Assembly: GCA_019637395.1 (NCBI GenBank) | Contig: JAHBVR010000010.1 | Span: forward strand, 62,001-126,000 | Length of the DNA: 64,000 nucleotides | Reading direction: 5' to 3' | Source: Vulcanimicrobiota bacterium | GTDB taxonomy: Bacteria; Vulcanimicrobiota; Xenobia; Xenobiales; JADMJV01 | Part shown: positions 1 to 64,000 of the stretch, in pieces | How the letters are laid out: every line of letters begins with the position of its first letter | How positions within the stretch are numbered: the first letter of the stretch is position 1 | Notes under the pieces: generated by a model | What the model was told of the DNA's origin: nothing | Seen by the model: the letters and a program-made list of their open reading frames with translations, nothing else | The model's database searches: none | Position numbers and translations under genes: made by a program

Positions 1-1298
1 AGCGTCTGACCGGCCTGGAGCGCGACAAGCTGCAAAACGAACACAATGAATTGATGGCCGAGATCGCTTTCCTGCGCGGCCTCTTGGAGGATGCGCTGAA
101 GCTCGACGCGGTAGTGCGTGAGGAAATGGAAGAGGTGCGCAAAGACTTCGGTGACGAGCGCCGCACCGAAATCGTGGCTTTCGCCGGCGAGCTTAATATC
201 GAGGATCTGATCGCCGAGGAGAAGATGGTGGTTACTATCTCTCAGACCGGCTACATCAAGCGAGTTCCCTACGATACCTACCGCACCCAAAAGCGTGGAG
301 GCCGGGGCATCTCGGGCACGGGTCTGAAAGAAGAGGACTCGCTGGAACACCTCTTCGTCAGTTCCACTCACCACCATATCCTGTTCTTCACCAACCGGGC
401 CCGCGTCTTCCGCATGAAAGTGCACGAGATCCAGGAATACTCGCGCACGGCCAAGGGTACTCCTCTGATCAACTTGCTGCCCATCGTGGACGGGGAGCGA
501 GTCGCCTCCATCATTCCGGTGCGCAGCTTCGAAGACCCGGGCACGATCGTGACCTGCACCCGCGAAGGCATCATCAAACGCACCGAGCTGGAAGCTTATT
601 CGCGCATCAACTCCTCGGGCTTGATCGCCCTCACCCTGAAGGAAGGTGATGAGCTGGTCAGCGTCAAGTTGACCCCCGGCGACCAGGACCTGATCCTGAT
701 CACGCAAAACGGCATGGCCATTCGCTTCCACGAGGAAGATGCGCGGGCTCTGGGGCGCACGGCCCAGGGTGTGAAGGGCATTGATCTGCGCGAAGGGGAC
801 ATGGTGGTGGCCATGGACTCGGTGCAGAAGCGCGAAGCCAACGGCGAGGAAGCGCCCGCTGACGCGGACGCCGAAGTGGTGGCCGAGGGCGAAGAAGCGG
901 TGGCCAGCGATACCACCCCCGGGGAAAAACTGCTGGTGGTGACCGTCAACGGCTATGGCAAACGCACTCTGCTCGACCAGTATCCGACTCAGGGCCGTGG
1001 CGGCAAGGGCCTGAAGACCCTGCAGATGACCGAAAAGACGGGTCATATCGTGGGCGCTATGGTGGTCGACGATCACCACGAGTTCATGGTCTCGACCTTG
1101 CAAGGAACGCTGATCAAACTGGCGGTCTCCGACGTATCCTGCATCGGACGCGCCACCCAGGGTGTGCGCGTCATTCGCCTGGGCGACGGGGACCTGGTGG
1201 GCGCGGTCACGCGCATCATTCCGGAAGAGAGCGATGACGAGGCGGTCGACGGCGAAGCCGAGGGCGAAATCGAAACTGGAGACGAGCCGGTGCTGTGA
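1..1298 (+). CDS. gyrA: DNA gyrase subunit A, C-terminal part (5' end outside window)
   Basis: The reading frame is open from the first complete codon at position 3, so this is the 3' portion (about 432 residues) of a longer gene. It begins in the coiled-coil/tower region (RLTGLERDKLQNEHNEL) and then contains the C-terminal DNA-wrapping beta-pinwheel. A GyrA-box-like motif (QKRGGRGISG) and a second blade motif (QGRGGKGLK) are visible. A Gly/Ala/Glu-rich insert separates two blades, and the protein ends in a strongly acidic tail. GyrA pairs with GyrB to introduce negative supercoils. The GyrA box favours gyrase over ParC. The catalytic tyrosine lies outside the window. The stop codon overlaps the start of the next gene. 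Confidence 0.96.
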   Translation, partial: RLTGLERDKLQNEHNELMAEIAFLRGLLEDALKLDAVVREEMEEVRKDFGDERRTEIVAFAGELNIEDLIAEEKMVVTISQTGYIKRVPYDTYRTQKRGGRGISGTGLKEEDSLEHLFVSSTHHHILFFTNRARVFRMKVHEIQEYSRTAKGTPLINLLPIVDGERVASIIPVRSFEDPGTIVTCTREGIIKRTELEAYSRINSSGLIALTLKEGDELVSVKLTPGDQDLILITQNGMAIRFHEEDARALGRTAQGVKGIDLREGDMVVAMDSVQKREANGEEAPADADAEVVAEGEEAVASDTTPGEKLLVVTVNGYGKRTLLDQYPTQGRGGKGLKTLQMTEKTGHIVGAMVVDDHHEFMVSTLQGTLIKLAVSDVSCIGRATQGVRVIRLGDGDLVGAVTRIIPEESDDEAVDGEAEGEIETGDEPVL

Positions 1299-2155
1299 AG
1301 TCCATCCTGGTCCTGGAAGACGACGAAAATCTGCGGGAACTGCTGGTCGATGTGCTCGACTCGCTGGAATACAAAGTGGAGGGCGCTTCGGCTCCCGAGG
1401 TGGCCATTCACCTGGCTCACGAGATCGTCTTTGACGCGGTCATCTCGGATGTGCGCATGGCCGGACCGGTGGACGGGCTGGGCGCCCTGGAGGAATTAAA
1501 GCGGCAACGTCCGTCCCTACGCTGTATCGTGATGACGGGCTATGCTGACGAACTGGCTCCGCTACGGGCTCTGCAAATCAGCGTGGACGACTACCTCTAC
1601 AAGCCGTTTGATGTGAAGGACGTCCTGGCGGCTTTGGAACGCGTCAAGAAATCAACCCAGCAAAACGCCTGGTATCGCAAGCTTTTGGGCCGGATTATGG
1701 GCCAACCCGATCCGGCTCACGTACTTTCGGAACTGCAACAGGTGCGGGAATCCTGTTTGCGCGACTTCTTCGTAGCCGTTCGCTCGAACTTTCTCTACGC
1801 CGAGACGGCTTTGGATGCTTGGGACCGCCTGGAAGAGCTGGAGTTGGGCTACCTTCAGGCAATGCGCACCCCCACCGCCCTGACCGCCGCCAGCGCCCGG
1901 ACCGCGGCCGACCGCTATGAAGCCTGGAAAACCCGGTTGAGCCAGCGCGCCTCCAAACAAGAACTGATCATGCCCGGGCAGCGCTCGGTCGAGAAGGTGG
2001 AGCGGAGCCTCTTCAAACGCTTCTTGGAGCGCATCAAGCAGGGAGAGATTGACGCCGCCGAATTGGGAATGGCGGTGAGTCTACGCCGTATGCCCGAGGA
2101 CCGGCGCGCCCAGGATCCGGAATACCAGGAACTCTGGCAACGAATGTGGAGCTGA
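1295..2155 (+). CDS. Response regulator with unknown C-terminal helical domain
   Basis: Residues 1-120 form a canonical receiver domain: acidic pair near D9/D10, phosphoacceptor D52 (ISDVRM), T81 (MTGYAD) and K103 (YKPF). All key residues are present, so phosphorylation is expected. Residues 120-286 are predicted helical and match no output domain I recognise: no HTH, GGDEF, EAL or HD-GYP signature is visible. The start is a GTG that overlaps the gyrA stop by 4 nt (GTGA), which suggests translational coupling to gyrA. No cognate histidine kinase is adjacent; the nearest is at about 38.3 kb. The output role is unknown. Confidence 0.85.
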   Translation: MKSILVLEDDENLRELLVDVLDSLEYKVEGASAPEVAIHLAHEIVFDAVISDVRMAGPVDGLGALEELKRQRPSLRCIVMTGYADELAPLRALQISVDDYLYKPFDVKDVLAALERVKKSTQQNAWYRKLLGRIMGQPDPAHVLSELQQVRESCLRDFFVAVRSNFLYAETALDAWDRLEELELGYLQAMRTPTALTAASARTAADRYEAWKTRLSQRASKQELIMPGQRSVEKVERSLFKRFLERIKQGEIDAAELGMAVSLRRMPEDRRAQDPEYQELWQRMWS

Positions 2156-2197
2156 TTTCATAACTTTTTCAGGGCCCTGACTTAGCCTGAGAAAACC

Positions 2198-2716
2198 ATG
2201 AAACTCAGCAACCTGTTCCATCGACCGAGCCATACACTGAGCAAGAAGCCCAAGCCCGACGCCGATTTCGGCCAGGACCTGGACTCGGGCCTGAGCCACA
2301 AAGCCAAACTCGGCATGGCCGCCGGCTGGGTTGGCCTGACCACAGCCGCGGGCGCCGTCATCGGCCACCAGCGAAGTCTGACCGATGTGGTTACGGTGGA
2401 ACGGGTGCCCTATCAGGAAACCATTCAGGTGCCCATCGGCAGCCACACCGAAAGCGGCTGCTATCAGTATCATTACGGCTATGACGCCATCCAAGGCGAG
2501 TTCGGCTATCACTACGGCTACGATGCCAGTTGCACCCAGACGGTGACGGACTATCAGACCCAATACACGGGACGCACCCTCTACAACGAAATCAAGCATC
2601 ACAGTACCGGCTTTCCTCATTCGGCCACACAGGGCGCGCTGCTGGGAGCTGGCGTGGGCATCGTGACCGGCGCGGCCGGCCTCGTACTGTCCAAGCTCAT
2701 CGCCGATAACCACTAA
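2198..2716 (+). CDS. Small membrane protein with duplicated HYGYDA loop, function unknown
   Basis: 172 residues, unrecognised. A polar N-terminus precedes a short hydrophobic segment near residues 32-50 (Gly/Ala-rich). An extracytoplasmic-looking loop follows, then a second Gly/Ala-rich hydrophobic segment near residues 145-168. The loop carries a direct duplication of Y-H-Y-G-Y-D-A (about residues 90-96 and 103-109) flanked by single cysteines, so a disulfide is possible. The composition suggests two membrane-spanning glycine-rich helices around an aromatic loop. It lies 42 nt after the response regulator and may share its transcript. No function is proposed. Confidence 0.6.
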   Translation: MKLSNLFHRPSHTLSKKPKPDADFGQDLDSGLSHKAKLGMAAGWVGLTTAAGAVIGHQRSLTDVVTVERVPYQETIQVPIGSHTESGCYQYHYGYDAIQGEFGYHYGYDASCTQTVTDYQTQYTGRTLYNEIKHHSTGFPHSATQGALLGAGVGIVTGAAGLVLSKLIADNH

Positions 2717-2791
2717 GGGGTATCCGGATCCCTACGCTCCTTTTTCTGTTCAGCCTACTCTGAGTTGGGGTTCAACTTGAGGAGGAAGATG

Positions 2792-3352
2792 ATGTTTGTA
2801 ACTTTGCATGCCAGTTTTGAGGACGCCGCGCTGGGCGAGAAAGCTATGGGAGCGCTACTCGACCACGGAGTGGCCCGAGAGGACCTGTCCGGCTTTTTCC
2901 CGTCCGACTACGAGACCGAAGACGTGCACGAGGTCCGCGCCAATCTGAAGCACGGCATCACCACCACCACCAGTGCCGATGCGGCTTCGGGCGCGGCCAA
3001 GGGAGCCGGCGTGGGCTTTGGAGTGGGCGCGGTGGCCACCCTGGCCAGCTTGCTCATTCCCGGTTTCGGCCTGGTCACTGGAGGGGGAGCTTTGGCTACG
3101 GCTCTTATCGGAGCAGCCGGCACCACGGTGGGAGGAGCGGTGGCCGGCGGTATCGCCGGCTACTTCGAAGACCAGGGCGTGGACCATCAGGTAGCCCTGG
3201 ATTCCGAAGCCGCGCTCCGTCACGGGCGCGCGGTGGTAGTGGTGCGCTGCCCTAGCGGCAAGTTGTCCGAAGCCGAAATCAGCGCCATTCTGCTCAAATA
3301 TCACGCCAGTACCTTCGGCCGCATAGAGGCTCCGGCGATTATTGGCGAATAG
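2792..3352 (+). CDS. YflT-like stress protein domain with inserted glycine-zipper membrane segment
   Basis: 186 residues. The N-terminal 40 residues (FVTLHASFEDAALGEKAMGALLDHGV) resemble the ferredoxin-like fold of general-stress YflT/DUF1269-type proteins. The second half of the fold returns at the C-terminus (GRAVVVVRCP). Between them is a long Gly/Ala-rich hydrophobic stretch (about residues 65-125) with glycine-zipper spacing, likely membrane associated. Two ATGs are tandem at 2789 and 2792. AGGAGG at 2780-2785 gives 3 or 6 nt spacing, so 2792 is preferred. The family role (stress-related) is known only loosely, and I infer nothing more specific. Confidence 0.6.
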   Translation: MFVTLHASFEDAALGEKAMGALLDHGVAREDLSGFFPSDYETEDVHEVRANLKHGITTTTSADAASGAAKGAGVGFGVGAVATLASLLIPGFGLVTGGGALATALIGAAGTTVGGAVAGGIAGYFEDQGVDHQVALDSEAALRHGRAVVVVRCPSGKLSEAEISAILLKYHASTFGRIEAPAIIGE

Positions 3353-3361
3353 CAGGGCCCG

Positions 3362-4015
3362 ATGGCCCTGTCCTTTGGCCCGCCCACCGATCTAACGGCC
3401 CTGGAACTTCTTCAGCAACGCGTCTGGGGTTGTTCCGCCAACGAGATCGTGCCGGCCCATTTGCTGCAAGCCCATCAACACCACGGCGCCTGTGTGCTGG
3501 AAGCCAGGCTGAACGGGGAATTGGTGGGCTTGCTTTATGCCGTCCCCGGTCCGCTCGGAAGCGATTATCTCTATTCTCACCTGGCCGCCATCACGCCCGA
3601 GATGCAGGGACGCGGCTACGGCCGGCAGTTGAAGCTGACCCAGGCTTCCTGGGCGCGCGAGCGCGGTTACCGGCGCATTGTCTGGACTTTTGATCCCCTC
3701 CAGGTTTTGAACGCGCGCTTGAATATCAGCCGTCTGGGGGCCGTGTGCAATCGCTATCTGGTCGACTACTATGGGGAGCTGGATGACGAACTGAACCGCG
3801 GAGTGCCCACCGATCGATTTGAGGTCGATTGGTGGTTGAGTCCCGTGGAGCGCGGCCCGGTGACAGAAACGGTCACCTTCGAGCTGGGCGCGCGCTCTCG
3901 GGAAAGCACCCGCCATCGATTCTTAGACTCGTTTGCTCGCGGGCTTTCGGTCATTTCTTTCGAAGTTGTCGAAGGGCGGGGAATTTATGGGCTGGGGGTG
4001 GTCCATGCGCCTTGA
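3362..4015 (+). CDS. GNAT-family acetyltransferase (COG3375-like)
   Basis: 217 residues with a GNAT core. The acetyl-CoA binding motif MQGRGYGRQLK (about residues 78-88) is preceded by a beta strand ending in a conserved helix start, and the C-terminal part is beta-rich. Proteins of this subgroup are frequently encoded beside MenC/N-acylamino-acid racemase-type enolases, and that is the arrangement here: the next gene starts inside this one. The likely role is acylation of an amine or amino acid that is then the partner's substrate. This is inference from context. The acceptor substrate cannot be read from the sequence. Confidence 0.75.
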   Translation: MALSFGPPTDLTALELLQQRVWGCSANEIVPAHLLQAHQHHGACVLEARLNGELVGLLYAVPGPLGSDYLYSHLAAITPEMQGRGYGRQLKLTQASWARERGYRRIVWTFDPLQVLNARLNISRLGAVCNRYLVDYYGELDDELNRGVPTDRFEVDWWLSPVERGPVTETVTFELGARSRESTRHRFLDSFARGLSVISFEVVEGRGIYGLGVVHAP

Positions 4016-5108
4016 TCGAGTCGAGTTGCGCTGGGTGTCCATGCCCTTACGCACACCGTTCGAGACCAGTTTCGCCCGCGAAACCGAGAAGGACTGCCTG
4101 TTGGTGCGGGTCTTCGGCGAGGGATTCGAAGGCTGGGGCGAGGTGGTAGCGATGAAAGAGCCGCTTTACAATGAGGAAACTCTCAAGTCTTGCTGGCACA
4201 TTCTGGAGGATCTGCTAATACCGCTGGTGCTGTCACGTGCCTGGGAGACGATGGAGGAGTGGGACGAGGCGACCCGAGCCATTCGGCGCAATTACATGGC
4301 TCGAGCCGGTCTGGAAGCGGCGCTGTGGGATCTTTATTCTTTATGTCAGGGCCAATCTCTGGCGGCTTTATGGGGCGGGGTTCGCCAGCGGGTGGAGGTG
4401 GGGATCTCGCTGGGCATCGAGGCTTCTTTGGACCGGCTGCTACCTCAGGTTGAAGCTGGAATCGGCCAGGGATATCGTCGCGTGAAGCTCAAGATCAAGC
4501 CGGGCTGGGACTTGGAGGTCGTGCGAGCGGTGCGCTCGCGCTGGCCCGACCTGGTGCTGCAGGTGGACGCCAATTCCGCTTACCACCTGCGGGACGCCGA
4601 GCATCTGAGCCGACTCGACGACTTCGGTCTGTTGCTGGTAGAGCAACCCCTGGAACATGATGACATCGTCGATCACGCGGCCCTGCAAAAGCGAATAAAA
4701 ACACCGATTTGTCTCGATGAGTCAATTGATACGACGGAGCAGTGCCGGCGAGCTTTAGAGCTGGGCTCGGCTCAAATCATCAACATCAAGCCGGGACGGG
4801 TCGGCGGTTACGCCGCGGCGCGAGCCATTCATGATTTGTGTGCGTCCCGCGCGGTACCGTGCTGGGTGGGCGGCATGCTGGAGACAGGCGTGGGCCGCTT
4901 GCAGAATCTGGCGCTGGCCTCGTTGGAAAACTTTAAGCTGCCGGGCGATATTTCCGCCTCGCGCCGCTATTTCGAGCGCGATATCATCCACCCTGAGGTG
5001 GTGTTGGAATCCGATGGTTGCGTACGCGTCCCCGAAACGCCGGGAACAGGACAGTTTCTGGACTGGCGGGCGTTGGAAAGATCTACTGTTAGATTGGGGC
5101 ACTGGTAG
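4005..5108 (+). CDS. menC: o-Succinylbenzoate synthase / N-acylamino acid racemase family enolase
   Basis: 367 residues, the full family length. The enolase-superfamily active site is complete: K161xK163 (VKLKIK), metal ligands D188 (LQVDAN), E213 (LVEQPL) and D238 (CLDES), and K262 (NIKPG). These positions almost coincide with those of the Amycolatopsis racemase/OSBS. ATG 4005 is chosen because it starts the family alignment (RLDRVELRWV) and follows a G-rich SD-like stretch. It overlaps the GNAT stop by 11 nt. No other men genes are in the window and the neighbour is an acyltransferase. N-acylamino-acid racemisation is therefore as likely as menaquinone synthesis. Confidence 0.88.
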   Translation: MRLDRVELRWVSMPLRTPFETSFARETEKDCLLVRVFGEGFEGWGEVVAMKEPLYNEETLKSCWHILEDLLIPLVLSRAWETMEEWDEATRAIRRNYMARAGLEAALWDLYSLCQGQSLAALWGGVRQRVEVGISLGIEASLDRLLPQVEAGIGQGYRRVKLKIKPGWDLEVVRAVRSRWPDLVLQVDANSAYHLRDAEHLSRLDDFGLLLVEQPLEHDDIVDHAALQKRIKTPICLDESIDTTEQCRRALELGSAQIINIKPGRVGGYAAARAIHDLCASRAVPCWVGGMLETGVGRLQNLALASLENFKLPGDISASRRYFERDIIHPEVVLESDGCVRVPETPGTGQFLDWRALERSTVRLGHW

Positions 5109-5138
5109 CCTGAAACAAGTCCGGACCGGAAGCAACTC

Positions 5139-6308
5139 TTATACCAGGGTTTTGGAAACGGCTTTCTCGAGCGCTTGCTGCAGGTCCCCGATGAGGTCCT
5201 GGGTATTCTCGATGCCTACCGAGATACGGATGAGACCATCGGCAATTCCCATTTCCAAACGGCGTTCGCGCGGGATGCTGGCGTGGGTCATGGTGGCCGG
5301 GACTTCGATGAGGCTTTCCACGCCACCGAGGCTTTCAGCCAGCAGGAAGAGCCGGGTGGACTCGACCAGGGTCCTGGCTTCCTCGATACCGCCTTTGATC
5401 TCGAACGAGATCATGCCGCCGAAGCCATGCATCTGGGCTTTGGCCAGAGCGTGCTGCGAGTGGGAGGCCAGGCCCGGATAGATCACCTGGCGCACGGCCG
5501 GATGGGCTTCCAGGTACTCGGCGATGGCCTGGGCATTGCGGGCGTGGGCCTGCATGCGCACAGCCAGGGTCTTGAGGCCCCGCAGAGCCAAAAAACAGTC
5601 GAAAGGACCCGGAATGGCTCCCACAGCGTTCTGGTGAAACCGCATGTCGGCGGCGATTTCATCCAAGTTGGTAGCCAGGATGCCGCCCACCAAATCGGAG
5701 TGACCGCCCAGGTACTTGGTGGCCGAGTGCATGACGATATCAGCGCCTAACTCCAGAGGACGCTGGAAAGCCGGTGACATGAAAGTATTGTCGACCACCA
5801 CCAGCGAGCCATTGGCCTTGGCCAATTTACACACGGCGCGGATGTCGGTGAGCTTGAGCAACGGATTGGTGGGGCTCTCGACCCAGACCATCTTGATCTT
5901 GGGGTTGAGATGTTTTTCCACCTCGGCCAGGTCACTGGTATTCACGAAATGCGCCTGGACGCCGAATTTGCTCATCACTTTGGTGAAGAAACGGAAAGTC
6001 CCACCGTAAACATCATCCGAGACGAGCACTTCGTCTCCGCTCTGCAGCAAGTACATGCAGTTGTTGGTGGTGGCCATGCCGGAGGCGAAAGCCACACCGT
6101 GTTTGGCGCCTTCGAGGGCGGCCAGACATTGCTCGTAAGCCTGGCGGGTGGGATTGTTGGTGCGCGAATACTCGTAGCCCAGTCGGGGTTGACCCAGGCC
6201 TGCCTGAGCATAGGTGGAGGTCTGGAAGATGGGAACGTTGACGGCTCCCGTCATGGCCTCGGGGTCCTGGCCGGCATGGATGGCCAGCGTTTCCAACTGA
6301 TATTTCAT
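5139..6308 (-). CDS. Cystathionine gamma-synthase/gamma-lyase family PLP enzyme
   Basis: 389 residues of the Cys/Met metabolism PLP family. PLP lysine K198 sits in HSATKYLGGHSD. D173 (VVDNTF) contacts the pyridine nitrogen. Y46/R49 and the SGMAT loop bind the phosphate. Length and motifs match MetB/MetC/MccB-type enzymes that use O-acyl-homoserine or cystathionine. Synthase and lyase cannot be separated by eye. The start ATG overlaps the secG stop by 4 nt (ATGA), so it is the last gene of the gap-pgk-tpiA-secG transcription unit. It converges on menC with only 30 bp between the stops. Confidence 0.9.
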   Translation of the reverse strand: MKYQLETLAIHAGQDPEAMTGAVNVPIFQTSTYAQAGLGQPRLGYEYSRTNNPTRQAYEQCLAALEGAKHGVAFASGMATTNNCMYLLQSGDEVLVSDDVYGGTFRFFTKVMSKFGVQAHFVNTSDLAEVEKHLNPKIKMVWVESPTNPLLKLTDIRAVCKLAKANGSLVVVDNTFMSPAFQRPLELGADIVMHSATKYLGGHSDLVGGILATNLDEIAADMRFHQNAVGAIPGPFDCFLALRGLKTLAVRMQAHARNAQAIAEYLEAHPAVRQVIYPGLASHSQHALAKAQMHGFGGMISFEIKGGIEEARTLVESTRLFLLAESLGGVESLIEVPATMTHASIPRERRLEMGIADGLIRISVGIENTQDLIGDLQQALEKAVSKTLV

Positions 6309-6640
6309 AGACGGATCACCGAAGCCACGATCATCGAAAGAAAGAGAAAAGCGTAGGCCAGGTTGTTGGTCAAGTCGGAGAGGCGTTCTTCGCCGGTCAT
6401 CTTGCCCTTGGCCGTCGGCTGCGAGGGAGCCGACATGCTCTGCTGCATCAAACCCTCAGACTTGTTGGTGCGCAAAGTGACGCATACGATCAAGGCGGCG
6501 CAGACCACAAAATACAGGGTCAGCAGCGCCAGTTTCCAACCGGCCAGACCGCCCGTCGCGCCGGCCTGGTTGAGTTGCTCCACTACAATGTCGGGGGTGG
6601 GCAGCGGCGCCAGAGGGGTGGGGGATTGGGCGAACCACAT
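6305..6640 (-). CDS. secG: SecG-like preprotein translocase subunit
   Basis: 111 residues with two predicted membrane segments (about residues 34-55 and 90-108). They are joined by a cytoplasmic loop beginning LRTNKSEGLMQQSM, which corresponds to the SecG loop that usually reads Q-x-G-K-x-x-G-L. SecG assists SecYE in protein export. Gene order supports the call: secG commonly follows tpiA in bacteria, and here tpiA ends 11 nt upstream. The SD AAAGGAG lies 5 nt before the ATG. The N-terminus is Pro-rich and longer than usual. Confidence 0.8.
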   Translation of the reverse strand: MWFAQSPTPLAPLPTPDIVVEQLNQAGATGGLAGWKLALLTLYFVVCAALIVCVTLRTNKSEGLMQQSMSAPSQPTAKGKMTGEERLSDLTNNLAYAFLFLSMIVASVIRL

Positions 6641-6651
6641 ATCGTTCTCCT

Positions 6652-7428
6652 TTAATTGGCCAGCGAGGCCTGGGTTTGATAGTTGACGATGCGGGCGAAG
6701 CTTTCGGCCTTCAGGCTGGCGCCTCCAACCAGGGCTCCGTCGATATTGGGCTGGGCCATCAGGGCGTCGATGTTGCCCGGATTGACGCTGCCACCATACA
6801 GCAAACGCACTTGCTGAGCAATGCGTTCCCCGAAGAGATTGCCCAGCTCCTGGCGCAGCACCGCGATGGTGTTCTCAGCTCCTTCGGGAGTATCGGTCTT
6901 ACCGGTCCCGATAGCCCAGATAGGCTCATAAGCGATGACCAGCTTGTCACCGCTGCTCAGCGACTGCCCCTTGAGAGCGCCTTGCAGTTGCGCGAGCACC
7001 ACCTCTTTAGTTCGGCCCGCCTCGCGCTGTTCCAGGCTTTCGCCCACGCACAGGATGGGCACCAGGTTGTTCTGCAAAGCGGCCGCAACTTTCTGGTAGC
7101 AGTCTTTGTCCGTCTCGTGAAAGTAGGCGCGGCGCTCGGAATGCCCGATGATGACGTGGCTGCAGCCACAGTCTCGCAACATGGTGGAGGAGAGCTCGCC
7201 GGTGAAGGCGCCCGACTCTTTCCAGTAAACGTTCTGGGCACCCAATCCGTAGTGGGATCTGCCCTCGAGCAAGCCGCCGACTTCCACCAGCAGGTGAGCG
7301 CTGGGGCAGAGCACTACTTCGCGCTGCTGCACCGGGTAAGCGGCTTTGAGCAGGTCTTCCACCAGGTTCTTGGCCTCACGGCGGCTGAGATTCATTTTCC
7401 AGTTGGCGGCGAGAATGGGAACGCGCAT
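6652..7428 (-). CDS. tpiA: Triosephosphate isomerase
   Basis: 258 residues, the normal length. Interconverts dihydroxyacetone phosphate and glyceraldehyde 3-phosphate in the cytoplasm. Catalytic residues are visible: N9 and K11 (ANWKMN), H96 (IIGHSERR) and E168 (AYEPIWAIGTG). The phosphate-binding YGGSV and GALVGGAS loops are also present. I chose ATG 7428 over GTG 7437 because GGAG lies 8 nt before the ATG, whereas the GTG overlaps the SD itself. The gene starts about 11 nt after the pgk stop and is co-transcribed with it. Confidence 0.97.
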   Translation of the reverse strand: MRVPILAANWKMNLSRREAKNLVEDLLKAAYPVQQREVVLCPSAHLLVEVGGLLEGRSHYGLGAQNVYWKESGAFTGELSSTMLRDCGCSHVIIGHSERRAYFHETDKDCYQKVAAALQNNLVPILCVGESLEQREAGRTKEVVLAQLQGALKGQSLSSGDKLVIAYEPIWAIGTGKTDTPEGAENTIAVLRQELGNLFGERIAQQVRLLYGGSVNPGNIDALMAQPNIDGALVGGASLKAESFARIVNYQTQASLAN

Positions 7429-7439
7429 TTGTGTCACTC

Positions 7440-8633
7440 CTAAACGGTTTGAGCGCTGCGGCGCAGAACCGCAACCCCAGGTAGTTCTTGGCCCTCGAGA
7501 AACTCCATGGAGGCGCCGCCTCCGGTGGATACGTGGGTAATCTTGTCCGCCATGCCCATCTGGGTGACGGCGGCTGCCGAATCGCCGCCACCGATACAGG
7601 ACCTTCCCGAACTATTGCAGACCGACTCGGCCACGGCGCGGGTGCCTTTGTCGAAGGGTGGCACTTCAAAAACGCCCATCGGTCCATTCCAGAAGATGGT
7701 TCTGGCTTTGGCGATTTCGGCGGCGTAAAGCGATGAGGTTTTCTCGCCGATGTCCAGGCCCATTTTGTCGGCGGGAACCTGGTCAGCCGCCACGGTTTCG
7801 GCCGGGGAGCCGCCCTTGATAGCGGTGGAAACCTGCACGTCGACCGGCAGCAACAGCTTGACTCCGGCCGCCCTGGCCTTCTCCTCGATGCGTTTGGGCA
7901 GGTCCATGTCGGCTTCACACAGCGATTTACCGATTTCTCCGCCATGCGACTTGATGAAGGTAAAGGCCATGCCTCCACCGATGAGGATGACGTCGGCTTT
8001 CGTCACCAGCGACTCCAAGACGGCGATTTTATCCGATACCTTCGAGCCACCCAGGATGGCTACAAAAGGTTTCTGAGGCGCGCTGAGCAGTTCGCCCAGA
8101 TGGGTCAACTCGGCTTCCATCAAGAGGCCGGCCGCCGAGGGCAGGAACCTGGCCACCCCGACGGTGGAGGCGTGGGCGCGATGGGCCGTGCCGAAGGCGT
8201 CGTTGACGTAAATCTGGCCATGTCGGGCCAGCTTCTCGGCGAAGCCCTCGTCGTTGGCTTCCTCTTCGGGATGAAAGCGCAGATTCTCCAGCAGCAAAAT
8301 CTCGCCCGGCTTGAGGGAAGAGCTGAGCGCTTCGGTTTCCGGTCCGATACAATCGGTGGCCAGCTTGACCGGCTTGCCCCACACCTCTTGCAATCTGGCC
8401 GCCACCGGGCCCAGCGTGAACTCCAGGTTGCGCTTGCCTTTGGGGCGGCCCAGGTGGGACATCAGCACTACCGCGGCGCCTTCGTTCAGGAGACGGCGAA
8501 TGGTGGGCATGGCGGCCTGGATGCGGGTATCGTCGGAAACTCGACCGTCTTGAATGGGACAGTTGAAATCGACGCGTACCAGTACGCGCTTGCCTTTCAC
8601 GTCGAGGTCTTTGAGAGTGGAAAAATCGGCCAT
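7440..8633 (-). CDS. pgk: Phosphoglycerate kinase
   Basis: 397 residues. Transfers phosphate between 1,3-bisphosphoglycerate and ADP. The signature RVLVRVDFNCPI is near the N-terminus, the substrate-binding HLGRPKG loop follows, and the nucleotide-binding GGDSAAAV and C-terminal GGGASMEF motifs are present. ATG 8633 is chosen over the in-frame ATG 8648 because AAAGGA precedes it at good spacing and the family alignment begins at MADFSTLKDLD. It is second in the gap-pgk-tpiA-secG order, behind a hairpin that may set its level relative to gap. Confidence 0.97.
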   Translation of the reverse strand: MADFSTLKDLDVKGKRVLVRVDFNCPIQDGRVSDDTRIQAAMPTIRRLLNEGAAVVLMSHLGRPKGKRNLEFTLGPVAARLQEVWGKPVKLATDCIGPETEALSSSLKPGEILLLENLRFHPEEEANDEGFAEKLARHGQIYVNDAFGTAHRAHASTVGVARFLPSAAGLLMEAELTHLGELLSAPQKPFVAILGGSKVSDKIAVLESLVTKADVILIGGGMAFTFIKSHGGEIGKSLCEADMDLPKRIEEKARAAGVKLLLPVDVQVSTAIKGGSPAETVAADQVPADKMGLDIGEKTSSLYAAEIAKARTIFWNGPMGVFEVPPFDKGTRAVAESVCNSSGRSCIGGGDSAAAVTQMGMADKITHVSTGGGASMEFLEGQELPGVAVLRRSAQTV

Positions 8634-8660
8634 GGATGTTCCTTTCATGAGAGCAAGAAA

Positions 8661-8684
8661 GCCCCATCGCCTGAGCGATGGGGC
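8661..8684 (-). terminator. Intercistronic hairpin between gap and pgk
   Basis: Perfect 10-bp stem (GCCCCATCGC at 8661-8670 with GCGATGGGGC at 8675-8684) and a 4-nt loop. In the minus-strand RNA it is followed by TTTCTTGCTC, a weak U-tract. It starts 15 nt after the gap stop, so it could end a fraction of transcripts or protect a processed gap mRNA. Confidence 0.8.
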
Positions 8685-8698
8685 TTTTGAGACCGTGG

Positions 8699-9715
8699 TT
8701 AAACGATGGCCAGCTTCTTGGTGAACATGTAGTGGATCAGATCACCGACGCGGCAACTGTAAGCCCACTCGTTGTCATACCAGGTGATGACCTTGACCAT
8801 GTTGCCCATGGCCATGGTGCAATCAAGGTCGACGCACGAGCTGTGGGGATTGGCCTTGAAGTCCATGCTCACCAGGGGCTCGTCGACGGCTTGCAGGATG
8901 CCTTTCATGCTGCCGCCGGCGGCTTCGCGGAAGGCGGCGTTGACTTCTTCCTTGGTGGCCGGCTTCTCGAGTTGGGCGACAAAGTCGACAATCGACACGG
9001 TGGGGGTGGGAACGCGTAAAGAGAAGCCGTCGAACTTGCCTTTCAGGTCGGGGATGACCAGAGCCAGGGCTTTGGCGGCGCCGGTGGAGGTCGGAATAAT
9101 GTTGAGGGCGGCGGCGCGGGCGCGGCGCATATCGCTGTGGGGCAGATCCAGGATGCGCTGGTCATTGGTGTAGGAGTGGGTGGTGGTCATCAGGCCGGAG
9201 AGAATCTTCCACTTATCGTGGAGAATCTTGGCGGCCGGGGCCAGACAGTTGGTGGTGCAGCTGGCGTTGGAGATGATGTGGTGCTTGTCGTGATCGTAGT
9301 TCTCGTGGTTGACGCCGAGCACGATGGTGATGTCCTCGCCTTTGGCGGGAGCCGAGATAAGCACTTTCTTGGCGCCGGCTTTGAGGTGCAGCTCGGCCTT
9401 GTCGCGCGAGGTAAAGATACCGGTGGATTCGACCACCACGTCGATATTATGGGTGCCCCAGGGCAGGTTGCCGGGGTCCTTCTCGGTGAAAATCTTGATC
9501 TTACGGTCGTTGATGATGAGGTGGCCGTCTTCGGCTTTGACGTCGCCCTTAAACACGCCATAGTTACTGTCATACTTGAAAAGATGAGCGTTGGTGTCGG
9601 CGCTGGTCAGATCGTTGATGGCGACGATCTCCAGGTCCGGGTGATTCTCCAACATCGCCTTGAGGCTCTGACGGCCGATGCGGCCGAATCCGTTAATCGC
9701 AACTCTGGTTCCCAC
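8699..9715 (-). CDS. gap: Glyceraldehyde-3-phosphate dehydrogenase, NAD type
   Basis: 338 residues. Rossmann motif GFGRIGR (residues 9-15), D35 after the second strand and the LDLPH motif all resemble NAD-preferring GapA enzymes. Catalytic C153 lies in SNASCTTNC and H180 in TTTHSYT. The start is GTG 9715, preceded by AAGGAG on the minus strand. It is the promoter-proximal gene of the glycolytic cluster. It is divergent from the cysteine desulfurase, with an 88-bp intergenic region that must hold both promoters. Confidence 0.97.
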
Positions 9716-9803
9716 GATAGTTCTCCTTCACCACTCTATATTGTGCGGGCAGCATACCCGGGCCATCGAGGACATAAACGCGGGGGCCAGAACAGCCCCG
9801 AAT

Positions 9804-10934
9804 ATGAGCATTTATCTGGACTATGCGGCCACCGCTCCGCTACGCCCCGAAGTGCGGGCCCTGCTGGCGCGCTGCTACGCTCAGGATTGGGGTAACGCTT
9901 CCTCGCTGCATCGCGACGGCCATGCCGCCCGCATGCATTTCGAGGACGCTCGCGAGCGCATCGCCCGAGTGTTGGGAGCCAGGGTCGAGGAGATCATCTT
10001 TACCTCGGGGGCGACCGAAGCCAACAATCTGGCCATTCTGGGCTGGATGCGCCAGCAGCCCCGGGGCAGCCATCTAATCGTCAGCGGCATCGAGCATCCT
10101 TCCACCTGGGAAGCGGCCGAAGCCCTGACCTATGAGGGCTTTCAGCTCGATATCGCGCCCGTGGATTCTTCGGGGAGGGTCGATGTGGCCGGACTACTGC
10201 ATCGGGTCCGCGCCAACACAGCCCTGGTCAGCCTTATGGCCGTCAATAACGAGGTGGGGACGATCCAGCCGGTGGCTGAACTGGCTCGACTGGCCAGGGG
10301 TTGGAAGTTGCACGTGGACGCGGTGCAAAGCGGGCTGGTGGGCTGGCCGGAGCTGGCCGGCATCGACATGCTCAGTCTCTCGGCCCACAAGCTGGGGGGG
10401 CCGGTTGGTAGCGGCTGCCTTTTTCTGCGGCAGGGATTGCGTTTGGCCCCGCTGCTGATAGGAGGAGCCCAGGAAGACCACCGGCGGGCCGGCACCAGCA
10501 ACGTGATTGGGGCACTGGCGCTGGCCGAGGCCCTGGAGGCGACCGGCCGGCAGCGCTCCGAGGAGACGGGCCGTCTGACCGAGCTGCGCGATCAACTCGA
10601 GGCGAAGCTGGGCGCCATAGATGGCGCGGTGCGGCTGGGGAGCGAGCGCAGCCCGCATATCAGCAGCTGGTTTTTTGAAGGAGTGCGGGCCGAGCCTTTG
10701 TTGGTGCTCTTTGACCTGGAAGGAATCTCGGTCTCCTCGGGTTCCGCCTGTTCGTCGCATAGTGTGGAACCCTCGCGCGTGGTTTCCGCCATGGGCTTTT
10801 CCCCCGAGCAGGCACGGGGTTTGATACGCTTCTCGCTAGGCCACGCCAGCACCGAAAAAGAAGTCGATTTTGCTGGTAGGCGTGCCGGCCTACTGGTAGA
10901 AAAGGCCCGCCGCCAGGGGGGAACTGAAAATTGA
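9804..10934 (+). CDS. Cysteine desulfurase (NifS/IscS family)
   Basis: 376 residues. Removes sulfur from L-cysteine through a persulfide for Fe-S cluster, thiamine or tRNA thiolation. H98 (GIEHPS), D172 (VDAVQSG), PLP lysine K196 (SAHKLGGP) and catalytic C316 (SGSACSSH) are present. The SSGSACS loop places it in the NifS/IscS group I rather than SufS group II. ATG 9804 aligns with the family start (MSIYLDYAATAPL). No iscU or thiI follows; the downstream sequence holds a short ORF and a terminator. The radical SAM thiotransferase MiaB at 37 kb is a possible client. Confidence 0.93.
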   Translation: MSIYLDYAATAPLRPEVRALLARCYAQDWGNASSLHRDGHAARMHFEDARERIARVLGARVEEIIFTSGATEANNLAILGWMRQQPRGSHLIVSGIEHPSTWEAAEALTYEGFQLDIAPVDSSGRVDVAGLLHRVRANTALVSLMAVNNEVGTIQPVAELARLARGWKLHVDAVQSGLVGWPELAGIDMLSLSAHKLGGPVGSGCLFLRQGLRLAPLLIGGAQEDHRRAGTSNVIGALALAEALEATGRQRSEETGRLTELRDQLEAKLGAIDGAVRLGSERSPHISSWFFEGVRAEPLLVLFDLEGISVSSGSACSSHSVEPSRVVSAMGFSPEQARGLIRFSLGHASTEKEVDFAGRRAGLLVEKARRQGGTEN

Positions 10935-10983
10935 CTGCGGGGGTTTGGTTGGGTGACTATGATCAGGGAGGCTTACACACAAA

Positions 10984-11160
10984 TTGGTCGTTTTCTCTAG
11001 TCTCAGCGCGGCTCTCCGCGAAGGCTACCGTTGGTCCGAATACCTACAACACGAACAACTGCATCGAGTCGAGCGAGACGCCCAACGTCCCGACGGAAAG
11101 CGAGTCAAAATGCTCGCCTTCGCTCGACCGCAACCGGACGAAGATGTCTACAAGAACTAA
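10984..11160 (+). CDS. Possible 58-residue basic protein, unknown
   Basis: An ORF of 58 codons starts with TTG 10984 and ends with TAA directly in front of a strong terminator. The third positions are GC-biased like neighbouring genes, and the translation is charged and helix-friendly (EYLQHEQLHRVERDAQR). AGGGAGG at 10965-10971 lies 12 nt upstream, rather far for an SD. It follows the cysteine desulfurase by 49 nt. I know no homologous family. It is either a genuine small protein or the end of a transcript leader. Confidence 0.45.
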   Translation: MVVFSSLSAALREGYRWSEYLQHEQLHRVERDAQRPDGKRVKMLAFARPQPDEDVYKN

Positions 11161-11163
11161 ACC

Positions 11164-11195
11164 GAGGGCCGGCTCCCAGACCGGCCCTCCTGCTT
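11164..11195 (+). terminator. Intrinsic terminator
   Basis: 9-bp GC-rich stem (GAGGGCCGG at 11164-11172 with CCGGCCCTC at 11181-11189), 8-nt loop, then TGCTTTTAG. It ends the cysteine desulfurase/small-ORF transcript before the TolC gene at 11239. Confidence 0.85.
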
Positions 11196-11238
11196 TTAGT
11201 CAAGGATTTCGTAGCAAGGCAGGGAAGTTTCGGCGCCC

Positions 11239-12708
11239 ATGCGGGTGTCTCTGGCCATAGCCTTTTCTCTGCTGCTGCAGGCTCCGCTGTCAGCCCAGCC
11301 GGCGTCCGTTCGGCCTCCGAGCGCCGCTCCCCTCAAGTTCACTCTGGAAGAAGCCCTGCGCAAGTCGCTGGATGGAAACCCCGACATTGGTCAGGCCGAA
11401 GCCCGCATCGTCCAGGCCCAGAAAGCCATCGACCTGGCTTATGTCCCGCTCCAGCCGACCTTGACCAGCACGCTTAGCTACACGCGTATTCTGGAGCCGA
11501 TTCCCCAGAACGGATTGGCCAACTTCTTCAGCAGCCTGATTCCCGGATTGGTTTCCAGCAGCAGCACCACTCCCAGCGCCAACAACTATAACGGCACGCT
11601 GGTGCTGCAAAAAACCATCACCACTTTCGGGCGCGTGCACTGGACGGCGCTGGCCAAGAAGCTGGCCAAAAAACAATCCCAGCAAGACTATCGCACCGCC
11701 ATTGAACAACTGCTGCAGACGGTGGAAAAAGCCTACATTTCCGTGCAACTGGCCGAAGTCCAGGTCAAGCTGGCGCGCAGCCGGCTGGACAACCACAACG
11801 AATATCTGCGCCTTTCACAAAATTTGTTCAAAGCGGGGGAAATCGCGGAATTCGAAATCATTCAGTCCAACGCGGCTCTCCAGTCAACCACTCAATCTCT
11901 GCTGGACGCGGAGAAAACGGCCGACACCGCCCAAATCGTGCTGGCCGTTTTGCTGGACTTGCCTCCCCTGACTCCACTCGAACTGGCCGACGTCCCCCCG
12001 CCGCCGGAGCCGCCCGATTATCAACCAGGCTTGGAGCGCGCCCTGGTGCGCCGGCCCGAGCTGGCCGGTTTGCGCTGGTCACTGGCTTCGGCCCAGGCCA
12101 ATGCAATTGCCCTGGGACTGACCAATTCTCCGACCTTGAGCGCCTTTTCTCAATATAGCGGCAATTACGTGCCGGTGACGCCGCCCACCGTCAATTGGGT
12201 GGCCGGCCTGCAGTTGTCGGTGCCCATCCTGGACGGCGGCCAGGCCGTCTACCTGCAGCAGCAGGCCAAGGCGGTGTCCGACGAGATTCGCCAAAGCATT
12301 ATTTCCCAGGAGCGCTCGGTGAAGCAGGATGTGGCCCAGAATTACGTGCTTTTGAAGAGCTATTGGGCGCAAATGAAGCAGGCGAAAATTGCCGCCGAGC
12401 AAAATGACCAGGCGCTCAAAATCGCCTTTAACCGCTTTCGCGCCGGCGTTTCCAACGGCACCGAGTTGCTCAACGCTCAGGATAACTGGGCCAATTCCCA
12501 GCTCACTTTGTTGAGCGTGGAAGCTTCCTATCGCACTTCGTTGGCGGACTGGCGGCGTTCCATCTCGGCCGAATACCCCTTTGCGCTTCCCGAATCGATG
12601 ACGGTAGACTGGGAGCTGCCGCCCATGCCTTCCCCACCGGGTGAAGAACCTTCCGAGGAGCAACTCAATCCGAACAGACCGATCATAACCTCACCTAAGA
12701 ACGAATGA
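11239..12708 (+). CDS. TolC-family outer-membrane efflux protein (copy 1)
   Basis: 489 residues. Signal peptide 1-20 (VSLAIAFSLLLQAPLSAQ). Two OEP repeats follow, with the typical start FTLEEALRKSLDGNPDI, long amphipathic helices and the beta-barrel strand around LSYTR. Residues after about 445 form a Pro-rich tail. TolC proteins are trimeric outer-membrane ducts for efflux pumps or type I secretion. No adaptor (MFP) or inner-membrane pump gene is next to it, so its partners lie elsewhere. Its 3' end overlaps the convergent gene on the minus strand by 14 bp. Confidence 0.88.
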   Translation: MRVSLAIAFSLLLQAPLSAQPASVRPPSAAPLKFTLEEALRKSLDGNPDIGQAEARIVQAQKAIDLAYVPLQPTLTSTLSYTRILEPIPQNGLANFFSSLIPGLVSSSSTTPSANNYNGTLVLQKTITTFGRVHWTALAKKLAKKQSQQDYRTAIEQLLQTVEKAYISVQLAEVQVKLARSRLDNHNEYLRLSQNLFKAGEIAEFEIIQSNAALQSTTQSLLDAEKTADTAQIVLAVLLDLPPLTPLELADVPPPPEPPDYQPGLERALVRRPELAGLRWSLASAQANAIALGLTNSPTLSAFSQYSGNYVPVTPPTVNWVAGLQLSVPILDGGQAVYLQQQAKAVSDEIRQSIISQERSVKQDVAQNYVLLKSYWAQMKQAKIAAEQNDQALKIAFNRFRAGVSNGTELLNAQDNWANSQLTLLSVEASYRTSLADWRRSISAEYPFALPESMTVDWELPPMPSPPGEEPSEEQLNPNRPIITSPKNE

Positions 12709-13282
12709 AGCCTTCGCCGGGCTGGTAGCGAAACTGGACCGTCTCGGCAGGCTCGGGAGGAGCAGACACTTCGGCGCGGTAACGACCAGCTCTGGTGCAG
12801 ATCATACTTTCCACCCAACACGGTGCGTCCGCGCTGAAAGCTTTCCACTCGAAGGTGGCCGGCTTTTGGGGGGCGGGCACGAGCATACCTGATTTGTCAT
12901 AGACAAATCCTTTTCCGTTCCAATGAAAGAGCCGAAAATGGGTGGGCCGCACATCCGACTTTTGGTAGCTGGCGCACAGATCGATCCGGCCGTCGCCGTC
13001 GTAATCGTCAATCCACGAAATATCCCCCATATCGAATTCACCCAGAAAGGCCCAGGGGCTGCTGGAGTGGACATCTCTAATACGCGGGCCGGTCCAGAGA
13101 ATCTTGCCGGCGGAATCGAGAACCAGCAACTGTCCCCGAATGGTGTCGCCCAACGTGTAGGGCTTGAGCACGACAAACTCTTTTTTCCCATCACCGTTCA
13201 AATCCACGGCAATCTTCTGGCGGTAGGAAGTGGTGCCGCCGGCCAGCGAAGTCAGGAGCAGAAGGCAAAGCAATTTTTTCAT
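12695..13282 (-). CDS. Secreted protein with FG-GAP/EF-hand-like calcium loops
   Basis: 195 residues. The start ATG 13282 gives a signal peptide (KKLLCLLLLTSLAGG). Two D-x-D/N-G-D-G motifs (DLNGDGKKEF near residue 28 and DYDGDGRIDL near residue 93) are typical of VCBS/FG-GAP repeat proteins that bind calcium. The region between is beta-rich (LLVLDSAGKILW). Two cysteines near the C-terminus (PCWVESMIC) may pair. Exported location is likely. The binding partner is unknown. It is divergent from the PGRP amidase, 63 bp apart. Confidence 0.7.
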   Translation of the reverse strand: MKKLLCLLLLTSLAGGTTSYRQKIAVDLNGDGKKEFVVLKPYTLGDTIRGQLLVLDSAGKILWTGPRIRDVHSSSPWAFLGEFDMGDISWIDDYDGDGRIDLCASYQKSDVRPTHFRLFHWNGKGFVYDKSGMLVPAPQKPATFEWKAFSADAPCWVESMICTRAGRYRAEVSAPPEPAETVQFRYQPGEGFIRS

Positions 13283-13345
13283 GGGAAATCGATGCGGCTC
13301 TTCGCAGCCGTCGCGAGTGTCCCTTCCATCGAAAGGACCCACTCA

Positions 13346-13909
13346 ATGGCACTCAGGCTCTGGTTGCTCCTCGGCTGGCTGGCGGGCTGCGCCTGGGCCC
13401 AGCCTGCTCCTTTTGTTTCACGCGCGGCCTGGGGCTCGGAACCTCTGGAGATGCCGGCGGAACTGCGCCACAGTCCGCGCTTGATCGTACTGCATCATTC
13501 GGGAGTGTTTTGGCAAGAGGGCGATGACGCTTTCCAGAAAATTCGCGCCCTGCAGCGCTGGGGACAAAAAGAGAAACATTGGCCCGACCTGCCCTATCAT
13601 TTTCTCATCGACCCGAAAGGCCAGATCTTTGAAGGCCGAGAGCTGCAATATCGGCCAGAAAGCAATACCGAATATAATTTAGAGGGCGTGATCAATGTGG
13701 AGCTATGGGGAAACTTTGAGGAGCAGCCGGTCACGCCGGCAGCCCTCGAATCCACCGCCAATCTGCTGGCCTGGCTGCGCGAGCGGCACGGCCTGGGGCA
13801 GATCTCCACCCACCGGAGCCAGGCGCCGGGCCAGACCCAATGTCCGGGTCAGGATTTCTTTCGCTATTTTGAATCGGGCGAGCTGCAAAAAATGGTCGAC
13901 TCGCGCTAG
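13346..13909 (+). CDS. Peptidoglycan-recognition-type N-acetylmuramoyl-L-alanine amidase
   Basis: 187 residues. A signal sequence (1-18) also contains LAGC, so it could be a lipoprotein or be cleaved after AWA. The mature part is a PGRP/amidase_2 domain: zinc ligands from H50/H51 (IVLHHSG), H156 (STHRSQ) and C166 (TQCPGQ), with Y84 in PYHFLIDPKG. This set is characteristic of zinc amidases that cut the MurNAc-L-Ala bond in the periplasm. GAAAGGACC precedes the start. It converges on and overlaps the second TolC gene by 4 bp. Confidence 0.88.
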   Translation: MALRLWLLLGWLAGCAWAQPAPFVSRAAWGSEPLEMPAELRHSPRLIVLHHSGVFWQEGDDAFQKIRALQRWGQKEKHWPDLPYHFLIDPKGQIFEGRELQYRPESNTEYNLEGVINVELWGNFEEQPVTPAALESTANLLAWLRERHGLGQISTHRSQAPGQTQCPGQDFFRYFESGELQKMVDSR

Positions 13910-15300
13910 CGAGTGAGAACGGGTTGGCCGGCGGCCGCCTCGAGGGCGTCGAGAGCCACAAACACCGACTGCAGCAGAGAGATGTATTCCTTACGCACGG
14001 CCGCCAGGTTCTGTTGGCTGGTGAGCAGGCGGGTGTAAGGAACGGCGCCGCGCTTGAAACCGTATTGAGTGATGCGGGTGGACTCTTCGGATGGTTGCAA
14101 CACTTTTTCTCGGAAGTCGGCGGCGTTCTGAACCGCTCCCAGATACTGCTCAAAGGCGACTTTCAGGTTGGAGGAGACTTCCAGGCGAGTGGCCCGCAGG
14201 TTCTGTTCTTGCTCAAGCACGCTTTCTTCCTTGGCGCGCACGTCGTTGCGGATCTGGCCCCAGTCGATGGGGAACTGGAGGCCGATTTGAAACTGGTAGG
14301 TGCGGGTGGCCAGGTCGCGCAGGAAGGTGAGCATGGGGGTGGGGTTGGCTTGCTGTTCGGCCAGGGTGACCGAGCGCCGGCTGCGTTCCAGGGAATAGAG
14401 CGCCGATTGAATCTGAGGGTTATTTTGGGCGAGCTCGAGCAGTTTGGTATAGGCGAGTTCCAGGCTGGGAGTATCCAGACTACCGGCGCACTCGATGAGG
14501 GTGTGGCCCGGTAAGTTGAGCAGCGGCGCCAGGGTGGCCTGAGCCTGCTTGAGACCGGCCTGGGAGCGTACCAAATCCTGGTTGGCGCGCGACAATTGCA
14601 CGCCCGAGTCGATGAGATCAAGCTGGGGACCGGCGCCGGAGGAGAAGCGCTTTTGGGCGATGGTGTAGCCTTCATTGGCCAGATCCCGATTATTTTGCAC
14701 CACTCGCATAGCTTCCTGAGCGGCCAAAAGGCTATAGAAGGCGTCCTTGATCTGCTGGCGCAGCTTGACCCGGGAAGTCTTCCAATCGGCCACGGCCACC
14801 CGGTAGTCTTGCACGGCCACTTTCTGAGCGGTGGTATAGCTCCCCATGGGCAGGAAGGGTTGGGTAACCTGGATGTATGTATCAGTCAGGCCGTTGGCCG
14901 CGAAGGTGGCAAAACCGGCGCCGGCGCCAGCGGGGTTATTGCCGCCCGGCTGGGAGCCGGCCACGTTGGTACCGGGAATAGTGGCCACGGTAATCTGGGT
15001 GGAGGGCAACGACGCCGCCTTTTGGAAAGCCCAGTAAGCCGAGCGCACCCGGGCGTTGGCGGCCAGCACCTGGGGATGGCTGGAAAGACCACGCTCCACC
15101 GCCTGTTGCACGTCAAGTTTGATCACCCCCTGGCTGTCGGGCGCCAATTGCAGGGGGTCTACCCCAGGCGATGGGAGCAGGTCTTCGGGGAGGGACAGTC
15201 CTGACGGCTCCTCCTCGTCCACGTTGTAAGTAGGGGTGGGCTGCTGCGCGGTTGCCAGCGGCGACAAAGCCAGCGTCAAGAAAAGGACCAGTTCCTTCAA
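13906..15300 (-). CDS. TolC-family outer-membrane efflux protein (copy 2)
   Basis: 464 residues. Signal peptide 1-18 (KELVLFLTLALSPLATAQ). A 40-residue acidic/Pro-rich linker follows, then two OEP repeats. The first begins LDVQQAVERGLSSHPQV and the second LELAQNNPQIQSALYSLE. A Gly/Ala-rich loop (about residues 110-130) may sit in the barrel. It differs from copy 1 in length and loops, so it is an ancient paralogue rather than a recent duplicate. It lies 2 nt behind the cysteine-cluster protein gene and is probably co-transcribed with it. Confidence 0.88.
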   Translation of the reverse strand: MKELVLFLTLALSPLATAQQPTPTYNVDEEEPSGLSLPEDLLPSPGVDPLQLAPDSQGVIKLDVQQAVERGLSSHPQVLAANARVRSAYWAFQKAASLPSTQITVATIPGTNVAGSQPGGNNPAGAGAGFATFAANGLTDTYIQVTQPFLPMGSYTTAQKVAVQDYRVAVADWKTSRVKLRQQIKDAFYSLLAAQEAMRVVQNNRDLANEGYTIAQKRFSSGAGPQLDLIDSGVQLSRANQDLVRSQAGLKQAQATLAPLLNLPGHTLIECAGSLDTPSLELAYTKLLELAQNNPQIQSALYSLERSRRSVTLAEQQANPTPMLTFLRDLATRTYQFQIGLQFPIDWGQIRNDVRAKEESVLEQEQNLRATRLEVSSNLKVAFEQYLGAVQNAADFREKVLQPSEESTRITQYGFKRGAVPYTRLLTSQQNLAAVRKEYISLLQSVFVALDALEAAAGQPVLTR

Positions 15301-15302
15301 GA

Positions 15303-16442
15303 TCAGACGACTTCCAGCAGGAAGGCGTTGAAGCGCGGGGTGAGACGGGAGGGAAGCTGGCCGTTGGTTCCCAGATACATTTCCGAAAGACGTAAGGCGC
15401 GATAATAATCTTCATGTGAGGCCTTGGCGCGGCCTGCCTGATGAGCGTAGAAAGCGGTGTAGCAGCGCACCAGGCGGGGGATGACGGCCAGCATCCACAG
15501 ATTGTCCAGCAATGGGCGGTAGATGAGCAAGGATTTGCGGTGCATCTGCATATCCGCCCAACGGTCGAGCTCATCCTCGAGCTCATCGCCGAAAGCTTTG
15601 TCCTGGAAACGCAGCAAAGAAAACCAGGTGCCCTTCCAGTTAAACTCCGGAAAGTCGAGGTCCTCGCCCTTCTGGAAGGCTTCGTCCAGGGGCAGGATGC
15701 GTTCGGGGCTGGTGTCGTCGAGAAAGAGTTTGACCAGTGCAAAGAGAGTGCCGTCCAGCATGGCCGCCACCTGGCCGCCGAGCGGCATTTCCTCCATCTC
15801 GAAGCGATCCCAGGAGAGCGCCAACTGAATCTGGGACTCTTTGAGCGCTTGACCGGTCAGCACCAGTGCTTGCTGAGCCGTCAATTCCAGTCCTTGCGCG
15901 GCCCGGCGCCGATTGAATTCTTCTTCGAAGGCCGCGTAATCTTCCCAAGTGGTGAAGCGGCCTTCGCCCACGGGCACTTTATCGGCCTCGATGGTGGTGA
16001 TGCGAATGCCTTTGGCCATGCGTTCCCGCAGCCAGTCTTCGTGAGCGCTAAGAGGGCGGCCGCTATTCTGGCGCACGGCGGTGCACATGTAGCTGACGCC
16101 GACAAAGACGCCGTCGGGAGTTTCCGTGAGGTGGAAGGGAAACTGCTGGCAGGTCAGAGGCTTTTCGTCCATGCCGATCTCGGCGTGGATAGAGCAGAGC
16201 TTGTCCTCCCGCAGGAAGCCGCAACGGGGGTCAGACGGGTCTTTGTAATAAATGGCATAGTTGCCGGCTTCGTCTTTGGCGAAGGCGGCGCCGTTTTCGT
16301 TGATGACCCGCAGTCCCAACGGGTGAGCCTCGATTTTCTCGACCACGGCGGGTTCGACCGGAATGGTCCAGAGCGACTCGCAGCCGGCTCCGCACATGAC
16401 GCAATCGTAGTTCTGGCCTTCAGGGAAATGCAATTTAATCAT
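15303..16442 (-). CDS. FliB/YkgJ-like cysteine-cluster protein
   Basis: 379 residues. Cysteines C14-x2-C17-x3-C21 at the N-terminus, followed by C74, C83, C98 and C120, match the pattern of YkgJ-type Zn/Fe-chelating proteins. The flagellin lysine N-methylase FliB has the same pattern. The LCSIHAE and KPLTCQQFPF segments are typical. The C-terminal 250 residues are helical and unassigned. No flagellin gene is in the window, so methylation of another surface protein or a simple metal-cluster role are both open. It heads a two-gene unit with tolC copy 2. Confidence 0.7.
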   Translation of the reverse strand: MIKLHFPEGQNYDCVMCGAGCESLWTIPVEPAVVEKIEAHPLGLRVINENGAAFAKDEAGNYAIYYKDPSDPRCGFLREDKLCSIHAEIGMDEKPLTCQQFPFHLTETPDGVFVGVSYMCTAVRQNSGRPLSAHEDWLRERMAKGIRITTIEADKVPVGEGRFTTWEDYAAFEEEFNRRRAAQGLELTAQQALVLTGQALKESQIQLALSWDRFEMEEMPLGGQVAAMLDGTLFALVKLFLDDTSPERILPLDEAFQKGEDLDFPEFNWKGTWFSLLRFQDKAFGDELEDELDRWADMQMHRKSLLIYRPLLDNLWMLAVIPRLVRCYTAFYAHQAGRAKASHEDYYRALRLSEMYLGTNGQLPSRLTPRFNAFLLEVV

Positions 16443-16524
16443 CGGGTGCAGGTTCCCCTCGATGGGGAGACGCCCCTCTATCGGATTTCAGGTGTTTTTC
16501 GGGGTTTGCCCTTACTCTGTGGGA

Positions 16525-17535
16525 ATGACAGTGGGTCAGAAGATAGCTGGAGCGGGAATGTTGGGATTGGCGGTGTTGGCTGTCGGCTCGGCCACGCCCG
16601 CCCCACAACCGCAAGCTCAGGTTATGCTGCTGGACGAGTTTCCGCGCGATTCTACCTCTTTGACCCACGGCACCATGGTGGAGGCGGTGCTGCAGAGTCG
16701 CACCCAGGTGAGTCACCAGCGCGTGCAGGTGCCGCTGGGAGCTCAGATGGACTTGATCAACCGGCCCGAGCCGGGCAACCTGGATAAATATATCGTGCAG
16801 CGCTTTTCGGTGCCGACCGAGGCCACCGCCCGGGCCCTGGAGAACATGCACCGGCCGGGAGTGGCAGCCCAATCGCAGGGCGCTTCCGAGTCGCGGGTGG
16901 TGGAAAGTTTGTGGGGCGCGGCCCAGGCCAGGCCGGCCACGCGCTCCTTCTTGGAGAACGAATTGGGCCTGGCCAGCGGTTCCAGCGACGCGGAGTTCCT
17001 GCAGGCACTGGTGCATCGAGTGGACGAGGTGCACCACGGTGACCGGACCATCGGCGCCGCCCGCCAGCATCTGCTACGAGCCGCCCATTCGGCCGAGGAA
17101 GCGGGCGTCATCCGGGTTGTTTCGGCCGGTAACCAGGGCCACCTGGAGCAGCTTTTCGACCGCCTGGGGGTGCTCACCGGACGCGATTTTTATATGAGTG
17201 ATATGGCCGACCCGGCCGCCATCATCGTGGGAGCTTCCGATAACCACGGCACCGATTCCCGCGCGGACGACGGACCGGCGGCGCTGGCTTCGCCGAACGC
17301 GGGCGCACTGGTGGGCGCGCAGGGCGTGAACGTGCCGGTGACGGTGCACGGCAAAACTTACCTGGAGAGCGGCTCGTCCTTTGCCCAGCCGCAGGTTTCG
17401 GCGCTGGTGGCCGAATGGAAAAGCGCCGATCCGGGTCTGACCCGGGACGAGGCCCTGCAGCGCCTGCTGACCCTTTCCCAGCCGGTGAGCAATGCCGAGC
17501 CCTATATCGGCGCCGGCATTATCTACGGTCAGTAA
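16525..17535 (+). CDS. Compact subtilisin-like (S8) protein, exported
   Basis: 336 residues. A hydrophobic N-terminus (8-24) suggests a signal peptide or anchor. Subtilase motifs can be recognised: D37 (MLLDEF), H48 (THGTMVEA), oxyanion N203 (VSAGNQG) and S285 (SGSSFAQPQVSAL, for the usual GTSMAAPHV). The Asp-His spacing is only 11 residues, against about 30 in ordinary subtilases, so the first part of the fold is abbreviated. The full triad argues for activity, but this is not certain. ATG 16525 starts the hydrophobic segment. The gene converges on the kinase-WD40 gene with a 7-bp overlap. Confidence 0.65.
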   Translation: MTVGQKIAGAGMLGLAVLAVGSATPAPQPQAQVMLLDEFPRDSTSLTHGTMVEAVLQSRTQVSHQRVQVPLGAQMDLINRPEPGNLDKYIVQRFSVPTEATARALENMHRPGVAAQSQGASESRVVESLWGAAQARPATRSFLENELGLASGSSDAEFLQALVHRVDEVHHGDRTIGAARQHLLRAAHSAEEAGVIRVVSAGNQGHLEQLFDRLGVLTGRDFYMSDMADPAAIIVGASDNHGTDSRADDGPAALASPNAGALVGAQGVNVPVTVHGKTYLESGSSFAQPQVSALVAEWKSADPGLTRDEALQRLLTLSQPVSNAEPYIGAGIIYGQ

Positions 17536-19313
17536 GCGAAGACGCGCAGGTGGCCGTCACCACCGCCGGCGCCCAGCAAGCGTTGCTCAGGATCGGCGCA
17601 GATGGTGCCGGTCAGGCCCTGGTTGACCTCGGTGCACATCAGCAGACGGCCGCTGTCGGCGCGATAGCCGTAGAGCGAATGGTCGGCCGAAGTGGTGATA
17701 ATCATGGTCTGGTCACAACTGAAGCAGGCGTCCCAAATTTCCGAGCGGTGGCCGAAGAAGCTGCGCACTTCACGTCGGGACTCGACGTCCCAAAGGCCGA
17801 CACTGCTGTTCCCGCTGCTGACCAGGAGGCCGCTGCCGTCGTGGTTGAAGCGCAGTGCGCGCACCAGGCCGGCCACGGCCAGGCTGCCGTTTAGCGAGCC
17901 GCTTTCCAACTCCCACAAGTGCACCCGCCCCTTTTCGCCGCCCGTGGCCAGAACCTTGCCGGCGGGATGGACCTCCAGCGCGTGCAGGGAGCCCTGCTGG
18001 CAAAGGAAGGTGAAGTCGCGCGAGAGGTTGGCCGAAAGCAGACGGCAACTGCCGTCGGCCAGGGCGGCCACCAGGAAGTCCTGGCTGGGGTGAAAGCGCA
18101 GAGCGCGCACGGCAGGGCCGGAGGCGACCAGCCAGTGACAGTCGGCTCTCTCGGTGGTCGACCAGAGCTTGATCGAGCCGTCCAGCCCGCCGCTGGCCAG
18201 ATAGCGGCCGTCGGGGGAGACGGCCAGAGCCGAGACGGGTCCACGATGGGCCTGCTGGCTGATATGCGGTTTAAGTTCCGGCCAGGTGTGGCCGCACAGG
18301 CGCCCGTCCCGCCCGCCCGAGTAGACCAGTTGGTGCGGGCTGTCCAGCACCAACATGGAGGTGGCTCCCAGATGGGCGGTGCGCTCCGCTCTCAGCTGGA
18401 AGGGCTCGATCCAGGCGGTAGGTATGGGATAGCCGTGACGCGGGCTGCCCAACTGGTCGAGAAACTGACCAATGCTGGGAGTGCGCCGCAGGGGGTGAAG
18501 CTGCAGGGCCTCGCTGAGCGCCCGTTCGATGGTGGCGGTGGAATTGGCCAGCGGAATCAGGTGGGCGCCCCGGCTGCGTTCCCGCGAATCGGGCGGGGGA
18601 TAGCCCTGCAGCAGATGATAAACGGTGGCCGCCAGGGCATAGACATCGGCGGCCGGGGTCAGGCGCTGGTCCTTCTGATACTGTTCGAGAGGGGAATAGC
18701 CGGGAGAGACGGCGGCCACGCCGGTCCAGGGCGCATGCTCTCCGTAGGTGCGGGCCGTGCCGAAGTCCAGGATGACGTAGCGGCCTTCGCCGGTAATGAA
18801 GAGATTGTCGGGCTTGAGATCGGTGTGCAGCAGGCCCTTTTCGTGGACCTCGATGAGAGCCTCGCCCACCTGGCGCACCGCCTCCATGACCCGCTCCACC
18901 GGCATGGCTCCGGCGCTGCGCAGGCCTTCACCCAGGGTCACCCCACTGAGCAATTCTTCCACCAGGTAGGCGGTGCCGTGCGCCTGGAACATGCCTAACA
19001 GGCGCACGATGCCGGGGTGGTTGAAACGCTCCAGGAAAGTGCCTTCCTGTAGGAAGGCCTGCACCCCGCGGCCGAATTCCTCGGGGGTGTAGGGAGCGCC
19101 GGGCATGATTTTGAAGTCCTCGCGCCAGCAGCCCTGAGGAAAAAACTCCTTGATGGCGACGGCCAGCTTGCCCGGGCGCTGACGGGCGGCATAGGTAATG
19201 CTGAAACTGCCCTCCCCCACCACTTCTCCCAATCGATAGAGGCCGCGCTGCATCAAAGTGCCGGGCGCCAGCGGTTCTCGAAAGGGAACAACCAGCTCGT
19301 CTTCCCAAGTCAC
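17529..19313 (-). CDS. Ser/Thr protein kinase fused to seven WD40 repeats
   Basis: 594 residues from GTG 19313. The kinase domain covers about residues 25-290: glycine loop GEGSFS, K55 (AIKEFF), E90, catalytic loop HTDLKPDN with D165, and DFG D183. The first Arg of the HRD motif is replaced by Thr. The C-terminal half holds seven WD-like repeats (for example SPDGRYLASGGLDGSIKLW and HPAGKVLATGGEKGRVHLW), enough for one propeller. No membrane helix is seen, so it should be cytoplasmic. The start is uncertain because no strong SD is visible. The gene is divergent from the helicase-nuclease, with 92 bp between starts. Confidence 0.85.
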   Translation of the reverse strand: MTWEDELVVPFREPLAPGTLMQRGLYRLGEVVGEGSFSITYAARQRPGKLAVAIKEFFPQGCWREDFKIMPGAPYTPEEFGRGVQAFLQEGTFLERFNHPGIVRLLGMFQAHGTAYLVEELLSGVTLGEGLRSAGAMPVERVMEAVRQVGEALIEVHEKGLLHTDLKPDNLFITGEGRYVILDFGTARTYGEHAPWTGVAAVSPGYSPLEQYQKDQRLTPAADVYALAATVYHLLQGYPPPDSRERSRGAHLIPLANSTATIERALSEALQLHPLRRTPSIGQFLDQLGSPRHGYPIPTAWIEPFQLRAERTAHLGATSMLVLDSPHQLVYSGGRDGRLCGHTWPELKPHISQQAHRGPVSALAVSPDGRYLASGGLDGSIKLWSTTERADCHWLVASGPAVRALRFHPSQDFLVAALADGSCRLLSANLSRDFTFLCQQGSLHALEVHPAGKVLATGGEKGRVHLWELESGSLNGSLAVAGLVRALRFNHDGSGLLVSSGNSSVGLWDVESRREVRSFFGHRSEIWDACFSCDQTMIITTSADHSLYGYRADSGRLLMCTEVNQGLTGTICADPEQRLLGAGGGDGHLRVFAY

Positions 19314-19405
19314 GGCACAGACATTCCCAGAGCGGGCGGCGCGACCCTGCCGAAGACGGTCCTTTGTTCGCCAGGGACCGGGGCGGGGGTGGTAAAGCAA
19401 AGGGT

Positions 19406-22312
19406 GTGGAAATTCTTCAAGGGCTGACGCCCGAGCAGTTGGAAGCGGTCCAGCACGGGCAGGGACCGTTGTTGATTGTAGCCGGCGCGGGCACAGGCAA
19501 GACGACCGTGATTACCCGGCGCATCGCCCATCTGATTCTATCCGGACAGGCGCGGGCGGGTGAGATTCTGGCTCTGACCTTCACCGATAAGGCGGCTCAG
19601 GAGATGCAGGGGCGCGTGGACGAGCTACTGCCGCTGGGCTATGTGGACACCACGATCTGCACTTTTCACTCGTTTGGCGACAAGATTTTACGCCAGTTCG
19701 CCCTGGAGCTGGGCTTGCAGCAGGATTACCGCATGCTGGATGACACCGGCCAGGTACTCTTCCTGCGCCAGCATCTGTTCAAACTGCCGCTGCGCCAGTT
19801 GCGTCCGCTGGGCAATCCCACCACCCATTTGCGCGCGCTCAAGCAGCACTTCGGCCGGCTCAAGGACGAGTGCGTCGAACCCGACGATTATGTGAGCTGG
19901 GCCGACGAGCTGGTCAGGGCGGCTCATAAGGTCCCCGCTTTACAGGAGCGGGCCGAGCTGCAACAAGAACTGGCCCTGTGCTACCGGGCTTATCAAGAGC
20001 TGCTGTTAAAGGAAGGGCGCTGTGACTTTGCCGACCTGGTCTATCGCCCTTTGCAACTGTTACGGCAGCGACCCGGCGTTTTGCAGCGGCTGCAAGAGCG
20101 CTACCGCTACATTCTGGTAGACGAATTTCAGGATACCAACGGCTCGCAATTTGAGCTGGTGCGGCTTTTAGCCCAAAATCACCGAAATCTCACCGTGGTG
20201 GGAGACGACGACCAATCGATCTATGCCTTTCGCGGCGCGGCTATCAGCAACATCTTGCAGTTCAAGGAGATTTACCCGGACGCTCATCCGGTCGTTTTGA
20301 CGCAGAACTATCGTTCGCTACAGCCAATTCTGGATGCCAGCTACGGGCTGATCCAGAACAACAACCCCAATCGCCTGGAAATCATCAACCAGATCGACAA
20401 GCGCTTGCGGGCGGCCCGGGAGGATCTCGAGCCTTTGACTCAGGAGCCGCTGGAATATACGCGCTTCGAGACGGTTTCCGATGAAGCCGAGGCGGTGGCG
20501 CGGCGCATCGCTCAATGGCGCGAAGAGCTGGCTCTGGAGTATACCGATTTCGCCATCCTGATTCGCAATAACCGCGATTCCCAGCCGTATTTGCGGGCCT
20601 TGAACCAGTATGAGGTGCCCTACCGCTTTTCTGGCAACGAAGGGCTTTACCGGCGGCCGGAAGTGCGCTTGCTGACCTCGATGGTGCGGGTGCTGGTCGA
20701 CCCCCATGACGGCCAATCGTTGTTCTATCTGCTCTCCAGCGATTTTTACGGGTGCGGACCCCGCGACCTGGTGCGCTTGAGCAATCTGGCCCAGCGCGAG
20801 CACAGCACCCTGCTGGTGCAAGTGGAAAAAGCCCTGCAAGAGCAGTCTCCAGAACTGCAGGGACTGGCCATCCTGCAGCGCTTTTACGACGACTACCGCC
20901 ACTTTGTGGACTTGATCCCTAACTTGCAGCCGGGCCCGCTGGTTTATCAATATTTACAGCGCAGCGACTGGTGGCGGCGCGTCAGCCAGGGCGAAGTGGA
21001 TAACGCCCAGGCCCTGGTGCAGAATGTGGCCCGCTTCTTTGACGTGTTGGGGCGCTTTTCCGACGAGTTTCCCGAAGCCAACCTGGCCGAGTTCGTGCGC
21101 CATCTGGATCTCCTGATCGAATCCGGGGACAGCCCCAGCGTGGTCGAGTCCGACACGCTGGACGAGGCCGTGCAGGTGCTCACCATTCACCGTTCCAAGG
21201 GACTGGAGTTCCCGGTCGTCTTTCTGGTGGGCTTGAACGAAGAGCGTTTCCCCAACAAGCTGCGCCCCGAGGACCTGGAATTTCCCTGGCCTTTGTTGCA
21301 GGCGGCCGCGCCGGCCGACGAAGAATCTCACCTTCAAGAGGAACGCAGGCTTTTCTACGTGGCTCTGACGCGGGCCCAGCGCCACCTGTGGCTTTCGGGC
21401 GCCACCGACACCGGTATGCGGCGCAAAATGAAGCCCAGCCGTTTCGTGCGCGAATCCCTGGGAGCGCAGGCGGCGGCCCGACCGGCGCCGCGGATGCAAT
21501 CGCTGGAGCGCATTAAACGCGCGGCCCCGGTGGAGCCGGCCGCGCGTCCGCACGAGCCTCTGAAACCGCGGGTGCTTGACCTTTCCCATCAGCGCATCGC
21601 CGACTACCAGGACTGCCCGCATCGCTTTTATCTGGCTCACGTGCTGCGCATTCCCCAGCCGGAATCGCAGACGCTCACCTTCGGCACGGCCTTGCACGAG
21701 TGCATCAGTTGGTTTCTACGCCAGCGCAAAGAAGAAGGGCGCGTTCCCGAATTGTGCGAGCTGCACAACCGCTTTCGCAAACAGTGGCGGCGCGTGGGCT
21801 GCGTCAGCGGCGAGCACGCCGAACACCGACTGCAGCAGGGCTACGACTGCCTGGAGCGCTTTTGGAAGGATGAAGCGGGCAGCCAGCAATTACCGGAGAT
21901 GATCGAGCAGGAGTTTACCGTGCGCCTTGATGACGTGCGCATTCGCGGGCGTATCGACCGGGTGGATCTGGACAAGCACGGGAGAGTCAAAATCACCGAC
22001 TACAAAGCCAGCCCCGTCACCCAGCCGGCTCAGGCCCACCAGCAGGCGCAAAGCAGTCTGCAGCTTTCGATCTACGCCTTCGCCTACCAGGTCATGCAAG
22101 GCAAGTTGCCCGATCTGCTCTGCCTGCACTTCATCGAAAGCGGTCTGGAAGGGCACAGTCTGCCCAAGCACCATCCGCTGGACGAGCACACGGGGCAGAT
22201 TCGCCACGCCGTGGCCGGCATTCGCGAAGGCCGCTTCGAAGCGCGTCCCTCCCTGATGCGCTGCCGCAACTGCAACTACCGTCCCGTCTGCGACGCGGGG
22301 GCGGAGGGCTGA
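19406..22312 (+). CDS. UvrD/PcrA-like helicase fused to Fe-S RecB-type nuclease
   Basis: 968 residues from GTG 19406. SF1A helicase motifs: Walker A GAGTGKT (K32), DEFQDTN (II), GDDDQSIYAFRGA (III), LTQNYRS (IV), TIHRSKGLEFPVVF (V) and FYVALTRAQ (VI). Residues about 720-968 form a PD-(D/E)XK nuclease: GRID with D851, then D865-Y-K867. C737 plus C953-x2-C956-x5-C962 match the 4Fe-4S iron staple of AddB-type nucleases. One protein therefore joins translocation and end-cutting, as needed for double-strand-break processing. TTG 19364 is an alternative start. No second Add/Rec subunit gene is adjacent. Confidence 0.92.
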   Translation: MEILQGLTPEQLEAVQHGQGPLLIVAGAGTGKTTVITRRIAHLILSGQARAGEILALTFTDKAAQEMQGRVDELLPLGYVDTTICTFHSFGDKILRQFALELGLQQDYRMLDDTGQVLFLRQHLFKLPLRQLRPLGNPTTHLRALKQHFGRLKDECVEPDDYVSWADELVRAAHKVPALQERAELQQELALCYRAYQELLLKEGRCDFADLVYRPLQLLRQRPGVLQRLQERYRYILVDEFQDTNGSQFELVRLLAQNHRNLTVVGDDDQSIYAFRGAAISNILQFKEIYPDAHPVVLTQNYRSLQPILDASYGLIQNNNPNRLEIINQIDKRLRAAREDLEPLTQEPLEYTRFETVSDEAEAVARRIAQWREELALEYTDFAILIRNNRDSQPYLRALNQYEVPYRFSGNEGLYRRPEVRLLTSMVRVLVDPHDGQSLFYLLSSDFYGCGPRDLVRLSNLAQREHSTLLVQVEKALQEQSPELQGLAILQRFYDDYRHFVDLIPNLQPGPLVYQYLQRSDWWRRVSQGEVDNAQALVQNVARFFDVLGRFSDEFPEANLAEFVRHLDLLIESGDSPSVVESDTLDEAVQVLTIHRSKGLEFPVVFLVGLNEERFPNKLRPEDLEFPWPLLQAAAPADEESHLQEERRLFYVALTRAQRHLWLSGATDTGMRRKMKPSRFVRESLGAQAAARPAPRMQSLERIKRAAPVEPAARPHEPLKPRVLDLSHQRIADYQDCPHRFYLAHVLRIPQPESQTLTFGTALHECISWFLRQRKEEGRVPELCELHNRFRKQWRRVGCVSGEHAEHRLQQGYDCLERFWKDEAGSQQLPEMIEQEFTVRLDDVRIRGRIDRVDLDKHGRVKITDYKASPVTQPAQAHQQAQSSLQLSIYAFAYQVMQGKLPDLLCLHFIESGLEGHSLPKHHPLDEHTGQIRHAVAGIREGRFEARPSLMRCRNCNYRPVCDAGAEG

Positions 22313-22339
22313 ACTCGATAAGCCACGAACGGAGCGGGT

Positions 22340-23203
22340 ATGTTGAGATACCTGCGATCCTATCTGGGCCACATTCAAAATTGCCTGGCCCTGCGCCGGC
22401 TTTTGCGCGGCCGTTGGACGCACAATCTGCGCAATACCTACTGGTACGACCTGTCCTTAGCGGAAGCGCTGAGCCTGGGCGGCATGTTGAAAGTGCTCCG
22501 CTGGGGCCTGCTTCGCCGCAAAACCGATGAGATTTCCTCCAACTACGCTATCAATAATCTTTACCTGGCCGAGCCTGCCGGTCCCGGTTTGAATGCGCCG
22601 GCCCCCACGGTGTGGCACTGCCGCAGTCTGGTGGCATTGCCCTGGCACGATTATCCAAGCGCCATTTCGGAGCTGCTGGAAAGCAACAGTTCCTTGATTC
22701 TCTCGGAGTATGCCAACGTCAAACACTTGCTGCAGGCCCATCCCGATGACGCCTCCCTGGCCGGCCAGGGCAAGTGGAAAGGGTTGTTTTTTTACGGCGC
22801 CCGCGCTCAGAGAAACGAGGAACTGTGTAAGCTGTGCCCGCACACCACGCGTGTCCTCGAGCAATTGCCGCTGTGCACCAACTTTGGCTTCGTGATGTTT
22901 TCCGAGCTGGCTCCGGGCACCCACGTCAAGCCCCATACCGGTTCTTCCAACTTGAGGTTACGCTTTCACCTGGGTCTCCAGGTTCCCGACACGGAGAATG
23001 TCAAACTCCGCGTGGCCCATGACTTCCGCGCCTGGGGCCAGGGCAAAGTGCTGGTCTTCGACGATTCCTTTGAGCACGAAGTATTTCATAAGGGCGACCA
23101 GACGCGGGTGGTGCTGGTGGTGGATTGCTGGCAGCCAGGTTTGAAGCCGGAAGAGATCGAGATTCTGCAAAATCCGCTTTTCGGGCGCTTCGGCCGGGCA
23201 TGA
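22340..23203 (+). CDS. Aspartyl/asparaginyl beta-hydroxylase family dioxygenase
   Basis: 287 residues. The C-terminal half is an AspH-type double-stranded beta helix. An iron/2-oxoglutarate motif is visible in GTHVKPHTGSSNLRLRFHLG, and the distal histidine and arginine appear in FDDSFEHEVFHKGDQTRVV. The N-terminal 100 residues are basic and family-specific. These enzymes hydroxylate protein side chains or small amphipathic substrates using Fe(II) and 2-oxoglutarate. It begins 27 nt after the helicase and overlaps the start of the pilin-like lipoprotein (ATGA). The substrate is not known. Confidence 0.85.
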   Translation: MLRYLRSYLGHIQNCLALRRLLRGRWTHNLRNTYWYDLSLAEALSLGGMLKVLRWGLLRRKTDEISSNYAINNLYLAEPAGPGLNAPAPTVWHCRSLVALPWHDYPSAISELLESNSSLILSEYANVKHLLQAHPDDASLAGQGKWKGLFFYGARAQRNEELCKLCPHTTRVLEQLPLCTNFGFVMFSELAPGTHVKPHTGSSNLRLRFHLGLQVPDTENVKLRVAHDFRAWGQGKVLVFDDSFEHEVFHKGDQTRVVLVVDCWQPGLKPEEIEILQNPLFGRFGRA

Positions 23204-23565
23204 AACTGCGGGCGGCGCTGGGCATCGCCTTGCTCCTGGCGAGCTGCTGGGGGGCCTTTCGCTTTTGGCAATACCAGCAGCGTCCACACACCAAACAGTG
23301 CGTGGAAAGCGAGCGCAAGTTGACCACCGCTCTCAATTGGTATGCGGTCGACAACGATGGATTTCCGCCTCCGTCGACCAGGCACCTCATTCCGATCTAC
23401 CTGGAAACGATTCCTGAATGTGATCAGCCCTATGACTACGAAGTCATAGGACGCAATTATACGGTCTCTTGCCACGGAGGGCATCGGGCTTTTTTTATGC
23501 CGCCCGGCTATCCCAAAATGGCCACCGGCAAACCGCCGGGAAAGTATCTGATGTTGCGTCCGTAG
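23200..23565 (+). CDS. Pilin-like lipoprotein
   Basis: 121 residues. ATG 23200 overlaps the hydroxylase stop (ATGA). The first 16 residues form a lipoprotein signal with lipobox LASC (C16). The rest resembles the globular C-terminus of type IV pilin-like or pseudopilin proteins: an N-terminal helix (ESERKLTTALNWYAVDNDG), a PxYLETIPECD motif and a terminal Y-T-V-S-C-H-G-G-H. The two cysteines in the ECD and SCHG motifs probably pair. It lacks the prepilin G/E5 signal, so it would be lipid-anchored instead of polymerised. It directly precedes the prepilin operon. Confidence 0.6.
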   Translation: MKLRAALGIALLLASCWGAFRFWQYQQRPHTKQCVESERKLTTALNWYAVDNDGFPPPSTRHLIPIYLETIPECDQPYDYEVIGRNYTVSCHGGHRAFFMPPGYPKMATGKPPGKYLMLRP

Positions 23566-23598
23566 AACTGTGTTAAACTGGCAGAGAGGGGTGGGTGA

Positions 23599-25881
23599 AT
23601 GAGCGCTCGGCGCAAGGGAATTGCTCTGGTCACGGTACTGTTGGTAGCAGCGGTATTGGCCATGTTGGCGACGGCCATGGTCAGCCTGAATCGCAACGGA
23701 TTCCTGACCCTGGGTCAGTATCAGGACCGCTCGCGCACGGTGCAGGCCTGCTATGCCGGACTGGATTACGCGCGTGGCAAAATTTTGCAGGACGGCGCCT
23801 GGGGATTGACTCCCTTTGACGATGCCAAAGTCCCCGGCCTGAATGTGGTGCAGGCGATGGTGGTGGAGAGCGGCGCCGCTCCTGATTTGAACGTGGTGGA
23901 CGGAGAACTGCCCAAAGACGGTTCCAGGTTCCAGTTGCGCATCGTCAATAACCTGGCCAATCGCTACGCGCTGCCCGCCCCCGAATGGAGCCGCTGCGGT
24001 GTGGCCATTCCCCCGCGCACCGCCTTTGTGGCGGTGGACGGCATGTGCGAGGGGAACCGGCGCCACATGGAGGTGCTGCTGGCGCGCAAAGTAGGGGTGG
24101 GAGTGGGAATCTACGCCGGCAAGGACCTGGCCATCCGCCTGGCCAGCGCCGGCCCCAACAAAGTTCTGTCCTTCTCCAGCACGCGGCCGCGCGGTAATCA
24201 TGTCAACGTCAACAATAAAGTGTTGCTGCCCGCCACGGCCAACGTCGATTTTGGCACCACGGCGGCGCGCGGCCGGCTGCAGTCGGGCCAGGACACATTG
24301 ATCGACACCGACTTTGCCTTCGATTCCAATGGTGACGCCGGCACACCCAGCAGCGGCCGGAGTCTGATGGGCGACGCTGCCCTGGCCAAACAGGCTTCGC
24401 AGGACTTGAAAGCCACCGTTTATACCGGCGCTCCACCCAGTCCGCCCAAGTTTCAACCTGATCAATTGAAGCAAGCGAGCGCCCCCCAACCGCTGGCGCC
24501 CGGCACCTACAGATTCATCAATCACGAAACGGTCAGCTTCACCCCCGAGGGGAGCGGCAGCCCGCAGCTTTATGTGGGTTCCGTTCCAGTCGGCTCCGCC
24601 CGCGTTCGACTGGGCGAGTATCGCTTTATGCCGGAGGGCAACATTCAAGTCAACGGCAACCTTACTCTGGTGGGCGAACAAACCAAAATGGAGGTTTCGG
24701 GAGATCAAATGGTGGCCACCGAGACCTCGGCCATGCCGGTCAGCCTGGCGGTGGGCTACGGCGCCAAGGGACTGCCGCTCTCCTTCGACGCCGCCGGCAC
24801 CGACACGGCCACTAAGGAACGCTTCACGGTCAGCGGAAATCTTACTATCAAGGGAGATATGGTAGGCAGCGGACAGCTCTTCGTGCAGAAGAACGCCCAG
24901 GGCGGCGGCCGGCTAAAGGTCGAGGGCAACAGCCTGCTCTCGGCCACTCGCACCGACGGCATGGCCGTAGTCGCCGAAGATTCAGTGCATTTTGAGGACG
25001 TAAACAGTATGGCGGCCCTGCAGCCTTTCGCCATGATGACGAACGAGTTCGACCTCTACTCCCAGGCCATGCAACCTGACGCTTTCACCGCCAAGCAGAA
25101 CACCATCCTCAACGACTGGCAGGGCCAGACGACCGCCAATATCATAGAAGTGGTCGGCAACGACGATTCTCCGGCCAACACGCTACGAGGCCGGCCGGTG
25201 GGAAACTACGACCCGATCTTGCAAGAAATGGCGCCGGGCTTCGTAACCCAGGCCGGCACCAGCCTCATCGGCACGCTGGTTTCGGTCCCTCAGGGACCTC
25301 CCGGCAATGTGGTAGATACCACCATGACGGCCAAAGACCTGATTGAGGCTTACGTTCAGGAAGTGAGTTTCAACCAGGGCGGCATGACGCTGGGACGGCA
25401 CACGCGCGTGCGGGAATTCATCAAATCGGTGGACCGCGGAGCCCCCAATCCGGCTTTGCTTTCGGTGTGGCACCCGGGGGCCCAGGTGGCGGGCTTGACC
25501 TCCGTCGGCCTCAGCGACACCACCTATAATTCCTACAGTGACTCCATCCTGACCATGGTGGCCAATCAAGTTTCCGCCTATAACCAGGATGCCCGTCTGG
25601 AGGGCAAAAGGCTGATGCAGTACATGAGTGGCGCCAACCCCTACAGCAATGGGCAGCGCTTCGACTTCATCTTCGGGGGCATTCTTTACGCCCAAAAGAA
25701 CATCTACGCCCATCTGGCCAGCAAATTTAACCTGCTCGGCTCCATGCTGAGCGCCGAGGGCACAGTCGGATTTGATGACTTGACTGGCGGCCGCGTCGTC
25801 TACGACCCGAACTCCTTTGAAGAGCAGTTTGATCTGAGCAAGGCAGGTCTGGCGGCCCAATTTTTCTGGATGGCCCCCTGA
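23599..25881 (+). CDS. PilX-like large minor pilin / pilus assembly protein
   Basis: 760 residues. The N-terminus RRKGIALVTVLLVAAVLAML is the hydrophobic helix of PilX-type prepilins, with cleavage expected after G7 but no E5. The remaining 700 residues are extracytoplasmic and beta-rich, with repeated strands of N-L-T-I/L-x-G (VNGNLTLVGE, VSGNLTIKGD), like a right-handed beta-helix. The size is several times that of normal minor pilins, consistent with a tip adhesin. GAGAGGGGTGGGTGA precedes the ATG. It is followed by two prepilin genes in tight overlap. Confidence 0.75.
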   Translation: MSARRKGIALVTVLLVAAVLAMLATAMVSLNRNGFLTLGQYQDRSRTVQACYAGLDYARGKILQDGAWGLTPFDDAKVPGLNVVQAMVVESGAAPDLNVVDGELPKDGSRFQLRIVNNLANRYALPAPEWSRCGVAIPPRTAFVAVDGMCEGNRRHMEVLLARKVGVGVGIYAGKDLAIRLASAGPNKVLSFSSTRPRGNHVNVNNKVLLPATANVDFGTTAARGRLQSGQDTLIDTDFAFDSNGDAGTPSSGRSLMGDAALAKQASQDLKATVYTGAPPSPPKFQPDQLKQASAPQPLAPGTYRFINHETVSFTPEGSGSPQLYVGSVPVGSARVRLGEYRFMPEGNIQVNGNLTLVGEQTKMEVSGDQMVATETSAMPVSLAVGYGAKGLPLSFDAAGTDTATKERFTVSGNLTIKGDMVGSGQLFVQKNAQGGGRLKVEGNSLLSATRTDGMAVVAEDSVHFEDVNSMAALQPFAMMTNEFDLYSQAMQPDAFTAKQNTILNDWQGQTTANIIEVVGNDDSPANTLRGRPVGNYDPILQEMAPGFVTQAGTSLIGTLVSVPQGPPGNVVDTTMTAKDLIEAYVQEVSFNQGGMTLGRHTRVREFIKSVDRGAPNPALLSVWHPGAQVAGLTSVGLSDTTYNSYSDSILTMVANQVSAYNQDARLEGKRLMQYMSGANPYSNGQRFDFIFGGILYAQKNIYAHLASKFNLLGSMLSAEGTVGFDDLTGGRVVYDPNSFEEQFDLSKAGLAAQFFWMAP

Positions 25882-26258
25882 AACGCCGCGGTATGACCTT
25901 GATGGAGGCGGTGCTGGCCCTGGCTTTGCTGGCCATTTTGCTGATCTTCGTATCCGGGCTCTTTCTGCGGCTGCTGGCTGGCTCGGAAAAGTCGGGCGAC
26001 CTGACGGCCGGTGCCATGCTGGCCGAAAGCATTCTCCAGGAGCACTGCGCCGATGGGCGGTTCCTTTCCAGCGCCAACCAGCGTCGCCTGCTCTACAATC
26101 GCGACGGTTCCCAGGCGGAGGAATTCCTCTACCAGGTCACCTGTACCCGGCTGGCCCCGGCCATCTATTATGTTGACGTCGAGGTGTCCTGGAGCGGAGG
26201 CAGCCGTCAGGGCCAGGGTCAACTGAAAACCCGTCTGGGCAGACTGGCCAGTCCTTGA
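25878..26258 (+). CDS. Type IV prepilin, PilV/GspI-like minor pilin
   Basis: 126 residues if it starts at CTG 25878. That start overlaps the preceding stop as CTGA and provides the leader K-R-R-G before the cleavage site. The mature sequence then begins MTLMEAVLALALLAILL with glutamate at +5, the classic prepilin peptidase signature. The ATG at 25893 lies exactly at the cleavage point and would remove the leader, so it is not the functional start. The C-terminal domain is short, with two cysteines and the strand YYVDVEVSW. A minor pilin of the pilus or secretion pseudopilus is likely. Confidence 0.75.
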   Translation: MKRRGMTLMEAVLALALLAILLIFVSGLFLRLLAGSEKSGDLTAGAMLAESILQEHCADGRFLSSANQRRLLYNRDGSQAEEFLYQVTCTRLAPAIYYVDVEVSWSGGSRQGQGQLKTRLGRLASP

Positions 26259-26923
26259 GGCGGGGGTTTTCTTTATTGGAGACGATGCTGACCCTGGGAC
26301 TGCTGTTTGTGGGGATGTGGGTGACTTTCGCCCTGTTCGAGCGCGGCACCCGCGCTTTTGCGGTGGGCGGAGCCCAGAACGACCTGGCCGGCGACGCCCG
26401 GCGCAGTTTGTTGGCTCTGGTGCCGGACATCCGCCTGGCCGACGCCGACCTGCTTTCGGTGGACGATAGCCGGACCTGTGCCGACGAGGCAGGGCGCTCG
26501 GTACATCGGGACGCTTTCTGTATGGGCACTCTCTCCCGTTGGGATCAGCCCGACAACTTCAACCTGGTGCAGGCCGGGGTGTATTGGGACACCTACTCGG
26601 TGGTCTACGCCAACCTCGCCCCCCGGGGCGTGCTGGTGCGCCAAAACTACCGTCCGGCCGGCGCCCCCTACGCCGGGCCCTGGGATGGGTTCCCCGACAG
26701 CTGTCTGGCCGAGAATTTTCACCTGAACGCCCAGGTGAAATCCACCCGGGTATTGAGTCAGGCGGTGGAACAGTTCCAGGCACTCTACGATGAAAATCTC
26801 AATATGCTGCAACTGGAACTTCAGTTAGTAGACCGGGGCGCCAAAAAGGTGGGGGGACGGGCGCGCGACCAGCGCAGCCAGGCCAGCGTCAGGATGAAAC
26901 TGGAGAACACGGCTCCAAATTGA
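26255..26923 (+). CDS. Type IV prepilin, PilW/GspJ-like minor pilin
   Basis: 222 residues from TTG 26255, which overlaps the preceding stop as TTGA. The leader RRG is followed by FSLLETMLTLGLLFVG with E at +5, a perfect prepilin site. The globular part contains the PilW-like segment GDARRSLLALVPDIRLADAD and three cysteines. It completes a PilX-PilV-PilW-type minor pilin set that primes and caps pili. The 3' end overlaps the convergent phosphoesterase gene by 35 bp. No pilus motor or secretin genes are in the window. Confidence 0.78.
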   Translation: MRRGFSLLETMLTLGLLFVGMWVTFALFERGTRAFAVGGAQNDLAGDARRSLLALVPDIRLADADLLSVDDSRTCADEAGRSVHRDAFCMGTLSRWDQPDNFNLVQAGVYWDTYSVVYANLAPRGVLVRQNYRPAGAPYAGPWDGFPDSCLAENFHLNAQVKSTRVLSQAVEQFQALYDENLNMLQLELQLVDRGAKKVGGRARDQRSQASVRMKLENTAPN

Positions 26924-27404
26924 GGATTTCGATGTGGCGCCGGGCCAGGTCGACCACCGCGCAGGTGGGTTTTTGAGTGAGCCAACCGCAGACTTCGCCG
27001 GGGTTGAGTAAGAGAGCCCCCTGGTCGGGCTGGCGCACTTCAAGGTGGTGGGTGTGTCCGTAGACGACCAGGTCGTATTGGGAGCAGCCGGTAAACGTAT
27101 CCAAGGCAGCGGGTTCGTGCAGAAGTAGGAAACGGTGGCCGTGGTGGTGATATTCCCAGGGGCGCTCCTGGACCTGATGCCCGAGCGCGGCAAAACGGTT
27201 GTGCAAACCGACTTTTTCACCGTCGTTATTGCCGAAAACGGCTCGAATGGGGCAGCCCACTTCGTGCAAGATGGGCACGGTGAAAGGGGCAATGAAGTCA
27301 CCGGCGTGCAGCAACAGCTCGATCTTGCGATCGCGCAGTTGCTGCACGGCCAGCTTGAGCCGATCGAGGTGATCGTGGCTATCGGCCATCACCCCGACCA
27401 ACAT
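26889..27404 (-). CDS. YfcE/MJ0936-type metallophosphoesterase
   Basis: 171 residues. The calcineurin-like metal site is complete: D8 and H10 (MADSHDH), the GD pair (LHAGDF), N-D in VFGNNDGE, and the C-terminal G-H-T-H (VYGHTHH). The small size without extra domains matches YfcE/MJ0936 phosphodiesterases that act on small phosphodiesters. Its ATG shares one base with the stop of the upstream minus-strand gene (27404), so the two form an operon. The physiological substrate is not known for most of the family. Confidence 0.9.
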   Translation of the reverse strand: MLVGVMADSHDHLDRLKLAVQQLRDRKIELLLHAGDFIAPFTVPILHEVGCPIRAVFGNNDGEKVGLHNRFAALGHQVQERPWEYHHHGHRFLLLHEPAALDTFTGCSQYDLVVYGHTHHLEVRQPDQGALLLNPGEVCGWLTQKPTCAVVDLARRHIEILNLEPCSPVSS

Positions 27405-27952
27405 TAGCGGTTATCGAGCTGCTGCAGAGCGCCGCTGCGGTTGATCTGCTCCTGGATGGGCCCGGGCAGGTCATGCAGCGAGCGGAAATTGGGGCCCGTG
27501 AAATAAACGGTGGTTTTGCCCCCGTTAGCCGGATCGTTGTCCACGGTCAACTGGGTGTCGAAGTGCTTGGTGGGTTTCTTCAGTTTCTCCACTTTGTAGG
27601 TCACATTGGCGCGCGTGCTGCTGTGGGGGAAGTGGAACTGAATATTGGTGTTGTTGGCCTTGAACTCGAAAATCTCCAGGGTCACTTTATAAGCCGAGTG
27701 GAAATCGAAGGTCAGGCCAATGTTATCTGAAGTGAAGCTGTAGGCGTGGAACTTGTCACTGGCCATCTCGGGGTACTTATCGAGCCAGAGAACGTCATAG
27801 AGGTCCTTGGCAGCCAGGGTGTCGACGACGGCGGCGGGCGCCTTCTGCTCGCCGGGGAGCTGGGGTTGGCTGAGGCCGACCACGCAAATGGCGGCCGAGG
27901 CCGCGATCATGGCGGCGAACCAGCCGGGCACGAGTCTGCGAACTTGATTCAC
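27404..27952 (-). CDS. Exported protein of unknown function
   Basis: 182 residues from GTG 27952, chosen because GGAGGAATC sits directly upstream on the minus strand. A basic N-terminus (NQVRR) and hydrophobic segment 12-28 (FAAMIAASAAICVVG) form a signal peptide or anchor. The mature part is beta-rich, with an aromatic/His-containing central section (FDFHSAYKVTLEIFEFK, FHFPHSS). I do not recognise the family. It is coupled to the phosphoesterase and divergent from the kinase at 28049. Confidence 0.6.
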   Translation of the reverse strand: MNQVRRLVPGWFAAMIAASAAICVVGLSQPQLPGEQKAPAAVVDTLAAKDLYDVLWLDKYPEMASDKFHAYSFTSDNIGLTFDFHSAYKVTLEIFEFKANNTNIQFHFPHSSTRANVTYKVEKLKKPTKHFDTQLTVDNDPANGGKTTVYFTGPNFRSLHDLPGPIQEQINRSGALQQLDNR

Positions 27953-28048
27953 GATTCCTCCAAGAATGTAAGGTAAGAGGCCGACGGCTTCGACGCACCA
28001 GGTCAGGGCCCTTGCAGGCCTGCCGGGAGGTACTGGGAAGCATGGGGC

Positions 28049-28945
28049 ATGAGCCGACTGCGCAACGGTCAGGTCCTGCGCGAGCGCTACCAGGTTCTGT
28101 CCTTCTTGGGACAGGGCAGCTTTGCACGTGTCTACCTGACCAACGACCAGAAATGGCGCGGCAACCTGGTGGCCCTTAAGGAGATTCCCACCGGCCACTT
28201 CAACGAGAAAGAGTATGCCGTCTTCAACGCCCAGTTTCTGCAGGAAGCGGCCTTCCTCATGCGGCTATCCCATCCCGGCCTGCCGCGCGTGGTCGAGTTC
28301 TTCGCCGAGAAACAAAACTACTACCTGGCTTTGGAATGGGTGCCCGGGCACACCCTGGAGCACGAGGTCAAGGAGCGAGGAACGGCGGTGGGCGAAGCCG
28401 AGGTGCTCGACTGGGGAATTCAACTGGCCGAGGTGCTGCGCTACCTGCATAGCCAGAAACCCTATCCGGTGCTGTTAGGTGACTTGAAGCCGGCCAACGT
28501 GGTGGTGGACTATCAAGGAAAGTTGCGGGTCATTGATTTTGGCGTGGCCCGCTATGCCGCTCCTCAGCAAGACCGCGAATACGCGCTGGTCTCACCGGGC
28601 TTTTCGCCGCCCGAACAATACCAGGCGGGCCGGCTGGACGAACGTTGCGACGTCTATTCGCTGGGGGCGACGCTGTGGTGGTGCCTGCAGCCGACTGCTC
28701 TGGAGCGCTATCGCTTCGAGATTCCCTCGATCCGAATCGGGCGCCCCGAGCTGACTCCGGCACTGGACGCCTTTTTGCAAACCTGTCTGCAATCGGAACG
28801 TGGGCGCAGGTTTCAGGGTGCTGATCAGGTGATAAGAGAGCTGCGGGGGGTGCAGCAGGCCGCCAGCGTGCGGCAGGCGCAAACTTCCCCTTCGGAGATT
28901 CTCTCGGCTCTCTATCGCGACCAGAAGAAGAAGTTCGATTTCTGA
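28049..28945 (+). CDS. Ser/Thr protein kinase (second kinase)
   Basis: 298 residues, almost only a kinase domain. Glycine loop GQGSFARV, K44 (ALKEIP), catalytic loop LLGDLKPANV with D145, and D163 in IDFGVAR. The HRD motif is changed to LGD, so His and Arg are absent while the catalytic Asp remains. The activation segment ends in SPGFSPPEQYQ, the same P-E-Q-Y element as in the kinase at 17.5 kb. No membrane anchor is seen. A short basic C-terminal tail follows residue 265. The role is unknown. Confidence 0.85.
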   Translation: MSRLRNGQVLRERYQVLSFLGQGSFARVYLTNDQKWRGNLVALKEIPTGHFNEKEYAVFNAQFLQEAAFLMRLSHPGLPRVVEFFAEKQNYYLALEWVPGHTLEHEVKERGTAVGEAEVLDWGIQLAEVLRYLHSQKPYPVLLGDLKPANVVVDYQGKLRVIDFGVARYAAPQQDREYALVSPGFSPPEQYQAGRLDERCDVYSLGATLWWCLQPTALERYRFEIPSIRIGRPELTPALDAFLQTCLQSERGRRFQGADQVIRELRGVQQAASVRQAQTSPSEILSALYRDQKKKFDF

Positions 28946-29017
28946 TAGTGTAGGGCGGACAAATATTTTCCCCGTGAGCAGGATTCAGGCTGCGGTGACG
29001 TAAGTTACAGCCGTTTG

Positions 29018-29033
29018 TTGGACTTTCGTCCAA
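29018..29033 (+). promoter_or_regulatory. Hairpin upstream of lipoprotein/cytochrome operon
   Basis: TTGGAC (29018-29023), loop TTTC, GTCCAA (29028-29033): a perfect 6-bp stem 70 nt before the small lipoprotein gene. It may be part of the 5' leader or end the upstream kinase transcript. No U-tract follows, so termination is doubtful. Confidence 0.4.
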
Positions 29034-29103
29034 TGCTCTAGGGAATGTGGCGGAGCGTCAATCGGGACAATCCGCAGGATAAAATAAGGGAGGTTCTTCC
29101 AAG

Positions 29104-29247
29104 ATGAAGAGCATCAAAATCGGATTGTTGTTAGTTACTGGATTCCTGGCCGTGGCCACCTTCGGCTGCTCCGGCGGCGGCGGCACTCCGCCTGCTTCGG
29201 GCACCCCGGCTGCCACCGGAACTCCTGCAGCCACGGCAACCCCCTAG
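29104..29247 (+). CDS. 47-residue lipoprotein with Thr/Pro/Ala tail
   Basis: A short gene: ATG 29104 follows GGGAGG at 10 nt. Residues 1-21 are a lipoprotein signal ending in ATFGC, and the mature part is only 26 residues (SGGGG, then repeats of T-P-A-A-T/S-G). Small lipoproteins of this kind act as flexible anchors or stay unexplained. It lies 35 nt before the cytochrome c lipoprotein gene, which has a similar Ala/Pro/Thr linker after its own lipobox. The two are probably co-transcribed. Confidence 0.6.
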   Translation: MKSIKIGLLLVTGFLAVATFGCSGGGGTPPASGTPAATGTPAATATP

Positions 29248-29282
29248 TCTGCTGCAGCACATCACAACGGAGGTTCCCTCAC

Positions 29283-29840
29283 ATGATGAGGAATAAAAAA
29301 GTTCTCGCGGCCGCGGGGCTGGCAGCTCTGCTTATTGCAGGCTGTACCAGCCCGCCCGACAATGCGGGCGGCACGGCCACCACCACTGGTGGTGCGCCTT
29401 CAACCAGTGCTCCCGCCCCAGCTCCCGCTCCCCCGCCCGCCCCGGTGGCCGTTTCCACGCCCACCGTAGCGGCGGCTCCGGACCTGGAATTTGACAAGGC
29501 CAAAGCCCAGAAAGGCTACGCCGACGTCAAAAAGCTGGGCAAAAATCCAGTGGCCGGCGATGTGGAAGCGACCAAGGCGGGGGCGACTTTGTTCGCCACC
29601 AACTGCGCTTCTTGTCACGGGCCTGAAGGCCACGGCGACGGCCCGGCCGGCATGGCGCTGAACCCCAAACCGCGCGACCTGACCAAGTTTGCCGACTACC
29701 AATTCGGCAAAGGCGATCTCGGGATTTTCCGCACCGTCAAGTATGGTGTGGACGGCTCGGGGATGGCCCCCTGGGAAGGCCGTATGACCGACGACGAGTG
29801 TTGGAAGGTTACGAACTACGTTCGCACCTTGCAGAAATAA
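29283..29840 (+). CDS. Lipid-anchored class I c-type cytochrome
   Basis: 185 residues. Lipobox LIAGC (C21) and a 45-residue Ala/Pro/Thr linker tether a single haem domain. C108-A-S-C111-H112 binds haem and M161 (GSGMAPW) is the expected distal ligand. The segment GPEGHGDGPAG is typical of the cbb3/SoxX-like cytochrome c group. It would shuttle electrons on the periplasmic face of a membrane. ATG 29283 or 29286 may be used; GGAGG precedes by 9 nt. A strong terminator follows, so it ends its operon. No oxidase genes are nearby. Confidence 0.9.
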   Translation: MMRNKKVLAAAGLAALLIAGCTSPPDNAGGTATTTGGAPSTSAPAPAPAPPPAPVAVSTPTVAAAPDLEFDKAKAQKGYADVKKLGKNPVAGDVEATKAGATLFATNCASCHGPEGHGDGPAGMALNPKPRDLTKFADYQFGKGDLGIFRTVKYGVDGSGMAPWEGRMTDDECWKVTNYVRTLQK

Positions 29841-29854
29841 GTCGTCCAAGTCCG

Positions 29855-29885
29855 AAAAAGGGGCCGGTTCGCCGGTCCCTTTTTT
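29855..29885 (+). terminator. Strong intrinsic terminator with TTCG loop
   Basis: Stem GGGGCCGG (29860-29867) with CCGGTCCC (29872-29879), one G-T wobble, a TTCG tetraloop, flanking A/T pairs and a run of six T. It separates the cytochrome gene from aroC. Confidence 0.92.
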
Positions 29886-29900
29886 CTTTGGGAGCATCGT

Positions 29901-30983
29901 ATGGGAAACACTTTCGGAAGAGCTTTACGCATCACCACCTGGGGAGAATCCCACGGGGGAGGTGTGGGCGTGGTCGTCGACGGCTGCCCACCGCGCTTGC
30001 CGATCACGCTGGAGGAGATCCAGTTGGAACTGAATCGGCGCCGTCCGGGCCAGAGCGACCTGACCACGCCACGCCAGGAAGAAGACCAGGTCCAGATCCT
30101 CTCCGGCCTGTTCGAAGGCCAGACCTTGGGCACACCGATTTCTCTGATGGTCTGGAACAAGGACGCCAGGCCCGAAGCCTACGCCCCCTTCAAGGATACT
30201 TTCCGGCCTTCGCACGCTGACTACACCTACGAAGCCAAGTACGGCATCCGCAATTGGATGGGCGGCGGCCGGGCCAGCGCTCGCGAAACCATCGGACGCG
30301 TGGCCGCCGGCGCGCTGGCGCGCAAGTGGCTTTTTTTACACTACGGAGTCGAGATAGTGGCCTGGGTGGAGCGGGTTCATGACTTGCGCGCCTCGGTGGA
30401 TGCGGACACGGTGACGCGCGAGCAGGTGGAGAGCAACCTGGTGCGCTGCCCGGACGCGCACATGGCCGAGAAGATGGCCGAACGCATACGTTGGGCCAAG
30501 GACCAGGGCGACTCGGTGGGAGGCGTGGTGGCGGTGGTGGCTCGGCAGGTGCCGGCCGGCTTGGGCGAGCCCGTCTTCGATAAGCTGGAGGCGGAACTGG
30601 CCAAGGGGCTCATGAGCCTGCCGGCCGTCAAGGGCGTGGAGATCGGCTCGGGCTTTGAAGGCACGCTGCTGACCGGCTCTCAGCACAACGACCCCTTCGA
30701 GATGCGCGACGGCCAGGTGCGCACTTTGAAGAATCATTCGGGTGGAGTCCAGGGGGGCATCAGCAACGGGGAAAACATCGTGTTGCGCGTGGCCTTCAAG
30801 CCGACCTCGACCATTTTCAAAGCGCAGCAGACGGTCGACAAACAGGGCCATGAGGTGGTGCTGGAGGCTCAGGGACGCCATGATCCTTGCGTGTTGCCCA
30901 GAGCCGTGCCGATTGTGGAGGCCATGGTAGCCCTGGTGTTGATGGATCATGCCCTGCGGCAGAGGGCAATTGCAAAGGAGTGA
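29901..30983 (+). CDS. aroC: Chorismate synthase
   Basis: 360 residues, family length. Converts 5-enolpyruvylshikimate 3-phosphate to chorismate with reduced FMN, the last shared step of aromatic biosynthesis. Signatures are present: [17 protein letters not shown] at the N-terminus (the active-site His lies in GESHG), [10 protein letters not shown] in the middle and the C-terminal phosphate/FMN region [15 protein letters not shown] precedes the ATG. No other shikimate genes are in the window. The following SIS-domain gene starts 37 nt downstream and may be co-transcribed. Confidence 0.96.
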
Positions 30984-31020
30984 GGAAAGGCGCCACTGAG
31001 TAAACCAGGTGGAGGCCTAG

Positions 31021-32109
31021 ATGCAGGTTCAAAAAGCTGGCGTTTTTAGCGAGATTCTCGACCAACCGAGAGCCTGGCGGGAGACGCTGCAGATGCTGGT
31101 CAAGCGCAAGGAAGAACTGGGCGGCTGGCTCAAAGGCGAAAACTTTGGCCAGATCGTCTTCGTAGGTTGCGCCAGCTCCTACACGGTGGCTGTTTCGGCC
31201 GCCCACATCGCCCAACTGGTTTCCGGCCTGAACACCGAGGTTTACCCCAGCAGCGAATTTTGCTACCTGCGCCGCCCTCCTTACGATAGCCGCATCAAGA
31301 CGCTGGTGGTGGCCATCAGCCGCAGTAACGATAGCGACGATACCTTCTGGGCGGTGGACAAACTCAAGAAACTGCACCCGGCCGTCAAGGTGCTGGGCAT
31401 CTTCGCCAAAGACGGCGGCCGCATTCAGGCGATGTGCGACCAGACGGTCATTCTGCCCAACACGCTCGAGATCGGCCCGGTTTCGACCCGCTCGGCCTCC
31501 AGCTCGTTGCTGGCCTGCATGGTGCTGACCGCCTGGATCTCCAACAAAGATGCCTTTATCAATGAGATGATTCGCGTGCCGGATCTCTACGCAGACCCCG
31601 AATACATCAAGAAAATCCAGGATACGGCTCGCAAGCTGAGCGTGCCCAAGCCGCTACCCCTGCACTTCGTTTTCCTGGGTTGCGGTCCGTACTACGGTTT
31701 AGCCCTGGAAGCAGCCCGCAAGATTCGCGAACTGGTGGCTTACAACGCGGAGGCTCAGCAAACCCTGGAGTTCCGTCACGGCGGGCAGGGTGGGCTGACC
31801 AAGGAAGCCATGGTCTTCTGTTTCCTATCCGATACTATGCGCAAGGCCGAACTGGACGTGCTGGGCGGATTGGCCAAATACCGCTGCCCGCGTGTGGCGG
31901 TGCTGGAGCAATCCGACGAATCGGTCAAACTGCGCACCGACCAAGTGATCGAGCTGAAGACCAAGGTGAGCGAAATCACGCGTATCCTGGCCATGTACCC
32001 GGTCATCCATTTCTTGACCTTTTACATGTCCATCGCGCGCGGCAAGAATGCCGACAAGCTTTATCACCTCGACCCCCCCATCCAGGTCAAGGATCGTCCC
32101 GGTGTTTGA
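31021..32109 (+). CDS. SIS-domain sugar-phosphate isomerase/deaminase-like protein (GlmS C-half type)
   Basis: 362 residues with two SIS domains (about 30-175 and 210-340) and no glutaminase domain. Phosphate-binding serines occur in VGCASSYT and AISRSNDSDDT, and the second domain has GCGPYYGLALEAARKIRELV and EFRHGGQG. This is the architecture of the GlmS isomerase half, AgaS and FrlB-type deglycases. The exact substrate is open. Its stop overlaps the start of the small membrane protein by 8 nt, so it belongs to a three-gene unit with XdhC. Confidence 0.8.
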   Translation: MQVQKAGVFSEILDQPRAWRETLQMLVKRKEELGGWLKGENFGQIVFVGCASSYTVAVSAAHIAQLVSGLNTEVYPSSEFCYLRRPPYDSRIKTLVVAISRSNDSDDTFWAVDKLKKLHPAVKVLGIFAKDGGRIQAMCDQTVILPNTLEIGPVSTRSASSSLLACMVLTAWISNKDAFINEMIRVPDLYADPEYIKKIQDTARKLSVPKPLPLHFVFLGCGPYYGLALEAARKIRELVAYNAEAQQTLEFRHGGQGGLTKEAMVFCFLSDTMRKAELDVLGGLAKYRCPRVAVLEQSDESVKLRTDQVIELKTKVSEITRILAMYPVIHFLTFYMSIARGKNADKLYHLDPPIQVKDRPGV

Positions 32110-32536
32110 TCGCCCGGAATGGTGGCAGGTTCTCCTGCTCATCACCCCCATCAGCCTGATCATCTACGGACTGCGTTGGCGTGAGTTCGTGCTGGAGAAC
32201 ACTTCTTTCAAGGCCCTCAGCGACACTCAGAAGGGCTATATCCTGCTGCATTACATGCCACCGGGCGCGGCCGCCGGATTCTGGAATAAGATGGAAGCCT
32301 GGGAACGGGATTCCTACCTGAAGGCGGGGGCGGAGATTCGCGGCAGCGGTAAGCGGCTGGTGGCGCCGCTCATCAAAGAGGTCATCAAGAAGTTGACCCA
32401 GGAAGGCGACAAACCGCCTTCCACCGAGAGCAACGATCCATTGGAAAAACTGGCGCTGGCCGCCAAGTTCTGCGAAAACGCCCTGTGGAAGCTGCTACGC
32501 GACAGTTACCCGGCCACCCGGGAGCCCCGCACCTGA
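32102..32536 (+). CDS. Single-pass membrane protein with FliG-like helical segment
   Basis: 144 residues from GTG 32102, with AAGGAT just upstream. One N-terminal transmembrane helix (about 6-22, WWQVLLLITPISLIIYG) is followed by a cytoplasmic helical domain. The stretch LSDTQKGYILLHYMPPGAAA resembles the repeats of the FliG N-terminal domain (L-P-P-x-x-A-A). The similarity is short and I give it little weight. It overlaps both neighbours: 8 nt with the SIS gene and 4 nt with xdhC. Function unknown. Confidence 0.55.
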   Translation: MFDRPEWWQVLLLITPISLIIYGLRWREFVLENTSFKALSDTQKGYILLHYMPPGAAAGFWNKMEAWERDSYLKAGAEIRGSGKRLVAPLIKEVIKKLTQEGDKPPSTESNDPLEKLALAAKFCENALWKLLRDSYPATREPRT

Positions 32537-33600
32537 GCCAAGAGCGCGAACTGTATCGCGAGTTGGCCCGCGGCCGGGCGGCCCGGGCCATTTTAGTGCA
32601 AGGCTGGGGCTCGGTACCGCGTGAGGCGGGGGCCAAGATGCTGGTCTTCCCCGACGGCTCCATTCGTGGCACGGTGGGTGGGGGCTGCGGCGAGGCCGAG
32701 GTCTGGCAGGCCGCTATGGATTGTCTTCGCGATGGTGTTTGTGGACGGGTCGAAGTCGATCTGACCGAGGACGAGAGCAGTGACAGCGGCAAAGTGTGCG
32801 GCGGCCGCTTCGAGGTTTTTATCGATATCTGGGAAGGCCTGACCTTACCCGAAGAGGGCCCGTGTCTACTGGTGACCTGCCTGGGGCCGCGGCCGGCTCG
32901 GGCCTGGCGCGGCGCCCCGGCTGGTTCGGGGGCGTGCGCTTGGGCCGCGGGCGAGAGCCGTGTGCTGGTGGCCGATGACGGCTTGTTTTGGAATCTTGCC
33001 TTTAGCGACGGGCTCCCCAAACTGGTGGAGCGCGACGGCCACGAGTTTTTTCTGGATCCCCTGGGGATGGGTCAGGAGTTGGTGATTGCCGGGGCGGGCC
33101 ACATCGCCCGGCCTTTGTCCCGCATGGCTTCGATGTGCGGCTACTCGGTGGTGGTCATCGACGATCGGGCCGAGTACGCGCGAGCCGAGTTGTTTCCGGA
33201 AGCGCGGGTGGTGTGCCAGGACTTCGGGCAGTTTTTTGCAGAGTATGCTGTGCATCCGGGCAGCCATGTGGTGCTGGTGACGCGCGGCCATAAGCTGGAT
33301 GAAGACTGTTTGCGCAGCCTGGTCGGGCGCTCGATTTTCTACCTGGGGATGATCGGGAGTCGCCGGCGAACCCGGGCAGTGCTGGACGAACTGCGCTCCG
33401 AAGGCGTAAATCCGGCCTGGCTGGCCCGAATATGCGCCCCTATAGGCCTTAATATCGGTGCTTTAACGCCTGAAGAGATCGCCGTATCCATTTTATCAGA
33501 AATGATTCTTTTTAGAAGGGGTGGAACTGGAGGTTCTCTAAGGGGGTCCGGGAAGGGGCCCTCCCAGGCAAAATTTGCCGCCCCTAGCATCGGGATTTGA
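32533..33600 (+). CDS. XdhC/CoxI-family molybdoenzyme maturation factor
   Basis: About 355 residues. The N-terminal XdhC_CoxI motif (RAARAILVQGWGSVPREAGA, GTVGGGCGE) and C-terminal Rossmann domain (VIAGAGHIARPL, YLGMIGSRRR, PIGLNIGALTPEEIA) are complete. XdhC proteins bind Mo cofactor and deliver its sulfurated form to xanthine-dehydrogenase-type enzymes. The start is uncertain: CTG 32533 overlaps the previous stop as CTGA with GGGAG 10 nt before it. GTG 32485 would overlap by 52 nt with no SD. No molybdenum hydroxylase or cofactor gene is adjacent. Confidence 0.85.
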   Translation: MSQERELYRELARGRAARAILVQGWGSVPREAGAKMLVFPDGSIRGTVGGGCGEAEVWQAAMDCLRDGVCGRVEVDLTEDESSDSGKVCGGRFEVFIDIWEGLTLPEEGPCLLVTCLGPRPARAWRGAPAGSGACAWAAGESRVLVADDGLFWNLAFSDGLPKLVERDGHEFFLDPLGMGQELVIAGAGHIARPLSRMASMCGYSVVVIDDRAEYARAELFPEARVVCQDFGQFFAEYAVHPGSHVVLVTRGHKLDEDCLRSLVGRSIFYLGMIGSRRRTRAVLDELRSEGVNPAWLARICAPIGLNIGALTPEEIAVSILSEMILFRRGGTGGSLRGSGKGPSQAKFAAPSIGI

Positions 33601-33681
33601 TCGTCTAACCATAGAGTACACGGACGACAGTGCGCGCTCCTCAGCGAGTGCGGTCCCCCGAAAATGGAGTGAGAACCGGTG

Positions 33682-34470
33682 ATGAAAAACGCTTGCAAGC
33701 ATTTGCTTTTGCTTTCTTGTTTGATGAGTTCGACGGTGCCCGCCTTTAGCGAACCTCAGGCCGCGCGGGTCCTGGGCGAGCAGGTAGACGGCTCGTTGAT
33801 CCAACCCGAAGAAGAGGAGTGGATGCTCACCCCCAACGAGGTCACCAACTGTGATTTGAACCGTCCCAGCGATGCCACCTGCACCATGGACGTGGCCCCC
33901 CTACCTTCGATCTTCGTGGCCGTGGAGTCGGGTTACTATGATCAGGTCCCGGTGGTGGTGCGCAAGACCCGGTATGAGCACCGCCGCCGTTCGCTGGCTT
34001 CGCGCGGAGCCCACTCTTCGGCCGGACCGGTGGCCAAGGTGACCGAGACAGTGGTTTATCGCAGCGTGTATCGACGGGCGGTGCGCAAGTACGATATCAC
34101 CCCCATCATCATGAAGAACGCCCAGAAGTTCAATCTGGACCCCTGGATGATCCGCGGCGTGATCGAGGTGGAATCGGCTTTCCGTCCTTATGCCCGGTCG
34201 TATGCGGGAGCGGGCGGCTTGATGCAATTGATGCCGGGCACGGCCTCCTATCTGGGCTGCCGCGACCGCTTCGACCCGGAGCAGAACATCGCGGCCGGAG
34301 CACGCTACTTGCGCCAAATGCTGAACCGTTTCGACAACAACTATGATCTGGCCATCGCCGCCTACAACGCGGGTCCTGGCAATGTGGAGCGCTACGGCGG
34401 CATCCCCCCTTTCGCCGAGACCCAGAACTATGTGCGCAAGGTGCGCAAGGCCTGGAGTTGGCGCCCCTAG
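33682..34470 (+). CDS. Exported SLT-type lytic transglycosylase
   Basis: 262 residues. Signal peptide 1-23 and an unusual 100-residue, partly basic N-terminal region lead to an SLT domain (about 135-262). Catalytic E164 lies in IEVESAFRPY, and AGAGGLMQLMPGTA and AAYNAGPGNVERYGG are family signatures. It cleaves peptidoglycan glycan strands in the periplasm. ATG 33682 is preferred to GTG 33679 because GGAGTGAG lies 8 nt upstream. An 81-bp gap separates it from xdhC. It may cooperate with the amidase at 13.3 kb in wall turnover; this is inference. Confidence 0.9.
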   Translation: MKNACKHLLLLSCLMSSTVPAFSEPQAARVLGEQVDGSLIQPEEEEWMLTPNEVTNCDLNRPSDATCTMDVAPLPSIFVAVESGYYDQVPVVVRKTRYEHRRRSLASRGAHSSAGPVAKVTETVVYRSVYRRAVRKYDITPIIMKNAQKFNLDPWMIRGVIEVESAFRPYARSYAGAGGLMQLMPGTASYLGCRDRFDPEQNIAAGARYLRQMLNRFDNNYDLAIAAYNAGPGNVERYGGIPPFAETQNYVRKVRKAWSWRP

Positions 34471-34526
34471 CCGAGAGTTTTCGGGAACTGACGGAGGGGG
34501 GTCTTTTGCCGCGCCGAAGACGCAAG

Positions 34527-34550
34527 TCAGTAGCTCAAAAGAACTACTGA
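34527..34550 (+). promoter_or_regulatory. Hairpin in hpf leader
   Basis: TCAGTAG (34527-34533) pairs with CTACTGA (34544-34550) around a 10-nt A-rich loop, ending 14 nt before the AGGAGG of hpf. It lies too far upstream to hide the SD but may stabilise or regulate the leader RNA. Confidence 0.4.
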
Positions 34551-34575
34551 GCGACCATCAGTCTAGGAGGCGCAT

Positions 34576-35130
34576 TTGGACATTACCGTAAAAGGCAAGA
34601 ACTTCGACATTACCGACAGCCTGCGCAACCATGCCAAGTCTAAACTCTCGAAAACCGCCCGGTTTTCCGACAATGTAATGACCGCCGAGGTCACGCTCGC
34701 CACCGAGCGCAACTGGCACGTAGCCAAAATCACTCTCAACTGCAAAGGCTCCGACCTCCACGCCGAAGAGAAATCGACCGACATGTACAACTCGATTGAT
34801 CGCGTGGTGGAGAAACTCGAGCGTGAATTAAAGAAGCAACGCGAAAAGGAAACCAACCATCGGGCTGGGCGCAGCGCCAGCGCCCCCACCGACTCCGCCG
34901 AGGATCGGGAGCCCGAAAGCGGCAAGAAGAAGGAAAAAGACGCTTATAGCGCCCGTATCGAGTCCGTCCAGAGGTTCACTCCCCAGTCCATGACGGTGGA
35001 CGAAGCCATCAAAGAGCTGCAATCCAGCGGCGAGGACTTCGTCGGTTTTCTCAATGAGGACACCGGCAACTTTCAGTTGATTCACCGCAAGGGGAAAGGC
35101 TACAGAATCGTAGAGCCCCGTCTCAACTGA
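34576..35130 (+). CDS. hpf: Long-form ribosome hibernation promoting factor
   Basis: 184 residues from TTG 34576, which has AGGAGG 5 nt upstream. The N-terminal domain (1-95) has the HPF/YfiA beta-alpha-beta fold, starting MDITVKGKNFDITDSL. The linker (96-125) is charged. The C-terminal domain (126-184) is the long-HPF dimerisation module (FTPQSMTVDEAIKEL, DTGNFQLIHRKGKGYRIVEP). Long HPFs alone create 100S ribosome dimers in stationary phase. A hairpin occurs in its leader and a strong terminator follows, so it is probably transcribed as a single gene. Confidence 0.94.
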   Translation: MDITVKGKNFDITDSLRNHAKSKLSKTARFSDNVMTAEVTLATERNWHVAKITLNCKGSDLHAEEKSTDMYNSIDRVVEKLERELKKQREKETNHRAGRSASAPTDSAEDREPESGKKKEKDAYSARIESVQRFTPQSMTVDEAIKELQSSGEDFVGFLNEDTGNFQLIHRKGKGYRIVEPRLN

Positions 35131-35151
35131 TTTACGTAGTGAATCGCTCTG

Positions 35152-35184
35152 AGGGGCCTGCCTTTTGGGCAGGTCCCTTTGCTT
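35152..35184 (+). terminator. Terminator after hpf
   Basis: An 11-bp stem (35152-35162 with 35168-35178, one G-T pair), a 5-nt loop and a T-rich tail TTGCTTT. It closes the hpf transcript and lies just upstream of the small zinc-ribbon ORF. Confidence 0.85.
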
Positions 35185-35205
35185 TGGTTCCGAAAATTGC
35201 TAACC

Positions 35206-35352
35206 ATGCAAGCGATCTGCACAAAGTGTAAGGGAACCGGCAAAGTGCCCGCGCCGGTTGCTCCCAATCAAGCTCCTCCAAAGGAACCGGAACTGATCAA
35301 ATGTCCGGCCTGCCTGGGCGGGGGCATCATCGACACCACGGCCATGGCCTGA
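35206..35352 (+). CDS. 48-residue DnaJ-type zinc-ribbon protein
   Basis: ATG 35206 to TGA 35352. Two C-x-x-C-x-G-x-G motifs (CTKCKGTG near residue 5 and CPACLGGG near residue 33) are separated by a Pro-rich linker, as in half of the DnaJ central zinc domain. Such free-standing CXXCXGXG ribbons occur in small bacterial proteins with unknown clients. No clear SD is visible. The terminator upstream ends at 35184, so it should use its own promoter or share one with the protease gene 19 nt downstream. Confidence 0.55.
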   Translation: MQAICTKCKGTGKVPAPVAPNQAPPKEPELIKCPACLGGGIIDTTAMA

Positions 35353-35371
35353 TTTAGAGGAGTACATTTCC

Positions 35372-36871
35372 ATGAAGCGTCTTAACCTTGCCGCCGCTCT
35401 GCTGGCCTTTGGACTGTGGGGCTGTTCCGCGCCCAGTCCCATTCGCTCGGTTTCAGCCGAAGAAGCGCCCAAACCCGCGGTCAAGATCACGCTGCCCGGT
35501 CACGCCCTGGAGAGCGCTATTCAGCTGGCCGAGGAGGCCAGGCCGGAAGAAAAGAAACGCAAGAAAGCCCGCAACGGCGATGTCGAGGAGGTCAAGCGCT
35601 CCTATGCCGAGCTGCTCAAGGACCCCAAGAAGCTCGACTTTGTGGCCACCGATGACCTCTACCGCAACATCTACTTCCACGCTCGCCAATCGTTCGTAGC
35701 AGACGTGCCCGAGACCCAACTGACTGCGGGCATCGTCAAGGAGCTGGATAATTTCCTGACCCAGGCCAAGGTGGACCACGCCAACCTGAAAGAAGCCCTG
35801 GAGGGAGTCAAGCCGGTCGACGCCTTTAATAAGACGCAAACCCTTTACGGCGACAAAGTCGACAAGAGCCTGCTCGGCTACGCCACCATGAACGGCATGC
35901 TGGAAGGCCTCAAAGACAACTATTCGGTGCTAATGACCCCGGCCGAGTGGGCTAAGATGGACGAGCAACTGAATAATACAGAGTTTGGGGGCATCGGCGT
36001 CTACATCGAACTCGACCGCGAAGCCGGCAATAAGCTCACTATTTTCGAACCCATCGAAGGCACGCCGGCCTACAACGCCGGCCTCCTCTCCGGCGACAAG
36101 GTGCTCAAGATCGACGGCAAGACCACGGACGGTGTAACTCTGGACGTGGCTCAAACCATGATTCGCGGCGAAGCCGGCACCCCGGTGGTCCTTACTGTGG
36201 AACGCGACAAGCAAGTTAAAGACTACACCGTCACCCGTGCCAAAATTCACACAATCACCGTGACTCAGCGCATGTTCCCAGGCAACGTGGGCTACATTCG
36301 CCTGCGCGCCTTCGGACGCGACACCGGCACCGAAATCGCCGAAGCCATCAGCAAACTCAAAGCGAAGGGCGCCAAGGGCCTGATCCTGGACCTGCGCAAC
36401 AATGGCGGCGGCTACATTGATGCTTCGGTGGACGTGGTAGGAGAATTCGCGCCCAACAACTCGCTGGTGGTTTACACCATCGACCGCAGCGGCAAGCGCA
36501 AGGAATATCGCAGCCACCACGAGGGCGGCATCGGCATTCCGGCGGTCGTGATGATCAACGAATACTCGGCTTCGGCCTCGGAAATCACCGCCGGCGCCTT
36601 GCGCGACCACAAGCTGGCCACGGTGGTGGGCGATCACTCCTTCGGCAAAGGCTCGGTGCAGCAGCTCTACAACCTCGATTTGACGGCCCAGAAAAGCCCC
36701 AAATTGAAACTGACCATCGCTCGCTTCTACACCCCCGGCGGCTCCGTCATCGACCGCCAGGGTATCGAACCTCAGGTCATGGTGGATATGGAAACCCGCT
36801 ATGTGGGTAAGGTCGACAAAGACGTGCAACTGCAGAAAGCGGTTGAACTGCTCGGGGGCAGTGTTAAGTAG
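35372..36871 (+). CDS. ctp: C-terminal processing protease (S41 family), lipoprotein
   Basis: 499 residues. Lipobox LWGC (C18) anchors it in the envelope. A helical N-terminal domain (about 40-200) is followed by a PDZ domain (205-290, FGGIGVYIEL to TVERD) and the S41 protease domain. The dyad is S401 (SASASE) and K426 with Q430 (FGKGSVQ), spaced exactly as in CtpB. It trims C-termini of periplasmic proteins and may regulate wall hydrolases such as the nearby transglycosylase; the latter is inference. AGAGGAGTACATTTCC precedes the ATG. A tandem hairpin region separates it from miaB. Confidence 0.94.
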   Translation: MKRLNLAAALLAFGLWGCSAPSPIRSVSAEEAPKPAVKITLPGHALESAIQLAEEARPEEKKRKKARNGDVEEVKRSYAELLKDPKKLDFVATDDLYRNIYFHARQSFVADVPETQLTAGIVKELDNFLTQAKVDHANLKEALEGVKPVDAFNKTQTLYGDKVDKSLLGYATMNGMLEGLKDNYSVLMTPAEWAKMDEQLNNTEFGGIGVYIELDREAGNKLTIFEPIEGTPAYNAGLLSGDKVLKIDGKTTDGVTLDVAQTMIRGEAGTPVVLTVERDKQVKDYTVTRAKIHTITVTQRMFPGNVGYIRLRAFGRDTGTEIAEAISKLKAKGAKGLILDLRNNGGGYIDASVDVVGEFAPNNSLVVYTIDRSGKRKEYRSHHEGGIGIPAVVMINEYSASASEITAGALRDHKLATVVGDHSFGKGSVQQLYNLDLTAQKSPKLKLTIARFYTPGGSVIDRQGIEPQVMVDMETRYVGKVDKDVQLQKAVELLGGSVK

Positions 36872-36878
36872 GGAGCAT

Positions 36879-36920
36879 GGAGTTTGCCTTAGAGCAAACT
36901 CCGGGGTTTGCTTCGCAAAC
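36879..36920 (+). promoter_or_regulatory. Tandem mutually exclusive hairpins before miaB
   Basis: Arm A (GGAGTTTGC, 36879-36887) pairs with B (GCAAACTCC, 36894-36902). Arm C (GTTTGC, 36906-36911) pairs with D (GCAAAC, 36915-36920) around a TTC loop. B can also pair with C, and A with D, so the RNA has alternative folds as in attenuators. A GAGGAGAG stretch follows at 36927. No U-run is present after D. Confidence 0.6.
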
Positions 36921-36946
36921 TTCCAAGAGGAGAGACCAAGGGGCAA

Positions 36947-38338
36947 ATGAGTGAGGTTGTCCGCAGCCTGGGGACCTATTATTTACAGACCTACGGCTGC
37001 CAGATGAATGAATACGACTCCGAGCTGATCAGCTGGATGCTCGAGCAGATGCACTATGCCCCCACCGACGATCCGGCCACGGCCGATATCGCCGTATTCA
37101 ACACCTGCTGCATCCGCGACAACGCCGATCAAAAGGTTTATGGCCGTCTCGGCGACTTCAAGGGCTACAAACGGGACAATCCCAACCAGGTGCTGGCCGT
37201 ATCCGGATGCCTGGCCCAAAAAGACGGCGAGGAGTTCCTGCAGCGCTTCAGCCAGGTCGACGTGGTGGTGGGAACCCACAACCTGACCGAGGTGCCGGAT
37301 TTGATCCAGCGCGTGCAGCGCGGCGAAGGCCGTTTTGTGCGCGTGGAACGAGTCGGTGATTCGTTTTCGCTGCTGGCCAATCCGCGTAATTCCCACAGCG
37401 CCATGGTCACCATTTCCATGGGCTGCGATCAGTGGTGCACGTTTTGCATCGTGCCTTACGTGCGCGGCAAGCTGAAAAGCCGGCCGCTGGAGCAAGTGGT
37501 CAGCGAGGTCAAGCGGGTGGTGCGCGAAGGCCGCCGCGAGGTCATGCTGCTGGGCCAGAATGTCAACGACTACGGGCGCGATCTCAATCCCAAGAAAGAC
37601 TTCGGCGATATCATCCGTGCCCTGAAGGGCGCGCCCGGCCTGGACCGGTTGCGCTTCATGTCGCCGCATCCGGCCTACTTTACCCAGTCCGTGATCGACG
37701 CGCTGGCCGACAACCCGGCCACCTGCTCGGGCATTCACCTGCCCATGCAGTCAGGCGACGATGAAGTACTGCAGCGCATGCGGCGCAAGTATACCTCGGC
37801 GGAGTTCCTCGATCTGGTGAAGCGGATGCGGGCGGCCATGCCGGACCTGGCCCTGAGCACGGATGTGATCGTGGGATTCCCCGGCGAAACCGAAGAGCAA
37901 TTTCAGAATACGCTGGAAGTGGTGCGCCAGGTGCGCTTCAAAAGCGCCTTCATGTTCGCCTACTCACCGCGACCCGGCACCCCCGGGAACCTGTTCCAGG
38001 ACCAGGTTCCCGAGGACGTCAAAATGAACCGGCTCTATCGCCTGATCGAGCTGCAGAACGAGATTTCGGTGGAAGAGAATCGCAAGCTGGAAGGCCAGAT
38101 CATCGAGATCATGGTGGAAGGCCGCAGCAAAAAAGACGCCAGCCGCCTGACCGGCCGCGGCCGCTGCGGCCGCCTGGCCCATTTCGAGTGCGCCGAGGAG
38201 CTGACCGGACGGTTGGCGCGAGTGCGCATCAGCAAGGCTTTTGTGTGGGGATTCCAGGGAGAATTGGAGGCTTGCGAATCCCGCCCGGGCGAGTGGTCGC
38301 TGGTACCGCCCTCGCCGTCGATTCCCGTGGTCGTTTAA
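36947..38338 (+). CDS. miaB: tRNA-2-methylthio-N6-dimethylallyladenosine synthase
   Basis: 463 residues. N-terminal cluster ligands C18 (TYGCQMNEYDSE), C54 and C88 (VSGCLAQ). Radical SAM CxxxCxxC at C160, C164 and C167 (MGCDQWCTFC). The C-terminal TRAM domain is about 385-455. MiaB adds the methylthio group to i6A37 of tRNAs reading UNN codons, using two 4Fe-4S clusters and SAM. ATG 36947 has AAGGGG 3 nt upstream and GAGGAGAG 12 nt upstream. The residues before YYLQTYGC are few, as is usual. It is coupled by TAATG to the histidine kinase gene. Confidence 0.94.
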   Translation: MSEVVRSLGTYYLQTYGCQMNEYDSELISWMLEQMHYAPTDDPATADIAVFNTCCIRDNADQKVYGRLGDFKGYKRDNPNQVLAVSGCLAQKDGEEFLQRFSQVDVVVGTHNLTEVPDLIQRVQRGEGRFVRVERVGDSFSLLANPRNSHSAMVTISMGCDQWCTFCIVPYVRGKLKSRPLEQVVSEVKRVVREGRREVMLLGQNVNDYGRDLNPKKDFGDIIRALKGAPGLDRLRFMSPHPAYFTQSVIDALADNPATCSGIHLPMQSGDDEVLQRMRRKYTSAEFLDLVKRMRAAMPDLALSTDVIVGFPGETEEQFQNTLEVVRQVRFKSAFMFAYSPRPGTPGNLFQDQVPEDVKMNRLYRLIELQNEISVEENRKLEGQIIEIMVEGRSKKDASRLTGRGRCGRLAHFECAEELTGRLARVRISKAFVWGFQGELEACESRPGEWSLVPPSPSIPVVV

Positions 38339-40389
38339 TGTCCGCCACGGCCATCCGGTGGGTGCGTCAGGACCTTCCGCAGGGCGCCTCACGCGTCCTG
38401 ATTGCTAGCTTGGAAAGCCTGCGCTCCGAGCATGAAGCTCCCCGTTGCTGGGTCTTGCTGCTTTTAGGGGCTGATCGGTATGAGCTGATCGCCTCGGTGG
38501 GTGATTCCAGTCCCGAGCGCGTCTCCTTCGTAGGCCGGGGTCCCGACGAACCACAGCAGTTGACCAGCTACCAGGCCCGCGCTCTCTCCCCTTTTCGCGG
38601 CGCCGCCCACGTCTTTTGCTGGCCGTTGAGCTATGGATTGTTGCTGGCCGAAGAAGTTCAGGAAGTCGGCCAGGAATTGCTCGACAAAGTGCAGTTGGTG
38701 GTCGAGCGGCTGGGTTTTGAGCACGAATGCCAGGGACTGCGCAAGCCACCCGTCTCGGAAGACAGTGAGCTGGGTCGTGAAGCCGAACTTCGTTCGGCCG
38801 AACGGCGCGCCGAATCCCTGCACCTTTGGTACCGCCAGGCGGCCAGCACGCTGGCCTCTACCCAATTGTCCCAGGCTCTGCCCAGCTTTGCCCAGCGAGC
38901 CGCGCGTTTGCTCGAGACCACCTTTTCCGCGGTGCTGGTCTTCGAGAACCGGCGCCTGCGGCTGTGGGGCGGTGAAGCTCTGCGCGCCGTGCTCGGTCCG
39001 GTTTTTTCCCCGCGCCGGTTGGGCTCGCTGGCCCGGTTGATGCTGGAACAGCGCATTCCCTATGTCTCTTCGCTCGATCCGGAGCGGCTCAAGAAGAGCC
39101 AGATTTTCCAGTCTTTGGAACTGCAGTCGCTGATCGCGCTGCCGCTGGTGGTGGACGACCGCTGTCTGGGCGGTTTCCTGTTGGGCGGAGCGGAGCCGCG
39201 CGAGTGGACCAACGAGGAGATCGAGCTGGCCAAGCTGATGGCCCATCAGATCTCGCTGTTTTTGGAGAACGCCCTGCTGGCTCATGGAGCCGACGTGGAG
39301 CGGGTGGTTTCGCGAGCCGTGCTCGATTCCATGGCCGACGGCGTGATGACGTTGGACTGGGAGAAGCGCATCACCAGTTTCAACCGAGCAGCCGAGTCGA
39401 TCACCGGCTGGCCGGCCGAACGGGCTATCGGCCGCACCTGTGAGGAAGTGTTGCGCTCGCAATATTTCTGCGCCGGAGACGGCACAGGGAGGCGCTCCGC
39501 CACCTGTTCCGAGAGTTGCCCCCTGGTGCAACTGCTTTCCGATCAGAAACTGATGGACACCGGCATCACCGTGGAGGGCAGCATTCTTACCAAAGAAGGC
39601 GATTCGCGCTACGTTTCCTCGACTTACTCGGTGGTGGCCGACCAGGGCGACTTGATGGGGGCGGTGGTTCTCTTCCGGGATATCACCGAGAAGCGGGCCA
39701 TCGAGCAGATGAAGTCAGATTACGCGGCGGCGCTTTCTCACGATTTAAAGACCCCGCTGACGGCCATGAAAGGTTACGCCATTACGCTGCTGCGCCACGG
39801 GGAGAAGCTGGACGAGGAGACCCGTCAGGACGCTCTGGAGGTGATCAACTCCGAAATCGACCGCGTCACCCGTATGTTTGATAATCTGCTTCATCAAGCG
39901 CGCATCGAAGCCGGCCAGCAGGGCCGTTTCATCGAGGCTGTGCCGCTGCAGCAGGTGGTCAAACGGGTGGTCAGCGTGCATCAATTGAGCAGCCGGCGCC
40001 ACGACCTGAGCAGCAGCGTGCCGGAGAACGTGGTGGTGCGGGCCGACCGCGATCAGCTCGAGCAGATTCTGAATAACCTGGTTTCCAATGCGGTGAAGTA
40101 CTCTCCCAAGGGTTGCGCCATTCACGTGGACGCCCGCATCGAAGGGCGCAACGCTTACGTCGAGGTGATCGATACCGGTCCCGGGATTCCCGAGGACCAG
40201 TTGGAATATGTTTTTGAACGATTTCGCCGGGTGCAGGACCGGATGTCGCGAAAAGTCAGCGGCAGCGGCCTGGGTTTGTACATTACGCGGATGTTGGTGG
40301 AAGGAATGGAGGGAGAGGTCGGAGTGCGCAGCCAGCTCGGTTCGGGCTCCACTTTCTGGTTTCGGCTGCCGCTGCAGCGCAGGTTTTAG
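38338..40389 (+). CDS. Cytoplasmic GAF-PAS sensor histidine kinase
   Basis: 683 residues. A short unassigned N-terminal part, a coiled-coil, a GAF domain (about 160-310), a PAS domain (about 320-450), then HisKA and HATPase. The phosphorylated H468 lies in ALSHDLKTPLTAMKGY. N-box NNLVSNAVKYSPKG, G1 DTGPGIPE and G2 GSGLGLYI are intact. No transmembrane helix is visible, so a soluble redox or ligand input is likely. The PAS domain contains C-x10-C-x3-C-P-L, which could bind a metal or cluster. ATG 38338 overlaps the miaB stop (TAATG). No response regulator gene is adjacent. Confidence 0.9.
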   Translation: MSATAIRWVRQDLPQGASRVLIASLESLRSEHEAPRCWVLLLLGADRYELIASVGDSSPERVSFVGRGPDEPQQLTSYQARALSPFRGAAHVFCWPLSYGLLLAEEVQEVGQELLDKVQLVVERLGFEHECQGLRKPPVSEDSELGREAELRSAERRAESLHLWYRQAASTLASTQLSQALPSFAQRAARLLETTFSAVLVFENRRLRLWGGEALRAVLGPVFSPRRLGSLARLMLEQRIPYVSSLDPERLKKSQIFQSLELQSLIALPLVVDDRCLGGFLLGGAEPREWTNEEIELAKLMAHQISLFLENALLAHGADVERVVSRAVLDSMADGVMTLDWEKRITSFNRAAESITGWPAERAIGRTCEEVLRSQYFCAGDGTGRRSATCSESCPLVQLLSDQKLMDTGITVEGSILTKEGDSRYVSSTYSVVADQGDLMGAVVLFRDITEKRAIEQMKSDYAAALSHDLKTPLTAMKGYAITLLRHGEKLDEETRQDALEVINSEIDRVTRMFDNLLHQARIEAGQQGRFIEAVPLQQVVKRVVSVHQLSSRRHDLSSSVPENVVVRADRDQLEQILNNLVSNAVKYSPKGCAIHVDARIEGRNAYVEVIDTGPGIPEDQLEYVFERFRRVQDRMSRKVSGSGLGLYITRMLVEGMEGEVGVRSQLGSGSTFWFRLPLQRRF

Positions 40390-40398
40390 GGAGGTTTT

Positions 40399-41511
40399 AT
40401 GAGGTTTTTGAAAGGTGCCTTACTGGTTTTGGGGCTGACCGCCTGGGGACAGGCTCAGGGTATGGCCGAGTCTCTGAAGAGCGAATTTCACAAGGAATCC
40501 GAGCTGGGAGCCAAGCCGGTGGCGGCCGGGGAACTCGGTTCGGTCAAGGCCTTGATGGCCGATCCAGCGGTGCGCATCATCGCCCTGCAAATTCTGCGCG
40601 AAGACATGGATGAATCGCTGGTAGGTCCTCTGACCGCCTGGGTGCAGGCCGGGCACAGCCTGTGGATCTATGATGCGCGCATCACCCCGTTATTCGGATT
40701 TCAGCCGGTGATGATGAAAAAGAATCAATTTACCAACAAGGATGAGAAGGGGACCCTGGGAGGTCGTGGCCTGGAAGGCGTGGGCACGGTGGCGCTGGCC
40801 ATGGGCAACAGTGCCATCAACACCGGCGTGGGCCAGGTGAGCGCCTTTCTACCCAAGGTCAATGAGGACGAGTATGGCGCCGTCAATGTGACCGCCGACA
40901 CTCAGGCGCTGCTGCGCTTTACCTACAACTCTCCGGCGGTGGCCGCTTATCGCCGCGAAGGCCGCGGCCTGATCGTGTTCAAGCCGCTGCTCTGGCCCGA
41001 GGCGCTCTCGGGAGATCGCTTCCAATCTAATCTTTTGGAATTCTCGGCCGGCTTCCAGGTACCCGGTCCGGCCGGCTCCGATAAGATTGGCAAACCGCCG
41101 GGCCCCAACGCCGAATATATTCAAGGCCACCCGGCCACGGGAACGGCGGCCGTGGTCAACACGACCGCTCCGGAAACTCGGAACGACCGGGTAGTGGCCC
41201 TGCCCAAGAACGCGGAAGACAAGGACGAGATGGAAGTCATCGGCGAGGGCACGCTGGTGGGCCAGATTACCAACGAAAAGCTCAGCTTCGAGACAGGGAC
41301 CGCCAGCGTCAAATTGACTCGGGCCGAGGTGGATCGGGTAGAGTTGAGCACCGCCGGTCAACTCGACACTGTCTACTGGCGCGATGGGCATACCTCCAAA
41401 GGTCTGCTGATGGACAAAAGACTGGAAATTGATGTGAACGGCGAGTCGCGCACGGTGGAGAAGAAACTGGTGAAGAAGTTTCGCTGGAGCAAAGAGGTGG
41501 CCCAACAATGA
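40399..41511 (+). CDS. Exported protein, unknown
   Basis: 370 residues. Signal peptide 1-19 (KGALLVLGLTAWGQAQG). Residues 30-215 look like an alpha/beta domain (LMADPAVRIIALQILREDM; LWIYDARITPLFGF), with a terminal segment GRGLIVFKPLLWPEAL. After a Pro/Gly linker, residues 270-340 form a compact beta domain containing EGTLVGQITNEKLSFETGTA. I recognise no family with certainty. The small exported protein at 41508 overlaps by 4 nt, so the two are coupled. It follows the histidine kinase by 9 nt. Confidence 0.65.
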   Translation: MRFLKGALLVLGLTAWGQAQGMAESLKSEFHKESELGAKPVAAGELGSVKALMADPAVRIIALQILREDMDESLVGPLTAWVQAGHSLWIYDARITPLFGFQPVMMKKNQFTNKDEKGTLGGRGLEGVGTVALAMGNSAINTGVGQVSAFLPKVNEDEYGAVNVTADTQALLRFTYNSPAVAAYRREGRGLIVFKPLLWPEALSGDRFQSNLLEFSAGFQVPGPAGSDKIGKPPGPNAEYIQGHPATGTAAVVNTTAPETRNDRVVALPKNAEDKDEMEVIGEGTLVGQITNEKLSFETGTASVKLTRAEVDRVELSTAGQLDTVYWRDGHTSKGLLMDKRLEIDVNGESRTVEKKLVKKFRWSKEVAQQ

Positions 41512-41900
41512 GAGGTCTATGTATTTCGGTGCTGCTGCTGGGTCTGGTTTTGACCGGCTCGGCCAATCAGGTCAACAAGCGCATCCGCTTTGCCAAAGGA
41601 GCCAGTTCCGGCACGGTTACCGGCAACTGGCATCCCGATCCCCAGGCCAATGAGACCTTTGACCGCTACGTTCTGGGCGCTTCCAAAGGCCAGCGAGTAA
41701 CGGTGACTTTCAGGGGTAGCGCTGCCGGAAGCGTTTATTGCTGGCAGTCGGACTACGAAAATGGCGAGCTGGCCAGCGGCTCGGGCAAAGACGCCAGTTG
41801 TTCTTTCAAGCTGCCGGCCAATGGGGACTTCTACGTGGACGTGGGTCCCGACGAGAAAGGCAAAGCCTTCGACTATACAGTGACCGTCGCGATTCACTGA
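41508..41900 (+). CDS. Small exported beta-sandwich protein, PliG-like
   Basis: 130 residues. Signal peptide about 1-19. The mature part (IRFAKGASSGTVTGNWHP, YVLGASKGQRVTVTF) resembles the beta-sandwich found in PliG-type lysozyme inhibitors and pre-peptidase-like domains. The similarity is by pattern only. Two cysteines (VYCWQ and ASCSFK) probably form a disulfide. ATGA overlap with the upstream gene suggests coupled expression with its larger exported partner. If it is an inhibitor, it would protect the wall from host or competitor lysozymes; this is a guess. Confidence 0.55.
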   Translation: MRGLCISVLLLGLVLTGSANQVNKRIRFAKGASSGTVTGNWHPDPQANETFDRYVLGASKGQRVTVTFRGSAAGSVYCWQSDYENGELASGSGKDASCSFKLPANGDFYVDVGPDEKGKAFDYTVTVAIH

Positions 41901-41926
41901 CCGGGCGGCTTTGGATCAGATCGGCC

Positions 41927-41946
41927 GGGGGTGGGCGGCCACCCCC
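41927..41946. repeat. GC-rich hairpin between convergent genes
   Basis: GGGGGTGG (41927-41934), loop GCGG, CCACCCCC (41939-41946): a perfect 8-bp stem without T-run on either strand. It sits in the 152-bp gap between the convergent PliG-like and LuxR-type genes. It could stabilise 3' ends or block read-through of both. Confidence 0.5.
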
Positions 41947-42052
41947 AGTTGACCGAAAGCACCGGCCCAGAAGCATTTCCGACTGAAAGCCATCTGGCCG
42001 GTAAGCAACAGCAACCGGGTGCCCAGATGAGGATGAGCACGCCAGATGTATC

Positions 42053-42646
42053 CTAGACGCGTACCAGACCTCGGCGCAATCCTTGAGCTACGGCTTCGCT
42101 TCGACTCGAAGCTTCCAACTTTTGAAAGATGGAGGCAAGGTGAAACTTGACGGTATGTTCGGAGATGGTCATCTGAGCGGCGATTTCTTTGTTGGAGCGG
42201 CCCAGGGCCAGGAAGGCCAGCACTTCGTGTTCCCGGGTCGAGAGGGGCGAGGCGGTGGCCGGAGCGGTGGGTGCCAGGAAGTCGGGATGGGTGAGCACCA
42301 AACCGTGGGAAACGGCCGTGATAGCTGCTTCCAACTCATCCTCCCCTGCCTGACGGGGCAAGATGGCGCGCAATCCCCGTCCCCAGTTCTGCTCCACCCA
42401 CAGGCTACGCGCTTCATCCACCAGAGCCACCCAGTAGGGAGGGCTCTGTAATGACTGCTGGGGCACTTCGCCTGCCAGCAACTCGGTCAGGATGATGTCG
42501 GCATGTTGGGGTGGAGTGGAACTCAAATTGCCGCTGCCCAGGTTGCGCATTCCCGGCGTACCGTCCAGAAATCGCTCCAGGCTTTGGCGCTGAGCCACGC
42601 TGCCGGCTACTGTATAGACTTGGATTAAATTATTCAACCGTTTCAT
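42053..42646 (-). CDS. LuxR-family regulator with degenerate receiver
   Basis: 197 residues. Residues 135-197 are a LuxR HTH (LSTREHEVLAFLALGRSNKEIA, recognition helix in TISEHTVKFHL). The N-terminal 125 residues have receiver-like length and secondary structure. However, the expected acidic phosphorylation pocket is missing: the third strand reads ADIILTELL. Activation must therefore be by another signal, or the domain is only structural. Its start overlaps the HtrA-like protease gene by 17 nt, so both are translated from one mRNA. It may control its own operon. Confidence 0.8.
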   Translation of the reverse strand: MKRLNNLIQVYTVAGSVAQRQSLERFLDGTPGMRNLGSGNLSSTPPQHADIILTELLAGEVPQQSLQSPPYWVALVDEARSLWVEQNWGRGLRAILPRQAGEDELEAAITAVSHGLVLTHPDFLAPTAPATASPLSTREHEVLAFLALGRSNKEIAAQMTISEHTVKFHLASIFQKLEASSRSEAVAQGLRRGLVRV

Positions 42647-43529
42647 CTCCCGCGCCGGGCCGCTGCCCCAACTCGACCTGGTAAACGACTTCCTGACCGG
42701 CGCGAATCCAGCGCGTGGAGACCACCTGTCCGACCTGTAGTCTCTGTAATTCCTGAAGCACCTCGGCGGTTCCGCCCACCTGGACTCCGTCCAGTTCTAC
42801 GAGGATGTCGCCCAGCAGAGAGCCGGCCCGGCCGGCCGGGGATTGGAGTTCCAGACTGACCACCATAGCCCCACTGGGGCGACCATAACCTTCGGGCAGA
42901 TGCACGGTTTGCAGGCCGACTCCCAGGTAAGCCGGCTGATGTCTGCCGGTGCGCAACAGTTCCACCACCTCGGTCACCGTTTCCGAGGTCAGAGTGATGG
43001 CCTGCCCCCTCGAGAGCCCCCGTGTGTTGATGCCGAGGAACTGACCTTCGGCATCGACCAGCGGGCCGCCCGAATAGCCCGGGTAGAGTTGGAGATCGGG
43101 CTGCAGGAAGTGCTCGGCTCGGCCGCCACGGCAACTGGTCCAGGCATCGCTACGGCAAGCGATGAGGCCGCCGGCCACGCCCAGGCCGTCGTCGGCGGAA
43201 CGGGCCACGGCCAGCGCAAATTCGCCAACCTCCAGGCTGGGGGTGGAGCGGCTGGCAATTTCCACCACCTCCACTTCGCTTTCCAGGCGCAGCAAGGCCA
43301 GATCCAGGCCGGGATGAGTGCCCAGGACTTGAGCCTGCAGGCGTTTACCCTCGGGGGTGAAGACCCAAGTTTCTTCCCGGCCGGAGAGAATGTGCTCGAC
43401 GGTGACCAGATGAGTGGAGTCCCAGATCCACCCGCTGGCCTGATGCCTTCCCGACTGGACGGCGGCCACCCGTAAACCTACGCGTTTCGACAGGTCCCGG
43501 ATATTTTGACTCCACTGAAGCAAGCTCAC
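42630..43529 (-). CDS. HtrA-like trypsin-fold protease with PDZ, no signal peptide
   Basis: 299 residues from a GTG start with GGAGG upstream. Catalytic triad H46 (VTVEHIL), D76 (PGLDLALLRL) and S153 (PGYSGGPL). A PDZ-like domain occupies about 205-290 (YLGVGLQT, LLGDILVELDG). Its N-terminus (SLLQWSQNIRDLSKRVG) is not a signal sequence, so the protein should stay in the cytoplasm, unlike DegP/DegS. The overlap with a LuxR regulator suggests proteolytic control of signalling, but nothing in the sequence proves this. Confidence 0.8.
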   Translation of the reverse strand: MSLLQWSQNIRDLSKRVGLRVAAVQSGRHQASGWIWDSTHLVTVEHILSGREETWVFTPEGKRLQAQVLGTHPGLDLALLRLESEVEVVEIASRSTPSLEVGEFALAVARSADDGLGVAGGLIACRSDAWTSCRGGRAEHFLQPDLQLYPGYSGGPLVDAEGQFLGINTRGLSRGQAITLTSETVTEVVELLRTGRHQPAYLGVGLQTVHLPEGYGRPSGAMVVSLELQSPAGRAGSLLGDILVELDGVQVGGTAEVLQELQRLQVGQVVSTRWIRAGQEVVYQVELGQRPGAGDETVE

Positions 43530-43655
43530 GAAATTCTTTCCTCCACTCGGTATACACCCAGCTTACGGCAGATTGGAGGAACGGATAACTGGCCAGTCGG
43601 TTAGACTCCACTCAGCCGCCTTTCCCGCCCCGGCTTCGAGGTGCCACCACGTAAA

Positions 43656-43689
43656 AAAGAAGGCCTGCCGTTGCCGGCAGGCCTTCTTT
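43656..43689 (-). terminator. Terminator of rpsB-tsf operon
   Basis: A 14-bp stem (43656-43669 with 43676-43689) and a 6-nt loop, followed on the minus strand by a run of T. It starts 16 nt after the tsf stop. Confidence 0.92.
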
Positions 43690-43704
43690 CTAGCCGGGCT
43701 GTGA

Positions 43705-44301
43705 TCAGGCGCCCAGGGCGAAGCGGACGAAACGTTTCACACGGATGTTCTCGCCGACTTTGGCGATAACTTCTTTGATGACGTCTTCGATCTTTTTGGA
43801 GTCGTCGCGGATGTAGGGCATTTCGAGCAGGCAGATGTTCTGGAAGAACTTGTCCACCTTGCCCTGAGCGATTTTCTCGGCGATGTTGGCCGGTTTGCCT
43901 TCGGCCATGGCGGCCTGCTTGTAGCCTTCCAGCTCGGAAGCCAGAGTTTCCTGAGGAACTTCTTCGCGGCTAACGTAGTCGGGCTTCATAGCGGCGACCT
44001 GCAGAGCCAACTCGTTGACCAGGCCCTTGAAGTCGTCGGTTTTGGCTACGAAGTCGGTCTCGCAGTTAACTTCGATCAGTACGCCCACCTTACCACCGAG
44101 GTGGATGTAGGAACCGATGGCACCGTCCGCGGTGATGCGGTCGGCCTTTTTCTCAGCCCGGGAAATGCCTTTCTGGCGCAGCCAGTCGGCCGCCTTATCC
44201 ACCTGCAGGGAGTTCTGCTCGAGAGCTTCCTGACAGTCCTTGATACCGGCTCCGGTCTTTTCGCGGAGCTCTTTCACCAATTGCGCACTCACTTTGGACA
44301 T
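43705..44301 (-). CDS. tsf: Elongation factor Ts (short form)
   Basis: 198 residues. N-terminal UBA-like domain with LREKTGAGIKDCQEALE, then the core with ETDFVAK, which inserts into EF-Tu to expel GDP. The protein is about one third shorter than E. coli EF-Ts (283 residues) and has only one core subdomain, as in Thermus, chloroplast and cyanobacterial forms. The order rpsB-tsf is conserved. GGAAGG precedes the ATG. A strong terminator ends the operon. Confidence 0.96.
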   Translation of the reverse strand: MSKVSAQLVKELREKTGAGIKDCQEALEQNSLQVDKAADWLRQKGISRAEKKADRITADGAIGSYIHLGGKVGVLIEVNCETDFVAKTDDFKGLVNELALQVAAMKPDYVSREEVPQETLASELEGYKQAAMAEGKPANIAEKIAQGKVDKFFQNICLLEMPYIRDDSKKIEDVIKEVIAKVGENIRVKRFVRFALGA

Positions 44302-44316
44302 AATTGTTTACCTTCC

Positions 44317-45213
44317 TTAGGAATCGGCGCGCCAGACGCCGACGCGGACTTCTTCGGTTTCACCCTCATCGGTGGTGTAAACCACCGTTTCGGTCTCCAC
44401 AGTGGGAGCAAAGTAGCTTTCCGCCGAGACGGCGCCGTCTTCACCTTCACCGGTCTGCTCCATGCCGGGCAGGCTGGCTTCGATCTCGGCTTTGGCCTCG
44501 ATGATGGCATCGGCGATCTTGCCGGTGATCAGACGGACGGCGCGAATAGCGTCGTCATTACCCGGGATGGGGAAGTCGATCTCGTCGGGATCGCAGTTGG
44601 TGTCCACGATGGCCACCACCGGGATGCCCAGACGGCGGGCTTCCTGCACGGCGATATACTCCTTGCGCGGATCCACCACATAGATGGCGCCGGGCAGGTT
44701 GGGCATATCCTTGATGCCGCCCAGGAACTTCTCCAGCTTGATGCGCTCGTCTTCGAGGCGCTTGACTTCCTTCTTGGGAAGGCGGTCAAAAACGCCGACG
44801 GCTTTCATCTCTTCCAGGTTCTTGAGGCGCTCGACGCGCTTCTGGATGGTTTTGTAGTTGGTGAGCATGCCGCCCAGCCAACGCTGAGTGACGAAGAACT
44901 CGCCGCAACGGACGGCATCTTCCTTGATGGTATCCTGAGCCTGCTTCTTGGTTCCCACAAACAGGATGGGGCGGGGAGTTCCGACCTGCTCGTCACGGAT
45001 CTTGTACTCATCATAATCAAACTGGCCCTTGGCCACGGCCTTCACGAAGTTGAAGGCTTCCTTGAGTTTGACCACCGTTTTCTGCAAGTCGATGATGTAG
45101 ATACCGTTACGCTCGGTAAAGATGTAGCGGGACATCTTGGGGTTCCAGCGCCGAGTCTGGTGGCCGAAGTGCACACCTGCTTCCAGCAACTGCTTCATGC
45201 TGATAATAGCCAA
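44317..45213 (-). CDS. rpsB: 30S ribosomal protein S2 with C-terminal extension
   Basis: 298 residues from TTG 45213, preceded by GGGAGG, giving the canonical N-terminus [20 protein letters not shown]. Signature segments [15 protein letters not shown] and [20 protein letters not shown] are present. After about residue 240 an acidic, low-similarity tail ([14 protein letters not shown] to ETEEVRV) extends the usual length of 230-260. S2 is one of the last proteins added to the 30S subunit. The gene is divergent from trmK. A hairpin lies in its 5' leader. Confidence 0.96.
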
Positions 45214-45283
45214 AGGATCATCCTCCCGGTTTTTTCTGAGCCACGCGCTGGGGGTCAACCGGAAACGCGCGCGGCTTGAATGT

Positions 45284-45301
45284 CTCGTTCCGGAGAACGA
45301 G
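45284..45301 (-). promoter_or_regulatory. Hairpin in rpsB leader
   Basis: CTCGTTC (45284-45290), loop CGGA, GAACGAG (45295-45301): a perfect 7-bp stem about 70 nt upstream of the rpsB start. In some bacteria the rpsB leader binds S2 for autoregulation. Whether this hairpin does so is unknown. Confidence 0.35.
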
Positions 45302-45355
45302 CGGCGCCGATGTTACCATGGTTTTACAAGTCCGTCAACGCGGAACACCCATAAG

Positions 45356-45967
45356 ATGCTCAGTGCGCGCCTGCAGGCCGTGGCCGACCGCGTGAAAGGG
45401 CCGCGCCACGCCGATATCGGCAGTGACCACGGTCACATGCCGCTCTTTTTGGCGGCCCGGCTGCCGCAGGTGATTGCCGTAGAAAAACACTCCGGTCCTT
45501 TCGAACGTTGCCTTCAGGCGGTCCAAGGAACAGGGGTGGAAGTGCGCTTCGGAGACGGACTGGCTCCGCTCCGCGCGGGTGAGGTTGACAGCCTGAGCAT
45601 TTGCGGAATGGGCTCACTGAACATTCGCGATATTCTGCAAAGAGGACGGGAGAAATTGCCCCGGCAGTTGGTGCTGCAGCCCATGGACAACGCCCGGCCC
45701 GTACGCCACTGGGCTCGCCATAATGGTTTTCACTTACGATCCGAGCAATGGCTCGAACCGTATGTTGTACTGGAATTCCGGGCGGCTTCAGGAGCCGATC
45801 CGGCTTATGCAGATCTACCAGAAGAGGCCGAATTCTTTGGCCCGCTTTTGCTGGCCAACCAGGAATACCTGGCGCAGCAAAAAGACTGGTTAGAATCGTT
45901 GGGGCGGGCCGATGCGCGGCTCGAGTTCCTGCGCATTCAGGGATTGAGTAGGCCCGACCAATATTGA
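45356..45967 (+). CDS. trmK: tRNA (adenine22-N1)-methyltransferase
   Basis: 203 residues from ATG 45356. The N-terminal SAM-binding motif (LQAVADRV, then HADIGSDHGHMPLFLA) and the motif SICGMGSLNIRDIL with LVLQPM are typical of TrmK (COG2384). A helical C-terminal segment (about 150-203) matches the coiled-coil that binds tRNA. It methylates A22 of tRNAs; the family is best known from Gram-positive bacteria. No SD is obvious. Its 3' end overlaps the convergent doc gene by 31 bp. Confidence 0.88.
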   Translation: MLSARLQAVADRVKGPRHADIGSDHGHMPLFLAARLPQVIAVEKHSGPFERCLQAVQGTGVEVRFGDGLAPLRAGEVDSLSICGMGSLNIRDILQRGREKLPRQLVLQPMDNARPVRHWARHNGFHLRSEQWLEPYVVLEFRAASGADPAYADLPEEAEFFGPLLLANQEYLAQQKDWLESLGRADARLEFLRIQGLSRPDQY

Positions 45968-46326
45968 CGCAATTCCTCTTGATTCATCTGGCCGGATGCA
46001 ACCGCAAGGGCAACTCGCTCCAGCTGGTGGGCGGGCGGGTAAACCTCGATGCCGTTGACATCCCGAAAGACCAGTGTGGCCAGGGTGCCGACTCGCTTGT
46101 TGCCGTCCACGAAACCGTGATTGCTTACAAGGGAAAACATCAGAGCAGCCGCCATGGAAGCGATGTTGGGATGCAAATATTGGCCACCAAAAGAGGCGGC
46201 GGGCGCGGCCACAGCGGACTCGACGAGAGCAATATCTCGAATGCCCTGCGCGCCTCCTTCGTGCTCGAGGGTATTCTGGTGGATAACCAACACGTCGTTC
46301 AAGTCCAGGAAGAAAATTTCGTTCAT
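45937..46326 (-). CDS. doc: Doc/Fic-family toxin
   Basis: 129 residues. The Fic/Doc motif H70-G-F-V-D-G-N-K-R78 is complete (HGFVDGNKRVG), and the N-terminus LDLNDVLVIHQNTLEHEGG is typical of death-on-curing proteins. P1 Doc phosphorylates EF-Tu and stops translation; a similar role is expected. It is translated after its AbrB-type antitoxin with ATGA overlap. The usual partner is Phd, so the AbrB pairing is a variant. The 3' end overlaps trmK on the other strand by 31 bp. Confidence 0.9.
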   Translation of the reverse strand: MNEIFFLDLNDVLVIHQNTLEHEGGAQGIRDIALVESAVAAPAASFGGQYLHPNIASMAAALMFSLVSNHGFVDGNKRVGTLATLVFRDVNGIEVYPPAHQLERVALAVASGQMNQEELRQYWSGLLNP

Positions 46327-46556
46327 TCCGCCAGGTGCTGCAACATCTCGGGATATCCCGGGCGGGAGCGTATCTTCTTCAGGGAGTTGGCCACCTTCTC
46401 TGGCCCGACGCCGGTCGAGGCAGGTCTTACCACCAGACAGCCGGAGCTTATAGTGACTTGTAAAAGGGTATCGGGGCCGATACCCAACTCTTCCAGCATG
46501 GTCTTATCCAGTACCAGGGCGTGACTGTTTCCGCGTTTTTGCAGCTTTTTTATCAT
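46323..46556 (-). CDS. AbrB/MazE-type antitoxin
   Basis: 77 residues. A SpoVT/AbrB swapped-hairpin DNA-binding domain covers residues 1-47 (KLQKRGNSHALVLDKTMLEEL, LLQVTISSGCLVVRP). The C-terminal 30 residues are charged and should wrap and neutralise the toxin. Such antitoxins repress their own promoter as dimers. Here a 15-bp palindrome centred on the start codon could be the operator. The upstream region is shared with the metalloprotease gene on the plus strand. Confidence 0.85.
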   Translation of the reverse strand: MIKKLQKRGNSHALVLDKTMLEELGIGPDTLLQVTISSGCLVVRPASTGVGPEKVANSLKKIRSRPGYPEMLQHLAE

Positions 46557-46568
46557 GGTGCCACCATG
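46554..46568. promoter_or_regulatory. Palindrome over the antitoxin start codon
   Basis: CATGGTG (46554-46560), one central C, CACCATG (46562-46568). Each arm is perfect, and the antitoxin start codon is the left CAT. Position and symmetry suit an AbrB-type autorepressor or a hairpin that hides the start. Confidence 0.5.
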
Positions 46569-46731
46569 TTAGCACGACACTGAAGAAAAGTCCAGAAACG
46601 GCATGGTTACCGGGTTTGCAAAATTACGAAAGAATTTTACCCCCTCGCAGTTAACATCTTTGTTTCAATTCGTGCCCCTGGGTTGGGATATTTTGTGGTG
46701 GCACACAAACCACACCAGGAGATTCTCACCT

Positions 46732-48201
46732 ATGAATATCGCTTCCTCAACGTCCATGGCACCGCGCGCGGTGGCCAGTCAGGTAAAGTTCAGCAATAAC
46801 CCGCAGGATGTCGACGCGCTTCCCAATGACACCATCGACATTCCCGGCGTGAATGCCAACGGCGGCAAGCCCACCACCGATCAGGTCGCCTTAGAGAATA
46901 AAAAGGGCATTTTCATTCTCGGCCAGATGGTCGGCCTGAAGCCCGATCCCAACTTCAAGCTGACTCCCAACGCGGACGGCAATTTCGTGTATGCCGACGG
47001 CGACAAGAATTTCAACGGCGCCAACGCCTTCGGCGCGGTAGCCGCTACCGTAAACAAATACAACGAAGTGCTGGGCGAACTCAACGCCGACAAGATCGAA
47101 TGGGCTTTCCACAAGCCGCAACTGAAAGTCTCGCCCGAGACCGGCGAATATCCGAATGCTTTCTACGCCCGCCAGTATGAGGGCTTGCACTTCTTCCACT
47201 ACAAGACCACCAGCACCGCCGCCTCCGGCGAAGTGGCCTCTCACGAAACCGGACACGCCATCCTGGATGCGCGCCGTCCCGGTTTCATGGAGGGCAGTGG
47301 CACCGAAACGGGCGCGTTCCATGAAGCCTTCGGCGACACCACCGGCATGCTCATGACGCTGGGCAATGCGCGCGCGGTCGAAGCCATCGTGGCTCAGACG
47401 GGCGGAACCGGTGACCTTTCCAGCGCGCGCAACCTGCTCTCGGATGTCGGCGAAGCTTTCGGCCACGCGCTGGGCCGCGAAGGTGGCATCCGTACCGCCA
47501 AGAACGACTTTGTCTACGCCGACCCCTCCACGCTGCCCGAGCAGGGCGACGAGACTCACCTGGGTCGCGAAGTCCACGACTTCTCGCGCCTCTGGGCCGG
47601 TGCCTTCTACGACGTGCTGGACGGTATCTCCGACGCCAACCGGGCCGCCGGCATGACCCCGCAGCAAGCCCTGACGGCCGCTGGTGAAGAGGCCTGGAAG
47701 CTGATGGTGGGCGGCGTCGAACTGTCGCCTAAAGCCTCCGAGACCACCTTCCACGAGATGGCCGCCAACCTGGCCGCGGCCGACGCTCAATTCAACGGCG
47801 GCGCCCGCGCCGACGTGATCAAGAGCGTCATGGTCAAGCGCGGTTTGATGGATGCCGATGCGCCCCCGCCCAGCCGCCAGAACGGCGCCCGCCTTTTCAA
47901 CGCCGAGCCGGTGCAGCAGCAGTTCACCTTCGGTCCCGAGGCCGGTGCCTTGGCCGGAGTCAAGATGACCAGCACCGTCGACCAGCCGGCCTTCGGTCTG
48001 GTGGGTTTGCACAACTCGACCATCGCGGAGGCCGAAAAGGGTGCCCGCTTGATGGCTCAGGACGGCAATGTGCTCTTCACCGACAAGCAAAACCCGGAAC
48101 TGGCCGACTTCTTCCGCCCGGACGGCACCGCCTACACCGCCTATGTGGCTCCCAACGCTCAGGGTGAGCGCGAATTCCACCGCACGCAGATCGCCTTCTA
48201 A
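46732..48201 (+). CDS. Gluzincin metalloprotease without signal peptide
   Basis: 489 residues. Zinc site H171-E172-T-G-H175 (ASHETGHAILD) and a third ligand candidate E198 in GAFHEAFGDTTG, the arrangement of thermolysin-like gluzincins (HExxH plus E some 26 residues on). The N-terminal 150 residues and C-terminal 280 residues match no domain I know. ATG 46732 has AGGAG 10 nt upstream. The N-terminus (NIASSTSMAPRAVAS) is not a signal sequence. Export, if any, must use another route. A very strong terminator follows. Confidence 0.8.
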   Translation: MNIASSTSMAPRAVASQVKFSNNPQDVDALPNDTIDIPGVNANGGKPTTDQVALENKKGIFILGQMVGLKPDPNFKLTPNADGNFVYADGDKNFNGANAFGAVAATVNKYNEVLGELNADKIEWAFHKPQLKVSPETGEYPNAFYARQYEGLHFFHYKTTSTAASGEVASHETGHAILDARRPGFMEGSGTETGAFHEAFGDTTGMLMTLGNARAVEAIVAQTGGTGDLSSARNLLSDVGEAFGHALGREGGIRTAKNDFVYADPSTLPEQGDETHLGREVHDFSRLWAGAFYDVLDGISDANRAAGMTPQQALTAAGEEAWKLMVGGVELSPKASETTFHEMAANLAAADAQFNGGARADVIKSVMVKRGLMDADAPPPSRQNGARLFNAEPVQQQFTFGPEAGALAGVKMTSTVDQPAFGLVGLHNSTIAEAEKGARLMAQDGNVLFTDKQNPELADFFRPDGTAYTAYVAPNAQGEREFHRTQIAF

Positions 48202-48219
48202 AAAAGCTGGAGTGGCCAC

Positions 48220-48264
48220 AAGAATCGCCGGATCGGCTTCGATCCGGCGATTCTTTTTTTTTTT
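48220..48264 (+). terminator. Very strong intrinsic terminator
   Basis: A 16-bp perfect stem (48220-48235 with 48240-48255), GCTT loop and eleven T (48254-48264). It ends the metalloprotease transcript and separates it from the convergent esterase gene. Confidence 0.96.
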
Positions 48265-48275
48265 ATCTTGGCGGG

Positions 48276-49325
48276 CTAGTGAATCAATTGTGGAGACTTG
48301 ACCGGGGTGCCGCCGCTGAAGAGGAATTGCAACGGCAGATGCAGGCGTCTGGCCCAGGAGGCCTGATTATGGCCTCCCTCAGGGAAGCTCAGGAACATCA
48401 AGTCCGCATCGGTAAAGCCTCGGTGGGACATCTGATTATAGGTCAGCCAGGTCCATTTATGGAGAGGCTCCTGGGCCCCGCAATCCATGTAGATGCGGAT
48501 GTCATGCGACTTCTTCTCGAAGGTCGAAATCCGCCGGCGAAGCTTGTCCGCTGCGTCCAGCCCGTCGACTCCTTCGCGAGCGAATCCATCTTCGCTGAGC
48601 AGGCTGGGCGAGAGGGCCGCGCAACTACCAAAGATTTCGGGACTGTCGAAAACCAGCGAGAGACTGAGCAGCCCTCCCATCGAAGAGCCCATCACCGCCA
48701 GGTTTTGTGGCCCGTCGAGACGCCTTTTTTTATCCACGAATCGCTCGATTACGTCGATCAGATAATTCCGATAGGGCACGAAGTCGTTGCCGTACTCAGC
48801 CAGGCGAGCGTGGCCCGCATTAGCCACGGCAAGCACCAGCATCTTGTCGATCACCTGACTGGCCATCAGATTGTCGAGCGTCCTCTCCAGACCCCAACCG
48901 TCTCGCTGGAAGGTGTGCTGACCGTCATGAACCACCAGCAATGGATAGCGCTTCAAGGGATTATCCCGGTAGCCGGGCGGAGTGTAAAGCCAGACCTCGT
49001 GCTCATGATCGCCGTGAGGATAGTTGGGTAGAGATTCGTCCACTCGTCCACGGTCCTCAGAGTCAAAGTAGGGATAAATGGAAGTCTGGCCGGGGGCGCA
49101 ATAATCGGCTCCCACCGCCCATTTCATGCTGCCATCCGGCAACACGAGAAGCGGCTTGAAAAAGAACGGCATGTCGTGAGCGACTTGAAACACATAGGCC
49201 GGGGTTTCCGGGTCCGCCTCGTCGTAGCGGACCTGATAATCAAAGGGGCGCCAGTTATCAAAATCAGTGGCCAATTTCATTTTGCTCACCTGCAACTTGG
49301 GATAGTGAATGCGGATCTCCGGCAT
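48276..49325 (-). CDS. Esterase (Fes/enterochelin-esterase-like alpha/beta hydrolase)
   Basis: 349 residues from ATG 49325, with GAAGGAGA upstream. An N-terminal early-set/CBM48-like beta domain (1-105, DFDNWRPFDYQVRYDEADP) precedes an alpha/beta hydrolase. The nucleophile S215 lies in VMGSSMGGLL and the catalytic His in PEGGHNQASW. VVHDGQHTF provides the oxyanion region. Domain order matches Fes-type esterases and carbohydrate/feruloyl esterases. It follows the GH13 gene by 14 nt, so the natural substrate may be an acylated glucan; this is inference from context. Confidence 0.82.
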   Translation of the reverse strand: MPEIRIHYPKLQVSKMKLATDFDNWRPFDYQVRYDEADPETPAYVFQVAHDMPFFFKPLLVLPDGSMKWAVGADYCAPGQTSIYPYFDSEDRGRVDESLPNYPHGDHEHEVWLYTPPGYRDNPLKRYPLLVVHDGQHTFQRDGWGLERTLDNLMASQVIDKMLVLAVANAGHARLAEYGNDFVPYRNYLIDVIERFVDKKRRLDGPQNLAVMGSSMGGLLSLSLVFDSPEIFGSCAALSPSLLSEDGFAREGVDGLDAADKLRRRISTFEKKSHDIRIYMDCGAQEPLHKWTWLTYNQMSHRGFTDADLMFLSFPEGGHNQASWARRLHLPLQFLFSGGTPVKSPQLIH

Positions 49326-49339
49326 GGTTTTGTCTCCTT

Positions 49340-51262
49340 CTAGTGTTTCTGGTAAAAAATGTGTCCCCAATGGGAATTGATGGAATGGTTTCGCAGTCGA
49401 AAATTTTCGACCTGAAAGTCGAGATCATTGAGCAGGTCTCGCCAAACCCCGGAGCGGGGAAAGGGAATGTCTACGCTGGCAGTCGTTGGGCTAAAGTTCA
49501 GAGCGACCAGAAAAAGCTCCAGGCGCTGATCCGCTCCCGGGCCGAACCGGTGGAACAGGACCACGCCCTTGTCCTGGTGGACTCCATAACCTTCCGGACT
49601 GAATTCTGTCCAGTCGTCTTGGTAAGTGACCGGATAGAAGTTGGGGGAGCAGAGCCCCGGGTGCTCGCCGCGAATCTCGAGCAGCCTGCGATATAACCCC
49701 CGTAAGTGGCGACCCACTGCGTCCTCGCTCTCACTCCAGCGCAGAGTGCGCGGCCTCACGCGCTTCTGCCCCTCCGGCAGATCTCGGTCGTCATCCGGGA
49801 GGAAGAGATCGCGGCCGAACTCCTGACCCATCCCGAGCATTAACGAGCCCGGCGAAGTCGCCCAGGCGATTGCGAACGGCTGCACCCGATACCAATAGTC
49901 TCGTCCGCCGGCAGAATGCATCAAGGTGGGACGGTCATGGCTCTCCAGGTAGAGCACCGGGGCCTGCGGATAATGAAACTGATCGGCGGCATTCAGGAGA
50001 CGGAGGAACCACGGTCCGGGATTCTGGCCGGAGCTCATCAGTCCGGCCATTCCGCTGCGATAAGGCACCCACCAACAATGACTGGCCTTCATCTCATTGG
50101 TGTGGCGGCGAGCCTGTTCATCCCAGGTGTCCTCTAAAATCAGGGGAAAGTGCCCCTCCATTTCCTTCTCGGCCGCAAAATTGCGCAGACCGGCGATCAA
50201 GGCGGGAGCGCCGAGTTTGGGTTGGTCCGAGCGCCGATAACCGGAGACCTGGTCGAATCGGAAGCCATCCACCTGAAACCGGCCGGCCCAGTAGCGGCAG
50301 ACATCCAGGGCGAATTCCAGAGTGCAGGGATTATGATAATCCAGGGCCAGGCTGCCAAAGGTATCCTCGTCGGTAAACCGGCCCACAAATGGGGAATCAT
50401 CGGGATTCTGCCAAAGCCAATAGTAAGGAAACCCTTCGGTCGACTGGCCTTCATGAGCATGCTGAAGAACCATGTCCAGGATGACCATCAAGCCCTGCTG
50501 GTGGCAGGCACTGATCAAAGCCGCCAGATGCGAAAGACGCTCTTTCGAATCGTGCGCCTCGGCGACCAACCGGGACTCCACCGAGAAGAAGTAGGCAGGG
50601 TCATAGCCCCAACTGAAGCCGTTACGATCCGGCCAGGAAATCCACGGCATGAACTCGACGGCGTTGATGCCCAGCGACTTCAGATAGGGAAGCTTTTCAA
50701 TAACCGCTCGAACCGGCGAAAGTTGACCGCGATACTCGGCTGCAAAATCTTCCAAAAGCAATTCATACACCCGTAAATCATGGCCGGATCGTCGAAGAGA
50801 GGGCTCCAGGGGAGTCACCTCCACCGAACTTCCACCCAGCACAAAAGCGGAGTTATCGTCGCTCAGACCGCCATACTTGCTACACGGGTCCCCGACCCAG
50901 CGCTTCTGGCCGTTCTCAAACTCCACCACATATTTATACTCGTAATAGCCCTCGCCGACCGAATCCGGCAACCGGGCTTGAAAGAGAATTCCATTGGGGT
51001 GAGCCAGGCGCTCCATGGGCAAAGCCTGGTCTGCATCCCATCCCTGAAAAGAGCCGGCCACGCGCACCTGGCGGATTCGGCAAGGACCTCCGCTCTGATA
51101 CTGGTTGGGGTCCACTGAAGCATCAGGTAGAAAAAGCCGAAAACCATGTTTCCCGTCTTCCCAACGAGAGAATCCAAACAGCTCGTACACACCAACCCCC
51201 CACTTCCAGGCTAAATCTGCGTTCTGAACCGTAGAACCCAAAACCTCTGGCCAAGTGGCCAA
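49340..51262 (-). CDS. GH13 glucan branching/amylase-like enzyme with N-terminal CBM48
   Basis: 640 residues. A CBM48-like domain (about 40-160, VAGSFQGWDADQ) precedes a GH13 barrel. The four conserved regions are visible: D-M-V-L-Q-H (I), GFRFDQVSG with the Asp nucleophile (II), LILEDTWD with Glu acid/base (III) and YLESHDR (IV). The C-terminal beta domain follows. Overall it looks like GlgB/GlgX-type glycogen enzymes. Region I has Gln where Asn is common. TTG 51262 is an uncertain start; GTG 51190 with a G-rich SD is possible. Coupled to the esterase. Confidence 0.85.
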   Translation of the reverse strand: MATWPEVLGSTVQNADLAWKWGVGVYELFGFSRWEDGKHGFRLFLPDASVDPNQYQSGGPCRIRQVRVAGSFQGWDADQALPMERLAHPNGILFQARLPDSVGEGYYEYKYVVEFENGQKRWVGDPCSKYGGLSDDNSAFVLGGSSVEVTPLEPSLRRSGHDLRVYELLLEDFAAEYRGQLSPVRAVIEKLPYLKSLGINAVEFMPWISWPDRNGFSWGYDPAYFFSVESRLVAEAHDSKERLSHLAALISACHQQGLMVILDMVLQHAHEGQSTEGFPYYWLWQNPDDSPFVGRFTDEDTFGSLALDYHNPCTLEFALDVCRYWAGRFQVDGFRFDQVSGYRRSDQPKLGAPALIAGLRNFAAEKEMEGHFPLILEDTWDEQARRHTNEMKASHCWWVPYRSGMAGLMSSGQNPGPWFLRLLNAADQFHYPQAPVLYLESHDRPTLMHSAGGRDYWYRVQPFAIAWATSPGSLMLGMGQEFGRDLFLPDDDRDLPEGQKRVRPRTLRWSESEDAVGRHLRGLYRRLLEIRGEHPGLCSPNFYPVTYQDDWTEFSPEGYGVHQDKGVVLFHRFGPGADQRLELFLVALNFSPTTASVDIPFPRSGVWRDLLNDLDFQVENFRLRNHSINSHWGHIFYQKH

Positions 51263-51323
51263 AAAATGCGCGACACGGTGGTGGGCAGATTCACGAAATA
51301 GCCGCGCTGTTGATTACCTGGCT

Positions 51324-51446
51324 TCAGTCCAGAGTGCCGAAGGCCTCAGCCAGGTCCTGAGCGGTGAGCGGGGTCAGGTTGTCCAGCCACGGCCAAGCCC
51401 GCGGCAGCATCTGCTCGCTGGCCAGGTTTTCAGGCACAGGTTCCAC
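51324..51446 (-). CDS. Possible 40-residue acidic protein
   Basis: A short ORF (GTG 51446 to TGA 51324) lies 25 nt after the stop of the helical zinc-ribbon gene in the same direction. The sequence (NLASEQMLPRAWPWLDNLTP) has balanced composition and strong GC bias in third positions. AGG is 4 nt before the start. No homologue is known to me. It may be a small operon member or a remnant of a longer gene. The rest of the 209-bp gap to 51262 shows nothing else. Confidence 0.35.
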   Translation of the reverse strand: MEPVPENLASEQMLPRAWPWLDNLTPLTAQDLAEAFGTLD

Positions 51447-51471
51447 TCCGCCTGAAGCTCATTTGTATTGA

Positions 51472-53193
51472 TCAGGCCAGATCGGCGGAATCTTCCTGAG
51501 CGTAGCCGTCGTCCTCGCCGGCGTTGGAATCGTCAGCGTGGATATACTTTTGCAAGGCGTCGTCGAGGCGGCGGACTTGCCACATTTTCTGGCTTCCTTC
51601 GTAGTAGAAGCGCAGGCCCTCGACCATCTTATCGTTGTCGTCGTCGCTGGCGCCGTCGCGCATCTGGGTGAGGCCGTATTCGGTCTCCTCCACGCCCTGG
51701 GCGAGCAACTCCAGTGCCTCAGCGCAGAGATCGATGAATTCTTGGGCCTTGGCGCGTTCTTCTTCAGTGGCTTCGGGCGGCACGGGCGGAGCGTGGTATT
51801 TGGAAAGCTTCTTCTTGGCATCCTCGGTCTTGTCCAGGTAATCATCCATGACGGCCAGGAAGCCCTCGAGGGACATTTTCTCGCCTTTGAAGTCTTCATA
51901 GGCATCGAAGACTTCTTTCATGGTGGTGGTGATCACGCCGTCGCGCGAGGTATCCACGCTCTCGCCTTCGAGAGCCTGAAAGCTGCCGGCCGTCTGGCCA
52001 TAGAGTTCGCTGCCGGTCATCTGAGGCAGCACGCGGTTACACTTGGCGCAAGATTTGTTGCTGGTGGCGTTGGGCGTCTGGCAGTGGGGACAGAGCACCT
52101 TGCCATAGTTCTCGCTGAAGCTGTCCAGACTGGCCTTGCTCTCCAGCATCTCCTTGGTCAGGTCCTGGAGATCGCGCAAGGCGGCCCGCACTTCTTCCTC
52201 GCTGCCCTGGGCGTCGCAATAAGCCACGATGGCCAGCAAAGCCTCCTCAATTCCTTCCATGGCTTCCAAGGCTTTAGGCGTTTCCGTCTGGATGACGCTG
52301 GATTCGTGAGGGGCCTTGACCACCGCCTGCATTTCCTTGATCCCTTCTTGGGTCGCTTCAATCTGGGCGGTGCACAAATCGCGCAGCATGCGCGGCTGAA
52401 ATTGCTTGGCCAGCACGCCTTCGGCGGCGTTGAGGATGATGTTGATGGCGGGAGCTCCGGTCGGTCCCGAGGTAATCTCCCGATTGTAGGCGGCCACGGC
52501 TTCATCCAGGTCGCGATGTCCGTCAGCCAGTGCCTGAATGACCTCCTCAAACTTGGCGCCGGAGGTGGTCGGGGTAAACTTCTCCATTTCCTGGAGAGCT
52601 GCGACAATGTTCTCCAGGGCTTTGCGGCGCTCGGGCACACCGGCCGCCTCCTGCTTCTTACTGGCGTTGACTTCGCGCAGGGCCTCGGTGTAAAAGGCGT
52701 CGTATTGCTTGCAGGTGCCCACCCAGGCTTCCAGGCTGGTGCGCTTTTCGCGCAAGGCTTTGCCCAGATTGGTGAAAACGTTGATGAGCGGGTAGCGATG
52801 GGGACCTTCGGAGAGCAGTTTCTGTTCGTAGGCCGACATGGCGGCGGGCATGCCGTTGGAGCAGAAAGCCAGCATGTGGGCCGACTCTTCCAGCAGCTCC
52901 TTTTTGGGGTCGGCTTTGAACTTGAGGATCTGCTCCAGGGCGGCGTCGTAGCTTTCGAAATACTTACCGATAAGGTCGATTTCGACTTTATGCTTCTGCT
53001 GAAAGTCGGCCGGCTGGCTCTCGACGCTGGCGAAAAAGCCGTCACTGGCCTGAGTCAAGGCGTCCTGGCGAGCGCTGACGGCATTCTCCAACTGCGGATA
53101 AACGTCCATTTTGCCTTCGGCGACATCGAAGCAAAGGTCGATCAGTTGTTGCGATTCCGGCGAAGCGGCGACGGGTCTGGTAGCTTGGCTCAT
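51472..53193 (-). CDS. Helical protein with one zinc ribbon, unknown
   Basis: 573 residues, almost entirely alpha-helical with long coiled-coil stretches. A single C-x2-C...C-x2-C ribbon (LCPHCQTPN, SCAKCNRVLP) sits near residues 375-395, and a very acidic tail (EDDGYAQEDSADLA) closes the protein. No enzymatic motif is seen. It is the last large gene of an ATGA-coupled operon with the GNAT and UPF0489-TPR genes. A scaffold or adaptor role is suggested by composition only. Confidence 0.6.
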   Translation of the reverse strand: MSQATRPVAASPESQQLIDLCFDVAEGKMDVYPQLENAVSARQDALTQASDGFFASVESQPADFQQKHKVEIDLIGKYFESYDAALEQILKFKADPKKELLEESAHMLAFCSNGMPAAMSAYEQKLLSEGPHRYPLINVFTNLGKALREKRTSLEAWVGTCKQYDAFYTEALREVNASKKQEAAGVPERRKALENIVAALQEMEKFTPTTSGAKFEEVIQALADGHRDLDEAVAAYNREITSGPTGAPAINIILNAAEGVLAKQFQPRMLRDLCTAQIEATQEGIKEMQAVVKAPHESSVIQTETPKALEAMEGIEEALLAIVAYCDAQGSEEEVRAALRDLQDLTKEMLESKASLDSFSENYGKVLCPHCQTPNATSNKSCAKCNRVLPQMTGSELYGQTAGSFQALEGESVDTSRDGVITTTMKEVFDAYEDFKGEKMSLEGFLAVMDDYLDKTEDAKKKLSKYHAPPVPPEATEEERAKAQEFIDLCAEALELLAQGVEETEYGLTQMRDGASDDDNDKMVEGLRFYYEGSQKMWQVRRLDDALQKYIHADDSNAGEDDGYAQEDSADLA

Positions 53194-53777
53194 GTTGTCT
53201 CCCCTGATTTTTTCTTACGGCTTTTGAGCATGCGGGTGACGGCGTGATCGCGCTCGGCGAAAGGCCGACCTGGCATGCGAACTCTTCCTTCGGGTCCGCA
53301 GGCGATCGTCAACTGGTAGCGTTCGATTTCGAACCCCATTTTGACGGCGCTCAGCAGAGCCCGTTCGTTGCTGGCGGTGACTTTCGAGGTCATATAGCGG
53401 TACCCCCTCTGGTGGGAAACTTTGCAGGCCTCCCAAACCAGCCGGTGGCCGGCCCACTTACCCCAATACTCAGGTCGAACCGCAAGATTAAAGATGTAAG
53501 ACTGCTTCTCGCCGGTGGATTCTTCGGTGTGATTGAACTCAAGGATGATAAAGCCGGCCCGTTCGTTGTTTCTCTCGGTGTCGACGGCCACCAGGATGGC
53601 GAATTCGCGTTTACGGGTGATCCATTGTTCGAGTTCGGCCAATCCGGCCTGGCAAAGCTCTTTGACCTGGTCGGTGGGGATGTCGCGTTGTTCGGGAATC
53701 CCCTGGCCCACCACCTCGAGGGAGAGTTCCCGGATAAAGGAGCAATCAGTCAGGCCGGCTCGGCGGACTTCGATCAT
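53190..53777 (-). CDS. GNAT-family acetyltransferase
   Basis: 195 residues. The GNAT fold has a strand IFNLAVRPEYWG followed by the acetyl-CoA loop, here YWGKWAGHRLV in place of the usual R/Q-x-x-G-x-G/A. The sequence RGYRYMTSKVTASNERALLSAVKMGFE is typical of the C-terminal half (N-x-x-A/S...G-F). It overlaps both neighbours by 4 nt (ATGA), indicating equal, coupled synthesis with the UPF0489-TPR and zinc-ribbon proteins. The acceptor may be one of them, but this is only inferred. Confidence 0.8.
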   Translation of the reverse strand: MIEVRRAGLTDCSFIRELSLEVVGQGIPEQRDIPTDQVKELCQAGLAELEQWITRKREFAILVAVDTERNNERAGFIILEFNHTEESTGEKQSYIFNLAVRPEYWGKWAGHRLVWEACKVSHQRGYRYMTSKVTASNERALLSAVKMGFEIERYQLTIACGPEGRVRMPGRPFAERDHAVTRMLKSRKKKSGETT

Positions 53778-55090
53778 CGGCGTTTTTGGCTCAGAGCGAT
53801 CTTCACCGGCAACCTTTCGGTTCGGATGCCGAGTTTTCCCGGCAACTCCAGCGAGGTCAACTTGCGATATTCAGCCTGGGCGCGCAGCGCCTGTTCGGTT
53901 TCGATGTAGAGTTCGGCCAGGTCGATCTGAGCTTCCAGGTTATCGATTTTCAGGGGCTCCAGCTTGATGGCTTTGCGCAGGCTCTGGATCGCTTCCTTTT
54001 TCAGTCCCTGCTTTCTTTGAAGGCGGCCCAATTCCCGGTAGGCGTCGCTATCCGGCAGGCATTTTTGCAAGGCTTCCATGGCCAGTTCGGGCTTGTCGCT
54101 ATAGGCTCTGGCGATCAGGGTAAGGAGGTGCTTTTGGGTGAGGGGGTCGGCCTGTTCCAGCAGACTGCTCCAGTCTTTGACGGCCTGGCTCGGTTGGTGT
54201 TGTTCGAGAGCGATAAAGCCTCTGATATAGGCGGCTTGATCGGGGGGGAGCCATTGGAGGCAGCGGTCGTACTTTTTACGCTGCCAGTATAGAGCGGCCA
54301 CGTCGAAGGGATTGATTTGATAGGCGGGGGCCAGGCGGGCGGCCTCTTCCCAGGCGGGGCCCTGATGATCGCTGCCGCTACCCCAGGCGCGGGTAACCAG
54401 GGCGGCCGCCTGCAGGCCGGGGGGAGCGTTTTCCAAGGATTGCAGGGAGTTCATGAGATCCCACCACTGTTGGGCCTGGATTTCCTGGTCGGACCAGAGG
54501 AGTTCGGCCAGGTCGCCGAGGTATCTTCTGGCCAGAGGGGTGTAGCCGCCGCGCACCGAGTAGGCGACGGTAGTGGCCTGGATTTCCAGGTGCCGGGTAA
54601 TTTCTCGGAGCTGGAAAGGGGTCTGCCAGACGCCGTCTTGTTCGTCGATCAGATAGTCGACGTCGAGGTCGAAGAGCCAGGGCCCGGTTGACTCGGGCAA
54701 ATGGTCGCTGGTGCACAGGGTGAAGGGAGCGTTCCTCAGGCTGCCCTGGACTCTTCCCTCGACCAGTTTAAGGGAGTTGAATTCCTTCAGGTCGAGGGAC
54801 AGCCAGCGAGGCAGTTCGCTGTAGCTCCAGTGGAGCAGGTCTTTGTGAGCCTTGCTCAGATGCGGCGGAACAACCCAGACAACCTGGCTGACGATGCCCT
54901 TTTCCACAGCCTTGAGCAGGTAATTGGCGCAATTGATCTCAGGATGGTCCAGCGAGCTTTCCAGAGGACTGAGGAAGCCGGCCATGTCGAGATGGGCGTC
55001 GATGTGCAGGCAGGAGGCTCCCCGGATGCCCAGCTTCTCCCAGAAGAAGTAGGCGTCGCGGTGATCCTCCATCATGAGCAACGGTCCCAT
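53774..55090 (-). CDS. UPF0489 domain fused to TPR repeats
   Basis: 438 residues. The first 200 residues belong to the UPF0489 (arginase-fold-like) family: HIDAHLDMAG and LFDLDVDYLID give Asp/His clusters that could bind metals. Residues 225-420 hold TPR-like helical repeats, including SDAYRELGRLQRKQGLKKEA. The family function is unknown. The gene starts an operon with the GNAT and zinc-ribbon genes by ATGA overlaps. The ATG at 55090 lacks a clear SD. A terminator separates it from the upstream Gly-rich gene. Confidence 0.7.
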   Translation of the reverse strand: MGPLLMMEDHRDAYFFWEKLGIRGASCLHIDAHLDMAGFLSPLESSLDHPEINCANYLLKAVEKGIVSQVVWVVPPHLSKAHKDLLHWSYSELPRWLSLDLKEFNSLKLVEGRVQGSLRNAPFTLCTSDHLPESTGPWLFDLDVDYLIDEQDGVWQTPFQLREITRHLEIQATTVAYSVRGGYTPLARRYLGDLAELLWSDQEIQAQQWWDLMNSLQSLENAPPGLQAAALVTRAWGSGSDHQGPAWEEAARLAPAYQINPFDVAALYWQRKKYDRCLQWLPPDQAAYIRGFIALEQHQPSQAVKDWSSLLEQADPLTQKHLLTLIARAYSDKPELAMEALQKCLPDSDAYRELGRLQRKQGLKKEAIQSLRKAIKLEPLKIDNLEAQIDLAELYIETEQALRAQAEYRKLTSLELPGKLGIRTERLPVKIALSQKRR

Positions 55091-55133
55091 GGGGCCGCTT
55101 TCGTGGGTCGCCCGGGGACCTCCCCTATAGAAA

Positions 55134-55159
55134 AAGAGACCCCGTTGCCAGGGCCTCTT
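55134..55159 (-). terminator. Terminator after Gly-rich gene
   Basis: Stem of 9 pairs (55134-55142 with 55151-55159, one G-T), 8-nt loop, then TTTTTC on the minus strand. It ends the Gly-rich protein transcript before the UPF0489 operon. Confidence 0.85.
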
Positions 55160-55180
55160 CTTCCTTTTTGTCGCTTACTT

Positions 55181-56026
55181 CTAGTAGAAGAACTGACGCG
55201 GTCCGCCGGGCATACAGCCACAGCAGGGGGGCTGCATGAAGGGCGGGGGAGCGCAGGGGTTCTGCATCATGTTGTTCATTCCGCAGTTCATAAAGCCACC
55301 CTGTTGCATCATCTGCATCTGCTGCATCGTCTGCATCATTCCCATCATCTGGGACATCATGCCCATCATCATCATCATTTGCTGCTGCTGCATACCGGGG
55401 TTAAAGCCGCCGCCGGGGAAGCCGCCGGGGAACTGGCCCGGGAATTGACCGGGGAAACCGTAGCCGCCGCCGGGGAAGCCACCGCCGGGATAACCACCCG
55501 GGTAACCGCCGGGGAAACCGCCACCGGGGAAGCCGCCGTAGCCATAGGGCGGGAAGGGAGGCGGCATGATGCCGCCGCAGCCGTTACCATAACCGCCGTT
55601 GCAGGGACCGAAGTCGCGGCAGTTGTTGGCCTGGCCACATTCACCCTGGGGTCCGACCCCGAAGAGATTCTGAACTCCGTTGTCCAGGAAGCCGGCCACG
55701 CCCGAGATGGCTTTGCCGGCCATAATACCGGCACCGGCGCCGGCCATAATTCCCAGAGGATTTCCGAAGGTAAGGACGCCGCCTACGACGCCGCCGATGA
55801 CACCACCGACAATCGGGTCACCGGCGATGTTCTTGACCGCCGAAAGACCACCGTGGAGCACTTCGCCGGTGCCTTTGACGACACCACCCACGACCGAGCC
55901 GAGAGCGCCAATCGGATCACCGCTCAGAAGTTTGCCGGCGCCTTCGACGACACCGCCGACTACGCGTCCTACGCCGCGAGCGACACCGCTGACGACATTA
56001 CCTACAGCACGAACTACTCCACCCAT
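55181..56026 (-). CDS. Glycine-zipper / FPGG-repeat / Met-rich protein
   Basis: 281 residues with four blocks. (1) Residues 1-120: V/G/A-rich glycine zippers (GGVVGG, GVVRAVGNVV), likely membrane-inserting or fibre-forming. (2) A cysteine-containing stretch (GECGQANNCRDFGPCNG). (3) Residues 160-210: repeats of F/Y-P-G-G/Q. (4) Residues 212-245: Gln/Met-rich (QQQQMMMMMGMMSQMMG). A terminal Cys/Pro part (CGMNN, PPCCGCMPGG) follows. GGAGGG lies 7 nt before ATG 56026. No homologue known; a structural, pore-forming or metal-binding surface protein is possible. Confidence 0.6.
   Translation of the reverse strand: MGGVVRAVGNVVSGVARGVGRVVGGVVEGAGKLLSGDPIGALGSVVGGVVKGTGEVLHGGLSAVKNIAGDPIVGGVIGGVVGGVLTFGNPLGIMAGAGAGIMAGKAISGVAGFLDNGVQNLFGVGPQGECGQANNCRDFGPCNGGYGNGCGGIMPPPFPPYGYGGFPGGGFPGGYPGGYPGGGFPGGGYGFPGQFPGQFPGGFPGGGFNPGMQQQQMMMMMGMMSQMMGMMQTMQQMQMMQQGGFMNCGMNNMMQNPCAPPPFMQPPCCGCMPGGPRQFFY
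55405..55540 (-). repeat. FPGG-coding tandem repeat
   Basis: Imperfect tandem units of about 12-15 nt (plus-strand consensus CCGCCGGGGAA) coding F/Y-P-G-G/Q within the Gly-rich gene. Units differ in third bases and in F/Y, so they are older than a recent slippage event. Confidence 0.7.
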
Positions 56027-56130
56027 TATAAATCCCTCCAGATTCCGTTTCGTTCAAAGTTTGAAGCTTGTTGTTGGATTACTTATCCCCCCCGTACTCG
56101 GGTCATCTAGGGGGCAGATGTTGAATGTTT

Positions 56131-56146
56131 GCAACAAGATTGTTGC
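56131..56146. promoter_or_regulatory. 16-bp palindrome upstream of the Gly-rich gene
   Basis: GCAACAA (56131-56137), GA, TTGTTGC (56140-56146). The loop is too short for an RNA hairpin, so a dimeric protein operator is more likely. It lies 105 nt upstream of ATG 56026 in the 161-bp intergenic region. Confidence 0.5.
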
Positions 56147-56187
56147 CGGTTTGTGAACTTGCGACTTGAACAGCGGAAACCCTGCTG

Positions 56188-56913
56188 CTAAAGAGCGACG
56201 CGGAATTCTTCGAAGACACCGCCGTTGAGGGTGTCGCTGACGCCGGGGAGTTCGGAGGCGATCACGTAGTCTTTGGCGGCCAGAGCCGGATTGTTGCCGT
56301 TCTTGAGAGCCATGAGGCGAAGCGCTTCCTCGATGTCGGTGGTGCCGCCTTCTTCGACTTGCTCCTCGGCGTTGGGCCGGGTCAGGCCGGCCTGGCTGAC
56401 CAGCTGGGAAACTTTCTCGACTTCATGCGTATCGACCGGAGCCCGCGCCTGGGCGGCCGCCTGTTCGGCCTGAGCCGTTTGGGCCGGCTCGGAGGCCGGG
56501 GCTTCTTCCGCCCGGGCCGTTGGAGCCGGCTGACTGGCGTGTTTGACAGGGGCTGGCGTGGCAGGTTGGGCCTGGGCTGGCGCCTGTGGCCTGAGGGTCT
56601 CGGGTTTGGCTTCGGCCTGTTTGACTTCGACTTTGTCCTGAAGTTTCTGGGCTTCCGCCTGCAGACGGGCGACGTTGGCCCGGATTTCCTGCAACTTGAG
56701 CTTGCGCTCTTCGGAAATTTTGGTGTTCTGGCGCATGACGGTGTCGCGCGGCAGGCTGGCTCCACCGCCGGCTTCTTCGACGGCAGGGGTGTGCTGTAGC
56801 GGGGGCCGCGACTGGATGCGCTCGAGCATTTCAGCCCAGGCGTTGAGTCCAGCTTCGCGGCGTTTTTTGCTTTGAATCTCGTCGATCGCGTCCATGATCT
56901 CATGGTGGCGCAT
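56188..56913 (-). CDS. Pro/Ala/Gln-rich coiled-coil protein, downstream of ftsZ
   Basis: 241 residues from ATG 56913 (ATG 56895 is also possible). An N-terminal helical part (HEIMDAIDEIQSKKRREAGL) is followed by a coiled-coil (KLKLQEIRANVARLQAEAQK), a long Pro/Ala/Gln/Glu-rich linker and a short conserved-looking C-terminus (EEALRLMALKNGNNPALAA). The upstream in-frame codons read into ftsZ in another frame and are not coding. No family is recognised. Its place 79 bp behind ftsZ suggests a link to division, which is inference. A T-rich run between the two could be a weak terminator. Confidence 0.6.
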   Translation of the reverse strand: MRHHEIMDAIDEIQSKKRREAGLNAWAEMLERIQSRPPLQHTPAVEEAGGGASLPRDTVMRQNTKISEERKLKLQEIRANVARLQAEAQKLQDKVEVKQAEAKPETLRPQAPAQAQPATPAPVKHASQPAPTARAEEAPASEPAQTAQAEQAAAQARAPVDTHEVEKVSQLVSQAGLTRPNAEEQVEEGGTTDIEEALRLMALKNGNNPALAAKDYVIASELPGVSDTLNGGVFEEFRVAL

Positions 56914-56992
56914 GGGGGCTGAAAAATGCCTGAAACAAAAAAGAGCCGCCCCCCTGATCCGAGACGACCCTCGCCAAGCACGCGAAGGCAAA

Positions 56993-58303
56993 TTAGCCCT
57001 CGCTGGCTTTGTCTCCGGCACTCTCACCGCGGCGCGCGCGCCGCCAGATGGCCGGCAAATCCATCCACTTGCTCTTCTTCTCTGTCTCGCCGCTGGCCAT
57101 CCCACCCTTGCGCACCAAACCGGCGCGAGCGGGAGCGGGAGCGGCGGCCGCGGCCGGGACCTTGGCAGCCGGTGCGGGCGGTCGTTGGGAGGGAGCGAAG
57201 GAAATCTCGGCCGACTCCTGGCGCTGGCGGCGCTCATAGGCGGTCAGTTCCTGGTGAGGCAGCGCCGCCGAAGCCAGTGGCAGCAACTCGTTGTCGCGCA
57301 CCACCGGTTCGTCGTGCAGTTGGTGCGATGCCAGTTGGGGCTTGCGCACGCTGTCGGCGGGAACCACCCGGGTGGCCACCACGGTAGCGCGGGCGCGTCC
57401 CATCATCGAATCGTCCTGCACGTAACCGCACAGCACCATGGCCTCGGGAGAAGCCGATTCTTGCAGCAGCGCACAGGCAGCCGAGTAGTCCTGCAGGGTC
57501 ATATCCGGACCGGCGGTGATATTCAACAGGCAGCCGGCGGCACCGTCGGGGGAGCCACCCACCAGCGGATTGCTCAGGGCCAGTTCCACCGCGCGCTGAG
57601 CGGTGGGAGCCGTGGCCATGCCGAAGATGGCCCGGCCCGAACCCTCGAGCACGGCCCGCACGTCGGCGAAGTCCAGGTTGATGACCCCCGGCATGGTGAC
57701 GATTTCCGTCATTCCGCGCACGGCATCACAGAGCACCTGGTCGACCACGTTGAAGCTCTCGTCCAGCGGGCAGTTGCCCGACTCCATGGCCAGCAGCTTC
57801 TGGTTGGGCAGCACCAGCAACGTATCCACCTCGTCCTGCAGAGCGGCCACGCCCTCGCGAGCCACGCGCACGCGGCGGTGCCCCTCGAACTCGAAAGGCA
57901 GGGTGACCACGGCCACCACCAGCGCGCCGGCTTTGCGGGCAGCCCGAGCGGCCACCGGGGCGGCGCCGGTTCCGGTGCCACCGCCCATGCCGGCGGTCAA
58001 GAAGACCATATCCACGCCTTCGAAGAGCTCTTCCAGGCGTGCCGTACTCTGCTCGGCCGCCTTGCTGCCCAGGCGGTGGTCCGCTCCGGCGCCCAGGCCG
58101 CGGGTCGCGCCTTCACCCAGGAAGATGACCTTAGGTCCTTTGCGACTCGACAGTAGAGCCTGGGCGTCGGTATTGGCCAGCACCAGGTCGACCCCCACGG
58201 GGGGTCTTTCGGCCAGGCGGTTGACCAGATTGCAGCCTGCGCCGCCCAGTCCCATGACCAGGATTTTTGCAGGCTGTTCGGTGTTTTGAGGGGAATTGAA
58301 CAC
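56993..58303 (-). CDS. ftsZ: Cell division protein FtsZ
   Basis: 436 residues from GTG 58303, with AAGGAAGG upstream. Tubulin signature GGGTGTG at 107-113 (TAGMGGGTGTGAAPV). The GTP-hydrolysing T7 loop N-L-D211-F-A-D214 is intact. The C-terminal linker is Ala/Pro-rich, and KSKWMDLPAIWRRARRG contains a conserved-type C-terminal peptide (D-L-P-x). FtsZ forms the division ring. It is not surrounded by ftsA, ftsQ or mur genes. A second FtsZ elsewhere cannot be excluded. It is divergent from moxR, with an AT-rich 166-bp region between. Confidence 0.95.
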   Translation of the reverse strand: MFNSPQNTEQPAKILVMGLGGAGCNLVNRLAERPPVGVDLVLANTDAQALLSSRKGPKVIFLGEGATRGLGAGADHRLGSKAAEQSTARLEELFEGVDMVFLTAGMGGGTGTGAAPVAARAARKAGALVVAVVTLPFEFEGHRRVRVAREGVAALQDEVDTLLVLPNQKLLAMESGNCPLDESFNVVDQVLCDAVRGMTEIVTMPGVINLDFADVRAVLEGSGRAIFGMATAPTAQRAVELALSNPLVGGSPDGAAGCLLNITAGPDMTLQDYSAACALLQESASPEAMVLCGYVQDDSMMGRARATVVATRVVPADSVRKPQLASHQLHDEPVVRDNELLPLASAALPHQELTAYERRQRQESAEISFAPSQRPPAPAAKVPAAAAAPAPARAGLVRKGGMASGETEKKSKWMDLPAIWRRARRGESAGDKASEG

Positions 58304-58469
58304 GACCCCACCTTCCTTCTCGAGTGAATTTAATTCTAGTAGATGATGAAAATTCTTCAAGAAACCAAAAATCCTGCAGAACAATGAAGGGATTCCACAA
58401 AAAACAAAATATAGAACACAGTTTCGCCTGCCCCGCCCAGAAGTGAACCGAGGAAAGTGAGCAAACGTA

Positions 58470-59402
58470 GTGGCCCCCGTGAATGTCTTCCAACGAATCA
58501 TGACCAACCTGGAACTTGTCGTGCGCGGTAAAACCGCGCCGCTGCAACTGCTGGTGGCCACTATCTTCGCCGGCGGCCACGTGCTCATGGAGGATGTGCC
58601 CGGAGTGGGCAAGACCACCCTCTCTAAGGCGCTGGCCAAAACCATCGGCGGCGACTTCCGCCGCGTCCAGTTCACTCCCGACCTGCTGCCCACCGACATC
58701 CTGGGCTCCTCGATCTATAGTCCCAAAGACGGCAGCTTCGAGTTCCGCCAGGGCCCCATCTTTGCCAACGTGGTGCTGGCCGACGAGATCAACCGGGCCA
58801 GCCCGCGCACTCAGTCCAGCTTGCTGGAGGCCATGTCGGAGGGGCAGGCCACCGTCGAAGGCGTCACCTATCCCTTGCCCAGGCCGTTTCTGGTATTGGC
58901 CACCCAGAATCCGGTCGAGTTTCACGGCACCTACCCGTTGCCCGAAGCGCAGCTTGACCGCTTCTCGGTCAAGCTCTCCATGGGCTACCCGGCCAAAGCG
59001 GATGAAGCCTCCATCCTGGAGGGCCAGCGCGGCAGCCACCCGCTCGACCGCCTGGAGCCGGCCATTCAACTCGACGAACTGGTTCAGGTGCAGCAGCAAG
59101 TCGCGCAAATCAAGATGTCTTCCGAAGTTCTCGGCTATCTGCTCGACATGATCGAGGCCACCCGCAACGACTCGCGGCTGCGCCTGGGCTCCAGTCCACG
59201 CGGCTCGCTGGCTTTCTACCGGGTTTGCCAGGCCTGGGCCTACTGTCAGGGGCGCGACTACGTGATTCCCGACGATCTGCAGCGCATGGCCGAGCCGGTG
59301 CTGGCCCACCGCCTGGTGCTGGACACCAAGACCAAGTATAGCGGCATCAGCAAAGAACAGATCGTCAGCGAACTGCTCAAGAAGGTGGCGGTTCCTGTCT
59401 AG
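58470..59402 (+). CDS. MoxR-type AAA+ ATPase
   Basis: 310 residues. Walker A EDVPGVGKTTL (K48), Walker B VVLADEINRA (D105/E106), sensor 1 LATQNP and the lid motif SPRGSLAFYRV define MoxR proteins, which act as chaperones for metalloenzymes or surface assemblies. The GTG start at 58470 has AGGAAAG 12 nt upstream; GTG 58479 is possible. It is followed by DUF58 and transglutaminase-like genes, the usual MoxR trio. With VWA-type domains absent here, the client is probably the DUF58 protein. Confidence 0.92.
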   Translation: MAPVNVFQRIMTNLELVVRGKTAPLQLLVATIFAGGHVLMEDVPGVGKTTLSKALAKTIGGDFRRVQFTPDLLPTDILGSSIYSPKDGSFEFRQGPIFANVVLADEINRASPRTQSSLLEAMSEGQATVEGVTYPLPRPFLVLATQNPVEFHGTYPLPEAQLDRFSVKLSMGYPAKADEASILEGQRGSHPLDRLEPAIQLDELVQVQQQVAQIKMSSEVLGYLLDMIEATRNDSRLRLGSSPRGSLAFYRVCQAWAYCQGRDYVIPDDLQRMAEPVLAHRLVLDTKTKYSGISKEQIVSELLKKVAVPV

Positions 59403-59454
59403 CCCCAACGCTATCCAAAATTCCTGGAGCTACCGGAGTTTTCGCTCTCTTATC

Positions 59455-60639
59455 ATGGAGCGCCTCACCGGCAGCGGCACGTTGATCTTTTATCTGGGGT
59501 TGGGCAGCAATCTGCTCAACGGCGGCTCCGCCCTCTTCAAGGGCCATTTGCTGGCCTGCGCGCTGGCGGCCGTGTTGCTCGTCTCCATGGTAGCCGCCCG
59601 GCTGGCCCGCAAGCGCCTCAAAGTCACTCCGCTGATCCCGGAGCGGGTTACCCAGGGCCAGCAGTTCGAGATCGCCTGCCGGGTGGAAAACCCCCATGCG
59701 AAAACGGCCGCCGACGTCAATCTGAGGATCATCGGATTGCCGCGCAGCACCGGCCTGGAAAACGAGTTTGGTCCCTATCTGGGTCATCTCGAACCGGGTC
59801 AGAGCAAAACCGGCAGCTGGCAACTCACTCTGCCTCAAAGAGGGCGCTACGCGGTGGAGGCCATCCATCAGGCCACCATTTTTCCTTTCGGCCTGTGGCG
59901 CGACTGGTACCGCCACGAGGTGGGCCGCAGCCTGCTGGTCTATCCCAAGTTCCATCCCCTGTTGACTTTGGACATGCCGGTAGGACGCAAATACCAGCCG
60001 GGCGGAATGGCGCTCACCTCCAACGTAGGCGACTCGACCGAGTTTCTCTCCGTGCGCGAGTTCCGGGCCGGCGATAGCCTGCGCATGATCCACTGGCGTT
60101 CCTGGGCGCGCCGCGGCAAACCGGTGGTCAAGGAGTTTCAGGAAGAGTTTTTCTGCCGCATCGCCCTGGTCATGGACACCTTTCTCGAGGCCCAAGAAGT
60201 CAAGGCCCGCCGGCCCGACTTCGAAGCCGCCATTTCGCTGGCGGCGGCCATCTCGGATCAAATCAGCCGGGACGAATACGTCATCGACCTTTTCGCGGCC
60301 GGGCCGGAACTCTACCAGTTGCAGGCCGGGCGCAGCCTGGCTTATTTGGAGAACGTGCTGGACATTCTGGCTTGCGTGGAGCCCTGTACAGAGCCCGCCT
60401 TTCAAAAATTGGAGCCGATTCTTCTCGATGGTCTGGAAAATGTGACGACCACCGTGGTCATCTTGCTGGACTGGGACGAAGCCCGCCTGCGCCTGCTACG
60501 CGCCGTGACCGAAAGAGGTTGCGCTCTCAAGGTCATCTTCGTAGGCGAGCCAAAAGACCTGAGCGGAGTCGACGACTACGCCCCGGGCCACCAGACTTAC
60601 ACAGCCGCCCAAATTCTCCAGGGTGTGGACAGACTATGA
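59455..60639 (+). CDS. DUF58 protein, membrane-anchored
   Basis: 394 residues. Two close hydrophobic segments (about 8-50) anchor the N-terminus. The DUF58 core follows with VREFRAGDSLRMIHWRSWAR, then a von Willebrand-like alpha/beta part (RIALVMDTFLEA). The family is functionally linked to MoxR ATPases. ATG 59455 is the first start after the moxR stop; no good SD is seen. The stop overlaps the transglutaminase gene (ATGA), so the two are translated together. Confidence 0.88.
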   Translation: MERLTGSGTLIFYLGLGSNLLNGGSALFKGHLLACALAAVLLVSMVAARLARKRLKVTPLIPERVTQGQQFEIACRVENPHAKTAADVNLRIIGLPRSTGLENEFGPYLGHLEPGQSKTGSWQLTLPQRGRYAVEAIHQATIFPFGLWRDWYRHEVGRSLLVYPKFHPLLTLDMPVGRKYQPGGMALTSNVGDSTEFLSVREFRAGDSLRMIHWRSWARRGKPVVKEFQEEFFCRIALVMDTFLEAQEVKARRPDFEAAISLAAAISDQISRDEYVIDLFAAGPELYQLQAGRSLAYLENVLDILACVEPCTEPAFQKLEPILLDGLENVTTTVVILLDWDEARLRLLRAVTERGCALKVIFVGEPKDLSGVDDYAPGHQTYTAAQILQGVDRL

Positions 60640-62522
60640 AACCCTTGGATTGGCCCGGGGCTCTCACCATACTGCTACCCTGGCTGGCCCTGCTGATGCT
60701 CAATGCCGACGCTTTCACCATCTCGCTGACGGTAGCCGCCTGCCTGCTGGCTCTGGCGCGCGGCCGCTGGAACGTCAGCCGCACCTGGTGGCTGCTCTGG
60801 TCTCTGGTGGGCGTGGCCGCCTTCGTGGCCATGTTCCGCTCGGACGCCCGCCGCGCTCTCGGATCGGGATTGGTCTACGCCAACCTGTACCCGGTGGCCC
60901 TGTCGTTGGGCTGGGCCAGCCTGCCGGCGCTGGTGCGTCGCCACACCCGGGGACAGTATTGGATGGCCATGACTCTGAGCGGCCTATTCTTTTTGATCAC
61001 CGGCCTCAACCTGATGCCTCTGAGCATCCAGTTCGGCGTTATGTCTTGCCTGTGGATGGTCCTCTTCGGCGTGTCCTCGCGTACTTTTCTAACCAATACC
61101 CGGCCCAACCTGGCGGCCTGGCTCACCCTCATTCCCACCTGCGCCTTGATGGCCGTGCTGGCGGTGATCTTTACTTACAGCGAAGTTCAGTTCGGCTTTC
61201 TGATGCGTCTGCTCTCAGCCGGGAACGACATCGGCCTGACCTTTCCGGCTCAGAATCGGCTCAATAGCATGATGAGTTCGGAAACCAACCCGGCCGTGGT
61301 GGCCCGCTGTTTTTCCCAACGGCCGAATACCTATTTGGCGGCCCGTGTTTATACAAAATACCAGGAAGGCACCTGGACCGAGTTTGGTCCCTCGGAGAAC
61401 ACCACCGGCACTCAGGCGGCGGGGGCATACCGCTATACCATCTCGGACTTGAAAGAGGGGCTGACGGTGGAGCGTTTCGAGGTGCACGCCTCGCCTATCG
61501 TGCTCTTTCACCCCCGTGATACCGTCTGGATAGAATGTCAGGAACCTCAACTGGCCCAACTTTCCGGCCACCTCCTGGAACAACGCGGCGGCGGCAATGG
61601 CCTGCAGGCCTACATGGTGGCTCGCAAGCCCGGGCAAGACCTGGCACCGCCGGAAAGCCCGGAATATCTGAAAGCCTGCTTGCAGTTGCCCGAGAATCTC
61701 GATCCCATCGTCGCTCAGACCGCCCGCCAGGTGCTGACCGGACGCCCTGGAACAGATATCTGGAAGCGCTCCCTGCAGTGCCAGATTTGGTTCCAGAGCA
61801 ACTTCGAATATGGCTTCGGCTACGATTTCTCCAAAGCCAAAGACCCGGTGGTTGACTTCCTCACCAACAAACCTGCCGCTCACTGCGAATTGTTCGCCGC
61901 CAGCATGACCTTGATGCTGCGCACCCAGGGCATTCCCGCCCGCTACGTCAACGGTTTCGTCTGCGTGGAGCAAGCCTACAGTCAAGATTACTACGTAGTG
62001 CGCGTGCGTGACGCTCACGCCTGGGTGGAAGTCTGGGACGGCAAAGCGTGGCGCACCCTCGATCCCACTCCACCCTCGGCCATTCAGCCTCCCCAAGGCT
62101 GGGGCAGTTGGTTTGACAAAATGCGCGAAGCATTCAATTACTATACGCGCGACCTGGGCAAGCTCGATTGGCGGGCCGTGCTGGCCGCCCTCTGGGATCG
62201 GCGCGCTTACTGGTTCTCTCTCCTTTTGCTCTATGTCTTGTGGCGAATCCGCAAGGCCGAGTGGTTCCCGCGCCTCCAGGGAAAGAGCGCCCAGACTCCC
62301 CAATCCGAGTGGATCCGCACTCTCTCGCGAGTGTTGGAGGCCAAGAATCTGGCCCGCCATGAATGGGAGACCCTGCTGCATTGGGCTGAGCGTCTGGAGG
62401 ATCAGGAAGCCTCCGATTGGTTACGAGATTATAGCGCCTATCGCTACGGCGGCGCTATCGAGAACAACCTGGCCGACCGGCTGAGGAACCTGGTTAAACG
62501 TCTTCAAAATCCGACATCGTAG
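60636..62522 (+). CDS. TgpA-like membrane transglutaminase
   Basis: 628 residues. Residues 1-190 carry about six transmembrane helices, residues 230-490 a periplasmic transglutaminase core with triad C417 (AAHCELFAASM), H461 (RDAHAWVEVW) and D476 (LDPTPP), and another helix near 525-545 with a cytoplasmic tail. It resembles TgpA, essential in Pseudomonas. With MoxR and DUF58 it forms a module thought to remodel surface proteins or wall. ATGA overlaps DUF58. The 3' end overlaps the PilZ gene by 29 bp. Confidence 0.9.
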   Translation: MKPLDWPGALTILLPWLALLMLNADAFTISLTVAACLLALARGRWNVSRTWWLLWSLVGVAAFVAMFRSDARRALGSGLVYANLYPVALSLGWASLPALVRRHTRGQYWMAMTLSGLFFLITGLNLMPLSIQFGVMSCLWMVLFGVSSRTFLTNTRPNLAAWLTLIPTCALMAVLAVIFTYSEVQFGFLMRLLSAGNDIGLTFPAQNRLNSMMSSETNPAVVARCFSQRPNTYLAARVYTKYQEGTWTEFGPSENTTGTQAAGAYRYTISDLKEGLTVERFEVHASPIVLFHPRDTVWIECQEPQLAQLSGHLLEQRGGGNGLQAYMVARKPGQDLAPPESPEYLKACLQLPENLDPIVAQTARQVLTGRPGTDIWKRSLQCQIWFQSNFEYGFGYDFSKAKDPVVDFLTNKPAAHCELFAASMTLMLRTQGIPARYVNGFVCVEQAYSQDYYVVRVRDAHAWVEVWDGKAWRTLDPTPPSAIQPPQGWGSWFDKMREAFNYYTRDLGKLDWRAVLAALWDRRAYWFSLLLLYVLWRIRKAEWFPRLQGKSAQTPQSEWIRTLSRVLEAKNLARHEWETLLHWAERLEDQEASDWLRDYSAYRYGGAIENNLADRLRNLVKRLQNPTS

Positions 62523-63243
62523 CAATGCGCCGCGAGTTGGAGCGAGCTCCCGTCAGTTGGTGATCGATGAAATCTTCCAACCGCGAGGTCACGCCCGCGT
62601 CCAGCGGACTGAAGTGCAGTCCTATCACGTATTGGCCCAGGGTATTGGCTTCTTGCCAGGTCACGCGAGCGACCACTTCGATGGGCGGCTTATCATACTC
62701 CAGCAAGATACGGAAAGGGATATCCACCTCTTCGGGCAGCGGATAATCGTGGCTGATCTTCATTCCCGTGGTGGAAATGTCGAGGGTGAAGACGCCGAAT
62801 TTCTGCGAAGTGGAGCCGACCACCATCTCCACCACCAGAATGCGCTGCAGGCGCACGGAGGTGCGTTTGTTCTCGGGGGAATGCCGATCCAGGAAGGCTC
62901 GAATTTCCTCCTGGGACTCGCCCGACACCTCCAGAAACTTGAGACCGGCCACATGCATGCCGCCGATCAACTCCTTTTGCCAGATGGCTTCCACGTTCAA
63001 GTCGATGGGACGATCGAGCAACAGGCGCAACGGTAAGGATTCCCCGGTGGGAAAGGAAAGATCAGTGTGGACCCGCATACCGGACTCGCTCAGGTCATAG
63101 ATATGCAGAAAACAGTTCTGAGGCGCCACCGGGCCTAGAATTTCGGCCGCAAAAATGCGTTGCACTTTGATTTTGCGGCGCCGCTCGCGTCGCCGTTCGG
63201 ATTCTACTGTCACGGAAAACCTTTCCCCGTCCGAGGAGCTCAC
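62494..63243 (-). CDS. Tandem PilZ-domain protein (c-di-GMP receptor)
   Basis: 249 residues with two PilZ domains (about 18-125 and 127-235). The first has an arginine-rich RRRERRRKIKVQR start and DLSESGMRV. The second has KRTSVRLQR and LDISTTGMKI. Both retain R-x-x-x-R and D/N-x-S-x-x-G motifs that bind cyclic di-GMP. It has no membrane or enzymatic domain, so it should signal by protein contacts. The GTG start lacks a clear SD; an internal GTG is possible. The 3' end overlaps the transglutaminase gene. Confidence 0.88.
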   Translation of the reverse strand: MSSSDGERFSVTVESERRRERRRKIKVQRIFAAEILGPVAPQNCFLHIYDLSESGMRVHTDLSFPTGESLPLRLLLDRPIDLNVEAIWQKELIGGMHVAGLKFLEVSGESQEEIRAFLDRHSPENKRTSVRLQRILVVEMVVGSTSQKFGVFTLDISTTGMKISHDYPLPEEVDIPFRILLEYDKPPIEVVARVTWQEANTLGQYVIGLHFSPLDAGVTSRLEDFIDHQLTGARSNSRRIATMSDFEDV

Positions 63244-63267
63244 TCGACCGGGTCGAAACCTTCACCT

Positions 63268-63642
63268 ATGCACATCGTTCGCGCTCTGGCCCTCGCTGGC
63301 CTTGTTTTTCTACCGGCTCAAGCCGAATTCCATCGCCTCGACGGAACCAAGAAGGAAGTCGACATCGAGGCTCTGGTGATCCCCGAGCGGCATAACGTTT
63401 TTTGTTTTTACGCGGACAATAACACCATCTGCCGCGCCCTCTATCCCGACTTCGTGAAGCTGGGCAATCGCCGGCTCACCGAATTTCAACTCATCGACGT
63501 CGGCTCGGGGACCTCGCCCACCTCCAAGAAATACGCCCTTACCTCGGTGCCCTATTTCGTTATCTATAACAACCGCGGCAAACTGGTCAGCGAAGGCCCC
63601 CCCGCCTACAAACAGGTCACCGATTGGATCGCGGGTAAATAG
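63268..63642 (+). CDS. Exported thioredoxin-fold protein lacking the first active-site Cys
   Basis: 124 residues. Signal peptide 1-18 (HIVRALALAGLVFLPAQA). The strand-helix VFCFYADNNTICRALYPDF follows the thioredoxin pattern, but the C-x-x-C site reads N-x-x-C, so only the resolving-type cysteine remains. The cis-proline loop TSVPYFVIY is intact. It cannot be a standard disulfide oxidoreductase. It may bind a partner, or form a mixed disulfide. The region upstream overlaps the 5' end of the PilZ gene on the opposite strand. Confidence 0.7.
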   Translation: MHIVRALALAGLVFLPAQAEFHRLDGTKKEVDIEALVIPERHNVFCFYADNNTICRALYPDFVKLGNRRLTEFQLIDVGSGTSPTSKKYALTSVPYFVIYNNRGKLVSEGPPAYKQVTDWIAGK

Positions 63643-63644
63643 TT

Positions 63645-64000
63645 CTAAAGCTTTTGCTCGGCCTTGAGGTAGGCTGTTTTCGGGTTGCGCTCGTCAAACA
63701 GGTGAATCAGCCGATAGACAGCGGGAATCTGGCTGCGTAGCCGAGCAGCGACGTCCTCAGAAATGTTGGCCTTGCTGAAAGGCGTATTGCGCACATAGGC
63801 CAGATCCTGGCCGGCCGTGCGCCCATACTTGTAGTCGTAGGTGAAACGGCCGCCGTTGGCCTCCAATTGCACGCCCTTCACTTCGGGGTTGGGCACGGAA
63901 ATGAAGAACTCCGAGTTGTCTAAAGAACCGTTCTGGTTCTGCAGCCGAAAATCGTGCAGGTAAGTGTAGAGTTCGCGCGCGGTGTTCACCGAAGGATCGA
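63645..64000 (-). CDS. Partial gene, unknown (5' end beyond window)
   Basis: The frame is open through the right edge, so the real start lies outside; a GTG at 63989 is probably internal. The 118 visible residues (DPSVNTARELYTYLHDFRLQ, then QLEANGGRFTYDYKYGRTAG) contain a helical start, a short beta section and a terminal helix (VAARLRSQIPAVYRLIHLF). I do not recognise the family. It converges on the thioredoxin-fold gene with 2 bp between the stops. Confidence 0.6.
   Translation of the reverse strand, partial: DPSVNTARELYTYLHDFRLQNQNGSLDNSEFFISVPNPEVKGVQLEANGGRFTYDYKYGRTAGQDLAYVRNTPFSKANISEDVAARLRSQIPAVYRLIHLFDERNPKTAYLKAEQKL

Follow-up and report, generated by a model that had tools for sequence, protein, structure and literature searches.

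A glycine-zipper protein of Vulcanimicrobiota as a candidate cargo of a gene module with a zinc-ribbon partner

We analyzed a 64,000-nucleotide stretch of DNA from a Vulcanimicrobiota bacterium (GenBank assembly GCA_019637395.1, contig JAHBVR010000010.1, positions 62,001 to 126,000), hereafter the window, in which the minus strand encodes a 281-residue protein built of glycine zippers, Cys-rich segments, FPGG repeats, and a Met/Gln block (Table 1). Three genes downstream of this zipper gene lies a gene for a helical protein with a CxxC...CxxC motif, for which we coined the name CCZR, and between the two sit genes for a peptide-arginase-like enzyme and a GNAT acyltransferase. The latter three genes look like one operon, since adjacent genes overlap by 4 bases, and the terminator of the zipper gene separates it from this unit. 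Upstream of the zipper gene, the window encodes an FtsZ family protein (56993-58699; Tubulin, E 1.1e-41), the gene for which does not adjoin the zipper gene in the orthologous loci examined.

Table 1. Features of the zipper gene and of the genes downstream of it (positions in the window)
Feature	Positions	Strand	Basis or remark
Zipper/low-complexity/Cys-tail protein, 281 aa	55181..56026	-	ATG start; orthologue comparison
Glycine-zipper block, residues 1-122	55661..56026	-	Cationic amphipathic helix followed by a hydrophobic hairpin
First Cys block, residues 128-150	55577..55645	-	Sequence; shared with L004 and, in part, with f1 relatives
FPGG repeat block, residues 151-208	55403..55576	-	Varies between species
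Met/Gln block, residues 209-243	55298..55402	-	Predicted helix 210-242; missing in some orthologues
Cys tail (CCGC), residues 248-281, C-terminal PRQFFY	55184..55285	-	Sequence comparison
Arg277 codon, fifth from C-terminus	55196..55198	-	Arg at -5 in 6/8 homologues
Upstream two-box element CCCTAGA-N18-GATA	56084..56112	-	Conserved in orthologues
Ribosome-binding site GGAGGG	56034..56039	-	Sequence; 7 nt upstream of zipper-gene start
Intrinsic terminator hairpin of zipper gene	55129..55164	-	Fold and T run
Peptide-arginase-like enzyme: UPF0489 N-terminal domain and C-terminal TPRs	53774..55090	-	Motifs, profile and structure match
GNAT acyltransferase	53190..53777	-	4-base overlap with arginase-like gene
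CCZR: helical, CxxC...CxxC zinc ribbon	51472..53193	-	4-base overlap with GNAT gene; homologues near zipper/low-complexity genes phylum-wide

The open reading frame claimed in an earlier note on this DNA exists, with the blocks as described there. It is coding and not a chance frame, because the orthologue in SZAS-1 EREM-KAN-1 (locus L004) is 81% identical, with identical blocks in the same order, and because substitutions between the two genes fall mostly on third codon positions (34, 29, and 107 at the first, second, and third positions, respectively). The gene is under purifying selection (dN, 0.127; dS, 0.81; dN/dS, about 0.16). The protein was thereby confirmed as real, being neither a sequencing nor an annotation oddity, and a large plus-strand frame across the same bases (54701-56110) was taken as an antisense artefact.

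The terminator proposed for the gene was also found, as a hairpin followed by a T run (-26.3 kcal/mol; z, -4.8) that a simple consensus scan missed; by eye, most orthologues likewise have a hairpin and a T run after the stop codon. The claim of a separate promoter region with a palindrome stood only in part. CCCTAGA-N18-GATA is present upstream of the gene in the window and in L027, and it recurs as CCCCTAGA-N18-GATA in L019 and L020 and as CTAGA-N18-GATA in L024, a class-level relative. The region with the CCCG-AGTA-CGGG palindrome, on the other hand, folded no better than its shuffles (z, -0.01), and no sigma-70 match was seen upstream of the gene. A sigma-28 regulon, considered from the CTAGA-N18-GATA spacing, was rejected: only one other site was found in the genome, not above the reversed control, and there was no match to the FliA consensus.

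As the earlier note had supposed, the window protein belongs to no recognisable family: searches of Pfam, NCBIfam, PADLOC, and PDB chains gave no match, and in Pfam nothing was reached even at E<=1, the glycine-zipper families included. A phage or plasmid origin was rejected for lack of a match, PHROGs giving for the window zipper protein only a weak tape-measure match (E 0.04), as was an RNA element, for which Rfam returned nothing meaningful. When 149 genomes of the phylum (Vulcanimicrobiota/Eremiobacterota) were searched, G002-G006, G015, G017, and G026 yielded clear homologues and G019 a short one, and the orthologues span five families. Weak matches in L003, L012, and L015, where the frames look antisense, and in L014, ribosomal protein S5, were set aside as chance. 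Of the two findings that the earlier note named as refuting, neither arose: no close homologue annotated as an ordinary structural protein turned up, the genomes searched being unannotated, and in G001, the one sister genome lacking the frame, other genes fill the syntenic site and no frameshifted remnant was seen.

The homologues begin with MG[GR]V, or with VGRV from a GTG start codon in G015, and M1, G2, V4, G24, V26, G29, G47, G69, P71, G78, G92, G96, and G100 are invariant in the eight that were aligned. The glycine-zipper N-terminus is common to the orthologues, and in most of them the middle is also of low complexity and the tail rich in Cys or His. FPGG in the window protein gives way to QPYGQ, QPWGQ, or GMGMG, the Met run is absent from L018 and L020 (two of the five f1 members), and class-level relatives largely have His in place of the tail Cys. 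The four-block combination noted earlier is thus partly incidental and not what the family conserves, because its Met and FPGG blocks vary from one orthologue to another, and the listed blocks are less telling than the family and the neighbouring genes, which that note missed. Nor are the repeats collagen-like or elastin-like: no regular GXY triplets or VPGXG pentamers occur, only irregular FPGG/YPGG units. An Arg in the tail is the fifth residue from the C-terminus in six of the eight aligned members and the third in one; the remaining member, the G005 orthologue (L018), has no Arg in its tail, though an arginase-like gene and a GNAT gene adjoin it.

AlphaFold modelled the window protein poorly (pLDDT 52): the helices across the zipper are of low confidence, and one in the Met block is better defined (residues 210-242; pLDDT, about 74-86). 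Residues 1-37 form a strongly amphipathic, cationic helix, and hydropathy reaches a transmembrane-like peak at residues 67-85, which is consistent with the earlier suggestion that the zippers are able to insert in membranes. By inspection no signal peptide was seen, and no dedicated exporter was identified.

The enzyme encoded next to the zipper gene contains the three motifs described for peptide arginases (PMC12703449) and the six metal ligands of OspR (PMC10028609). It matched NF052474 with an E value of 3.8e-6 and 26.6 bits, far below the NCBIfam cut-off of 350 bits, and PDB chain 8brp, the OspR peptide arginase, with an E value of 0.0011. MEDHxxA, HxDAHLD, and DxDxDY are conserved in seven homologues, the first motif being EDH and not EEH. 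Twelve of the 149 genomes carry the arginase-like gene, including all 10 with an MG[GR]V zipper protein; among the 31 CCZR-positive genomes, it was present in 10/10 zipper-positive genomes and in 2 others, with a p value (1.5e-6) uncorrected for phylogeny, and large genome size and common descent may underlie the co-occurrence.

Besides, the arginase-like gene also has a GNAT partner where the zipper gene is not nearby. A second low-complexity family with exactly one Arg and no Lys lies beside these enzymes, and its QR[IV]N.CC motif is invariant in three species. In L074 (G000:C23:203000-214000), G000 being the genome of the window, positions 2492-6337 hold a second cluster, with genes for the single-Arg protein, GNAT, UPF0489, and, on the opposite strand, CCZR; it has orthologues in G001 and G004. 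G001 itself lacks the zipper gene and keeps the arginase, GNAT, and CCZR genes of the locus with 72-92% identity; since the zipper gene was lost and the rest kept, the zipper client is dispensable to the other three. In the phaeornamide cluster, a precursor, an OspR-like arginase, and a GNAT gene stand together, and the arginase produces ornithine, which the GNAT then acylates (PMC9505594). By analogy, the tail Arg of the zipper protein might be converted to ornithine, a possibility to which we give appreciable weight while holding it doubtful.

CCZR, like the zipper protein, matches no known family. Its structure model is of high confidence and almost all-helical, the cysteines of its zinc ribbon are invariant across 21 aligned homologues, and the fold search returned only nonsignificant vinculin/alpha-catenin-like helical bundles (best E, 0.04). 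A match between CCZR and LmuB was marginal (E 0.006), and a defence system was rejected. By profile search, CCZR occurs in 31 of the 149 genomes, in 1 to at least 9 copies each, and was not found in f12, f15, and f16, the families with most of the remaining genomes. Several copies, in G000 and in other genomes, adjoin a Gly/Met/Gln-rich protein.

We examined this linkage in 40 CCZR regions taken from the hit list alone, with the neighbours unseen, of which 38 were usable; a zipper/low-complexity frame was counted when it lay within 250 nt of CCZR on the same strand. Such a frame was upstream of CCZR in 13 of the 38 loci versus downstream in 1 (Fisher, 6e-4), and the single downstream case precedes the next CCZR; the background was 27 zipper/low-complexity frames among 1,228. 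The count of 13 is perhaps one too many, since it includes L144, where the upstream frame resembles a cytochrome gene or an artefact, and a few further upstream genes look related by eye yet fail the rule. The link is an enrichment and not a rule, because 25 of the 38 loci have no adjoining zipper/low-complexity gene by this definition. The linkage was seen in f1, f4, f6, f8, f10, and f13 and also on contigs C2, C4, and C23 of G000. Thus, the module is well supported as a conserved gene association; it is repeatedly duplicated and previously undescribed, and it belongs to one little-studied bacterial phylum.

Several further loci are of note. In L076 (G000:C4:253000-264000), a Met/Gly-rich protein is encoded directly before CCZR (3780-5902), and its C-terminal part reads like a cysteine peptidase/CHAP domain, with no Pfam match. 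A Ser/Thr protein kinase gene directly follows CCZR in class-level relatives (L022, 9012-9984; L024, 3612-4766). Genes near CCZR or the zipper gene share a GxFTxDxxRA motif (L075, 6775-8697; L018, 8152-13919), one of them adjoining a GHKL-ATPase-like gene. Finally, L025/L013 (G031:C80) encodes two tandem proteins of reversed order, Met-rich first and with a C-terminal glycine zipper.

Zipper/low-complexity proteins of this kind often carry an added domain. We found NlpC/P60 in an L021 protein (E 1.5e-13), the gene for which does not adjoin CCZR; weakly matching RTX-like repeats in L037, L041, and L043, where adjacency to CCZR is not established; and a DUF1521-like region with GDPH in L078, L079, L126, L131, and L145, where the Pfam matches were weak or absent. 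In L142, the gene upstream of CCZR encodes a transglutaminase (E 2.9e-20) and not a zipper protein. Calcium binding triggers self-cleavage of DUF1521/MIIA domains at GDPH, and such domains have been described in proteins secreted by the type III route (PMC6506597); because other clients bear domains of this type, export is our leading reading. SctV/FlhA homologues are abundant in these genomes, none scoring above the hrcV cut-off. In G000 (L160, 3852-5779) and G017 (L170, 9680-11507), short CCZR homologues are found no more than a few kilobases from flagellar/T3SS-type export clusters, a proximity that is suggestive at most. The export cluster in L170 also encodes two near-identical helical proteins of 69-77 residues in tandem.

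We tentatively favour, at somewhat below an even chance, the view that the CCZR module handles the zipper protein as cargo for export or for the cell surface. The protein would be a client of a Vulcanimicrobiota gene module that has no name in the libraries searched: its glycine-zipper half would act as a membrane-active, aggregation-prone head, its middle as a flexible low-complexity spacer, and its Cys/His tail, with an Arg near the end, as a site of binding, cross-linking, or modification. We infer that CCZR is the cytosolic partner, a putative chaperone that would hold clients soluble or pass them to an export machine, and paralogous clients with a similar head and spacer would carry exported-type domains. 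In this lineage, the TPR-bearing arginase-like enzyme and GNAT, co-operonic with CCZR, may modify the clients, converting Arg to ornithine and then acylating it, in the manner of the corresponding enzymes for selidamide-type peptides. The full scheme, namely a phylum-specific export or surface-display system with CCZR as its chaperone and, in one branch, cargo matured by arginase and GNAT into full-size ornithine or acyl-ornithine proteins, is a more demanding proposal and on the whole rather improbable.

Other readings of the locus can be weighed against cargo of the CCZR module. The zipper protein might be a structural surface or matrix protein, anchored in the membrane by its zippers, with FPGG/QPYGQ as a stalk or fibre and Cys tails that cross-link copies, and CCZR and the enzymes might be chance neighbours or assembly factors only. 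Its composition would suit such a role, as would fast-changing middle blocks between a conserved head and tail and a separately terminated transcription unit; however, neither the phylum-wide linkage to a zinc-ribbon partner nor the co-occurring arginase-like enzyme is predicted by this account, the lack of a visible signal peptide also speaks against it, and we regard it, taken together, as unlikely. Still less probable is a copper or zinc store formed by the Met- and Cys/His-rich parts, a role close to the Cu(I) binding suggested in the earlier note. The exchange of Cys and His in the tail fits some metal binding, though not that of Cu(I) in particular, and a store would leave the conserved zippers and the tail Arg unexplained. 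The Met block is also missing in two of five f1 members, and the neighbours examined include no recognisable metal transporter or metal regulator; we give a store a slim chance.

The arginase motifs and the paired GNAT, encoded next to the zipper gene, raise the further possibility that the protein is a very long precursor of a ribosomally synthesized and posttranslationally modified peptide (RiPP), its Cys/Arg tail being a core that is converted to ornithine or acyl-ornithine and perhaps released, and the rest a leader. The Arg at -5 in most members and the single-Arg protein of the paralogous cluster are in line with this. Against it, known RiPP leaders do not resemble a 281-residue protein whose zipper domain is conserved, Pfam and NCBIfam gave no known precursor type or leader family for the window protein, and the neighbours examined include no further recognisable RiPP maturase and no peptidase transporter; moreover, a core Arg is not found in all members with the enzymes, as the L018 tail illustrates, and G001 has the enzymes without the zipper gene. 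We judge a RiPP-like precursor quite unlikely, though less so than a metal store. A hydrophobic head with a dedicated partner also recalls type VI secretion, in which prePAAR effectors have Eag chaperones. A VipB sheath homologue was found in none of the 149 genomes, with the E. coli control positive, so this reading was rejected, being refuted within the limits of that search, and has next to no probability left.

Vulcanimicrobiota/Eremiobacterota are nearly uncultured, and a multicopy module of two unnamed families, linked to exported-type domains, provides a handle on how they build their surface or affect the cells around them. Should a full-length protein be the substrate of the arginase-GNAT pair, chemistry described for small ribosomal peptides would be extended to proteins.

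Among known families, Pfam Gly-zipper_Omp, YMGG, and Rick_17kDa_Anti share GxxxG-rich hydrophobic segments with the zipper family, and Gly-zipper_Omp is matched by two of eight zipper members (best E, 1.5e-5), unlike the window protein; moreover, no lipoprotein or OmpA context surrounds the zipper gene. The likeness to DUF1521/MIIA proteins such as NopE1 lies in the GDPH motif, and the domain around it, of the five proteins named above; the window protein is without the domain, and the other clients differ in adding zipper or low-complexity heads. With the peptide arginases OspR, FlmR, and OhkR (NF052474; UPF0489), the neighbouring enzyme shares DXHXD, EDHxxA-like, and LDxDxDY motifs along with the metal ligands, and it likewise adjoins a protein with a conserved Arg and is paired with GNAT as in phaeornamide; it differs in its C-terminal TPR domain, its low score, and its putative 281-residue zipper-protein substrate. 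No lanthionine synthetase, hydroxylase, or peptidase transporter of the selidamide clusters was recognised near the zipper gene, and CCZR is present instead, whereas a substrate gene together with an OspR-like arginase and a GNAT is common to the phaeornamide cluster and the window locus.
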